Source: Opitutales bacterium
Lineage (GTDB): Bacteria; Verrucomicrobiota; Verrucomicrobiia; Opitutales; Oceanipulchritudinaceae
Length of the DNA stretch: 39,973 nucleotides
Direction of reading: 5' to 3'
Assembly: GCA_020831585.1 (NCBI GenBank)
Contig: JAFIGE010000034.1
Location: forward strand, 1-39,973
Below are positions 1 to 39,973 of this stretch, one piece after another. A program made the translations under genes and the position numbers. Numbering within the stretch: the first letter of the stretch is position 1; every line of letters begins with the position of its first letter. The notes beneath the pieces are model-generated. The model was given only the letters and a program-made list of their open reading frames with translations, searched no databases and had not been told where the DNA came from.

Positions 1-342
1 CAGTATGCGCTGCTGGAGCGGGCGTGGGGGGATGAGGCTCCGGGGGAGGGCGGGGAGAAGAAAGTGAGCGATGCGCGCGAGGCGGCCCGGTCGCGTGCGC
101 GGGACTACCGCTGGTATCTGCTCGGCGAGGGGAAGGTGGCGGGTGGAGATCTGACGCGGATCGAGGAGCTGCGCTGCCGGGTGCGCTACTTCACGGAAGG
201 GGTGGTGATCGGGAGCCAGGCGTATGTGGACCGGTGGTTTGCGGAGAATCGGGGCTGGTTTGGTCGCCGAAAGACAGGAGCGCAGGCAATGGGAGAGGGC
301 GATTCGGGAAGGCTTTTTGTCCTTTCCAAACGCGGAGGTTAG
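1..342 (+). CDS. REP-associated tyrosine (Y1/HUH) transposase, C-terminal part, cut by window edge
   Basis: The reading frame is open from base 1 and no start is needed inside the window, so this is the 3' end of a gene beginning upstream. The last ~60 residues (IEELRCRVRYFTEGVVIG...) match the C-terminal segment of the two complete transposases at 6162-7160 and 18406-19401, which read LRSRLRYMTQGAIIG and LHCRLRYMTRGAIIG. The HUH catalytic core lies outside the window, so family membership rests on this shared C-terminal region. In known REP-associated transposases this family mobilises or processes short palindromic repeats. It is the first of three paralogues in 40 kb. The protein ends about 115 bases before the ribosome recycling factor gene. 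Confidence 0.7.
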   Translation, partial: QYALLERAWGDEAPGEGGEKKVSDAREAARSRARDYRWYLLGEGKVAGGDLTRIEELRCRVRYFTEGVVIGSQAYVDRWFAENRGWFGRRKTGAQAMGEGDSGRLFVLSKRGG

Positions 343-457
343 CAGTCCGGTGCGGGGCCGTTGCGCTGATTTTCCGCTTGCGGGAAAGGAAGGGGGGATT
401 TGTCTTCGACTGAATGCCCCTCACCCGGTGGCGCATCTCTAAAAGAAAGGTATGATC

Positions 458-1033
458 ATGGACGAATCGATGGACTTTGAAACCCTCCTCCTCGAAACAG
501 AGGAGCACATGGAAAAGGCCCTCAAGCACACCTTGCACGAGTTTGCCAATATCCACACGGGCAAGGCGACTCCCGCGATGGTCGAGAATATTCAAGTCTA
601 TGTGGAGGCTTATGGTTCGAGCATGGCCATCCGCGAGTTGGGTGCGATCACGACACCCGATATGCGCACGCTGGCCATTCAGCCATGGGATAAATCGACT
701 GCCGGCCCCATTGAAAAAGCCATCCGTACGGCGGGCCTCGGCCTCAACCCAATTTCACGGGGCTCCGGTCTCATTATTCCGGTGCCTGAGCTTTCGGGGG
801 ATCGCCGCCGCGACCTCGTGAAAATCTGTTCGAGTCATGCGGAGGATGGCCGGGTGAGCGTGCGCCAAGCCCGTCACACCGCCATGGATACGCTGAAGAA
901 AATGAAGAACGACGGTGCTTCCGAGGATGATGTGCGGGTGCACGAGAAGGAGGTCCAGACCCTCACCGATAAATATACCGACCAAATCAACGCCGCCCTC
1001 AAGGCGAAGGAAGAGGAGCTTCTGAAGGTTTAG
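458..1033 (+). CDS. frr: Ribosome recycling factor
   Basis: Ribosome recycling factor, which with EF-G splits the post-termination ribosome in the cytoplasm. Family features are visible: an N-terminal helix with the HTGKATPAMVENI stretch, the AITTPDMRTLAIQPWDKS segment, the GLNPISRGSGLIIPVPEL loop and a C-terminal helix ending in KEEELLKV. The length of 191 aa is close to the usual ~185. Two in-frame ATGs are close together (452 and 458). An AAAGAAAGG ribosome-binding site ends at 450, too close for 452 but well spaced for 458, so 458 was chosen. frr usually follows tsf and pyrH; here a transposase gene tail lies directly upstream, so the usual neighbours are either further left or elsewhere. 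It converges with the antiporter gene at 1049. Confidence 0.96.
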   Translation: MDESMDFETLLLETEEHMEKALKHTLHEFANIHTGKATPAMVENIQVYVEAYGSSMAIRELGAITTPDMRTLAIQPWDKSTAGPIEKAIRTAGLGLNPISRGSGLIIPVPELSGDRRRDLVKICSSHAEDGRVSVRQARHTAMDTLKKMKNDGASEDDVRVHEKEVQTLTDKYTDQINAALKAKEEELLKV

Positions 1034-1048
1034 CCGAGAGGCAGGCGT

Positions 1049-2650
1049 TCATTCGCTTCGGGCCCCGACCGTCCCGGCATCTTTCGGGTGCACGGTTTGT
1101 ATCCAGTCGAGGAGGCTCTCGACGGTGCGTGCGGTCATGATAATCGGTCGTCCACCGAGCGCCTCGACTTCCCGCGCCTCGTCTTCATCGAACACCCGAA
1201 CGAATGGGCGCGTGCGGGCATATTGCTTGGCATGTCGCAAGAGGCCGTAGGTTTCCCGTGGATGGGTCGGCGCGCAGAGGATGGTCTTTGCCTCGCGGAT
1301 GCCCGCGCGATCAAGGGTTTCGGTGTCCATCGTGTCGATCTGTCGGCAATCAATCTTGCGCTCGCAGAGTTCGCGCACGCGTACGGCGTCGTCATCAAGC
1401 ACAACCAGTTCAAAGCCGGCCTCGCGCACCGAATCGAGCAGGTGATCGCCGAAGTAATCGAGGCCGACGAGGAGGACGTGATCCCTTGGAGGGTTTGCCG
1501 GAAGGGGCGTTCGTGGGCGCGGATGGAGGCGGAGGACAAGGTTGGTTACGCGATCGGTGGCGATGAAAGGGGTGAGGGTCATCGTCATCACAGTGAGGAA
1601 GACCACAAGGGAGAAGACTTCCGCGGCCAGCAGTCCGGCGGCCACTCCCTGCAGCACAAGGATGAGGGAAAACTCGCTCGTCTGCGTGAGGAGCAGACCG
1701 GTGCGTATGGCGTTGCGCGCGTTGAGGCCGCAGCGTTCCCCCAAAGCGGCGACGAGGGCAACGGTAAACCCGATGAGGATGGTGCCGAGGACAATTGCTT
1801 TGACCAAGATTTCCGGTGAGGGAATGGCGACGATGAGTCCGAGGACAACGAAGAAGACAGCGAGGAAAAAGTCGGAGAAGGACGCGAGGATACCGCGCAC
1901 GAGTCCGTTGGTGGGAAAGGCGGAGAGCGTAAACCCTGCGAAAAACGCCCCGACGATGAAAGGAAGCCCAAGGAGGCTCGACACGCTGACAAAGGCAAAG
2001 AGCAGGAGAAAGGCAAAAAGGAGGGTCTCCTCATCGTCCAAGTGAAGGGAGAGCGTGACCCAAGGCACAATCCAGCGATAGCAAATGAGCGCTCCGGCGG
2101 CGAGGGCCATGGTGGCGAGCACACCCGTGGCCACCGCCCCGGCCCCGTCACTCATCCGCACAAAAATAACGAGGAAGGCGACAATGATGGCATCCTGGAG
2201 CAGGAGCACGCCGGTGACCAGGCGCCCGAACGGTTCGAACATCCGCTGGGTTGTCTTCAGGTGGCGCACAACGACGAGGGTGGAACTCGCCGCAAGGGCA
2301 GCCCCCAGATAGGCCGCCGTAAGCCAGTCAAAACCGAGGAGGTTCCCGCAGGCGAACATGATCAAGCCGATACAGCAAAACTGCCCCAGCCCGATGATGA
2401 GGACGGGCTTGAGGCGGTGGCGCACCCGGTGCGGGCTCAGTTCGACGCCAGCGGCGAAAACAATCACGGCGAGACCGAGCGAAAGCGTATCAAAGAGCAG
2501 ATCCTCGGGCACCGTTCGCCCGCTCCACTGAATGATTTGCTGAATCGCTAGGCCACCGATGAGAAAGAGTGGGATCGACGGGATGCGCAGCCAACGGGCT
2601 ATCCCGGCGGCAATTGCCGCGACCGCGAGAATGATCGCGAGCCCGCTCAC
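1049..2650 (-). CDS. CPA2-family cation:proton antiporter with RCK/TrkA-N domain (second of pair)
   Basis: A 533-aa membrane protein of the KefB/CPA2 monovalent cation:proton antiporter family. Roughly residues 1-375 form a dozen hydrophobic segments, including AGVELSPHRV (the usual GLEL region). A short linker follows, then a C-terminal RCK/TrkA-N nucleotide-binding domain starting at DHVLLVGLDYFGDHLL. In the Rossmann turn the common GxGxxG is GLDYFG. The start is a GTG at 2650 that overlaps the stop of the upstream gene (GTGA), preceded by a strong GGAGGGG ribosome-binding site, so the two genes are translationally coupled. The partner is a second antiporter of the same family, suggesting a pair working together or with different ion preference. 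The transported ion cannot be told from sequence. Confidence 0.88.
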   Translation of the reverse strand: MSGLAIILAVAAIAAGIARWLRIPSIPLFLIGGLAIQQIIQWSGRTVPEDLLFDTLSLGLAVIVFAAGVELSPHRVRHRLKPVLIIGLGQFCCIGLIMFACGNLLGFDWLTAAYLGAALAASSTLVVVRHLKTTQRMFEPFGRLVTGVLLLQDAIIVAFLVIFVRMSDGAGAVATGVLATMALAAGALICYRWIVPWVTLSLHLDDEETLLFAFLLLFAFVSVSSLLGLPFIVGAFFAGFTLSAFPTNGLVRGILASFSDFFLAVFFVVLGLIVAIPSPEILVKAIVLGTILIGFTVALVAALGERCGLNARNAIRTGLLLTQTSEFSLILVLQGVAAGLLAAEVFSLVVFLTVMTMTLTPFIATDRVTNLVLRLHPRPRTPLPANPPRDHVLLVGLDYFGDHLLDSVREAGFELVVLDDDAVRVRELCERKIDCRQIDTMDTETLDRAGIREAKTILCAPTHPRETYGLLRHAKQYARTRPFVRVFDEDEAREVEALGGRPIIMTARTVESLLDWIQTVHPKDAGTVGARSE

Positions 2651-4275
2651 GAGATCCCCTCCTCCCGCAACCGTTGGCGCTGTGTGACGATACCGTCGAC
2701 CTTGGGCATCATGAGGTAATCGGCTTCAAGTTCGAGAAGGTCGTCGACCACCGAGGCATCGAAGGCGTGCACGGCGAGCGGAACCCCGGCCTCCTTGCAG
2801 CGAAAGGCGAGGAGCATGTTGGCATCTTCGATTTGCAGGGCTGAAATGACGAGCCGCGCGCGCTCAAAACCGGATTCCTCCACGACCGATTTGTATTCGA
2901 TATTGCCGATGAGCGTCTCGCAGGGCAGGTCGACCAGCTTACCCGGGTCGGTATCGATGGCGAGGGTCTCTTCTCCACAGGCGTGCAGACGGCGGGCAAT
3001 CTTGCGTCCAAGCGGGTTCATCCCAATCACCAGGATGTGACCGCTTCGTTCCACCGCCGGTTTCTCCTCCGGTTGGCTGCCTCTGGTGGGGAAGAGGCGA
3101 AAGACTTTCAGGTGGGCAAGGATCTTGTAAAGCCGCTCGCTTTGCAAAATCATGTAAGCCGATATCACGATGGTGATGACACCCACCAGTGCCGTTATGG
3201 AAAGGATGCGCGCCCCAATCAAACCAGCGGTGACCCCCATGGCGGCAAAGATGAAGGAAAATTCGCTTATCTGGGCAACTGTGACGCTTGTCTTGAAGGC
3301 GGTCTTTTCCCCATAGCCCATGCGGGTGATGATGATGAGAAAGATGAGCGGATTCCCGATGAGGACGAAGGCCGCGAGGACCAACGATTCAAACCACGCT
3401 TCGCGGGCATCACCGAACTCCATCTGCGCGCCGAGCGTGAGGAAAAACACGGCGACAAAGAAGTTCATGAGCGGGTGCACGCGGCGGCGCAAGTCGTCGT
3501 TGTAGGGGAGTTGCGCGAGGCTGATCCCGGCGAGAAAAGCACCGATCTCCAGCGAGAGGCCGAGAATTTCTGCGGAAAGGACGATGAGAAAGCACCAGCA
3601 GAGCGCCCAGAGGAAAATCACATCCGGTGAGCGCGCGGCCCAGGCAAAGGGCTTCGGGAGGATGTATTTGGCGGCCACGAGCATCGCCAGACAGATGATC
3701 CCCATGCCGCCGAAGGCCTTGAGGATGCCGAGGCTCACGCTGGCAACCGTCATTTCCTCCCCCCGGCCAAAACCGGAAAGGAAGGTCAGGGCGAAGATCA
3801 CGACGATATCCTGCACCAGGAAGATACCCACCGCGATGCGCCCGTAGAGGCGGTTGAGGTCGCCCAGTTGATCGAGTAATTTCACCACCACGACGGTGCT
3901 GCTGAAGGTCAGTCCGGTGGCCAGAAAGACCGATTCCATGACTGTGAAATCGAGCAGAAGGCAGATGACAAAGCCTCCGGCGGCGGTGAAGACGACCTGC
4001 CCCAGGCCTGCGGCCACGGCCACCTTGCCGACATCCTTGATCTTGTTGAAGCTCAGCTCCAGGCCGACCAGGAAGAGAAGCAGAGCGATCCCGAACTCGG
4101 CGATCAATTCGAGGGAGTGGTCCACCTCGACCCATCCGAAGGCCGGACCGAGAAGGAGGCCGGCAAGGATGTAGGAGACAATGCTCGGCACGCGCAGAAA
4201 CCGTCCGAAAAAAGCAACGACGGCCGCCGCGATAAAAAGCAGGCCCAGATTCCGAAGAAAAGAAAGTTCTTCCAC
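2647..4275 (-). CDS. CPA2-family cation:proton antiporter with RCK/TrkA-N domain (first of pair)
   Basis: A 542-aa KefB-like integral membrane antiporter. The membrane domain runs from about residue 8 to 395, with the conserved VGLELSFNKIK region, and an RCK/TrkA-N domain begins at SGHILVIGMNPLGRKIA. The reading frame stays open upstream to about 4500, but that stretch has no hydrophobic or family character and would run into hisC on the other strand. The GTG at 4275 has an AGGA site about five bases upstream and gives a standard start (VEELSFLRNLGLLF). A TTG slightly further upstream is an alternative. It heads a two-gene operon with the overlapping antiporter at 1049-2650 and is divergent from hisC, sharing a ~150-bp control region. 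Confidence 0.87.
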   Translation of the reverse strand: MEELSFLRNLGLLFIAAAVVAFFGRFLRVPSIVSYILAGLLLGPAFGWVEVDHSLELIAEFGIALLLFLVGLELSFNKIKDVGKVAVAAGLGQVVFTAAGGFVICLLLDFTVMESVFLATGLTFSSTVVVVKLLDQLGDLNRLYGRIAVGIFLVQDIVVIFALTFLSGFGRGEEMTVASVSLGILKAFGGMGIICLAMLVAAKYILPKPFAWAARSPDVIFLWALCWCFLIVLSAEILGLSLEIGAFLAGISLAQLPYNDDLRRRVHPLMNFFVAVFFLTLGAQMEFGDAREAWFESLVLAAFVLIGNPLIFLIIITRMGYGEKTAFKTSVTVAQISEFSFIFAAMGVTAGLIGARILSITALVGVITIVISAYMILQSERLYKILAHLKVFRLFPTRGSQPEEKPAVERSGHILVIGMNPLGRKIARRLHACGEETLAIDTDPGKLVDLPCETLIGNIEYKSVVEESGFERARLVISALQIEDANMLLAFRCKEAGVPLAVHAFDASVVDDLLELEADYLMMPKVDGIVTQRQRLREEGIS

Positions 4276-4428
4276 GCGTCCTGAAACCGTCGCTCCAACT
4301 GCGGCGAGGGCCAAGCTTAAAAGTGCTATTTTTAGCAGAATATGGGACTCGGCGACCCTGGGATTTGGTTGGGTTTGACGCTTTCGTGTTGAGTTGTGCG
4401 GGGGGGAGGGGCAGCTTTCCTCTTTTTC

Positions 4429-5556
4429 ATGAAACCGCTCTCGTCCCAAGCCGTCCAAGAAGATCCTGCTGCTTTGATTCGCGATCAGGTGGTGCCGCAT
4501 GTGCGGGCAGTGAGTCCTTACGTGCCGGGCGATCAGCCCTCGGGTGGCGGTTGGGTAAAGCTGAATACCAACGAGCTACCTTATCCGTGCAGCCCGCGCG
4601 TCGGTCCGGCTATCGCCGCGGAGGTGGTGCGTTTGCCCAAATATCCCGATCCGGCGAGCCGGCCCCTGCGGGCGGCCATCGCTCGCCATCATGCAGTCGG
4701 AGCCGATCAGGTGATCGTGGGCAACGGTTCGGATGATATCCTCAATCTCCTCGTGCGGGTCTTCTCACCGGAAGGGCACGGGACGTGGATGACCTTTCCG
4801 GGCTACTCGCTGTATCCCACGCTCGTGGCCATTCGCGGATCGCGCATCCACCAGGTGCCTTTTGCAGAGGATATGCGCCTGCCCATCGAGGCTCTCGTGT
4901 CCGCCGACCCGGCGCTGCTTTTCCTCACCACGCCAAACGCGCCCACCGGTGTGGGTTTCCCGAATGAGGAAATCCGGGCTCTGCTTGAGGGCACGCGGGG
5001 CATCGTCGTGGCGGATGAGGCGTATGCCGATTTCGCGAACGAAAATGCTATCGCCCTGCTGGCTGAATGCCCTCGTCTTGTCATTACGCGCACATTTTCC
5101 AAGAGCTTCGGGCTCGCCGGTTTGCGGGTGGGCTATGCCTTGGCGCATCCGGAAGTGATCGGTTATCTTGATCGCGTGCGCGACAGCTACAATGTCAATC
5201 GCCTCAGCCAAGCGGGAGCCCTTGTCGCCCTCGAAGACACCGCCTACTATGCCGATGTCGTTGCACGGGTGAAGTCGACCCGCGACCGCTTTGCCCATTC
5301 CCTGCGGGAACGCGGCTGGTTTACTTATCCTTCGGCGACGAATTTTGTCTTTACCCGGCCGGCAACGCCTGCGGGAGCGATGGGGGCGGGTGTCGCCCGG
5401 TCACTATTTGAGCATCTTCGGAACGACCGCATTCTGGTGCGGTATTTCCCTTCACACCCCTTCACGGAAGCCTTCCTTCGAATCAGCATCGGAACGGACG
5501 AAGACATGGCTGTCGTGGAAAATTCAATACAAAAATGGATACCCCCAGCAGAATAG
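4429..5556 (+). CDS. hisC: Histidinol-phosphate aminotransferase
   Basis: A 375-aa class I/II PLP-dependent aminotransferase that converts imidazole-acetol phosphate to histidinol phosphate in histidine synthesis. Seen in sequence: [15 protein letters not shown] near the N terminus, [23 protein letters not shown] (substrate/PLP loop), [10 protein letters not shown], and [16 protein letters not shown] with the PLP-binding lysine at residue 225. The ATG at 4429 was chosen over an in-frame GTG at 4396, because the purine-rich GGGGGAGGGG run lies inside the longer version. That run is rather far (~17 bases) from the ATG. The gene overlaps hisB by 22 bases, which supports its role as HisC rather than another family I aminotransferase. 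Confidence 0.93.
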
Positions 5557-6137
5557 CCGAACGCACGCGCAACACCTCGGAGACGCAGATTCGTCTGCGG
5601 CTGAACGTCGATGGAACCGGCATCGCCGATGTGCAAACCGGCATCCCGTTCTTCGACCACATGCTCACGCTTTTTGCGCGGCACGGACTCTTTGATTTGG
5701 AAGTGCGGGCAACGGGAGATCTGGATGTCGATTATCATCACACCGTTGAGGATGTGGGGATTGTCCTCGGCGAGGTCCTGAAGGCGGCTCTTGGCGAGAA
5801 GCGCGGCATCCGCCGGTATGGTTTTTGGCTGCTGCCAATGGACGAGTGCCTCGCACGCGTTGCCTTGGATCTGAGCGGTCGGCCCGCCATGGTTTATCGG
5901 GTGGAGGCGCGCGAGGTCTTTGTGCGCGATTTCAACATTCAGCTCGTGCGTGAGTTTTTCCAGGCGTTTGCCAATGCTGTGGGGGCCAATGTCCACATCG
6001 CTCTGGAATACGGTGATGAGCCTCATCACATCGCGGAGGCCATCTTCAAAGCATTTGCCCGCGCCCTCGACGTCGCCACGCAATACGATCCGCGCCTGGG
6101 CGATGGCCTCCCGACCACAAAAGGGCTGCTCGCCTGA
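5535..6137 (+). CDS. hisB: Imidazoleglycerol-phosphate dehydratase
   Basis: A monofunctional 200-aa IGP dehydratase, the sixth step of histidine synthesis. The metal-binding signatures of the family are present: [28 protein letters not shown], and a C-terminal [18 protein letters not shown]. There is no phosphatase domain, unlike the bifunctional enterobacterial HisB. Its start lies inside the end of hisC (22-base overlap), so the two are probably cotranscribed and coupled. The operon stops here: only 24 bases separate the hisB stop from the convergent end of a transposase gene. The remaining his genes are not in the window. Confidence 0.95.
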
Positions 6138-6161
6138 TCAAGATTTCCAAGCGTGACCTGA

Positions 6162-7160
6162 TTACCTCCGGTTGCTGGCTGTAAAAAGATCTTCGCCATC
6201 AAAGCCGTTGGCAGGGGATGGTGCTGTGGTTCGGCTGGCGGCGGCTTCGCCCCGGCGTTCACGCATCCATGATTCCACGAAGGTCTTTGTTCCAATAATG
6301 GCCCCTTGCGTCATGTAGCGCAGACGGGAGCGGAGCGTTTGTCCGCGGCTCAGGGTTCCCCCGCTTTTTCTTACGGCCTTCACCGCTTCCGGTGTGAATG
6401 CCCGTCGCTTGCGCGGATCCGAGCCCGTCACATACAGATACTCGCGGTAACGCGCGGCGACGGTCTCCGGCGGGTCGTCACGGTTGTCCGCAATCCATCG
6501 ATAGAGGGCGTAGCGTTTTCCCTGCCCCGATCCGGTGGCCGCGCCATATCCGCTCCATCGGTAGTCCTTTGGGTCATCGGCGGCCCCGGCCCGCACCGGG
6601 TTCAAATCAATGTAAGCCGCCACCGCCCGCACCGCCACCCGCGAGTTTTCCACCAATACGCTCCGGAATCGGCCTTCCCAGAGGGTACCCACCCGGTCAA
6701 ACTTGCCATTGAAGAGAATCGAATAACGCTGTTTCAGAATCTTCATAAACATCGGCAGCGAGGCCATCCTTCCCATCAACAAGCCCCGCATAGCCTCCCT
6801 CACTTCGCCCCCCGCCCGCAGCGCAGCCTCAATCCGTGCCATTGAAAGCGGCTGTCCTTTGCGTTCTCCCCCGTAAAGCAACCGCGCCCGCGCCAGCAGT
6901 TCATCATCGCTGAGTTCACCCGGCTCGCCCGGCACCCGGATCAGCAAATGGAAGTGGTTGTCCAGCAGCGCATACGTGATGATCTCCACGCCACAAAACC
7001 CCGCCACCCGTTCCATCAGGCCTCGAAAAGTCTCCTTTTCCACATCGGTCAAAAGGAAAGCCTGGCCACACACACGGCTCACCGCATGATAAATCGCATC
7101 CACGCCCTTCCGCCCCGCACGGGGCAATCTTCGGCTCTTTGGAGGTATCAGGTATTTCAT
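6162..7160 (-). CDS. REP-associated tyrosine (Y1/HUH) transposase
   Basis: A 332-aa single-stranded DNA transposase of the Y1 family. The HUH motif is in LLDNHFHLLIRVP (about residues 65-77), and the helix ILKQRYSILFNGKFDRVGTL carries the likely catalytic tyrosine, followed by LWEGRFRSVLVE and AAYIDLNPVRAG, all typical of the REP-associated (RAYT) group. A C-terminal extension contains LRSRLRYMTQGAIIGT, shared with the paralogues at the left edge and at 18406. The ATG at 7160 aligns with the MQLVPPKSRR start of the second copy; a TTG one codon earlier is possible. No flanking inverted repeats or target-site duplications were found, in line with RAYTs usually being single-copy, resident genes. 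Confidence 0.87.
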   Translation of the reverse strand: MKYLIPPKSRRLPRAGRKGVDAIYHAVSRVCGQAFLLTDVEKETFRGLMERVAGFCGVEIITYALLDNHFHLLIRVPGEPGELSDDELLARARLLYGGERKGQPLSMARIEAALRAGGEVREAMRGLLMGRMASLPMFMKILKQRYSILFNGKFDRVGTLWEGRFRSVLVENSRVAVRAVAAYIDLNPVRAGAADDPKDYRWSGYGAATGSGQGKRYALYRWIADNRDDPPETVAARYREYLYVTGSDPRKRRAFTPEAVKAVRKSGGTLSRGQTLRSRLRYMTQGAIIGTKTFVESWMRERRGEAAASRTTAPSPANGFDGEDLFTASNRR

Positions 7161-7266
7161 CAACCGTCATCCCCTCCCGAATCCGCATCAAACGCAAGAA
7201 AAATTTTACCGGTAGCAAAAATTGATTTGGATTGCGTGGTGGAGTGGGGGTGGTCATGATCGGGGA

Positions 7267-7932
7267 ATGATCGATACATTGTCGCTTGCGGAGGATGTGG
7301 TGTTGCTGGCCTTGGATGAGGGGAGCGGGCGATTGCGCTCTTTGCCTGACCGGGCTTTGGATTATGCGTTGGCGGGTGCCTTTTTGGCGGAATTGACGCG
7401 TGCCGGGCACGTGAGTCTGGAAGGGGAGGGGGTGCGAATCCGGAAAGGGGACCCTCCGGAGGATGCGCGGATGGCTGCGGTCTTTCGGGAGGTCGCGCGA
7501 CAGGAGCCGCGCTCGTTGGCTCATGTTTTGTCGTTTCTGGCCGCTGAGGGAACGGAGCTGCGCGAACGGGTGGTGGAGGATCTGGTGCGCAAGGGGGTTC
7601 TCGAAGAGACGGAGGAGGCCGTTCTGTGGGTTTTCCACCGCACGCGCTATCCGGCTATCGACCACCGCCAGGAAGAGATCGTGCGGGCACGCTTGCGGCG
7701 GATCATTCTTGGCGGCGAAGAGATGGAGCCGTCGGAGGAAGATGTGATTCTCGTGGGCCTGGTGCACGCCTGTCAACTGGAGCATCTTGTCTTGTCGGAA
7801 GAGGAACTGCGGGGTAACCGCGAACATATTCAAGCGCTTTCGCGCTCCCATGTTATCAGCCGTACCGTTTTTGATACGATTCAGGAGATTCATCGGGCGC
7901 TGCTGGAGATTCGCACCTATTCGGGTTGGTGA
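7267..7932 (+). CDS. GOLPH3/VPS74-like (GPP34) protein
   Basis: A 221-aa soluble protein resembling the GPP34 family (Golgi phosphoprotein 3; yeast Vps74). The family pattern is an all-helical fold starting with a LSLAEDVVLLALDEGSGRL segment, then ALAGAFLAELTRAGHV, and later VEDLVRKGVL, RTRYPAIDHRQEEIVRARLR and EDVILVGLVHACQLEH, all visible here. In eukaryotes the family binds PtdIns4P and sorts glycosyltransferases. Bacterial members are known but their role is unclear. No signal peptide or membrane segment is seen. The ATG at 7267 follows GGGGA directly; a purine-rich GGAGTGGGGGTGG stretch lies further upstream. It is divergent from the transposase at 7160 and is followed by DoxX about 100 bases later. 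Confidence 0.8.
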   Translation: MIDTLSLAEDVVLLALDEGSGRLRSLPDRALDYALAGAFLAELTRAGHVSLEGEGVRIRKGDPPEDARMAAVFREVARQEPRSLAHVLSFLAAEGTELRERVVEDLVRKGVLEETEEAVLWVFHRTRYPAIDHRQEEIVRARLRRIILGGEEMEPSEEDVILVGLVHACQLEHLVLSEEELRGNREHIQALSRSHVISRTVFDTIQEIHRALLEIRTYSGW

Positions 7933-8035
7933 GGGGCACTTCCGGGGCTTGGAAAACTCTGCTTGATTGGCTGAACGGGGCGGCTAGCGTTTGGGGTATT
8001 GCGGAAATGCCTCCGCATCTTCATTTCACTAACCC

Positions 8036-8452
8036 ATGCACGCACTTTTCCATCGCCCGGAGCTCGGGCTTCTTATCATTCGTGTCGCCGTTGGGGCGTC
8101 CCTTTTTTGGTATGGTCTGCAAAAGTTTCTCGGCGGCCAGGAGACCCTCGCCGCCGTCGGGTCAAACGTGAGCAAGCTGGGGATCGCGGTGCCGACGGAT
8201 ACGGTGTTGCCGCTCTTTTTCGGGATTATGGCGGCGCTGGTGCAATCACTCGGCGGCGCGCTTCTCGTGGTGGGGTTTGCCATGCGCACGGCAGTGGCCG
8301 CCCTGCTCTTTGTGATGCTCGTGGCACTGGCCACGGCTTACGATCAATCGGGGGGCACTTTCCAGAGCTGGGGCTACCCGTTGATCATGGTGACGACGCT
8401 TCTCGGGCTCCTGTTCACGGGTCCGGGGCGTTTGAGCATTCAAAAGGATTGA
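8036..8452 (+). CDS. DoxX family membrane protein
   Basis: A 138-aa inner-membrane protein with four hydrophobic segments: around residues 10-28, 58-80, 84-100 and 112-127. The family signature LIIRVAVGASLFWYGLQKFLGG at the N terminus is typical of the DoxX group. Some members associate with redox or stress functions, but most are uncharacterised, so no reaction is assigned. Only four bases separate its stop from the next gene, a fumarylacetoacetate hydrolase family enzyme, so they are probably cotranscribed. There is no clear ribosome-binding site in front of the ATG. Confidence 0.87.
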   Translation: MHALFHRPELGLLIIRVAVGASLFWYGLQKFLGGQETLAAVGSNVSKLGIAVPTDTVLPLFFGIMAALVQSLGGALLVVGFAMRTAVAALLFVMLVALATAYDQSGGTFQSWGYPLIMVTTLLGLLFTGPGRLSIQKD

Positions 8453-8456
8453 CCCC

Positions 8457-9275
8457 ATGCGCTTCATCCGCACCCGTCAGGCCGATGGCGCCGCCGTCCA
8501 TGCCGTTCTCCTTTCCGATGGCCGCGCGCGTGCGCTTCCGGGGCCTCCCTGGGAGAGCCGCGAAGCAGTGGGCGAGGCCTTTGTTCCGGGTCCTCGGCTT
8601 GCTCCGGTGTTGCCGCCGGTTATTATCGGGATCGCGCAGAACTACCGCGCCCATGCCGCCGAGATGGGGGGGGAGTTGGGCGAGCATCCGGTTTACTTCA
8701 TGAAGCTGCCCACGAACGTGCAGGATCCGGATGAACCGATCCGCCTGCCCCGCGCGCTGCGGAGCGACAAGGTGGATTACGAAGGCGAGTTGGCGGTCGT
8801 TCTCGGTCGAACTTGCCGGGACGTGTCGCCGGAAGAGGCCATGGACGCGGTGCTCGGCTTTTGCATCGCGAACGACGTGACGGCGCGCGATTGGCAGAAG
8901 GAATGGGGAGGCGGCCAGTTCTGCCGGGGAAAGTCGTTTGATACCTTTTGCCCCCTCGGGCCGGAACTTGTGACACTCGACGAACTGCGGAATCCTTTTG
9001 CCCTCGATTTGACTACCCGCCTCAACGGTGAGGTTGTGCAGGCCTCTTCCACAGACGACCTCATTTTCGATATCCCCACCCTCATCGCTTTTCTCTCCGG
9101 TTCCACGACGCTCCCGGCGGGCACGGTTATCCTGACGGGGACCCCTTCCGGCGTCGGCATGGCGCGTACGCCGCCGCGGTATCTGCGTGCGGGCGATGTG
9201 GTGGAGATTGAGATTGAGGGCCTGGGTCGACTGCGCAATCCGGTGGTGGAGGAATGTGCGGGGGCACCGGTTTAG
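8457..9275 (+). CDS. Fumarylacetoacetate hydrolase family protein
   Basis: A 272-aa enzyme of the FAH superfamily, which cleaves or hydrates 2-oxo acids and acylpyruvates using a divalent metal. Visible family features are IGIAQNYRAHAAEMG, VDYEGELAVVLGRTCRDVSPEEA with the acidic metal ligands, FCIANDVTARDWQ, and near the C terminus TGTPSGVGMARTPPRYLRAGDVVEIEIEGLG. The N-terminal ~60 residues are the small cap domain often seen in bacterial members. An AAAAGGA site precedes the ATG by about nine bases. The substrate cannot be read from sequence. The gene sits four bases after doxX. Confidence 0.92.
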   Translation: MRFIRTRQADGAAVHAVLLSDGRARALPGPPWESREAVGEAFVPGPRLAPVLPPVIIGIAQNYRAHAAEMGGELGEHPVYFMKLPTNVQDPDEPIRLPRALRSDKVDYEGELAVVLGRTCRDVSPEEAMDAVLGFCIANDVTARDWQKEWGGGQFCRGKSFDTFCPLGPELVTLDELRNPFALDLTTRLNGEVVQASSTDDLIFDIPTLIAFLSGSTTLPAGTVILTGTPSGVGMARTPPRYLRAGDVVEIEIEGLGRLRNPVVEECAGAPV

Positions 9276-9304
9276 GATTTGATTATGTTTGTATCAGAAA
9301 TTTC

Positions 9305-9550
9305 ATGACAGCTGCGGAAGAAAACTACAAAGACTACAAGAAGGCGGAGACGCGCGCCCTCGAAATTCTCAGCGAAATGCGCAAGGCGAGCCCAAAGACA
9401 GTGGACATCGAGTTGGCGCTTCTCGTGGCTATCTTCGAGCTGCACAAAGGAACGGTGCCGCCCGCGACAACGGCCCGGATCGTGCAGGGGCACTTGGAAA
9501 CGCTCGTGCCGTTTTACAGCGGTGAATCGGGGAACTCCGCGCCGACCTGA
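9305..9550 (+). CDS. Small helical hypothetical protein
   Basis: An 81-aa predicted soluble protein rich in Glu, Lys and Ala, probably almost entirely helical (EENYKDYKKAETRALEILSEM). I do not recognise a family. The ATG at 9305 was chosen because the upstream part of the frame overlaps the end of the preceding enzyme gene and reads as non-coding. No ribosome-binding site is obvious. It lies 29 bases after the FAH-family gene on the same strand and converges with the rhomboid gene. A 17-base near-perfect palindrome (CTTGAGGC-G-GCCTCAAG, 9565-9581) lies between them and covers the rhomboid stop codon. Confidence 0.6.
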   Translation: MTAAEENYKDYKKAETRALEILSEMRKASPKTVDIELALLVAIFELHKGTVPPATTARIVQGHLETLVPFYSGESGNSAPT

Positions 9551-9576
9551 GGCGACCGGAGGATCTTGAGGCGGCC

Positions 9577-10332
9577 TCAAGGCAGCCAGCCGCGTCGCCA
9601 CCCAAGGAAGATGAGCGCGCCCGCCGCCGCTCCGCCGAGATGGGCAAGGGCGGAGATGCTGCCCTGCCCCCAGAGTTGCTCGTAGACCATGACCACCTGA
9701 AGGCCAACGAAGACGGCGAGGTAGACTTTCACGGGGAATCCTTTGCGCAGCAGCCGCCAGGCACTGGCAAAGAGGATGATGCGCAGAAAAGGTCCGAAGG
9801 GCAGCCAGAGCACACGTGCGCGCGGAAAAAGCAGTCCGTAGAAAACGAGCACGCCAAAGACACCACCGCTGGCTCCGATCAGAGCGATGTTGCTAAAGAG
9901 ACCATGGACAAGGCCACCGGCCACGCACGAAAGAAAGAACAGCCCAAGAAAGCGCCGTCGACCGAAGCGACACTCCACGTGGCGACCGAAGAGGATGAGA
10001 AAGTAGAGGTTGCCGAGCAGGTGCGCCCAGTTGCCGTGAAAGAAGCCATAGGTGAAGAGGCCCGTCCACCAGGATAGGCCGGTGTGGGAGGGGTGAAACA
10101 CATAGGTGTTCCAGACGCGGGGGTCATCCCACACGCCCCAGAACCACACGGAGAAGGCGCAGATCGAGGCGGACAGGCCATAGGTGGCCCACGGCGTGCG
10201 CACACATTTGGTGGAGCAGGTGCGCACGGGAAGCCCGACAAGGCAAAAAAGCACGCGATCCCAGCGCAAGCCGTCGGTGGTGGGATGGACGTCGGGCCGT
10301 TCGCCCGATCGCTCGGAGGATGTCCTGCGCAT
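9577..10332 (-). CDS. Rhomboid-family intramembrane serine protease
   Basis: A 251-aa polytopic membrane protease of the rhomboid family. The catalytic GASGG motif gives Ser155, and the histidine partner is His231 in ALAHLGGAAAGAL. HGNWAHLLGNLYFLILFG (99-116) is the conserved HxxxxHxxxN segment of transmembrane helix 2. The first ~25 residues are hydrophilic and cytoplasmic. The frame is open further upstream, but the ATG at 10332 lies one base after the stop of the glycosidase gene (TAAGATG), a stop-start arrangement that implies translational coupling. The pairing of a glycosidase with a rhomboid is not a known functional unit. Substrates are unknown. Confidence 0.88.
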   Translation of the reverse strand: MRRTSSERSGERPDVHPTTDGLRWDRVLFCLVGLPVRTCSTKCVRTPWATYGLSASICAFSVWFWGVWDDPRVWNTYVFHPSHTGLSWWTGLFTYGFFHGNWAHLLGNLYFLILFGRHVECRFGRRRFLGLFFLSCVAGGLVHGLFSNIALIGASGGVFGVLVFYGLLFPRARVLWLPFGPFLRIILFASAWRLLRKGFPVKVYLAVFVGLQVVMVYEQLWGQGSISALAHLGGAAAGALIFLGWRRGWLP

Positions 10333-10333
10333 C

Positions 10334-12721
10334 TTATCTGGACGGAAGGTGGATGCGGTTTTCCCCTTTCCCGAGGGCGTGTTTTTCCCCTTTCCAGAGA
10401 AAGTCCCCTTCCACCGGAGTGGAAATTTGGATACACACGCCATCCGCTTGATTTCGCAAATGCAGGCTCACTTCACCCTGAGGGTGGGGCACGGAAGCGC
10501 GCAGAAAGGTGAGGCTGCCGGGTAGGGGCGCGATGTGCACCCGGCGAAATCCCGGAGCGGCCGGGCGGATGCCCGCCAGACCCGTGAGGCAGTGGTAAAG
10601 CGGGTGCGCTCCCCATCCGTGGCAATCGCTGCGGGCGGGTTCGGGGGCCTCCACCGTGGTGACAAATCCGTCGGCGAGGAGATTTTTCCAAAAAGCGAAG
10701 CGCGCTCTCAAGGCATCCCCGAGTCCGGCCTCCACGATGGCCTCGTGCACATGATAAGAGAAATAAACCGAGGCCGGGGCGAGGTCGGCGGCGGGGGCAA
10801 GGAGGGCTTCGAGGAGTGTTGGGCGGCGCTCCGCGGAAACGAGGGGAGCGGCCGCGAGAGCGAGGGCTTGGGCGTGTTCGCTCCATCGGGTGGAGCCGGC
10901 ATCGTCGGCAAAGAGCGCCCTTCCCGGATGGAAGAAGCGCTTCTCAATGGCGTGGAAGGTTTTTTCAGCCCAGTCGCGCCAGCGTTCTGCGAGCAGGGAT
11001 TCCCCGAAGTGGCTTTCGAGTGAAGCCATCGCAAGGAGGGCGAGGGGGAGGTGCAGGGCGACGGGTGCGGAGAGTTCACCGTTCATGCCCCCGGGGGTGC
11101 CTTCGGCCCAATCCGGTCGCGCGACCCAGTCGACAAAGAGCCATCCCGGAAGCTTCGATGGCAGATGGTCCTCATCGAGGCAGGCGAGCGCACATTCGAG
11201 CATGGCGCGCGTGCCCGGCAGAAGGCGGCGAACGGTGGCGGCATCATCCGTCCACCAGGCGTAGTCCTTGAGAATCAGGGGCTGGATGAGGCTGTAGGTG
11301 GCGCTCATCTGCAATTGGTCAGTGGGGCAGCGCTCGGCCACAAACCCGTTCACCCATCGGGAGCGGTCGAAGAGTTCAAGGGCGCGTTGCACCGGTCGCC
11401 GGTCTCCCGTGGCGACGAGCCAGGTGAGCGCCTGGGTGCGCGTATCGCCGACATACTGCATTTGCTCGTAGTAGGGGCAGTCGATGAAGGTTTCGTGCAC
11501 GCAGTGTCGCAGACCGCTTTCACAAAGTTCCAAGATGCCCGCCAGATCATCGTCGCAAGTGAATGACCAGCGGCGGGTGAAGGGATGGCCGGTGTGGAGC
11601 GGACGCACGTCGCGGAGAAGAAGAGGCTCTTTTGCCGTGCGAATGACAAGGCGGAGGTATCGCCCGCTCCGCCACCAGGGCACTTCGTAAGTGGCGGAGC
11701 CGCCGGGGTGGTCGATGGTGTCGCCGAAGCCCAGCCAGTGTTTGCCCGCAACTTCTCCGCGGTGACCTTTGGGGGTGTGGGCGGTGGGGGGGAATTCGTT
11801 GTAGAGGGCCTCGGCCCATTCGATCCCGATGCGGCTGCCCTCTCCGCCATCCAGTTGCAGGCGGGGATATCCGCAGACATAGGTCTCAAAGTCCCAGAGG
11901 ATTTGCACCTCCGAAGAAGGGGCAATCGTGATGGGCCCGCCGACAACAAGCGGTTCCCACCCGGCGCGGGGTTCGTCCTTCGCCAGCTGGAGATGGTGGT
12001 CGTTTTGCGTCCAGCAAATGCGGCCTCCGGCGAAGAGGGTGCGGGCTTGCTCGGGGAGGGGGCTGGGTTCGCATCGCCAAGGTGTGTGCACGACACCATG
12101 CAAGCTGTCTCCCCCGCAGGCCACAGTGACGGGCTCGGTTGGACTCCCCTCGGGCTGGGTGCCTTCCACGTGAAACCCGCTGCCAATGACATGGTAGCAA
12201 AGGAGGGGATTCTTCGGCAGGCAGGACCAACCGTTGACGGTGCTTGCCCGCCAGGGGGCCTTGCCGGTGGAGAGCAACGCATCCGCATGATCCAGGCCTG
12301 CGACGGCGAAGGCCGGGAAGGCGCTCACCTGGGCGAGGGGCCGCTCATCGGAAGGCAGCCACCAAACGAGCGCCCGAAGAAAGTGCTTTCCCGGTTTGGG
12401 GTGGACGCGGTAGCGGTGAAAGGCCCAGCCGCCGAGTTCACTGCGGTCGGGTCCCCGCCCGACTTCCTGTCCGTCGAGTTGGAGGATGAATCGCTGATCG
12501 GCGGAAACGTCGAAGGTGAGGGCGGTTTTCTCCTGCGTGGCAAAGGCCAGCGTGAAGCGAACAAAGCTGCGTTCACCCGCCCGGTTATCCGGGTGCCAGA
12601 TCCAGGTGGCGCGATCGATGGGGTAGCGGCGGCGGATAGCGGCGTTGCCAGGGCAGTCGGCGGGGGTAACGGGTAGCCTTTCGGTCGTGGGCATCTCCAT
12701 GTGATCAGTTCCGGCAGGCAT
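10334..12721 (-). CDS. GH78-like alpha-L-rhamnosidase family glycosidase
   Basis: About 795 aa. The N-terminal half is beta-rich: WIWHPDNRAGERSFVRFTLAF is typical of the accessory domain that binds substrate. The C-terminal half is an (alpha/alpha)6 barrel with the family landmarks HETFIDCPYYEQMQYVGDTR and RSDCHGWGAHPLYH, as in GH78 rhamnosidases. The catalytic general acid normally lies near the D-x-x-YYE-Q region, and that motif is intact. No signal peptide is seen, suggesting a cytoplasmic enzyme acting on imported oligosaccharides, although sugar specificity cannot be read. The frame stays open upstream into trpA on the other strand. The ATG at 12721 has AAGGGAG just upstream; 12700 is an alternative. 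It is coupled to the rhomboid gene and divergent from trpA. Confidence 0.83.
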   Translation of the reverse strand: MPAGTDHMEMPTTERLPVTPADCPGNAAIRRRYPIDRATWIWHPDNRAGERSFVRFTLAFATQEKTALTFDVSADQRFILQLDGQEVGRGPDRSELGGWAFHRYRVHPKPGKHFLRALVWWLPSDERPLAQVSAFPAFAVAGLDHADALLSTGKAPWRASTVNGWSCLPKNPLLCYHVIGSGFHVEGTQPEGSPTEPVTVACGGDSLHGVVHTPWRCEPSPLPEQARTLFAGGRICWTQNDHHLQLAKDEPRAGWEPLVVGGPITIAPSSEVQILWDFETYVCGYPRLQLDGGEGSRIGIEWAEALYNEFPPTAHTPKGHRGEVAGKHWLGFGDTIDHPGGSATYEVPWWRSGRYLRLVIRTAKEPLLLRDVRPLHTGHPFTRRWSFTCDDDLAGILELCESGLRHCVHETFIDCPYYEQMQYVGDTRTQALTWLVATGDRRPVQRALELFDRSRWVNGFVAERCPTDQLQMSATYSLIQPLILKDYAWWTDDAATVRRLLPGTRAMLECALACLDEDHLPSKLPGWLFVDWVARPDWAEGTPGGMNGELSAPVALHLPLALLAMASLESHFGESLLAERWRDWAEKTFHAIEKRFFHPGRALFADDAGSTRWSEHAQALALAAAPLVSAERRPTLLEALLAPAADLAPASVYFSYHVHEAIVEAGLGDALRARFAFWKNLLADGFVTTVEAPEPARSDCHGWGAHPLYHCLTGLAGIRPAAPGFRRVHIAPLPGSLTFLRASVPHPQGEVSLHLRNQADGVCIQISTPVEGDFLWKGEKHALGKGENRIHLPSR

Positions 12722-12814
12722 GCTCCCTTCTGCCAAGCAAATTGCGCCTGTCCGTGGGTTTCCCCCGAAACGCGGGATTGTCAGGAGGGGGGGAAGGCGC
12801 TCTCTATTGGAGGC

Positions 12815-13615
12815 ATGGATCGAATTGCCGAAACGTTTCTTGCCGCCAAGGCGAAAGGCCGCGCTCTTTTTGTCGCCTACATTTGCGGTGGCGACCCCTC
12901 GCCGGAGGCATCGCTCGATGTGGCGCGCGCCCTTTTTGCCAACGGCACCGATCTTTTGGAGATCGGCGTGCCCTTTTCCGATCCCCTGGCTGACGGCCTC
13001 ACCAACCAACTGGCCGCCCAGCGCGCTCTCGAAGCCGGTATGACTCAGGAAAAGGTCTTCGCCCTCGTGCGCGCATTGAGGGCGGAGACGGAGAAGCCGA
13101 TCATTTTCTACACTTACTACAACCTCGTCTACAGTCAGGGGGTGGATGCCTACGTGCGGCGGGCAAAGGAAGCGGGGGTCGACGGTATCCTCACGCTCGA
13201 TCTGCCGCCGGAGGAGGCAGGTGAGATGATGGAGGCCTGCGCCCGACACGGCCTGAAAACGGTTTTCATTGTCGCTCCCACCACCCCTCCTGAGCGCCTC
13301 CCGATCATTGCCGGGGCGGCGACGGGCTTCATCTACTATGTCTCGCAAGAGGGGGTGACCGGGGTGCGCGAATCGCTAGCGGTGGATTTGGAGGAGGCTG
13401 TGGGCCGGATTCGGGAGGCCACCGATCTGCCCGTGGTGGTGGGCTTCGGTATCTCCAAGCCAGCTCAGGTGGAGACGGTCGGTCGACTCGCCGACGGCGT
13501 GGTGGTGGGCTCCGCGCTCGTGAATTGCATCGCCGCGCGGGCGGATGATCCGGCCGCTGCGGTTCGCGCCATCGGGGAAAAAGCAGCGGAGTTGTCCGCG
13601 CCTCTGCGCGTTTGA
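12815..13615 (+). CDS. trpA: Tryptophan synthase alpha subunit
   Basis: A 266-aa TIM-barrel enzyme that cleaves indole-3-glycerol phosphate, delivering indole to TrpB. The catalytic pair falls at Glu49 and Asp60 within LLEIGVPFSDPLADG, the same positions as in E. coli TrpA. YYNLVYSQGVDAYVRRAKEAGVDG and the phosphate-binding GFGISKPAQV and GVVVGSALV segments are also present. The ATG at 12815 follows GGAGG with one base between; no better start exists. trpB is not adjacent, which is unusual because the two subunits are often cotranscribed. It is followed after 43 bases by a histidine kinase gene. Confidence 0.96.
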   Translation: MDRIAETFLAAKAKGRALFVAYICGGDPSPEASLDVARALFANGTDLLEIGVPFSDPLADGLTNQLAAQRALEAGMTQEKVFALVRALRAETEKPIIFYTYYNLVYSQGVDAYVRRAKEAGVDGILTLDLPPEEAGEMMEACARHGLKTVFIVAPTTPPERLPIIAGAATGFIYYVSQEGVTGVRESLAVDLEEAVGRIREATDLPVVVGFGISKPAQVETVGRLADGVVVGSALVNCIAARADDPAAAVRAIGEKAAELSAPLRV

Positions 13616-13658
13616 TTTTCCGTTGCGTGCGGGGAGGAAAAAGTTTTTTCTCCCTCCA

Positions 13659-15197
13659 ATGAGCGATTCTACAGGCGACCGAACGGGTCCGCCGTCTTGG
13701 CGGCCTATCGGTGTGTGGCGGGCCACGTTTGGCATCATTTTGCCGTATCTGGTGGTCAGCATTTTGTGGATCGCTCTGTCTGACCGCGTTCTTCAGTCGC
13801 TCGTGGGAGAGGGGGATGCTTTTGTGCGCTGGTCGACCTACAAGGGTTGGATGTTTGTTTTTGTGACGGCGACCGTCTTCGGGATCGCCTTGATTCGGCG
13901 GGAGCAGGCAAGGGCGCGGAACCGAAGGGCCGTGTTCGAGTTGATCCGGGTGATTCAAAACCTTGCCCTCGTGCGCAACAAGGAAGCGGTCTATCCCCCG
14001 GTTCTGCGGGCGGCGCGTGCGCTTACGGGCGCTGATGGGGCGTCCTTTATTATGCGGGAGAAGGGCCAGTTTCACCATTGCGAGGAAGACGCCATCGCGC
14101 CCGTCCTGCGGGGCAGGTCCCAGTCTGCGGAGGCCTCTCCGGCGGGGCTCGTGGTGAACGAGCGGCGGACGGTGGCTATCCGCGATGTCCGATCACCGGG
14201 GGAAAATGGACACCGGGCGAGTGTGGTGGCTTACGCGCCCACGTTTGTCCGCGGGCTGGCGCTGGCACCGATCCGTCGCGACGAACCCTGCGGAGCCTTG
14301 GCCCTTTATTGGGCGCGCCCGCACCGCGCGATGGATCATGAGAAACTGCTGCTGGAGACGCTTGCCGATGCCTCCGCCATTGCCTTTGAACATGCGCAGG
14401 CTTACGAAGACCTCGAAACACGGGTGGCGGCGCGCACGGCGGAGTTGAAGGAAGCCATGGGCCGCGCGCTCGAATCGGACCGTCTGAAATCAGCTTTTCT
14501 CGCCACCATGTCGCACGAGTTGCGCACTCCGCTGAACTCTATTCTCGGGTTTACGGGCGTAATCTTGCAGGAGCTGCCCGGACCAATCAATCAGGAGCAG
14601 CGCACGCAACTGGGCATGGTCCGCGACAGCGGGCGCCATCTTCTCTCGCTCATCACCGATATTCTTGACCTTTCCAAGATCGAGGCCGGGCGTCTCACTC
14701 TGGAGTGGCTTCCGTTCGACCCCTTGGCAGCGGCGGAATCGGTGGTGCACTCCCTGCAACCGCAAGCCGACGGGAAGGGCCTCGCCCTCAGGTTGCTCGA
14801 TGAGCGCAAGGACAAGGACGGGCCGTTGCACGGCGACCGTCGCCGCATCGAACAGATCCTCATCAACCTCGTAAACAACGCCATCAAATTCACCTACGAA
14901 GGCAGCGTGACGGTGAGTTTGGCAGACGAGAATACGGGGATCCGCTTTGTTGTCGCCGACACGGGCGTCGGTATGACCGAGGACGAGCAGAAGATGATTT
15001 TCGAGCCCTTCCGGCAGTTGGAAGGAGGGATTGCCCGCACGCAAGAGGGAACGGGACTCGGGCTTGCCATTTCTCTTCGCCTGGCGAGACTCTCAGGCGG
15101 TTCTCTAAACGTAAAGAGTGCCCCGCGGGAGGGCAGCACCTTCACCCTCCGCCTTCCCTATTCACGACCCCGATCCGATGAAGATCCTGCTCATTGA
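13659..15197 (+). CDS. Membrane-bound GAF-domain sensor histidine kinase
   Basis: A 512-aa kinase. Two membrane helices (about residues 21-41 and 63-80) flank a ~20-residue periplasmic loop. A GAF-like domain (about 90-245) and a coiled coil (EDLETRVAARTAELKEAM) follow. The HisKA domain has the phospho-accepting His286 in ATMSHELRTPLNSI. The HATPase domain has the N box (QILINLVNNAIKFT), DTGVGM and GTGLGLAI. There is no receiver domain of its own, but the next gene, which overlaps it by 20 bases, is a lone receiver and its probable partner. The signal is unknown; the very short periplasmic loop suggests sensing through the cytoplasmic GAF domain. It begins a four-gene signalling cassette running to 18320. 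Confidence 0.93.
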   Translation: MSDSTGDRTGPPSWRPIGVWRATFGIILPYLVVSILWIALSDRVLQSLVGEGDAFVRWSTYKGWMFVFVTATVFGIALIRREQARARNRRAVFELIRVIQNLALVRNKEAVYPPVLRAARALTGADGASFIMREKGQFHHCEEDAIAPVLRGRSQSAEASPAGLVVNERRTVAIRDVRSPGENGHRASVVAYAPTFVRGLALAPIRRDEPCGALALYWARPHRAMDHEKLLLETLADASAIAFEHAQAYEDLETRVAARTAELKEAMGRALESDRLKSAFLATMSHELRTPLNSILGFTGVILQELPGPINQEQRTQLGMVRDSGRHLLSLITDILDLSKIEAGRLTLEWLPFDPLAAAESVVHSLQPQADGKGLALRLLDERKDKDGPLHGDRRRIEQILINLVNNAIKFTYEGSVTVSLADENTGIRFVVADTGVGMTEDEQKMIFEPFRQLEGGIARTQEGTGLGLAISLRLARLSGGSLNVKSAPREGSTFTLRLPYSRPRSDEDPAH

Positions 15198-15564
15198 GGA
15201 TAATCCCCGCAACGCTTACCTCGTGCGCTACATCCTGGAGCACGCGGGCTTCTCCGTGGACCATGCCGGAGACGGGCCGGTGGCCCTGAAAAAGGCCGAT
15301 ACGGAGACCTACCGGCTGGTGATTCTCGATATCCAGTTACCGGGGATGGATGGCTACGCCGTGGCCCAAGCGCTGCGCCGTCAGCCGCGCACGCGGGATC
15401 TCCCCATCATTGCCGTCACCTCCCACGCTATGGTGGGCGACCGCGAGCGCGCACTCCAAGCCGGATGTGATGGCTACATCGAGAAACCGATCGATCCGGT
15501 TTCCTTTATCGGGGAGATCCGTGCCGCTCTGGATCGGAATACGGCGACTGCACAGGAGGCCTGA
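15178..15564 (+). CDS. Single-domain response regulator (CheY/DivK-like receiver)
   Basis: A 128-aa lone receiver domain. The acidic pocket is ED (residues 7-8), the phospho-accepting aspartate is Asp51 in LVILDIQLPGMDGYAVA, Thr81 is the conserved switch residue (AVTSHAM), and Lys103 is in YIEKPIDP. There is no output domain, so it must act by protein contact or as a phosphate shuttle in a relay. Its ATG lies inside the end of the kinase gene, and the next gene starts two bases after its stop. The overlapping arrangement makes the upstream kinase the most likely phosphodonor. Confidence 0.94.
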   Translation: MKILLIEDNPRNAYLVRYILEHAGFSVDHAGDGPVALKKADTETYRLVILDIQLPGMDGYAVAQALRRQPRTRDLPIIAVTSHAMVGDRERALQAGCDGYIEKPIDPVSFIGEIRAALDRNTATAQEA

Positions 15565-15566
15565 AG

Positions 15567-17216
15567 GTGAGTGGAGAGCGTATTCTCATTGTCGACGACC
15601 TCGCTTCCGGGCGCGCCTACTTGAGTTCGCTCCTGCGGGGCAACGGGTTCGCCGTGAGCGAGGCGGTGAACGGGGCAGATGCCTGGTTGGCGATCCGCGA
15701 CAAGCTTCCGGACCTCATCATCTCCGATCTGCTCATGCCCATCATGGATGGCTATACATTTTTGCGCACCGTCCGCAGTGATGCGGAGACCCGCCTCATT
15801 CCATTTATTGTCTACACCGCGACCTACACCGATCCGCAGGATGAGAAGCTCGCTCTCGACCTCGGGGCAAACTCATTTCTCCTCAAGCCGATGGAGCCTG
15901 CACCGCTCCTGGAGAAAGTGCAGCAGTGCCTCGCCGAGCCTCCCCGGCACCGCGCCTCCCTCGCCAACTTCGATCCTAATGGCCTCGATGCGGCGAAAGC
16001 TTACGCCCATACAATCTTTTCCAAGCTGGAGCAGCGCTCGCGTGAGCTGGCTGAAGCGGTCGCCGAGCTAGAGTGCCGCCGCGAGCAAATCGAGCGGCAA
16101 AACGCCTCCCTCCGGCAGAGCGAGGAACGCTACCGCAGTCTCTTCGAGAATGAACACACGGCGATGCTCATCATTGATCCCGCCGACGGGGCCATCCTCG
16201 AAGCCAACCCGGCCGCCGTTGCTTTCTTCGGGCTGGAAGCGGGAAAGCCCGAGGGAATCACGCTCTTCAGATTGGCGGGTGCACCGCCCGAGGAAGTGCG
16301 CGGACACCTCTCCGCTGCGCGGAAGCGCCGGCGCGCTTCTTTTTCTTTCTGCTATCAGTCTGCAGATCGGGACATGCGGGAGGTCGAGGTCTTCTCCGGA
16401 CCCTTTTCACAAGGTGTCCGTGATCTGGTCTATTCCATCCTGCACGATGTGACGGAACGCAAGCGCCTCGAAAGGGAGGTCCTTCAGAAGCAACGCCTCG
16501 AAAGCATCGGTACGCTTGCTGGCGGCATCGCCCACGACCTCAACAACATCCTCTCCCCCATCCTCATGGGGGGCGACGTACTCGTCCAGGAGGTGCAAAA
16601 TCCGCATCGCCGCGAAATCGCCAAAACCATTTTTGAGAACGCGCGCCGCGGGGCTGCGCTGGTGAACCAGATCCTCTCGTTCGCCCGCGGGGGTGATCGT
16701 CAAGACGAAGAAGTGGACCTGTGCAACAGCCTCGCCGACATCCGCAAATACCTCACCGGCACCCTTCCGCCCGGAATCACAGTCTCTGTTGAGAAGCAAG
16801 AGGGTGATTTCCCCGTGCGCGGCGATCCCATTCAGATCGGGCAGGTCCTGCTCAACCTTTGCATCAACGCCCGCGACGCCATGCCCGAAGGCGGCAAGCT
16901 CACGCTGCGGCTTCGGCGCTTTTCTTTGTCGAGGGAGGATTCCCCGCCCGCCCCCTCCATGCCGCCGGGAGATTACGTCGCTATAGAGGTGGAAGACACG
17001 GGCGAGGGTATCGAACCACAGGTAATGGACCGCATCTTCGACCCCTTTTTCACCACCAAAAAGCTCGGTCGCGGAACCGGATTGGGCCTCTCCACCTCGC
17101 TCGGGATTGTGCAGTCCCACGGCGGATTCATGGGCGTGGCGAGTTCGCCCGGCGAAGGAGCCCGCTTTTTCCTTTATTTCCCTGCTTCTGCGCCGCAGGT
17201 TTCTCTCACTCCTTAA
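15567..17216 (+). CDS. Hybrid REC-PAS-histidine kinase
   Basis: 549 aa, with no membrane segment. An N-terminal receiver (about 5-122) has Asp54 in IISDLLMPIMDGY and Lys108 in FLLKPMEP. A helical linker (145-185) is followed by a PAS domain (about 186-300: RSLFENEHTAMLIIDPADGAILEANPAAV). The kinase core has His323 in GTLAGGIAHDLNNILSPIL, an N box (LLNLCINARDAMPEGG), DTGEGIE and GRGTGLGLS. The IAHDLNN type of HisKA is common in soluble kinases that take input from a receiver. The start is a GTG two bases after the preceding receiver gene. It could accept phosphate from the first kinase and re-sense through PAS. Confidence 0.93.
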   Translation: MSGERILIVDDLASGRAYLSSLLRGNGFAVSEAVNGADAWLAIRDKLPDLIISDLLMPIMDGYTFLRTVRSDAETRLIPFIVYTATYTDPQDEKLALDLGANSFLLKPMEPAPLLEKVQQCLAEPPRHRASLANFDPNGLDAAKAYAHTIFSKLEQRSRELAEAVAELECRREQIERQNASLRQSEERYRSLFENEHTAMLIIDPADGAILEANPAAVAFFGLEAGKPEGITLFRLAGAPPEEVRGHLSAARKRRRASFSFCYQSADRDMREVEVFSGPFSQGVRDLVYSILHDVTERKRLEREVLQKQRLESIGTLAGGIAHDLNNILSPILMGGDVLVQEVQNPHRREIAKTIFENARRGAALVNQILSFARGGDRQDEEVDLCNSLADIRKYLTGTLPPGITVSVEKQEGDFPVRGDPIQIGQVLLNLCINARDAMPEGGKLTLRLRRFSLSREDSPPAPSMPPGDYVAIEVEDTGEGIEPQVMDRIFDPFFTTKKLGRGTGLGLSTSLGIVQSHGGFMGVASSPGEGARFFLYFPASAPQVSLTP

Positions 17217-17228
17217 ACTCCAGTCCCC

Positions 17229-18320
17229 ATGGCCGCCCCGACCATTCTCATCGTTGATGACGAAGTTTCCATCCTCACCGTGTTTTCCCTCGCTCTGCGC
17301 GCTGAAGGCTACGAAGTCTTCACTGCGGACTCGGCCATGTCCGGCCTCGAAACGGCGCGCAAGCTCCAGCCCCGCCTGATTCTTTGCGACGTGCACATGC
17401 CGGGGACGGACGGAAAAGGCCTCCTTCAGATGCTCCGTGCGGACCCGAGCCTGGCCTCCACACAGATTGTTCTCATGACCGGCAACCCCCAGGCGGCCAC
17501 CCCGCGCGAAGGCATGGAGATCGGGGCCGATGATTTCCTTCTCAAGCCCGTTGACCGCGAATCCCTCCTGCGCTGTGTCGCCGCCCGCTTACGGCGCGCG
17601 GATGAGCGCGAGCAGGCCGAGGCCCGGCTCCTCGAAGATATTCGCACGGACCTCCGCGCCATCCTTCCTCACGAACTCCTCACACCCCTCTCCGGTGTGG
17701 TCGGCATTACCCGCATCCTCCGCGAAGACTGGCGCAACCTTCCGCCTCCCGAGGTAGACGACCTCTTGGCCAGTCTCGACGAGTCAGGAGCCCGCCTGGA
17801 GCGAACTCTCCGCAATTACCTTCACCTCGTGGATCTTCAAGACGCCCCTCTCGCCGAGCCCGCCGCCCCCATCGACGCACGCGACGCAGCCGACCTTTTG
17901 GGAGCCATGGCCCACGCGGTAGCCGAACGCCATCACCGTGCGGAGGATCTCGATGCCACGGCAATCGGACCCGTCCCCCTCCGCATACGCGAAACCGATT
18001 TGTCCGTGATCGCGGAAGAGTTGATTGAGAACGCCTTTGGCTTTTCCATGCGCGGTTCGACTGTGCGGGTGGCCCTCACCTGCGACGGCTGCCTCACCGT
18101 CAGTGACTCAGGGCGGGGTATGGACCCGGATAAGTTCCGCGCGATTCGCGCCTTCAAACAATTCGACCGCAAGGACTTCGAGCAACAAGGCCTGGGCCTG
18201 GGCCTCCTGCTTGCCCATCGCATCGCCGACCGCTCGGAAGCCCGCATCTCCCTCGATTCAGAGCCCGGCCGCGGCACCAAGGTGACCGTGAACTTTTTGG
18301 TTTCCGGTATGAAGGAATAG
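17229..18320 (+). CDS. REC-histidine kinase with divergent dimerisation domain
   Basis: 363 aa. An N-terminal receiver (about 4-122) has Asp54 in LILCDVHMPGTDG and Lys107 in FLLKPVDR. A kinase-like part follows with His148 in ILPHELLTPLSGVVGI, an N-box-like ELIENAFGFSMRGSTV, DSGRGMDPDKF and GLGLGLLLAHRI. The ATP-binding elements look usable, although the catalytic domain is short. Like its neighbours it has no DNA-binding or enzymatic output domain. It starts 12 bases after the preceding gene and ends the cassette. It is soluble. Whether it acts as kinase, phosphatase or phosphate sink is unknown. Confidence 0.9.
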   Translation: MAAPTILIVDDEVSILTVFSLALRAEGYEVFTADSAMSGLETARKLQPRLILCDVHMPGTDGKGLLQMLRADPSLASTQIVLMTGNPQAATPREGMEIGADDFLLKPVDRESLLRCVAARLRRADEREQAEARLLEDIRTDLRAILPHELLTPLSGVVGITRILREDWRNLPPPEVDDLLASLDESGARLERTLRNYLHLVDLQDAPLAEPAAPIDARDAADLLGAMAHAVAERHHRAEDLDATAIGPVPLRIRETDLSVIAEELIENAFGFSMRGSTVRVALTCDGCLTVSDSGRGMDPDKFRAIRAFKQFDRKDFEQQGLGLGLLLAHRIADRSEARISLDSEPGRGTKVTVNFLVSGMKE

Positions 18321-18343
18321 GATCATTGGGGTCCGTCTTGATA

Positions 18344-18362
18344 AAATATACCACGTATATTT
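18344..18362. promoter_or_regulatory. AT-rich palindrome before transposase gene
   Basis: AAATATAC-CAC-GTATATTT is a perfect 8+3+8 inverted repeat in an otherwise GC-rich region, 44 bases before the transposase start. It is overlapped on the left by TTGATA (18339-18344), which could serve as a -35 box. It may be an operator, promoter element or transposase recognition site; no second copy was seen at the far end of the gene. Confidence 0.45.
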
Positions 18363-18405
18363 AAGCTTGATTTGGTTTGGGTTTTGTGCAGGATGCGCTG
18401 GCACT

Positions 18406-19401
18406 ATGATGCAATTGGTTCCGCCCAAGTCCCGCCGGGCACCCCGGATTCTTGTTAAGGATGCTCGGGCCTGCTATCACGTGGTCAGCCGTGTCGTTGA
18501 TCGGTCTTTTCGGTTCACGGACGTGGATAAAGAGGTGTTTCGCGACCTGTTGAAGCGGGTGGGGACGTTTTGCGGGGTGCGGGTGCTGACGTATGCGGTG
18601 CTGGACAACCACTTTCATCTTCTTGTGGAAGTGCCTGCTTCGCCGGGGGAGCCGGATGACGAAGAACTCCGTCGACGGGCGCGCTTGCTCTATGGCGAGG
18701 AGAGGAAGGGACAGCCGTTGTCCTTCTTTCGTATTGATCGGGCCCTGGTCGCCGGGGGCGATAGCCGCGAACGCATGCGGGCGCTTTTGATCGGGCGGAT
18801 GGGCTCGCTGCCGATGTTCGTGAAGATTCTGAAACAGCGCTATTCAATCATGCACAACCGCAAATACGACCGCCTGGGGACACTCTGGGAGGATCGTTTC
18901 CATAGCGTATTGGTGGAGGATTCGGCGGCAGCGTTGACCGCCGTGGCCGCCTACATCGATTTGAACGCGGTGCGGGCGGGAATCGTGAAAGATCCCAAGG
19001 ATTATCGTTTCAGCGGCTATGGGGAGGCTGCGGGCACGCGGCAGGGATTCAGTCGCTTTGCCTTGTTTGTGCGGATTGCGGCGGAGCATGCCGAGTCGAT
19101 TGAGGAGATCGCCGCGCTGTATCGTCGCCGTCTCTATATTTCCGGGAGTGACCCGGGCAAGGGGGCGACCGTCTCGAAGGAGGGATTGGAGCGGACGCTT
19201 CGCCAAGACGGGACGCTCACGCGAGGCGAATCCCTGCATTGTCGCCTTCGCTATATGACGCGGGGGGCCATCATCGGTTCGAAAGCATTCATTGAGGCAT
19301 GGACGATCAAAAATAAAGGGCGATATTTTCCCAAACGTCCGAAACGCCCCAAACCGCTGTTTCGGGAGCCCGAGGAGTCGTCTTTGTGTCGGCTTCGCTG
19401 A
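18406..19401 (+). CDS. REP-associated tyrosine (Y1/HUH) transposase
   Basis: A 331-aa paralogue of the transposase at 6162-7160. The HUH motif is in VLDNHFHLLVEVP. The candidate nucleophile tyrosine is in ILKQRYSIMHNRKYDRLGTL, followed by LWEDRFHSVLVED and AAYIDLNAVRAG. The C-terminal extension has LHCRLRYMTRGAIIGSKAF and ends in a basic tail (FPKRPKRPKPLF). Two tandem ATGs at 18406 and 18409 are both possible; no ribosome-binding site stands out. The two complete copies are clearly diverged, so this is an old family rather than a recent transposition. No inverted repeats or target duplications were found. Confidence 0.87.
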   Translation: MMQLVPPKSRRAPRILVKDARACYHVVSRVVDRSFRFTDVDKEVFRDLLKRVGTFCGVRVLTYAVLDNHFHLLVEVPASPGEPDDEELRRRARLLYGEERKGQPLSFFRIDRALVAGGDSRERMRALLIGRMGSLPMFVKILKQRYSIMHNRKYDRLGTLWEDRFHSVLVEDSAAALTAVAAYIDLNAVRAGIVKDPKDYRFSGYGEAAGTRQGFSRFALFVRIAAEHAESIEEIAALYRRRLYISGSDPGKGATVSKEGLERTLRQDGTLTRGESLHCRLRYMTRGAIIGSKAFIEAWTIKNKGRYFPKRPKRPKPLFREPEESSLCRLR

Positions 19402-19626
19402 GAAGGGTGAGGTTTTCCAGCGATTGCCCCGGTCAGCTGAAAGCGGATCAGCCGTGGATTTGCCTGAGAAGGGGGCGGGCGCAAAAATGCCTTTGGTGGG
19501 ATTGATCCTGAGGTTTCGGCCCGCTTTATGCTGACTGGCAGGCTGGGGAGGAGATTTGAGGAAAGCATTGCAATTTCCAAGGAGATCCTCACCCTTGAAA
19601 CAATAGATGAAAGGTCCGCTCCTCAA

Positions 19627-20334
19627 ATGAGTCAGTACAATCCGGAAGGTTTTCCCGAAGGCGATTGGGACGAACGCGGCGATCTGTCTTGGAACGAATT
19701 CGATTGGAGGCAGTTTCTGCTCCGTCGCGGCAAGGAAGTTGAGCGTTTCGCCAGCCTTTACCAGATCCATTGCCACGAACCGGACCATTTGGACCATGTC
19801 GCTCAACAGATGGGATGGCAGGCCGAAGACTGGTCTGTGGCGGATTTTGAGGGGGAGGCGGACGATCCCGAAGCGACTTCAGGCGTGATCGGGGAAGATG
19901 GTTCGGATAGCTTGGACAGCGATCCCTACACGCTCCACCGTCACCCCGTTTTCATTGTCACCCGGGCACTTTTTGGCCAGTTGGAGTTGCTCATTGAGGC
20001 GCTCTGTGCGGTGCCCGGCATCCATTTGCGGGTTCGTCCGAAACGTTTGTGGGCGCTTGCCGGCGCGCTCTCGTCGGCTGAGCGTGAGATGCTGCTTGCG
20101 TTACAATCCCTCGACATGGGGGATTTCATGCTCGCCGTTCTACACTTCAAATTAGCGCACCAGGCAATCTCCGATACGATGACCCATCTCGAGGGCTTGG
20201 CTGATGTTTCCGGAGCCGCCGATGAGTTTCGTTTGGAAGGGCGCGTGCGCCTCTTCGATTTGCGTGAGGTCTGTTTGCGGGTGATGAGTGATTGCCGCGA
20301 GGAGGATCGGCGCAACTTCCGCGATCCGGATTGA
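19627..20334 (+). CDS. Acidic hypothetical protein, family not recognised
   Basis: A 235-aa predicted soluble protein. The N-terminal third is acidic and aromatic (EGDWDERGDLSWNEFDWRQF). The middle has an acidic low-complexity patch around residues 75-100, and the C-terminal half is helical (FIVTRALFGQLELLIEALC; LLALQSLDMGDFMLAVLHFKLAHQA). I do not recognise a domain. The ATG at 19627 follows AAAGG by about 12 bases; an upstream in-frame ATG at 19528 would add a region that looks non-coding. It is separated by 10 bases from the secreted PhoD-like gene, so they are likely cotranscribed. The 225 bases between the transposase and this gene hold no other recognisable feature. Confidence 0.7.
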   Translation: MSQYNPEGFPEGDWDERGDLSWNEFDWRQFLLRRGKEVERFASLYQIHCHEPDHLDHVAQQMGWQAEDWSVADFEGEADDPEATSGVIGEDGSDSLDSDPYTLHRHPVFIVTRALFGQLELLIEALCAVPGIHLRVRPKRLWALAGALSSAEREMLLALQSLDMGDFMLAVLHFKLAHQAISDTMTHLEGLADVSGAADEFRLEGRVRLFDLREVCLRVMSDCREEDRRNFRDPD

Positions 20335-20344
20335 TTTTCTCCCG

Positions 20345-21646
20345 ATGCCGCGCCTTTCCACGCTGGCCTTTGCATTCTGGGCGCATGGGCTCTATGCCCT
20401 TTCCTCTGTTGCGGCGAGTTTTGGTCTAGGCTATGTTCTGCCCGATGAGGCGGCTGTGTGGGTGGAGACTTTGGAGCGTGTTCAGGTGGAAGTCCTGCTT
20501 CGTTCCGATACGCGGACGGGCGCGCCCGCGACCCGTTTTTCCGAGGAAGCAAGGCAGGTCGACTCCAGTGGCCGGCATCGGGCTGTTCTGACGCTCGGGG
20601 CGCTTCGTTCCGGGAGCCATTATCGCTACGAAGTCCGGTTGAATGGCGAGGCGGCGGGTCTGGAGGGGCACTTTCGCACGCCCCCGGCTCCCGGCGAAAC
20701 GTTCAGCGGCTCCTTTCAAATCCTTCTCGCGGGCAGGGTGGAGGCGGTGCAGGGAACGCTTACGGAAAATTTGGATGCCACAAAGGCGCTTGTTGCATCG
20801 GGGGGCGATGCTATGATTTGGCTGGGCGGGCAACACGCTGCCGGAGAGGCGAGCCCGACTGCGGCGGGCTTGATGCAGCATTTTCGGTCGCTTGCGGCTG
20901 ATCCGGCGCTGGCTTCATTCCTTGCTTCGACGGGGCAATGGAGTGTCTGGGGGGCATCGGATCTTCCCCGCTCCGCTCAGGGGGCGCTTGGCCTGCACGG
21001 CGCTGCGGCGCGGGAGGCCTTTTGCGGGGCGTGGCCGCGCCCGGCCTGCGGTCATCCCGGTTTTGGCGGCATGGTCAACCAAGTCCGTTTGGGACCGGCG
21101 GAGTTTTTCTTTATCGACGTCGTTTCCTTTCGCGAGAGCGGCGGGGGTGGGCGGCGCGCCCGATTATTGGGTGATGCGCAAATGGATTGGCTCTTGGAGG
21201 CGCTGGATTCGAGCGATGCCCCCTTCCGCTTCGTGGTCGCCGGGCTTCCGCTTCTTCCGGGCACGCGGGGGGCGGAGAACTGGCGGGCGGTCGAAACCGA
21301 ACGCACGGAGTTTCTCAACCGCCTGCTTCTGCGCGACCCGCCCGGAGTCTTTGTTTTATCCGGCAATGCGCCGTTTGGGGAGTTGAGCCGGGTCGACCGC
21401 ACGGCCCGTTATCCCCTGCACGAGCTGACCCTCGGGCCCCTGCGTCAGGCGGACCCGGTACGGCAACCACCGCTCAACATGGACCGCCAACCGGGCACTT
21501 TCGTCGCCCCGGCACACTTTGCCAAGCTGACCCTCGGCAGTGCCCGCAACGATTGGAGCCTCACCGTCGAAGTTTTCGGAGGGAGCGGGCAGTTGCTTTG
21601 GCGCGACCACTTCCTTGCTTCCGAACTCGTTCGCCCACCACAATGA
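20345..21646 (+). CDS. Secreted PhoD-like metallophosphatase-fold protein, probably catalytically inactive
   Basis: 433 aa with a probable signal peptide in the first ~25 residues. An N-terminal beta domain (about 35-115; VLTLGALRSGSHYRYEVRLNG) matches the Ig/Fn-like domain of PhoD alkaline phosphatases. The rest follows the PhoD order: IWLGGQHAAGE (157-167) where PhoD has a LGDNIY-type metal motif, WSVWGASDLP (199-208) where it has W-DDHD, RARLLGDAQMDWLLEAL (271-287) matching the LGEAQ-WL helix, and VLSGNAPFGEL (337-347) where LSGD-HF is expected. The metal-ligand Asp and His residues are therefore replaced at several sites, while the scaffold is kept. The fold assignment is good; loss of activity is inference. 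Confidence 0.72.
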   Translation: MPRLSTLAFAFWAHGLYALSSVAASFGLGYVLPDEAAVWVETLERVQVEVLLRSDTRTGAPATRFSEEARQVDSSGRHRAVLTLGALRSGSHYRYEVRLNGEAAGLEGHFRTPPAPGETFSGSFQILLAGRVEAVQGTLTENLDATKALVASGGDAMIWLGGQHAAGEASPTAAGLMQHFRSLAADPALASFLASTGQWSVWGASDLPRSAQGALGLHGAAAREAFCGAWPRPACGHPGFGGMVNQVRLGPAEFFFIDVVSFRESGGGGRRARLLGDAQMDWLLEALDSSDAPFRFVVAGLPLLPGTRGAENWRAVETERTEFLNRLLLRDPPGVFVLSGNAPFGELSRVDRTARYPLHELTLGPLRQADPVRQPPLNMDRQPGTFVAPAHFAKLTLGSARNDWSLTVEVFGGSGQLLWRDHFLASELVRPPQ

Positions 21647-21707
21647 GCGGTGAGGATAGGGCGATTTCTCTCATTTCCCCGCCTCGGGTTTTTCAAGAAG
21701 GTGCGGG

Positions 21708-22244
21708 ATGGTCGAAAGCGCCGCTATGGCAAAAGGACCCATGAAACGGCCAGATCCCGTCGGGTCCGGCAACGCGAAGACCTTCCGGCTCCACCGGCTC
21801 CCACCGTTTTGGTTCCTTTTCGCGGTGGGTGCGCAGTTCACTCTCGCCTGGAGGGCGGGACCGGACGCCACCGATCCGCTACCGTTTGGGGGCTGGATTC
21901 CACAGATCATTGGCTGGGGCCTTCTTCTCGGCGGTGTGGCCTTTGTTCTGTGGGCAGCGCACCGGTTTCATCGTTGGCAAACCCCCATTCACCCTTTCCA
22001 GGAACCGACAAACTTGATCACCGACGGTCCGTTTCGCATCTCTCGCAACCCCATTTACCTGGGCCAGCTTCTCATGCTGTTGGGTCTGGCGTGCATGTTT
22101 CGGGTGGCTGTCGCTTTTCTGCCGGTGTTGCTCTTCGTTCCTTTGGTCCAAATCCTTTTCATCCTTCCGGAAGAGCGCATATTGCGGGAGCGTTTCGGAG
22201 AAGTCTTCGAAACCTACGGCCGGCGCACCCGGCGCTGGATTTGA
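21708..22244 (+). CDS. Isoprenylcysteine carboxyl methyltransferase (ICMT/PEMT)-like membrane methyltransferase
   Basis: A 178-aa protein with several hydrophobic segments (about residues 25-45, 65-82, 110-145). The C-terminal signature of this family is clear: LITDGPFRISRNPIYLGQLLMLLG followed by EERILRERFGEVFETYGRRTRRWI, which binds S-adenosylmethionine in ICMT and PEMT relatives. The acceptor in bacteria is usually unknown. The ATG at 21708 has AAGAAGG six bases upstream; later in-frame ATGs (21726, 21741) are alternatives. It follows the PhoD-like gene by 61 bases on the same strand. A terminator for the opposite strand lies about 80 bases downstream. Confidence 0.88.
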   Translation: MVESAAMAKGPMKRPDPVGSGNAKTFRLHRLPPFWFLFAVGAQFTLAWRAGPDATDPLPFGGWIPQIIGWGLLLGGVAFVLWAAHRFHRWQTPIHPFQEPTNLITDGPFRISRNPIYLGQLLMLLGLACMFRVAVAFLPVLLFVPLVQILFILPEERILRERFGEVFETYGRRTRRWI

Positions 22245-22325
22245 AGTGCTGATGAGGCGCGGGTAATTGATCGAGTGTCTGGAGAATTGATTCCAAACGG
22301 AAGGCGGATCGAGCCGGGAGACCAC

Positions 22326-22361
22326 AAAAAAAACCCGGCAGTCACAGGGACCGCCGGGTTT
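22326..22361 (-). terminator. Rho-independent terminator of the PEP-CTERM gene
   Basis: AAACCCGGC and GTC pair with GAC and GCCGGGTTT around a five-base loop, with a single mismatched pair in the stem. On the minus strand it is followed by a run of eight T (22333-22326). It lies 27-62 bases past the stop of the PEP-CTERM gene. Confidence 0.85.
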
Positions 22362-22387
22362 GGGAAAAGATAGAAGCGCGCGCTTAC

Positions 22388-23446
22388 TTAGCGGCGGCGA
22401 CGATAGAGAACCAAACCCAGGGCGAAGAGGCCGAAGAGGGCGGCGTAGACGCGCGGCTCGGGAATGGCGTAGATGCCTGAAGTGGTGGCGAAGGCAATGT
22501 AGCCATCATACCAGCCGAGGGCCTGGACATTCCACGCCGGTGTGTCGCCGGTGATCAGATCCACCTGGAGGGAGCTTGCGGGTTCCGCAGGATCGAAGGA
22601 CGCAATCTGGCGATTATTGGTCGAAAAATAGACCCGCCCATCCGGAGCGTAGAACATGCGCTGAAGCGTTACACCCGTACCTCCGAGAACCCCGGTCAGG
22701 GTCGCCGTGTCCAAGACTGTGGCGCTGGCAGAAGTCGCGAGGTTGTAGGTTGCGATCAGGTTGGCATTGTTGCTGCCGAGAAAGAGCGTATCGCCGACCA
22801 GAGTGAGTGCGTTGACAGTTTGATTGGTCGCGCCCTCAAAGATGATCCCCAGATCATCCTGATCGAGGAGTCGGTTGATACTGGTCCAGCTTGTCTGGTA
22901 AAGGGCGCGATTGCCTCCATTGGAATTGGCAAAGATAAACTCGCCGTTGGCATCTGTCACGCCGGCACCGAGAAAACCGAGCCCCGTTTCCGGCACATTG
23001 GCCAGAATGGTGGCGCTGTTGAAGCCGGTGATAAGACCGCCCGAGTTGACATTCACGCGGTGGATGCCAATGACAGCGGCGGCTCCGGTGGTACCGAATT
23101 GCAGGAAGTTACCGGTGCGCTGGAAGCTGTGAATCGGCGAGAAGAACCCCGTGCCCCAATCTCCCGAGGTCATAAGGGTTGTCACCGTGGGTGTGCCACC
23201 GATACCGGTCACCCGGTTGATCTGATGGCCATCCCAAACGCCGCCGCCGGTGTTGGTCCCGCCGAGAGCCACATAGAGTGTGCCGCCGTCGAAAACAAAG
23301 TTTTGGATCGAAGCACTAAGGGCATGGTTGCTGACGTCGCCCAGCGAAGCGACCTCAAACACCTGCTGCGCGTGGGCTGCAGCCGGGGCCGTCAGGGCCA
23401 GAGCGACCGCAGCGGACTTGAGGAAGGAAGGTATATTTTTATTCAT
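22388..23446 (-). CDS. PEP-CTERM sorting-domain protein
   Basis: A 352-aa exported protein. A signal peptide is visible at the N terminus (SAAVALALTAPAAAHA-QQ). The C terminus carries the PEP-CTERM sorting signal: Pro-Glu-Pro at about 329-331, then a hydrophobic helix and a terminal RRRR. Proteins with this signal are processed by exosortase and often end up in the surface or extracellular matrix. The middle is beta-rich with repeated short strands (LTLVGDTLFLGSNNANLIATY; MFYAPDGRVYFSTNN), suggestive of a propeller-like fold, although the family is not recognised. There is no ribosome-binding site before the ATG. It is divergent from the RCC1-repeat gene and ends at a clear terminator. No exosortase is in the window. 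Confidence 0.86.
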   Translation of the reverse strand: MNKNIPSFLKSAAVALALTAPAAAHAQQVFEVASLGDVSNHALSASIQNFVFDGGTLYVALGGTNTGGGVWDGHQINRVTGIGGTPTVTTLMTSGDWGTGFFSPIHSFQRTGNFLQFGTTGAAAVIGIHRVNVNSGGLITGFNSATILANVPETGLGFLGAGVTDANGEFIFANSNGGNRALYQTSWTSINRLLDQDDLGIIFEGATNQTVNALTLVGDTLFLGSNNANLIATYNLATSASATVLDTATLTGVLGGTGVTLQRMFYAPDGRVYFSTNNRQIASFDPAEPASSLQVDLITGDTPAWNVQALGWYDGYIAFATTSGIYAIPEPRVYAALFGLFALGLVLYRRRR

Positions 23447-23556
23447 GTGATAATCAGTGGTGGTTTGGGCAGGGAGTCGCGGCAGAGCGCTTCTTTTGCC
23501 GGATTTTTCATTTTAGGTTCGATTCTTTTGCAGCGGGAATCATACCATGAGAGCTT

Positions 23557-24789
23557 ATGAAAACGATTAGATCCCTTTTTGCAAGTATACTTATCGGTGG
23601 ATTAAGCATTTCTGCCAGTGGCGCGCTCCTGCACATTGGAGCTGGAAACCACCATTCAATTTTCCTCGATCCGGGTACTGGAGCGGTTTGGACGGTGGGC
23701 GAGGACATTCTCGGGCAACTGGGAAGGGGTATGGACAGCCCCCTGATCAAAGACAATCCGGAGCCTTTCCAAGTCGAGCCGGTCTGGTCCGGACGGGTGA
23801 CGGATGTTTCCGCAGGTCTCAACACGAACGCGATTGTAACGGAGGCGGGCGAGGTGTGGACATGGGGCTTCAACCGCCTGAACCAGCTGGGGCACTCGGC
23901 GAGCGAGGAAGTTGTGCCGGAGCCGCGGCGGGCTGAGGGGCTGCCCCCCATCGCCGATGTGGAGGCGGGCAGCGGATTCATGCTCGCGATCTCGCGGGAT
24001 GGCCGGGTGTTTGGATGGGGTAACAACGCCCAGGGCCAGTTGGGGCTGGGCGATGCGGCCCCCGGGCGTCTCGTGGAGCCCCGTCCAGCCCGGTTGCCGG
24101 AGGGCGTGCGCGTGCGTGACCTTGCCTTAGGGATCAATCAAGTCGTTGCACTCACGGAGGATGGGCGCGTGCTGGGTTGGGGGAATAACCGCAACGGCCA
24201 GGCGGGGGGTCCCGAAGGAGTTCGCCGGGTCACGGAGCCCGGTTTTGTGGGAGGGTTGCCCGAGGGTGTGCCGGTGGTGGCCATTGGCGCGGGCAACTTC
24301 ACATCTTTCGCGGTCCTCGAAGACGGGCGTGTTTTTGCTTGGGGCGAGAATCAGTTCGGGCAGATCCCCGGTGCTTCTGTTTCGAGCGTTTTTTCACCTG
24401 TGGAGATTTCCCTTCCGGTGGAAAATGTGCGCCCGAAGGCTATTTCCGGCGGGGCGCGCTATGTCCATGCCGTGCTCACCGATGGTCGCGTTGTTGCCTG
24501 GGGTGTGAATGGTCCGCAGGGGCAATTTGGCACAGGGGAGCGCGCGCGGGATGTGACTCAGCGCGAGGAGCCTCTGCTTCTTCCGGAGTCTCTCCGCTTG
24601 CGCGAAATTCACACCCAGACCAACCACACCGTCGCGCTCACGATGGACGGGCGCTTTGTGGGCTGGGGCTCGAATGCGCAGGGTCGTCTGGCGCGGGCGG
24701 ACCGGACCGAATCCGGCAGCCTCGCCACAGCGTTTCCTGATCCGATCAAGATCGAGTTTCTCGCCGAGGCAACCTCGTTGCGCGACTAA
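23557..24789 (+). CDS. Secreted RCC1-repeat beta-propeller protein
   Basis: A 410-aa protein with an N-terminal signal peptide (SLFASILIGGLSISASGALL). It has seven RCC1-type repeats, each with a V-x-x-WG-N-x-x-GQLG core: VWTVGEDILGQLG, VWTWGFNRLNQLG, VFGWGNNAQGQLG, VLGWGNNRNGQAG, VFAWGENQFGQIP, VVAWGVNGPQGQFG and FVGWGSNAQGRLA. Seven repeats make a complete RCC1 propeller. Bacterial secreted RCC1 proteins have no known enzymatic role and may bind protein or sugar. No sorting motif is seen at the C terminus. It lies upstream of exbB on the same strand and divergent from the PEP-CTERM gene across a 110-base gap. Confidence 0.9.
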   Translation: MKTIRSLFASILIGGLSISASGALLHIGAGNHHSIFLDPGTGAVWTVGEDILGQLGRGMDSPLIKDNPEPFQVEPVWSGRVTDVSAGLNTNAIVTEAGEVWTWGFNRLNQLGHSASEEVVPEPRRAEGLPPIADVEAGSGFMLAISRDGRVFGWGNNAQGQLGLGDAAPGRLVEPRPARLPEGVRVRDLALGINQVVALTEDGRVLGWGNNRNGQAGGPEGVRRVTEPGFVGGLPEGVPVVAIGAGNFTSFAVLEDGRVFAWGENQFGQIPGASVSSVFSPVEISLPVENVRPKAISGGARYVHAVLTDGRVVAWGVNGPQGQFGTGERARDVTQREEPLLLPESLRLREIHTQTNHTVALTMDGRFVGWGSNAQGRLARADRTESGSLATAFPDPIKIEFLAEATSLRD

Positions 24790-24861
24790 GGCGCGAAACT
24801 GGCCCGCCCTCTGCTCCCCATTGGGCGTGGCCGTTCCGTTCATTTCCCTTTTCCTGCCCTC

Positions 24862-25521
24862 ATGCTTTTAGACTGGTTTGATCGTGGCGGCTTCATGATG
24901 TGGCCGATCCTCCTTTGCTCCGTGATCGGTTTTGCGGTGATCGCCGACCGGCTCTATGCGCACGGACGGGCGTGGATACTTTACGAGAAGTTCCTCGAAG
25001 ATCTGAAGGGCGTTTTCGGAGCGGATCGAAAACCGGGACAGATCCCGGCCTGGATGATCGCCAAGCGCGCCCCGGAAGCCCGTGTGGCCGCTGTCTATCT
25101 CCAATACGCGGCGGCCGAACCGGAGATTCGCAATGAAGCCTTGCGGCGCGAGGGCGAACGTTTCCTCGCCGATTGGAACCGCCACCTCAAAATCATTTAC
25201 ACGATCAGTCAAGTGACGCCGCTCATGGGGCTGCTCGGCACGGTTTTTGGATTGGTGCGGGCCTTCTACAACATTGAGGCACTGGGCGGTCGGGTGCGGC
25301 CGGATGACCTTGCGGGCGGAATCTGGGAGGCTCTCCTGACGACCGTGGCCGGTTTGAGTGTGGCGATTCCCGCTTTTCTCGCCTATCAGTATTTTCTCGC
25401 CTCCGGTGAGCGCAAGGCCCGCCGGATGAAGGAAGTCATCAGCTTTCTCGATGAGACCATGCTGGCCGAAGTGCCGCCCGCTCCCGAGCGAGCCGAGCCC
25501 GCCGCCCAAGATGGCCGTTGA
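24862..25521 (+). CDS. exbB: MotA/TolQ/ExbB-type proton channel protein
   Basis: A 219-aa inner-membrane protein of the MotA/TolQ/ExbB family. One transmembrane helix lies near the N terminus (MWPILLCSVIGFAVIADRL). Two more are in the C-terminal half, the first in the signature ISQVTPLMGLLGTVFGLVRAF and the second in GGIWEALLTTVAGLSVAIPAFLAYQYF. These form the proton channel that powers TonB. The gene overlaps exbD by 11 bases, and tonB overlaps exbD, so the three form an operon. TolQ is the other possibility, but the adjacent TonB and TonB-dependent receptor favour ExbB. Confidence 0.9.
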   Translation: MLLDWFDRGGFMMWPILLCSVIGFAVIADRLYAHGRAWILYEKFLEDLKGVFGADRKPGQIPAWMIAKRAPEARVAAVYLQYAAAEPEIRNEALRREGERFLADWNRHLKIIYTISQVTPLMGLLGTVFGLVRAFYNIEALGGRVRPDDLAGGIWEALLTTVAGLSVAIPAFLAYQYFLASGERKARRMKEVISFLDETMLAEVPPAPERAEPAAQDGR

Positions 25522-25927
25522 GTTCGAGTCCAATAAAAGCACCGACGGCACCGTCGAGTTGACGCCGCTCATTGACGTCATTTTTCAGTTGCTCGTGTTT
25601 TTCATGCTCAGTTCGAGCTTTCTGTATCCCTCCCTGGATCTGATTTTGCCGGAACTGGATGAGACCGATCCACAGACCACGCCGCCGATGCTCGTGGTGA
25701 ATCTCGATGCGGATGGAGCGACTTTTGTGAACAGTGAGCCGGTCGAAATGGCGCGTCTCACGGAAGTTTTGCGGAGTCTGCTCCCCGAGGTGGAAGACCG
25801 GGCTGTCTTTTTGCGGGCGGACCGCCGCTCCGAATATGCCACGGTATTGGAGATCATGCGCCGTTCGAGCGCTGCCGGAGCGCTCCAGTTCCACTTTCTC
25901 TATGAGGAGGCGGGCGACGGCCTATGA
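25511..25927 (+). CDS. exbD: ExbD/TolR-type biopolymer transport protein
   Basis: A 138-aa protein with one transmembrane helix near the N terminus. The signature VELTPLIDVIFQLLVFFMLSS carries the conserved aspartate used in proton transfer (Asp in LIDVIF). The rest is periplasmic and of typical ExbD size. It was started at the ATG at 25511, which lies inside the end of exbB; the frame also reads further upstream, but that part overlaps exbB and is not family-like. It overlaps tonB by four bases (ATGA). Confidence 0.93.
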   Translation: MAVEFESNKSTDGTVELTPLIDVIFQLLVFFMLSSSFLYPSLDLILPELDETDPQTTPPMLVVNLDADGATFVNSEPVEMARLTEVLRSLLPEVEDRAVFLRADRRSEYATVLEIMRRSSAAGALQFHFLYEEAGDGL

Positions 25928-26826
25928 CGGCGGCGCGTCGGCGTCCTCCGGATGGCCTGCCGAAGCGATTGGCCGACCGGAGTGTATGGCCCCGGCTCTT
26001 CTGGACGGGAGTCTCGGTGGGCGTGCATGCGCTCGTGTTTTTTTGGGTCGGTAATCGGGAGGTCGTGTCTATTGAGGTGGCGTTTGAGGAGGCGGACTTT
26101 GTTATGGAGACGTTTTTTGTCGTTCGACCGCCGATGGACCCGCCGCCGGTGCCGCCGCCGGACATCCCCTTGCGTCCGCCTCCGCCGCCTGTGCGGGAGC
26201 AGGTGCTGATTGTGGAAGATGAAAGCCCGCAGACGGTTTTCCAACCCCTTCTCCCGGAGGAACCGCCTCCGCCCGAGCCCGAACCTCCGCCCCCTTTACC
26301 GGAGCCCCCCCCGCCCGAGCCGCCACCGGAGATCCCCGAACCGGAGGAGCCGGAGCCGGAGCCTGAGCCGGAACCAGAGCCTGTGCCCGAACCGCCGCCG
26401 GAAGAAATCCCGGATACCCCGCCGGAGCCGGAACGCGAGCCTGCGCCGCCGGCCCCTCCGCCTACCCCGGAACCTTTGCAGGAGCCCGAAGAGGAAGAAG
26501 AGACGGTCCCCTCACCCGCCGCGCCACCGGCCTCTCGGGTGCTTGTGGCCGAAGCGCCCAATGCCCGCCACAATCCAGATCCACGCTATCCGCCCGCCGC
26601 CCTGCGCCGCGGCATTGAAGGCACGGTGCGCATGCGCGTGGAGGTCGACCGCACCGGTCGGGTGACCCATGTGGATCTGGTCGAGAGCGCGGGATCGTCG
26701 TTGCTCGACCGCAGCGCGATCTCCGCCGTGCAACGCTGGAGGTTCGATCCTGTCACGATCGATGGACGGGCCGTGGAGGCCGAGTTTGTCATCGACAGCA
26801 CTTTTCGGCTGGAGGATCAGAATTAG
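25924..26826 (+). CDS. tonB: TonB energy transducer
   Basis: A 300-aa periplasm-spanning TonB. A single transmembrane helix (about residues 21-38; TGVSVGVHALVFFWVG) anchors it. A very long Pro/Glu-rich linker (about 63-195, with PEPEPPPPLPEPPPPEP and EPEPEPEPEPVP) is built to span the periplasm. The C-terminal domain (about 220-300) shows PRYPPAALRRGIEGTVRMRV and SAISAVQRWRFDP, typical of the TonB C-terminal fold that contacts the receptor. It is the last gene of the exbB-exbD-tonB operon and converges on a TonB-dependent receptor gene. Confidence 0.94.
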   Translation: MTAARRRPPDGLPKRLADRSVWPRLFWTGVSVGVHALVFFWVGNREVVSIEVAFEEADFVMETFFVVRPPMDPPPVPPPDIPLRPPPPPVREQVLIVEDESPQTVFQPLLPEEPPPPEPEPPPPLPEPPPPEPPPEIPEPEEPEPEPEPEPEPVPEPPPEEIPDTPPEPEREPAPPAPPPTPEPLQEPEEEEETVPSPAAPPASRVLVAEAPNARHNPDPRYPPAALRRGIEGTVRMRVEVDRTGRVTHVDLVESAGSSLLDRSAISAVQRWRFDPVTIDGRAVEAEFVIDSTFRLEDQN

Positions 26827-26842
26827 CCGCTGAACTCTTTTG

Positions 26843-26876
26843 TGCGGTGAAGCCATCCGAATACGCTTTCACCGCA
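26843..26876. terminator. Possible hairpin between convergent tonB and receptor genes
   Basis: TGCGGTGAA and TTCACCGCA form a nine-base stem with a 16-base loop, just past the tonB stop. There is no good T-run on either side, so terminator function is uncertain. The remaining ~190 bases up to the receptor stop show no other gene. Confidence 0.35.
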
Positions 26877-27067
26877 AGGCGGCTTTGAAGTGCCTGCGCT
26901 GTGCGCAGGTTTTGCTCGCGGGGGCGGGCGGAGGTGAATGGCGGGCGGGGAAAGGAGAGATTCCGGATACTCGCCGCTTGGCGACGGGTTCCAAAGCGGT
27001 GCGAAGGCCGGCACTCCAAAGAGGCTCCGGCGCTGTGGCGGGTGAGAGGTGGGGGTCGTCCGGCCGC

Positions 27068-29701
27068 TCAGAAGCGGTAATTCACCTGGAGCCAGAAGCT
27101 GCGCCCGCGTTGGTAAGGATTGGCCGCCGTGGCGGTGGTGCGGGGCAGGCTGTTCGTGATGTTGCGCACCCGGAGTTCCGTCTGCCAACTGCCGTAGCGG
27201 GTCTCGATGATGTTCCAACGCAGATTCATGTTTGCCCGCAGAATGGCGCTGTTGCGCGCGTCTTCGTAGACCGGCATGGTCAGGCCGTTTACCGTTTCCG
27301 TCACGGGAATGAAGGCGCTGTTGTCGGCATTGCGCACGAGCTTCGCTTCAATTGAATCAAAGGCCGCGCGGTAGCGGAGGTTGAGGTTCACCACGACGCG
27401 GTTCTCAAAGATTGCGCGCGTGATGTTGCTGTTGACGACCACAGGAGTGGCAAAGTTGTCGCGCAGGAAAGTAAGCTCACCGAAAGTGCGCACCTCGCCG
27501 CGATAGAAAATGGGATCATTTGACCGGTCATCGGCGTCGCCGACGACGCTGAAAAAGGTGTTGGCACCTCCGTTGACCGTTTTCGAAAAAGTCGAGTTGA
27601 TGTCGAAGATGAAGCCCCTCCACGTGCCCTGCCATTCAAGGGCAAGGCTCTCGAAGTCGGTGGATCCGTTGTTCGTCACAAAATACTGCGTGAACTGCCG
27701 GGTAACCCCGCCTTCCGTGACGAAGGTGTCGCGCTCTCCGGGCGAACGCACAAACTCATCGCGGTTTTGCCGCCGCAAGACGCGCACGCGGGCCTGCCCG
27801 ACAACAAAAGGAAAGGTGAGGGCGGCGCTGATTTCGTCGCTGTAGGGCGTGTTGAGGTCGGCTTGGCTGAAGCGCGGAGAACGGTTTTGTTCGCGCAGGG
27901 TCCACTCTCCGCTGTAGGTGATTGTCTCTGTGAAGGAGCTGAAATCCGGCGAGAATTCCCGCGTGATCGTGGGAATGCGGTCGTAAAGAAACTCGTCCGG
28001 GTAGGCCTCGCGCAGCTTGTAGACGACCATGTTGCGGGAGTAGTAGCGGTTGAGCCCGAGCGTGAGGGTGCTGCGAAAGGGAAGAAAGAAGGCGGTGGAG
28101 AGCCGGGGTGCGAAGTTGTGGTTGCCGAGAAACTCATCGTAATCGTAGCGGGCGCCCCAGCGCGCGCGCACCTCCATCCGGTCGAAGAGGAAAAACTCGC
28201 GCCCATACTCTGTCCAGAGGCCGAGGGTATTGAGGCTCACGCGGGCATCGTGGGCGAGGTAATCGATCCGCTGGGTGAGGATTTGCTCGCCGGGGATGAT
28301 GCTCGCGTCGTTCGGATCGAAGCCCTCTTCCACGCGCACCGTCCGCTCAAACCCCGCTCCCTGCTGCGTGCCGAGAAGGACCGGATTGCGAAAGGTGAAG
28401 TTGGTCTCCGGGCGCGCCCGCTGGGCCACGATGTGGGCTGCCTGCAAACCGGCACGTAGCGTGAAGGTGTCGAAAAAGAAGGTCTGGGTGGCGTTAAAAG
28501 CGAGGTCGGACTGCTTCGAGTCGAGGTCGCCGAAGCCACCTTTTTGCGCGGAGCGGCTGCCCTCCGGCACCCAATCGATACTCGCCGTGTTGGCATACAT
28601 GAAGAAAGCCGGATCGGAGCTGCGGCTCGTGTCATTTGTGTTGTAGGCAATTTGCGCGGTGAGTTCGGAGCTGTCGAACATGTGGTCCACCTCCACGTAG
28701 GAGCTCGTGCCCCCGCCCCGGAAGACATCTGTGTTGAAGCGAAGGTATTCCTGCCGATAAGGGGTCCACAGGGTCTGTGCGGTGAGGCGGGTGGCATCGC
28801 TCACATCCCAGACCACTTTGGCGAGGTAGTTTTCCCGCGTGGAGTTGGAGCCGCGCGTATCGTCGCCGAAGAGGGACTGATCGGGGGGCTTGCGTACGGA
28901 GGCGGTGGAGCGGGTAAAGGCCAGGAGAGTGCGCACCCGCTCGCTCAGGGGGATGTCCGCCCGCGAGTCGAAGCGCTGCTGCTTGAACTCGGGTCGGCGG
29001 GGCAGCGGATCGGTGCGGTTGGCCTCGTCGATAACATACTGCGTCCACGCACTGGAGGTGTGGGAATAGCCCGCGCTGAAGCCGACACGATCCTGCGGAG
29101 CGCGCACACGGAAACTCACCACGCCGCCCGTGAAACCGGTGAACTCGGCGGGGATGTTGCTATCGTAAATGGCCGCCTGTTCGAGCAGGCTGCCTTCGAG
29201 ATAAACCGTCTGTGAGTGCCCGATGACCTCGTTGAAATTGTTCGGATTATCGCTCACCGAATCCATCACGCTGTTGATGCCGATACCATCGATGACGAAC
29301 TGGTTGTCGTAAACACGCCCGCCCGCGATACTGAACTGGGCAGGGGCCAGATCCTGCACCGTGCGATTCGTGAGGCGGTCCTGGTTGCCGTCGAACTGCA
29401 CGTTCGGAAGGGTTTCGAAGAGGAGGTTGGGATCGCCAAAGCCCGGCATGAGAATGGAAATCGCGCTCTCGGTGAAAGTGGTGCGACCGGTGTCCAGAGC
29501 GTCAAACTCGACCAGCTCACGCGTCGCCACCACCTCAATGGCGACGTCCGCAGCTCCTTGGGCGGCGGCCGTCCTCGCACGCTGCGGGCGGGGAGCTTCC
29601 TCCCGATCCTCCGCTTCCTCCGCCTGAGCCAAGCTGGCCGGAGGCGCAAAAAAGAAAGGGGCCGCGAGAAATGTAAGGAGGGGGATTTTCAATCTATGCA
29701 T
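27068..29701 (-). CDS. TonB-dependent outer-membrane receptor
   Basis: An 877-aa outer-membrane protein. A signal peptide is at the N terminus (LLTFLAAPFFFAPPASLAQA). A segment near residues 50-62 (VAIEVVATRELVE) may be the TonB box. It is followed by a plug domain (GDPNLLFETLPNVQFDG, SIAGGRVYDNQFVIDGI, EFTGFTGGVVSFRVR), then a long beta-barrel ending in FWLQVNYRF with a terminal Phe. The ligand is not readable. The gene converges on exbB-exbD-tonB, fitting a dedicated uptake system. It is divergent from the HAF-repeat gene across only 41 bases, so their promoters must overlap. No ribosome-binding site is visible. Confidence 0.9.
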   Translation of the reverse strand: MHRLKIPLLTFLAAPFFFAPPASLAQAEEAEDREEAPRPQRARTAAAQGAADVAIEVVATRELVEFDALDTGRTTFTESAISILMPGFGDPNLLFETLPNVQFDGNQDRLTNRTVQDLAPAQFSIAGGRVYDNQFVIDGIGINSVMDSVSDNPNNFNEVIGHSQTVYLEGSLLEQAAIYDSNIPAEFTGFTGGVVSFRVRAPQDRVGFSAGYSHTSSAWTQYVIDEANRTDPLPRRPEFKQQRFDSRADIPLSERVRTLLAFTRSTASVRKPPDQSLFGDDTRGSNSTRENYLAKVVWDVSDATRLTAQTLWTPYRQEYLRFNTDVFRGGGTSSYVEVDHMFDSSELTAQIAYNTNDTSRSSDPAFFMYANTASIDWVPEGSRSAQKGGFGDLDSKQSDLAFNATQTFFFDTFTLRAGLQAAHIVAQRARPETNFTFRNPVLLGTQQGAGFERTVRVEEGFDPNDASIIPGEQILTQRIDYLAHDARVSLNTLGLWTEYGREFFLFDRMEVRARWGARYDYDEFLGNHNFAPRLSTAFFLPFRSTLTLGLNRYYSRNMVVYKLREAYPDEFLYDRIPTITREFSPDFSSFTETITYSGEWTLREQNRSPRFSQADLNTPYSDEISAALTFPFVVGQARVRVLRRQNRDEFVRSPGERDTFVTEGGVTRQFTQYFVTNNGSTDFESLALEWQGTWRGFIFDINSTFSKTVNGGANTFFSVVGDADDRSNDPIFYRGEVRTFGELTFLRDNFATPVVVNSNITRAIFENRVVVNLNLRYRAAFDSIEAKLVRNADNSAFIPVTETVNGLTMPVYEDARNSAILRANMNLRWNIIETRYGSWQTELRVRNITNSLPRTTATAANPYQRGRSFWLQVNYRF

Positions 29702-29742
29702 TTTCAGTTGCCGGGGTTCTGACGTTCTCTACAGTTTCTTAT

Positions 29743-31215
29743 ATGGCACAGAAGACAATGCATTTTTTGTTCCCAAAGCTGGCGATGGTTGGGCTGGCTT
29801 TTGGATTACCGGCCTCTTTCAGCTTTGGAATCGAGTTTACTTTACTGGAAGCGCCCGGGGTCGTCACCGTTGTGCCGAGTGCGGTCTCGGCGGACGGATC
29901 AACCGTGGTGGGTCGCGCGGTCTTCCCTCTGGATGGCGAGACAACCGGGCAGCGGGGCTTTCGCTGGCGCTTTGGCGAGGGGTTTACGGTTATCAATCCG
30001 GTGATTGGAGGAAACCGGACGAATGCCAATGCTGTTTCGGCGGATGGTTCGGTTGTTGTTGGGGAGAGCGCTACCAGCTTTGGTTACACAGTTGGATTCC
30101 GCTGGGTCGGCGGAAACTCAACCCCCATTCTGAACCCGGATTCTCAGAACAATGCGCCCACAGTTAACCCGACTTCGGTCTCAGGCGACGGCAGTATCGT
30201 TGCCGGCCAGACTAGACCCTTCCCACAGAACCAGATCCTTCGCTCCTTCACCTTTATCGACAACACCTTCACGAACTTCGGTGAAGTCCTCGAAGGCACC
30301 GCCCGCAACTCCGGCATTCATACCAACCGCATCAATGGAGTTTCAGGAGACGGTCGTTTTGTCGCTGGTTGGTCGGACGCGGCGGTGAACTCGGGTGGCG
30401 TGCCGCTTCAAGGCTTTCGCTTGGACCTGGAAACCGGCGACGTTATCGGACTGGGCTTTTTGCCCGGCGGAGCCAATCAAAGCAGGGCTGAAGCGATCAA
30501 CGGCGACGGCACCGTTATTGCGGGTTTAGCCACTTCCACTTTGGGCGAATCGACCGGGGCACAGTTTTTCCGGTGGACGGTGGATGGCGGGATGCAGGGG
30601 CTCGGGCTCTTCCGCTCGGGAGTGGACCATCTTGCCATCAGTGCCGACGGCGAGACCATCGTCGGCACCAGCGACAGCCGCGCCTTCAAGTGGACGAGCG
30701 AAACGGGAGTTGTCTTCCTCGACACCCTCGTCCCCGAACTGGCCTCCTGGGAGTCGACTCATGGGCGCGGGGTTTCGGGGGATGGCCGGATCATCGCGGG
30801 GTATGGTTTTCCCGAGGGTGTGGCAACCAGCTCCGGAAACGAAGTCGGGTGGGTCATTCGGCTGCCCGGAGCCGATCCGGACCCCGATCCGGAGCCGGAC
30901 CCCGATCCGCCCGTAACCCCCGATCTGTCCATCGCCGCGCAGGGTGGGGCGGTCACGATTTCTTTCACCGGCGATGCGACCCTTTCCGCTTGGGATTATC
31001 GTCTAGAGCGTTCGACGGACCTTTCCGAATGGAATTTCCATGCCCTCGTCAGCCCGGTGGGCCCGGGTGCACTTCCCGTGGTTTCCACCACAAACGGCGA
31101 CATCCCGGTGGACTCCGCTGTCGACGGCGACACCTTCACCACCACGTTCGGGGAGACCGAGACGCCGCCACCCGCTGTCTTCTTTCGACTGATTCCGGTC
31201 CTGCGTGGGCCGTGA
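29743..31215 (+). CDS. Secreted HAF-repeat protein
   Basis: A 490-aa exported protein with a hydrophobic signal segment (about residues 12-29). Seven copies of an S-x-DG-x-x-(V/I)-(V/A)-G repeat are spaced by 35-55 residues: SADGSTVVG (49), SADGSVVVG (99), SGDGSIVAG (147), SGDGRFVAG (201), NGDGTVIAG (253), SADGETIVG (300) and SGDGRIIAG (345). They match the extracellular HAF family, presumably a propeller. A DP-rich spacer (about 377-390) leads to a beta-sandwich-like C-terminal domain (SFTGDATLSAWDYRLERSTDL). The start may be at 29743 or 29758; no ribosome-binding site is seen. The extracellular role is unknown. Confidence 0.82.
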   Translation: MAQKTMHFLFPKLAMVGLAFGLPASFSFGIEFTLLEAPGVVTVVPSAVSADGSTVVGRAVFPLDGETTGQRGFRWRFGEGFTVINPVIGGNRTNANAVSADGSVVVGESATSFGYTVGFRWVGGNSTPILNPDSQNNAPTVNPTSVSGDGSIVAGQTRPFPQNQILRSFTFIDNTFTNFGEVLEGTARNSGIHTNRINGVSGDGRFVAGWSDAAVNSGGVPLQGFRLDLETGDVIGLGFLPGGANQSRAEAINGDGTVIAGLATSTLGESTGAQFFRWTVDGGMQGLGLFRSGVDHLAISADGETIVGTSDSRAFKWTSETGVVFLDTLVPELASWESTHGRGVSGDGRIIAGYGFPEGVATSSGNEVGWVIRLPGADPDPDPEPDPDPPVTPDLSIAAQGGAVTISFTGDATLSAWDYRLERSTDLSEWNFHALVSPVGPGALPVVSTTNGDIPVDSAVDGDTFTTTFGETETPPPAVFFRLIPVLRGP

Positions 31216-31249
31216 AGCGCCTAAAATGACCGGGTGCTGAGCCCAATCC

Positions 31250-31270
31250 GGCCCCCGATGAAGGGGGGCC
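31250..31270. terminator. Possible hairpin between convergent HAF and GH42 genes
   Basis: GGCCCCC pairs with GGGGGCC around a short loop between the convergent genes at 31215 and 31288. There is no T-run, so it is a weak terminator candidate. Confidence 0.3.
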
Positions 31271-31287
31271 CGCCGGCCTTCTCCGTG

Positions 31288-33510
31288 TCAGCCCTTGCGG
31301 GCCCGTATCCACCGGCCCGAGTGACTCGGCAGGGTGATCGCTTCTTCCGGATTGATTTTCGCGAGGGTGATGGCGTCCTCCCAGTCGGTATAGGTGTAGC
31401 CCGGGGTGTGCAGGTGCACTCCGCGCGTTTCAGAGTCGTTGAGGAGGAAATAATGATCCGCCGTCGGCGCGCTTAAGCGGTAGACGATGGCATCGGAGGA
31501 GTAGGGGAGGGGCGTGTCTCCGAGCGTGTGGCGCACAAGCCAGCTTTCCATCTTTGTGTTGCCCGGTGCCGTGCATTGCCGCGATGCCTCAAAGGCGAGA
31601 ATGATCGCCTCGCCCTTTCCAATCCGGTTGCTCGTGACAGCCGGCAGGCCGTGTTTGAAGCGCTCCATCACGCGCGCACTCGTCGGCGCGAGATCCAGTG
31701 TTGTGCCCTCCACCTGATAGCTGTGCTCGGCGATAACCCACGGGCGCGTGGTGTGGCGTGAAAATTGGAAGTCGCGCAGCTTACACCCGAAGAGACGTTC
31801 GAAGGCCGAACCCTCCGGACTTTGGAGGACGCGTCCGTGGTAATCATACCAACCGCCCGGCGCATCGAGGACCACGCGCCCGCCCTCCTTCACAAAGTCG
31901 TAGAGGATCTCCATCAAGCCGTCGTCGAGGGCGAGGCAGGCGGGGAGATAAATCGCCTTGTAGCGCGCGGCAAGCCCGTTGCGCAGATCAGAGCCGGTGA
32001 CGTGTTCCCATGGCACATTCGCGTTGATGAGGGCGCGGGCCGCGCCGATGCGGGCACGGATGGGCTCCTTTTTGAAGAAGTCCCGGCCGCCGACCGAGGC
32101 CGCCGCCCAAATCGCTTCCATGTCCCAGTCCTGAAACACCCCGACGTAGGGCTCTTTTTGCGCTTCCCAAAGCTCGTCGGCCAGGCGTTGGCAGGCTTTG
32201 CCGATGCGTCCGGCGGCGCGGGCGCGGTCGGAAGGCTCGTTATTGCGGTCCAGCAGGGCAAATTCGCCCGCTTCCCAGCCAGCCGTGCGATTGCTCCAGC
32301 ACCAGATGCCGAATCCGCGGTAACCACCCGCGATCCAGGAGAGCATGAGCTGGGTCATGGTGCCGCCATCCACCGTCAGGCCGGGCTTCTGCTGCTGCAC
32401 TTCAGGGACGAAAGGTGCCTTGTGTCCTGTCATTTGCTGGGGCCCGCCGGTCGATTCCCAGGTGGCGTTCCAGCCCCCCTTGAACCAATCCACGGTGATC
32501 GACGATTGCATATACATCGGGCGCACCGCCTCAAAATCGACCTCCTCAAAGTGCCAGGCCGGGTGGAAGCTGGGGTAAAACGATCCCATGTTGCGCATCA
32601 CTTCGGCGATCCCCTCCATGTCTGTGCCCCGCGAGGCAAAGGGCAAAAAGAGGCCCATCTCGCCGCCCGCGCGCATTGGCACATTCGGGTCGGTTGCCTG
32701 CACGGCCTCGAGCTTGTCGCGAATCCAGTTGATGTAGTTGTCGGCCTTGAAGCGCAGCACGTCCCGCGTGCGGCGGTATTCGCGGAATCCCGCGTTCACC
32801 ACTGTGCGCACCTGATCGGCAAGGTGATCCCAGGACGTCCAACCGATCATCTCGCCTCCGGTTTCCGGCAGGTCGAGAGGACCCGGAACCATGCAGTGAT
32901 GGACATTCCAAGCCTCATTCAGGGCCTCGATTGTCCCATACTGCCGCTTCAGCCAGTCCAAAAAGAGCGGCCCCTGCTCCTCTGTGAGCGCGAGGTCAAA
33001 GTCCGGTTGCACCGAAGGCACCCAATCCGCCCCGCGTTTGCGATCGGGAGATTCCGCCAGCTTCTTGGCCGCCTTGGGACCCGATTCGCCCCGCGCTTCG
33101 CGGTCGATGCGGGCCCGCATCACAGCCTCCTGCCGCTTCAGCCACACTGGGTTGGTGCGCAGTTCCGCCGGATCGATATCCGTCGGCAGACCCAGCTCGG
33201 CCAGCTTTTCCGGGGTGGGGTCTTCCCAGCCTGCTTCCCCGTACCACCAGGGAATGATCCCCTCATCCAGTGCCATGTGCATCACCTTCGCCTGGCTTGT
33301 CCCCCGGCACACCTGGCACTGCTTCAGAGCCGTGAACCCCAGCTCCCGCATCAGCCGGAAATGGCCCCGGATATCGGCCTCCGTCATACCCGGATGTTCA
33401 ATAAACACACACCCCACCGGCCACGGCCGGATACGGCGAAACTTCGCCTGCATCGGCGAATCATGCAAAGCCAAATATTGGTTCTGGAGGAAAGGTTCAG
33501 TCGATTTCAT
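31288..33510 (-). CDS. GH42-like beta-galactosidase family glycosidase
   Basis: About 740 aa, with the layout of GH42 glycosidases: a TIM-barrel part (to about residue 440), an amidotransferase-like trimerisation part (LINANVPWEHV ... YKAIYLPACLALDDG ... FVKEGGRVVLDAPGG) and a small C-terminal beta domain. LFLDWLKRQYGTIEALNEAWN matches the family's WL-x-x-KYG-x-x-ALNEAW helix. TWESTGGPQQM sits where the nucleophile Glu region is expected, and GGYRGFGIWCWSNRTAGWEAGEFALLD matches the region after it. The usual acid/base Asn-Glu pair just before the WL-KYG helix is not obvious (the spot reads WVPSVQPDF), so activity may differ. There is no signal peptide. The ATG at 33510 was chosen over a TTG two codons earlier. 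Confidence 0.72.
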   Translation of the reverse strand: MKSTEPFLQNQYLALHDSPMQAKFRRIRPWPVGCVFIEHPGMTEADIRGHFRLMRELGFTALKQCQVCRGTSQAKVMHMALDEGIIPWWYGEAGWEDPTPEKLAELGLPTDIDPAELRTNPVWLKRQEAVMRARIDREARGESGPKAAKKLAESPDRKRGADWVPSVQPDFDLALTEEQGPLFLDWLKRQYGTIEALNEAWNVHHCMVPGPLDLPETGGEMIGWTSWDHLADQVRTVVNAGFREYRRTRDVLRFKADNYINWIRDKLEAVQATDPNVPMRAGGEMGLFLPFASRGTDMEGIAEVMRNMGSFYPSFHPAWHFEEVDFEAVRPMYMQSSITVDWFKGGWNATWESTGGPQQMTGHKAPFVPEVQQQKPGLTVDGGTMTQLMLSWIAGGYRGFGIWCWSNRTAGWEAGEFALLDRNNEPSDRARAAGRIGKACQRLADELWEAQKEPYVGVFQDWDMEAIWAAASVGGRDFFKKEPIRARIGAARALINANVPWEHVTGSDLRNGLAARYKAIYLPACLALDDGLMEILYDFVKEGGRVVLDAPGGWYDYHGRVLQSPEGSAFERLFGCKLRDFQFSRHTTRPWVIAEHSYQVEGTTLDLAPTSARVMERFKHGLPAVTSNRIGKGEAIILAFEASRQCTAPGNTKMESWLVRHTLGDTPLPYSSDAIVYRLSAPTADHYFLLNDSETRGVHLHTPGYTYTDWEDAITLAKINPEEAITLPSHSGRWIRARKG

Positions 33511-33578
33511 GCGCAAAGGGGATCAAAATCGACATCGTCAATTCGGCATCCCCAATCCACAAGCCCAAAAATAAATTC

Positions 33579-33975
33579 ATCAATAATTAAACGCGGTAAA
33601 AATACTTGCTCAGCAAGCTCGCTGTCCTGACCACCCGTGAATGGAACAATAAAAATTTTCACGGTAAAAAACTTGCGTTTTCACCGTGATGGTCCCGCCG
33701 TTAGGCGAATGAACAGATACATACCGGACTGTCTGAACAAGGTGATGAAAAATAAATTATGCGGTAAAAATAGTTGACGTGTTTGATGAGATGTGGCGGC
33801 GGGTGTGTGTCACGGCTTGCCATGGGGCGGGGGGCTGATTTCGTTCGTTTGCGTGAATGATCCACCGACAGTATCGACGCAGGACCTACCGGGCGAGGTG
33901 GGGTTGGTGGAGGCACGGGACTTTGTTCGGCGGAAGCCTTTTTTGTGCGCAAGCGGGGATGTTTTGCCTGAGATC
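33579..33975. repeat. Tandem duplication, left copy (397 bp)
   Basis: This unit is repeated immediately afterwards at 33976-34373. It contains the metX leader and the first ~40 codons of metX. The right-hand 204 bases (33772-33975), from just before GTTGACG through the metX codons, are identical in both copies. The left-hand ~193 bases of non-coding sequence carry about nine base changes or one-base indels. The flanks share only about two bases of microhomology at the junction. The 740 bases between the GH42 start and the metX start consist almost entirely of this duplication. Confidence 0.95.
33594..33776 (+). promoter_or_regulatory. Three CGGTAAAAA-N(1-2)-TTG iterons in left copy
   Basis: CGGTAAAAATACTTG (33594-33608), CGGTAAAAAACTTG (33662-33675) and CGGTAAAAATAGTTG (33762-33776) are three direct repeats in the metX leader. 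The first is followed by the palindrome CTTGCTCAGCAAG (33605-33617). The second starts an imperfect hairpin, CACGGTaAAAA...TTTTcACCGTG (33660-33688). No matching -10 box is found 17 bases after the TTG boxes, so regulator-binding sites are more likely than -35 elements. Confidence 0.5.
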
Positions 33976-33987
33976 ATCAATAATTAA
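33853..33987 (+). pseudogene. Duplicated 5' fragment of metX
   Basis: From the GTG equivalent to the metX start, 41 codons identical to metX (VNDPPTVSTQ ... DVLPE) run to the duplication junction and then end after a few changed codons (IINN, stop). It cannot make an active enzyme. If transcribed with metX it would act as an upstream open reading frame of 44 codons. Confidence 0.85.
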
Positions 33988-34373
33988 ACGCGGTAAAAAT
34001 ACTTGCTCAGCAAGCTCGGTGTCCTGACCACCCGTGAATGGAACAATAAAATTTGCACGGTAAAAAAACTTGCGTTTTCACCGTGATGGTCCCGCCGTTA
34101 GGCAAATGAACAGATACATGCCGGACTGTCTGAACAAGGTGATGAAGAAATAAATTATGCGGTAAAAAAAGTTGACGTGTTTGATGAGATGTGGCGGCGG
34201 GTGTGTGTCACGGCTTGCCATGGGGCGGGGGGCTGATTTCGTTCGTTTGCGTGAATGATCCACCGACAGTATCGACGCAGGACCTACCGGGCGAGGTGGG
34301 GTTGGTGGAGGCACGGGACTTTGTTCGGCGGAAGCCTTTTTTGTGCGCAAGCGGGGATGTTTTGCCTGAGATC
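33976..34373. repeat. Tandem duplication, right copy (398 bp)
   Basis: The second copy, continuous with the intact metX gene. Net length is one base more than the left copy because of small indels in homopolymer A runs. The coding portion is identical to the left copy. Confidence 0.95.
33991..34174 (+). promoter_or_regulatory. Three CGGTAAAAA-type iterons in right copy
   Basis: The same three sites recur at 33991-34005, 34058-34072 and 34160-34174, with the palindrome at 34002-34014 and the hairpin at 34056-34085. Core CGGTAAAAA and TTG are kept in every site while bases between them vary, suggesting the core matters. Confidence 0.5.
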
Positions 34374-35396
34374 ACTTTGCGCTATGAGACGTATGGGCAT
34401 CTCAACAGGGCGAAGGACAACGCGATCCTCATCGGCCATGCGCTGAGCGGAGACCACCATTGCGCGGGCATTCACCGGATGACGGATCGGAAATCCGGCT
34501 GGTGGAATAATATGATTGGTCCGGGCAAGCCCATCGATACGGAGCGTTTTTTTGTGATCTGCTCGAATGTGCTCGGCGGGTGTATGGGGTCTACGGGGCC
34601 GCGCAGCACGGATCCGCGCACGGGCGAGGCGTATGGGCTTGATTTTCCGATTATTTCCATTCGCGACATGGTGGACGCGCAGTATGCCCTCATCACGGAG
34701 GAGCTTGGGCTGCCGGTGCTCCATGCTGTGGTGGGCGGTTCGATGGGCGGGATGCAGGCCCTGGAGTGGGGGCGGGCCTACCCGGATTTTGTTCGCCGTT
34801 TATTACCCATGGCGACGACAGCCCGGCAAAGCGCGCAGGCGATTGCCTTTAACGAAGTGGGGCGGATCGCGATCACGCAGGATCCGCGCTGGAATGGCGG
34901 GCGCTATGATCCGCAGCGGGGACCGGATGTCGGGCTGGCGGTGGCGCGCATGATGGCGCATATCACCTACCTGAGCGATCAGGGGATGGAGGTGAAGTTT
35001 GGGCGCGAGCGGGTGGCGGGGTCCACGGCGCGCACACTTTTCGACCCGGAGTTCGAGGTGGAGAGCTATCTGCGCTACCAGGGGCGCAGTTTCATTAACC
35101 GCTTCGATGCGACTTCGTATCTCTACATCACAAAGGCGATTGACCGCTTCGACCTCTATGGGCCCGAGGGCCAATTGGAGGAGAGCCTGCGACCGGTCAC
35201 GGCGCGGGTGCTCGCGGTTGGCTTCAGCAGCGACTGGTTGTTTCCGCCGTCGCACAACCGAGCCATTGTTCATGCGCTTCTCCGCTGCGGTCGCGATGCC
35301 TCCTATGCGGAGGTGAAAAGCGATTTGGGACACGACAGTTTTCTTGTGCATTCGCCCGAACTCTACGCTCTCGTGAGCGACTTTCTGGCCCCTTGA
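34251..35396 (+). CDS. metX: Homoserine O-acetyltransferase
   Basis: A 381-aa alpha/beta-hydrolase-fold enzyme that acylates homoserine in methionine synthesis. The catalytic triad is visible: Ser164 in VVGGSMGGMQALEW, Asp328 in GFSSDWLFPP and His361 in DLGHDSFLV. GHALSGDHHCAG and STGPRSTDPRTG are also typical of MetX. The frame is open from an earlier GTG at 34191, but those 20 residues are not family-like. The GTG at 34251 gives the standard length (~380) and a normal N terminus; no strong ribosome-binding site precedes either. The first 41 codons lie in the tandem duplication. It is followed 13 bases later by metW. The acyl donor (acetyl vs succinyl) was not resolved. Confidence 0.93.
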   Translation: MNDPPTVSTQDLPGEVGLVEARDFVRRKPFLCASGDVLPEITLRYETYGHLNRAKDNAILIGHALSGDHHCAGIHRMTDRKSGWWNNMIGPGKPIDTERFFVICSNVLGGCMGSTGPRSTDPRTGEAYGLDFPIISIRDMVDAQYALITEELGLPVLHAVVGGSMGGMQALEWGRAYPDFVRRLLPMATTARQSAQAIAFNEVGRIAITQDPRWNGGRYDPQRGPDVGLAVARMMAHITYLSDQGMEVKFGRERVAGSTARTLFDPEFEVESYLRYQGRSFINRFDATSYLYITKAIDRFDLYGPEGQLEESLRPVTARVLAVGFSSDWLFPPSHNRAIVHALLRCGRDASYAEVKSDLGHDSFLVHSPELYALVSDFLAP

Positions 35397-35409
35397 ATCC
35401 CCCTCTCCG

Positions 35410-36075
35410 ATGCAACGCCAACACGTCAAACGGGAAACCGATCTACAAATCATCTCCACTTGGGTGGAGGAGGGACAGCGGGTGCTCGACCTGGGCTGCG
35501 GGCGGGGCGTGCTTCTGGAACATCTGGCGCAGTCAAAGGCTGTGTATGGGGTGGGGGTGGATCTTGATTTGGGTAAAGCGCAAGCCTGCATTCGCCGTGG
35601 GGTGAACGTTTACCAGGGGGACGCGCTTTCGTTAATGAAGATATACCCGGACCGGGCTTTCGATTGGGTGATTCTGTCGAGGACGGTGCAGGAGCTGGAA
35701 GCTCCCCGCGCGGTTTTCGACGAAGCGCTGCGGGTGGGGTGTCGCGTTGCGGTGGGGTTTGTGAACTTTGGTTACTGGAAGAACCGCCTCAGTTTGCTCT
35801 GGCGCGGAGCCCTTCCGCGTAACGAGGTCTTTCCGCTTCACTGGGAGGAGGGGAGCTCGGGCAATTCCGTGGCGGTGCGCACCTTTGAGTCTTTTTGTGA
35901 GCGCAACGGCATCCGCATGGAGCGGACGGTCTATTTGCGCGGCGATTGGCAGCGCCGTTGTCGTTTCGGCGCGGGTTTTCGGGCGGGGTATGCACTGTAT
36001 GCGCTCAGCCGGGCAACGGAGGCAACGCCCGCGCTGGCGGCAGACCCGCCCATGCCGTCAACGAGCCACCGGTGA
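35410..36075 (+). CDS. metW: Methionine biosynthesis protein MetW
   Basis: A 221-aa class I SAM-dependent methyltransferase-fold protein. It opens with HVKRETDLQIISTWVEEGQRVLDLGCGRGVLLEHL, the MetW pattern with the SAM-binding GCGRG loop. It continues with GVDLDLGKAQACIRRGVNVYQGD, FDWVILSRTVQELEAP and GFVNFGYWKNRLSLLWRGALP, all typical of MetW. In other bacteria MetW works together with MetX, and the metX-metW order is the usual one. The gene starts 13 bases after metX. The last ~20 residues are Ala/Pro-rich and not conserved. It converges with an outer-membrane barrel gene. Confidence 0.93.
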   Translation: MQRQHVKRETDLQIISTWVEEGQRVLDLGCGRGVLLEHLAQSKAVYGVGVDLDLGKAQACIRRGVNVYQGDALSLMKIYPDRAFDWVILSRTVQELEAPRAVFDEALRVGCRVAVGFVNFGYWKNRLSLLWRGALPRNEVFPLHWEEGSSGNSVAVRTFESFCERNGIRMERTVYLRGDWQRRCRFGAGFRAGYALYALSRATEATPALAADPPMPSTSHR

Positions 36076-36106
36076 GAGGGGATGGGCTCCCCGGGGGGAA
36101 TTGCAC

Positions 36107-36139
36107 AAAAAGGCCGCCGCCCCTTGGGGAGCGGCGGCC
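36107..36139 (-). terminator. Rho-independent terminator of the outer-membrane barrel gene
   Basis: GGCCGCCGC (36112-36120) pairs with GCGGCGGCC (36131-36139) around a loop that can add further CCC/GGG pairs. On the minus strand it is followed by five T (36111-36107). It sits 34 bases past the barrel gene's stop and may also slow metXW transcription from the other side. Confidence 0.8.
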
Positions 36140-36172
36140 GAAAGCTATCTTGAGGATAGAAGCTCCTCCGGA

Positions 36173-36799
36173 TCAGTAGCGGAATCCGACCGTTGCGAAA
36201 ACGGTGTGCGAGCGATTCGGACCCTCCGTCACGTGATAACCGAGACCCAGGCCCATGGTATCAGAAAGCCAGTAGTGGCCATTTACGCCTCCGAACCAGT
36301 TGGATTCCTTGTCGCCACCCTGATCCCGGGTCCAGCCGAGGAAGGGCGTGATGGTGAATTCGCCGACCGCGAACTCAGCGCCTCCAGTGAAGCCCCACTG
36401 CCAGCTGTTATCTCTGGTGGAGAAACCTCTCATGCGAGCCCTGGCCCATGTGTAAGAGAGATCAAGGGAGAGGAAAGGCTTCACACCGCTGGTCTCGGTG
36501 AAGAAGACATAGGAGCCGGCGATCTCATGCCCTGTGGCTCTCAAAGGGCTGTCCGTCAGACGGGCGTAGCGGTAGGAGAAGGAAAGGTCCATCCCGAGAT
36601 CCGGCCCCGACTGAATGTTGTGGTTGAGGCCTGTGCCGACAGTCCAACCATCGAGGTCGGTGCCGCTGATCCAGCCATACCCGGCTCCGAAGCCAAAGTA
36701 GTTTTCTCCAAGCGGGTTGGGCAAAGTGTTGGCGGAGATACCAGTCACGGCCGCGAGAAGGCCGCTGAGCGCGGCAATGCTTTTGAGTTTGATTTTCAT
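36173..36799 (-). CDS. Small outer-membrane beta-barrel protein
   Basis: A 208-aa exported protein. A signal peptide is at the N terminus (SIAALSGLLAAVTGISANT). Alternating-residue strands follow (YFGFGAGYGWISG, GMDLSFSYRYARL, HEIAGSYVFF, FLSLDLSYTWARARM, WFGGVNGHYWLSD), and the protein ends in HTVFATVGFRY, an aromatic end typical of OmpA/OmpW-size barrels. Eight strands is a reasonable reading. Function is unknown; many such proteins are porin-like or structural. There is no ribosome-binding site before the ATG. It is divergent from a GbsR-type regulator across a 291-base gap, which also holds the short hairpin GTTTTTG-TT-CAAAAAC (36962-36977). Confidence 0.83.
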   Translation of the reverse strand: MKIKLKSIAALSGLLAAVTGISANTLPNPLGENYFGFGAGYGWISGTDLDGWTVGTGLNHNIQSGPDLGMDLSFSYRYARLTDSPLRATGHEIAGSYVFFTETSGVKPFLSLDLSYTWARARMRGFSTRDNSWQWGFTGGAEFAVGEFTITPFLGWTRDQGGDKESNWFGGVNGHYWLSDTMGLGLGYHVTEGPNRSHTVFATVGFRY

Positions 36800-37065
36800 T
36801 TATGGGTTTTTTTTGAGGGTTTTGATGTTTCTTCTTGGAAGAATCGGAAGGAACAGTAATCGCTTTCCACCAGGGTCAAGAGAAACCGATCAAATGAGGA
36901 GTTTTCCGGGCCTCTGTTGGCGACGGCGAAAATCGATTCCTCGTATAGTCTTTAGAGACGCGTTTTTGTTCAAAAACAGACAGCGCTCACTGCCCCTAGA
37001 CTTATTTTCCTGAGCGGCGGAAAATGCGGCTCGCACGCTTCCGGCCGCACCCGCTTGACATTGGA

Positions 37066-37089
37066 AACTTTCAGGATTTTCTGAAAGTT
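37066..37089. promoter_or_regulatory. Inverted repeat at start of GbsR-type gene, probable operator
   Basis: AACTTTCAG-GATTTT-CTGAAAGTT is a perfect 9+6+9 inverted repeat ending one base before the ATG at 37091. A good -35 box (TTGACA, 37055-37060) lies just upstream, so the repeat would cover the -10 region and transcription start. This fits autorepression, and the transcript may be nearly leaderless. The site function is inference. Confidence 0.6.
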
Positions 37090-37090
37090 C

Positions 37091-37633
37091 ATGATGAAAG
37101 GTTTCGTGGAGAAAGAAGCGGATGCCCTTGCCCTGGCGGAGGTGAGGGATGCGTTTGTGCGTCAATGGGGGGCGATGGGTAGCCAATGGGGCATCAACCG
37201 GAGCATGGCCATGATCCATGCGCTATTGCTCATTTCGCCCAAGCCGTTGGCTACCGACGACATCATGGAGGCCCTCTCCATCAGCCGGGGCAACGCCAAC
37301 ACCAATCTCCGCGACCTCGTCGATTGGGGGCTGGTCATGCCCGTGCTCTTGAAGGGTGACCGTCGGGATTTCTACACCGCCGAGAAGGATGTTTGGCAGA
37401 TCTTCTGCATTGTCGCCCGCGAGCGGAAACGCCGGGAGATGGAACCGGCCCAGCGGGTGCTGGAAAATTGCGTGGAGCGCATCCGTGACATTCCCGGCGA
37501 CGAAGCCCGTGTTTTGAGGGATCAACTCTCGGCGCTGTCCGATTTTGTATCCACGGCCAATGGTCTCATGGACCGGGTCTCGGCCCTCCCGCACGGCAAA
37601 GTCATTCCCCGCGTTCTTAAAGTGCTCACCTGA
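37091..37633 (+). CDS. GbsR/MarR-family transcriptional regulator
   Basis: A 180-aa winged helix-turn-helix protein of the GbsR group. VRDAFVRQWGAMGSQWGINRSMAMIHALLLISPKPL is the family's N-terminal helix and start of the DNA-binding domain. DDIMEALSISRGNANTNLRDLVDWGLV is the HTH, and the C-terminal half is helical for dimerisation. GbsR relatives regulate osmolyte (glycine betaine/choline) or membrane functions in other bacteria. Two adjacent ATGs (37091, 37094) are both possible. A palindromic operator-like repeat sits directly before the start, suggesting autoregulation. The next gene starts 38 bases later, likely in the same operon. Targets beyond its own gene are unknown; the divergent outer-membrane barrel gene is a candidate. 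Confidence 0.88.
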   Translation: MMKGFVEKEADALALAEVRDAFVRQWGAMGSQWGINRSMAMIHALLLISPKPLATDDIMEALSISRGNANTNLRDLVDWGLVMPVLLKGDRRDFYTAEKDVWQIFCIVARERKRREMEPAQRVLENCVERIRDIPGDEARVLRDQLSALSDFVSTANGLMDRVSALPHGKVIPRVLKVLT

Positions 37634-37671
37634 ACCCTCCCATCCCACCTCCACATGGAAAAGAAGTAACG

Positions 37672-38079
37672 ATGAAACGGTTGATTGTCTTTTTGGATAG
37701 CGAAAGCGCGAAGGCGCGGGCTTTGCGTCGTCTCCTCGCCCGGCGTGAATGGCGGGTGGATATCGAAATTCTCCCGATGCAAGGGCGGACTGTGCGGATG
37801 TGTTATCCCGAGTTGGGCCACGTCTCGGAGGATGCGGACATTGTGAGCCTCTCCGATACCGGGTTGGTGGAGGAGGGGAGGGCGGCTTGGCGCACGGTCA
37901 TCTGGGCCTTCAAAGGCGGCGTGCCTTGGAGTGATTTTCTGGGAAGGATCGGCGCTGACGAGGCGTTTGATGAGTTGGTGAACGATCTCCTCTCCGGTCG
38001 CCTCGACATCAATGAAGAACCCCGCGCGGCCCTCGCGCGCGCTGATTTCACACCTCGCGCCATGGCGGTCGGTGCATAA
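37672..38079 (+). CDS. Hypothetical protein, possible cysteine-less DCC-like fold
   Basis: A 135-aa soluble protein. The opening strand-helix pattern (KRLIVFLDSESAKARALRRLLARREWRVDIEILPM) resembles thiol-oxidoreductase DCC-family proteins, but the expected Asp-x-x-Cys-x-x-Cys motif is absent (the place reads LDSESAK). The family call is tentative. The C-terminal half is helical (IGADEAFDELVNDLLSGRLD). It starts 38 bases after the GbsR-type gene with a fair AAGAAG site before the ATG, so the two are probably one operon. Other folds are possible. Confidence 0.65.
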   Translation: MKRLIVFLDSESAKARALRRLLARREWRVDIEILPMQGRTVRMCYPELGHVSEDADIVSLSDTGLVEEGRAAWRTVIWAFKGGVPWSDFLGRIGADEAFDELVNDLLSGRLDINEEPRAALARADFTPRAMAVGA

Positions 38080-38131
38080 GGTGAGAAAGCTTCCGCGCTT
38101 CTTCACTCTGGCGGTGTGGTCAAACTCTCCA

Positions 38132-38157
38132 ATGGGCGGTCTGCCGTGACCGCCCAT
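38132..38157. other. Perfect hairpin without T-run
   Basis: ATGGGCGGTC and GACCGCCCAT pair perfectly over ten bases around the loop TGCCGT. It lies in the 196-base gap after the 135-aa gene. No T-run follows on either strand, so it is either a weak terminator or a REP-like palindrome that resident REP-type transposases might recognise. Nothing else was recognised in the gap. Confidence 0.6.
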
Positions 38158-38275
38158 CCTGCCGCCCTCGCGGGTTTGAAGTGGGCACCGGAGGAGATCG
38201 TGACACCCCCCGCCCTTGGTTATCCTTCCGAATGATTGCAATTTCCCGGCTGGCCCATCCATCCTCTTGAGCGGT

Positions 38276-39466
38276 ATGGAGTTTATCACGATCATCGGGG
38301 GCGTCTTTCTGATCCTCTTCGGATTGCGCTATGTGCGCAAGGGGTTTGCCCGTATCCTTGGCGGAGATCTTTTGGATTGGCTCCAGCGGTATACCCGGAC
38401 GCGCCCCCGCGCTTTCATGGGGGGGGTGGTCGCGGGGACGGTCATGCCCTCGTCGACGGCGATGGCCTTTCTCTCCGTGCAAATGACGCGGGAGGGAAAG
38501 ATTTCCTGGGCCAATGTGCTGGCGGTTTTGCTCGGGGCGCATGTGGGCATCACCGTGCTCATCCAGGTGCTGGCGCTTAATCTGCGGGAATACGCCCCAC
38601 TCTTCCTGGCCGTGGGCGGGTTTCTTTTTCTCTTTCTGAAGGCCCAGCGCTTGCGGGGAATCGGCCAGGCGACTTTGGCTTTCGGGTTTCTTCTTCTCGC
38701 TATGGGGCTCATCTCCGGGGCCGCCCGGACCATCGCGACCGATCCCGCAATCGGCAACCTCTTCGAGGCTCTCGCTGCGTTGCCCTGGTTGCTCGTCTTT
38801 GGTGCGGTCGTGCTGACGATGCTCATCCAAAGCTCGACGGCCTCGATTGCCGTCGCCCTGGGCCTTGCGGCGAGCGGACAGGTGACCCTTCCGATGCTCC
38901 TGTTGTGGGTCCTCGGGGCGAACATCGGCCTTTGCCTGACCGTCCTCGTGGCCGGTTGGTCGCGGTTGGAGGGGCGGCGACTGGGGATATCCCTATTGCT
39001 GGTGAAGATCCCTCTCGCGGTGGCTTGCATTGCCGTGTTGCTGTCGGTGCCGGAAGAGACCCTGGCGCAGTTGCCCGGTTCCCTCAACCAGCAGGCCGCC
39101 TGGGCGCACACCCTCTTCAACCTCCTGGGCGTGATCGGCGCGTTCAACGCCGACCGGCTCGGTCGCTTGGCGCTGGTCTTCGCGCCCGATCCGACGGAGC
39201 CTGCGGAGTCGCCCTCGCGCCTCGATCCCATCTTGCAGCAACACCCTTCGCTCGCGGTTAATGCGGCGTTGCGGGAGACCCTGCGTTTGTTTGATACGCT
39301 GCACATTCTCAGAGAATCGGTCTTCGACGGTTTGCTCGCTCGCTACCGCCGGCCCAAACGGCAGCGGTGCACCGGCGGGCGGGCGGCCTTCTCGCCGTGC
39401 GCGATGAGGTGGTGTCTTTTCTCGACGGCGTATCGGATGAGGATCTCGACAAAAACAGCCGGGTGA
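38276..39466 (+). CDS. Na/Pi cotransporter family protein, transporter domain, frame broken near 3' end
   Basis: The membrane part of an NptA/PNaS-type Na+/phosphate cotransporter. Two inverted repeats are visible: the first with VMPSSTAMAFLSVQM and GAHVGITVLIQ, the second with IQSSTASIAVALGLAASGQV and GANIGLCLTVLVAG. The first repeat has Pro where the family usually has Gln (QSS motif), which is unusual. The start at 38276 gives a normal N terminus (MEFITIIGGVFLILFGLRYV). The family-like sequence continues to about 39350 (LHILRESVFDGLLARYRR), after which this frame turns to unrelated residues and ends at 39466. The expected PhoU-like tail continues in the -1 frame (see 39367-39858). Confidence 0.8.
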   Translation: MEFITIIGGVFLILFGLRYVRKGFARILGGDLLDWLQRYTRTRPRAFMGGVVAGTVMPSSTAMAFLSVQMTREGKISWANVLAVLLGAHVGITVLIQVLALNLREYAPLFLAVGGFLFLFLKAQRLRGIGQATLAFGFLLLAMGLISGAARTIATDPAIGNLFEALAALPWLLVFGAVVLTMLIQSSTASIAVALGLAASGQVTLPMLLLWVLGANIGLCLTVLVAGWSRLEGRRLGISLLLVKIPLAVACIAVLLSVPEETLAQLPGSLNQQAAWAHTLFNLLGVIGAFNADRLGRLALVFAPDPTEPAESPSRLDPILQQHPSLAVNAALRETLRLFDTLHILRESVFDGLLARYRRPKRQRCTGGRAAFSPCAMRWCLFSTAYRMRISTKTAG

Positions 39467-39858
39467 TGAAAGACACGCTGGACGACCTCATGCGGGAAAT
39501 GCCCGTGATCGTGCGCACATTCGAGCGTGACCTCCTCGAAGAGGCCCGGGAGCTGATCACGAAATCGCCCGAGGCCGTTGAAAAAGCCCTGCCGCTTCTC
39601 GAAGAGGCGGGCCGACGTTGCGCCCAGCAGATTGAGTCCATCGCCCGTATGCTCATGCAGCAAAACCGTGATCTGGCGCGCGACATCCTTGCCCGCAAGC
39701 AGGAGAACAGCGCCTGGATGATCTCCGTGAAACGCCAGCACACGAGCCTGCCGGACCCGGCCTGGGAAATCATCGACGATTTCCAGCAACTCAACCGCCG
39801 CCTCACGGGTGTGGTCTACGTTTTTTGTGGAGACACCCCCCTGGCGGAGAATTTGTAG
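39367..39858 (+). pseudogene. PhoU-like C-terminal part of the Na/Pi cotransporter, out of frame
   Basis: About 163 codons of acidic helical sequence (LAVRDEVVSFLDGVSDEDLDKN, LLEEARELITKSPEAVEKAL, RDLARDILARKQEN) that look like the PhoU-like regulatory domain found at the C terminus of bacterial Na/Pi cotransporters. It is in the frame one base back from the transporter part. Restoring one base near 39350, or a GGGC unit in the GGGC repeat at 39374-39388, would join both parts into a protein of about 527 aa. A start inside this part (GTG at 39367) is only formally possible. Confidence 0.65.
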
Positions 39859-39892
39859 GAGAGGCGCGGGGGGTGACGCGATAACCCTGCCG

Positions 39893-39921
39893 CCGCCGGA
39901 CGATTTCCCGTTCTCCGGCGG
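39893..39921. terminator. Hairpin after the Na/Pi cotransporter gene
   Basis: CCGCCGGA pairs with TCCGGCGG around a 13-base loop, 35 bases past the stop at 39858. There is no T-run, so it is a weak terminator candidate. Nothing else is seen to the window end. Confidence 0.4.
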
Positions 39922-39973
39922 GGTGTGTGACCGCAAAGTAACCTGATCCTGTGGAAGGCTTGAAATGAATTGT

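Follow-up and report, generated by a model that had tools for sequence, protein, structure and literature searches.

Results

A PhoD-like gene with replaced metal-binding motifs

Is a protein that is laid out like a PhoD phosphatase still a phosphatase when the residues that bind its metals have been replaced, or has the fold been retained for another purpose? The question arises from a gene in a window of 39,973 nucleotides (the whole stretch of DNA that was analysed) from an Opitutales bacterium. An earlier note had described the gene product as a secreted PhoD-family protein lacking its metal-binding residues, and had proposed a pseudo-enzyme that is maintained and not decaying. The reading frame is indeed intact and runs uninterrupted from the ATG at 20345 to the stop at 21646. 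The following features were assigned to the gene, here termed pseudo-PhoD:

20345..21646, + strand: pseudo-PhoD gene, 433 amino acids, intact frame (open reading frame and homologues)
20345..20410, + strand: residues ~1-22, putative signal peptide of the Sec type (hydrophobic stretch at the N-terminus, modelled by AlphaFold2 as a helix over residues 3-20; similar N-termini in homologues)
20426..20683, + strand: DUF7800/Ig-like N-terminal domain, residues 28-113 (Pfam PF25077, 8.3e-10, above the cut-off)
20702..21637, + strand: PhoD/purple-acid-phosphatase-like fold, residues ~120-431 (AlphaFold2 model, Foldseek, VIA-align)

Judging by the hydrophobic N-terminus, the protein is probably exported. 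Single-sequence searches provide a weak link of the window protein to PhoD: the Pfam match to PF09423 (PhoD) is sub-threshold (6.4e-4, 19.4 bits, cut-off 27), NCBIfam yielded no match for the protein, and neither did phmmer against PDB sequences. Note that the curated PF09423 cut-off failed by the window protein is passed by L012, L020, L047, L054, L055 and L056, which belong to the same clade (see below).

The weak Pfam match was settled as a PhoD fold by structure comparison. An AlphaFold2 model built from an alignment of 32 homologues (pLDDT 86, pTM 0.88) retrieved Bacillus subtilis PhoD (2yeq) as its top Foldseek match (E=1.5e-22), with purple acid phosphatases from plants next, and VIA-align superposed it on 2yeq with a Z score of 30.4 over 393 residues. 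As modelled, the window protein has the PhoD/purple acid phosphatase fold with an N-terminal Ig-like domain. This bears out the claim that the PhoD scaffold is retained, as does the presence of the scaffold motifs LLGDAQMDWL (residues 274-283) and GELSRV (345-350). The overall fold, the Ig-like domain and the order of structural motifs are thus shared with B. subtilis PhoD, while its metal ligands are not. Likewise, the purple acid phosphatases of kidney bean (4dsy/1kbp) and sweet potato (1xzw) resemble the model in combining an N-terminal fibronectin/Ig-like domain with a metallophosphatase sandwich (VIA-align Z 31-32), but the window protein has no dinuclear metal ligands.

Substitution of C180, D265, N271, N272 or D436 abolishes the activity of B. 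subtilis PhoD, and substitution of D207 or D266 drastically reduces it (PMC4223295). When residue equivalences were established by an alignment anchored on canonical relatives of the same family and on 2yeq, all seven of these Fe/Ca ligands proved to be replaced in the window protein. The same holds for Y210, H267 and H438, which correspond to A165, S205 and P343. The positions concerned are, all by alignment:

20735..20737, + strand: R131 at the position of the iron ligand C180
20828..20839, + strand: G162 to A165, with G162 at the D207 and A165 at the Y210 position
20951..20959, + strand: G203-A204-S205 at the D265, D266 and H267 positions
20969..20974, + strand: R209-S210 at the N271/N272 positions
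21365..21373, + strand: N341 and P343 at the D436 and H438 positions

Accordingly, the canonical motifs WLGD, WDDHD and SGDVHF read WLGG (159-162), WGASD (202-206) and SGNAPF (339-344). The motif around the iron-ligand cysteine, FGSC in canonical relatives, is AGR. The replaced motifs LGG, GASD and SGNAPF had been noticed before; loss of the cysteine and of the N271/N272 sites comes in addition. From these replacements, phosphoester hydrolysis by the PhoD mechanism would not be expected, which is not to say that loss of the known ligands equals loss of every activity.

Loss of the metal ligands is conserved in a single clade

The comparison set 41 clade proteins, drawn from six families of the order, against 20 canonical homologues; L007, the open frame of which is a PhoD fused to other domains, was left out of the alignments. 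Orthologues with ~45% identity (L003-L005) occur in another genus within the family, and homologues with ~30% identity, exhibiting motifs like GGAHY, WxGNTAH, TWGExDF and SGGKxYGELTRL, in other families of the order. None of the five clearest ligands is present in 36 of the 41 clade proteins and a single one in five, compared with four to five in the canonical homologues. C180, D265 and D436 are not kept in any clade member, D207 is kept in two and D266 in three. The replacements themselves are conserved, with asparagine at the D207 position in 32/41 and glycine at the D436 position in 33/41 proteins. The loss of the metal residues is therefore shared by the orthologues, as the alignment proposed in the earlier note was meant to establish, and ligands that are shifted but present, which would have spoken against a pseudo-enzyme, were looked for in the homologues and not found within the clade. 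Several members are graded intermediates: L013 has D207, L016 has D266/H267, and L020 combines LGNNIY with SHD.

In a maximum-likelihood tree calculated without the motif columns, all 41 pseudo forms fall on one side of a branch with support 99/97, adjoined by canonical PhoDs of the same order. A single change accounts for the loss in each of the 200 bootstrap trees. Within the clade, the placement of L056 (family f3) is less sure due to its long branch. Taken together, clade support and fold identify the window protein as a pseudoenzyme of the PhoD lineage that descends from active PhoDs.

A second, separate and partial loss of ligands was observed in family f14 (L066:1342-2700, L069:1322-2668 and L074:817-2337; support 100/100). 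In these proteins, C180 is replaced by G, D266 by A or G and H438 by D, but both D265 and D436 persist.

A probable binding or scaffold role as the best explanation

We consider the following the best explanation, with a probability of about 0.72: pseudo-PhoD is a PhoD-derived pseudoenzyme, probably secreted, which goes back to one ancestral loss, is under purifying selection and in the cell envelope most likely has a binding or scaffolding role that involves no catalysis. The metallophosphatase beta-sandwich is preserved, together with the Ig-like domain, but the Fe/Ca centre would no longer be built. A single loss would have taken place in the common ancestor of the clade, which today occurs in at least six families of the order, to be followed by purifying selection and the acquisition of conserved residues of its own (G345 and the N-x-x-R-x-P motif). 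The remodelled face of the pocket may then make contact with a protein, a glycan or a small ligand. Of this account, the fold, the replaced ligands, the selection, the single clade and the conserved gene neighbourhood were observed directly, and export, inactivity and the role as such are inferred.

The role is suggested by analogy with VPS29 of the retromer, a rigid, metal-independent scaffold in which phosphatase activity is not detectable (PMC3101248). VPS29 is the nearest precedent for the possible mode of action of pseudo-PhoD in that a metallophosphatase fold works as a non-phosphatase, but it belongs to another subfamily, is eukaryotic and cytosolic, has kept a vestigial metal-binding capacity and is not related in sequence. 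Plasmodium GAP50 (3tgh) offers a further likeness, a purple-acid-phosphatase-like fold serving as a membrane anchor according to the entry title (VIA-align Z 22.2, 255 residues). This comparison is by fold only; GAP50 is eukaryotic and without sequence kinship, and the aligned range does not include the N-terminal Ig-like domain.

Pseudoenzymes with a metallophosphatase fold are already known. In the open-access papers searched, we found none derived from PhoD and none among bacterial metallophosphoesterases, and as far as these papers show, an order-wide clade of PhoD pseudoenzymes has not been described. The clade matters for practical reasons, since metagenome studies commonly take the number of PhoD genes as a marker of organic-phosphorus use. 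Proteins unable to assemble the known Fe/Ca centre are liable to be miscounted as phosphatases, and at least six tested members pass the Pfam cut-off. Moreover, the clade provides a bacterial and apparently exported case of a metallophosphatase fold reused without metals, and its graded intermediates across families make the transition from enzyme to non-enzyme accessible to experiment.

Clade-specific residues and the possibility of a rebuilt site

In principle, the loss of the known ligands could also point to a changed enzyme, which has rebuilt its site for a different metal or a different chemistry on residues specific to the clade, such as the N-x-x-R-x-P loop or, within family f1, C227/C235/H237. 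The residues in question are:

21377..21382, + strand: G345-E346; G345 never varies within the pseudo clade but does among canonical PhoDs, E346 is invariant in both
21476..21493, + strand: N378-x-x-R381-x-P383; N, R and P are shared by all 28 representatives of the pseudo clade and mostly not by canonical PhoDs
21023..21055, + strand: C227, C235 and H237; conserved only in the four homologues from family f1

The clade-wide invariance of G345, N378, R381 and P383 indicates that new constraints arose, and the residues shared by the f1 members are absent from all other homologues. Both observations would suit a rebuilt site. On the other hand, C227 and C235 are the sole cysteines of a probably exported protein, so that a disulfide is the simpler and likely reading, with a new site as the alternative to it. 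Furthermore, no clade-wide cluster of acidic residues or histidines substitutes for the lost ligands: the near-invariant residues among D, E, H, C and N are limited to E35, D258, E319 and E346, which canonical PhoDs have too, and N378. We thus regard a rebuilt site as unlikely, although it is the main rival to the pseudoenzyme.

Occurrence of other PhoDs in the same genomes

Alternatively, pseudo-PhoD could regulate an active PhoD or another phosphatase, or act as a decoy for it. Pseudo and canonical PhoD do coexist in the f11 genomes G101, G188 and G270. The source genome, however, contains neither a second pseudo-PhoD copy nor an intact PhoD nor any other PhoD match, and the family-f1 relatives G008-G010, which have the pseudo form, likewise gave no PhoD match beyond the pseudo locus in a search that covered PhoD matches only. 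Conversely, those f1 genomes that have an intact-looking PhoD match lack the pseudo form. With no intact PhoD in the source genome, pseudo-PhoD is unlikely to control an active paralogue there, and we consider a decoy or regulator quite improbable overall.

Purifying selection and intact frames

Selection was measured on relatives of the window protein, since its genus has no second member. For close pairs within the pseudo clade, dN/dS amounted to ~0.10-0.22, and a value of 0.20 was obtained for the sole close pair of canonical PhoDs that has a dS below 1.3. The only comparison including the window protein, that with L003, gave 0.31 with synonymous sites near saturation. The close pairs of relatives show the pseudo clade to be under purifying selection.

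A decaying pseudogene under relaxed selection might be suspected in view of the long branch that leads to the window protein's subgroup (1.67 changes per column) and of its score below the PhoD Pfam cut-off. This explanation is largely refuted by the low dN/dS of close pairs, by the uninterrupted frame of each of the 41 clade members analysed, by the clade-specific invariant residues and by conserved synteny (see below). Conserved loss, dN/dS and synteny jointly characterize an old, selected pseudoenzyme, and the proposal that the protein has been maintained stands. An ordinary PhoD with ligands that are present but misaligned, conceivable at an identity to canonical PhoD of just ~20-25%, is hardly credible given that the flanking scaffold is unambiguous (W159, W202, D258, LGDAQ-WL, G340, E346), that nearby sequence contains no Cys, Asp or His pattern fit to serve and that L013, L016 and L020 form graded intermediates within the clade.

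A modular locus in the order

Upstream of pseudo-PhoD, and ending 10 bases before its start codon, lies the gene for a conserved partner that we term UP:

19627..20334, + strand: UP, conserved upstream partner, all-helical, without a Pfam family

UP was found in 306 out of 373 genomes of the order, nearly always in single copy. Comparison of its model (pLDDT 81) with PDB structures gave no match at E<=1e-3. By coordinates, 43 of 57 genomes have pseudo-PhoD at most 1.2 kb 3' of UP and on the strand that carries UP; in eight, it lies elsewhere or on another contig. The other six are without UP among the matches listed, and for three of these (L054, L055, L057) adjacency was confirmed from open reading frames.

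Families f11 and f3 have a third gene between UP and pseudo-PhoD. It matches sigma-70 region 4 weakly, with a best E of 9e-4 that is below the cut-off:

L041:7736-8557, L042:6965-7780 and L056:6644-7465: degenerate sigma-70-like gene between UP and pseudo-PhoD

The sigma-like gene also follows UP in families f8, f22 and f24, where pseudo-PhoD was not found in the flanks read, and some genomes of family f1 have UP alone (L062, L094). From these arrangements it follows that the order carries a modular locus in which UP may be accompanied by the sigma-like gene, by pseudo-PhoD, by both or by neither. The sigma-70-like gene possibly encodes a second repurposed protein at this locus. It is tempting to speculate that helical UP, the sigma-70-like protein of some families and secreted pseudo-PhoD make up a conserved order-wide operon for an as yet undescribed signalling or envelope system, with the dead phosphatase fold as its extracytoplasmic sensor or binding part, although we assign a low probability to this idea.

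In genome G018 (family f3), the gene after UP (L090:2741-4663) encodes a secreted-looking metallophosphoesterase of a subfamily other than PhoD, in which GD and GNHD motifs are present. In the window itself, an IS200/Y1-type (REP-associated-like) transposase gene is situated just 5' of UP (18367-19401). On the 3' side of pseudo-PhoD, two divergent genes encode a PEP-CTERM-like exported protein (22388-23446, - strand) and a secreted-looking RCC1 protein with seven repeats (23557-24789, + strand).
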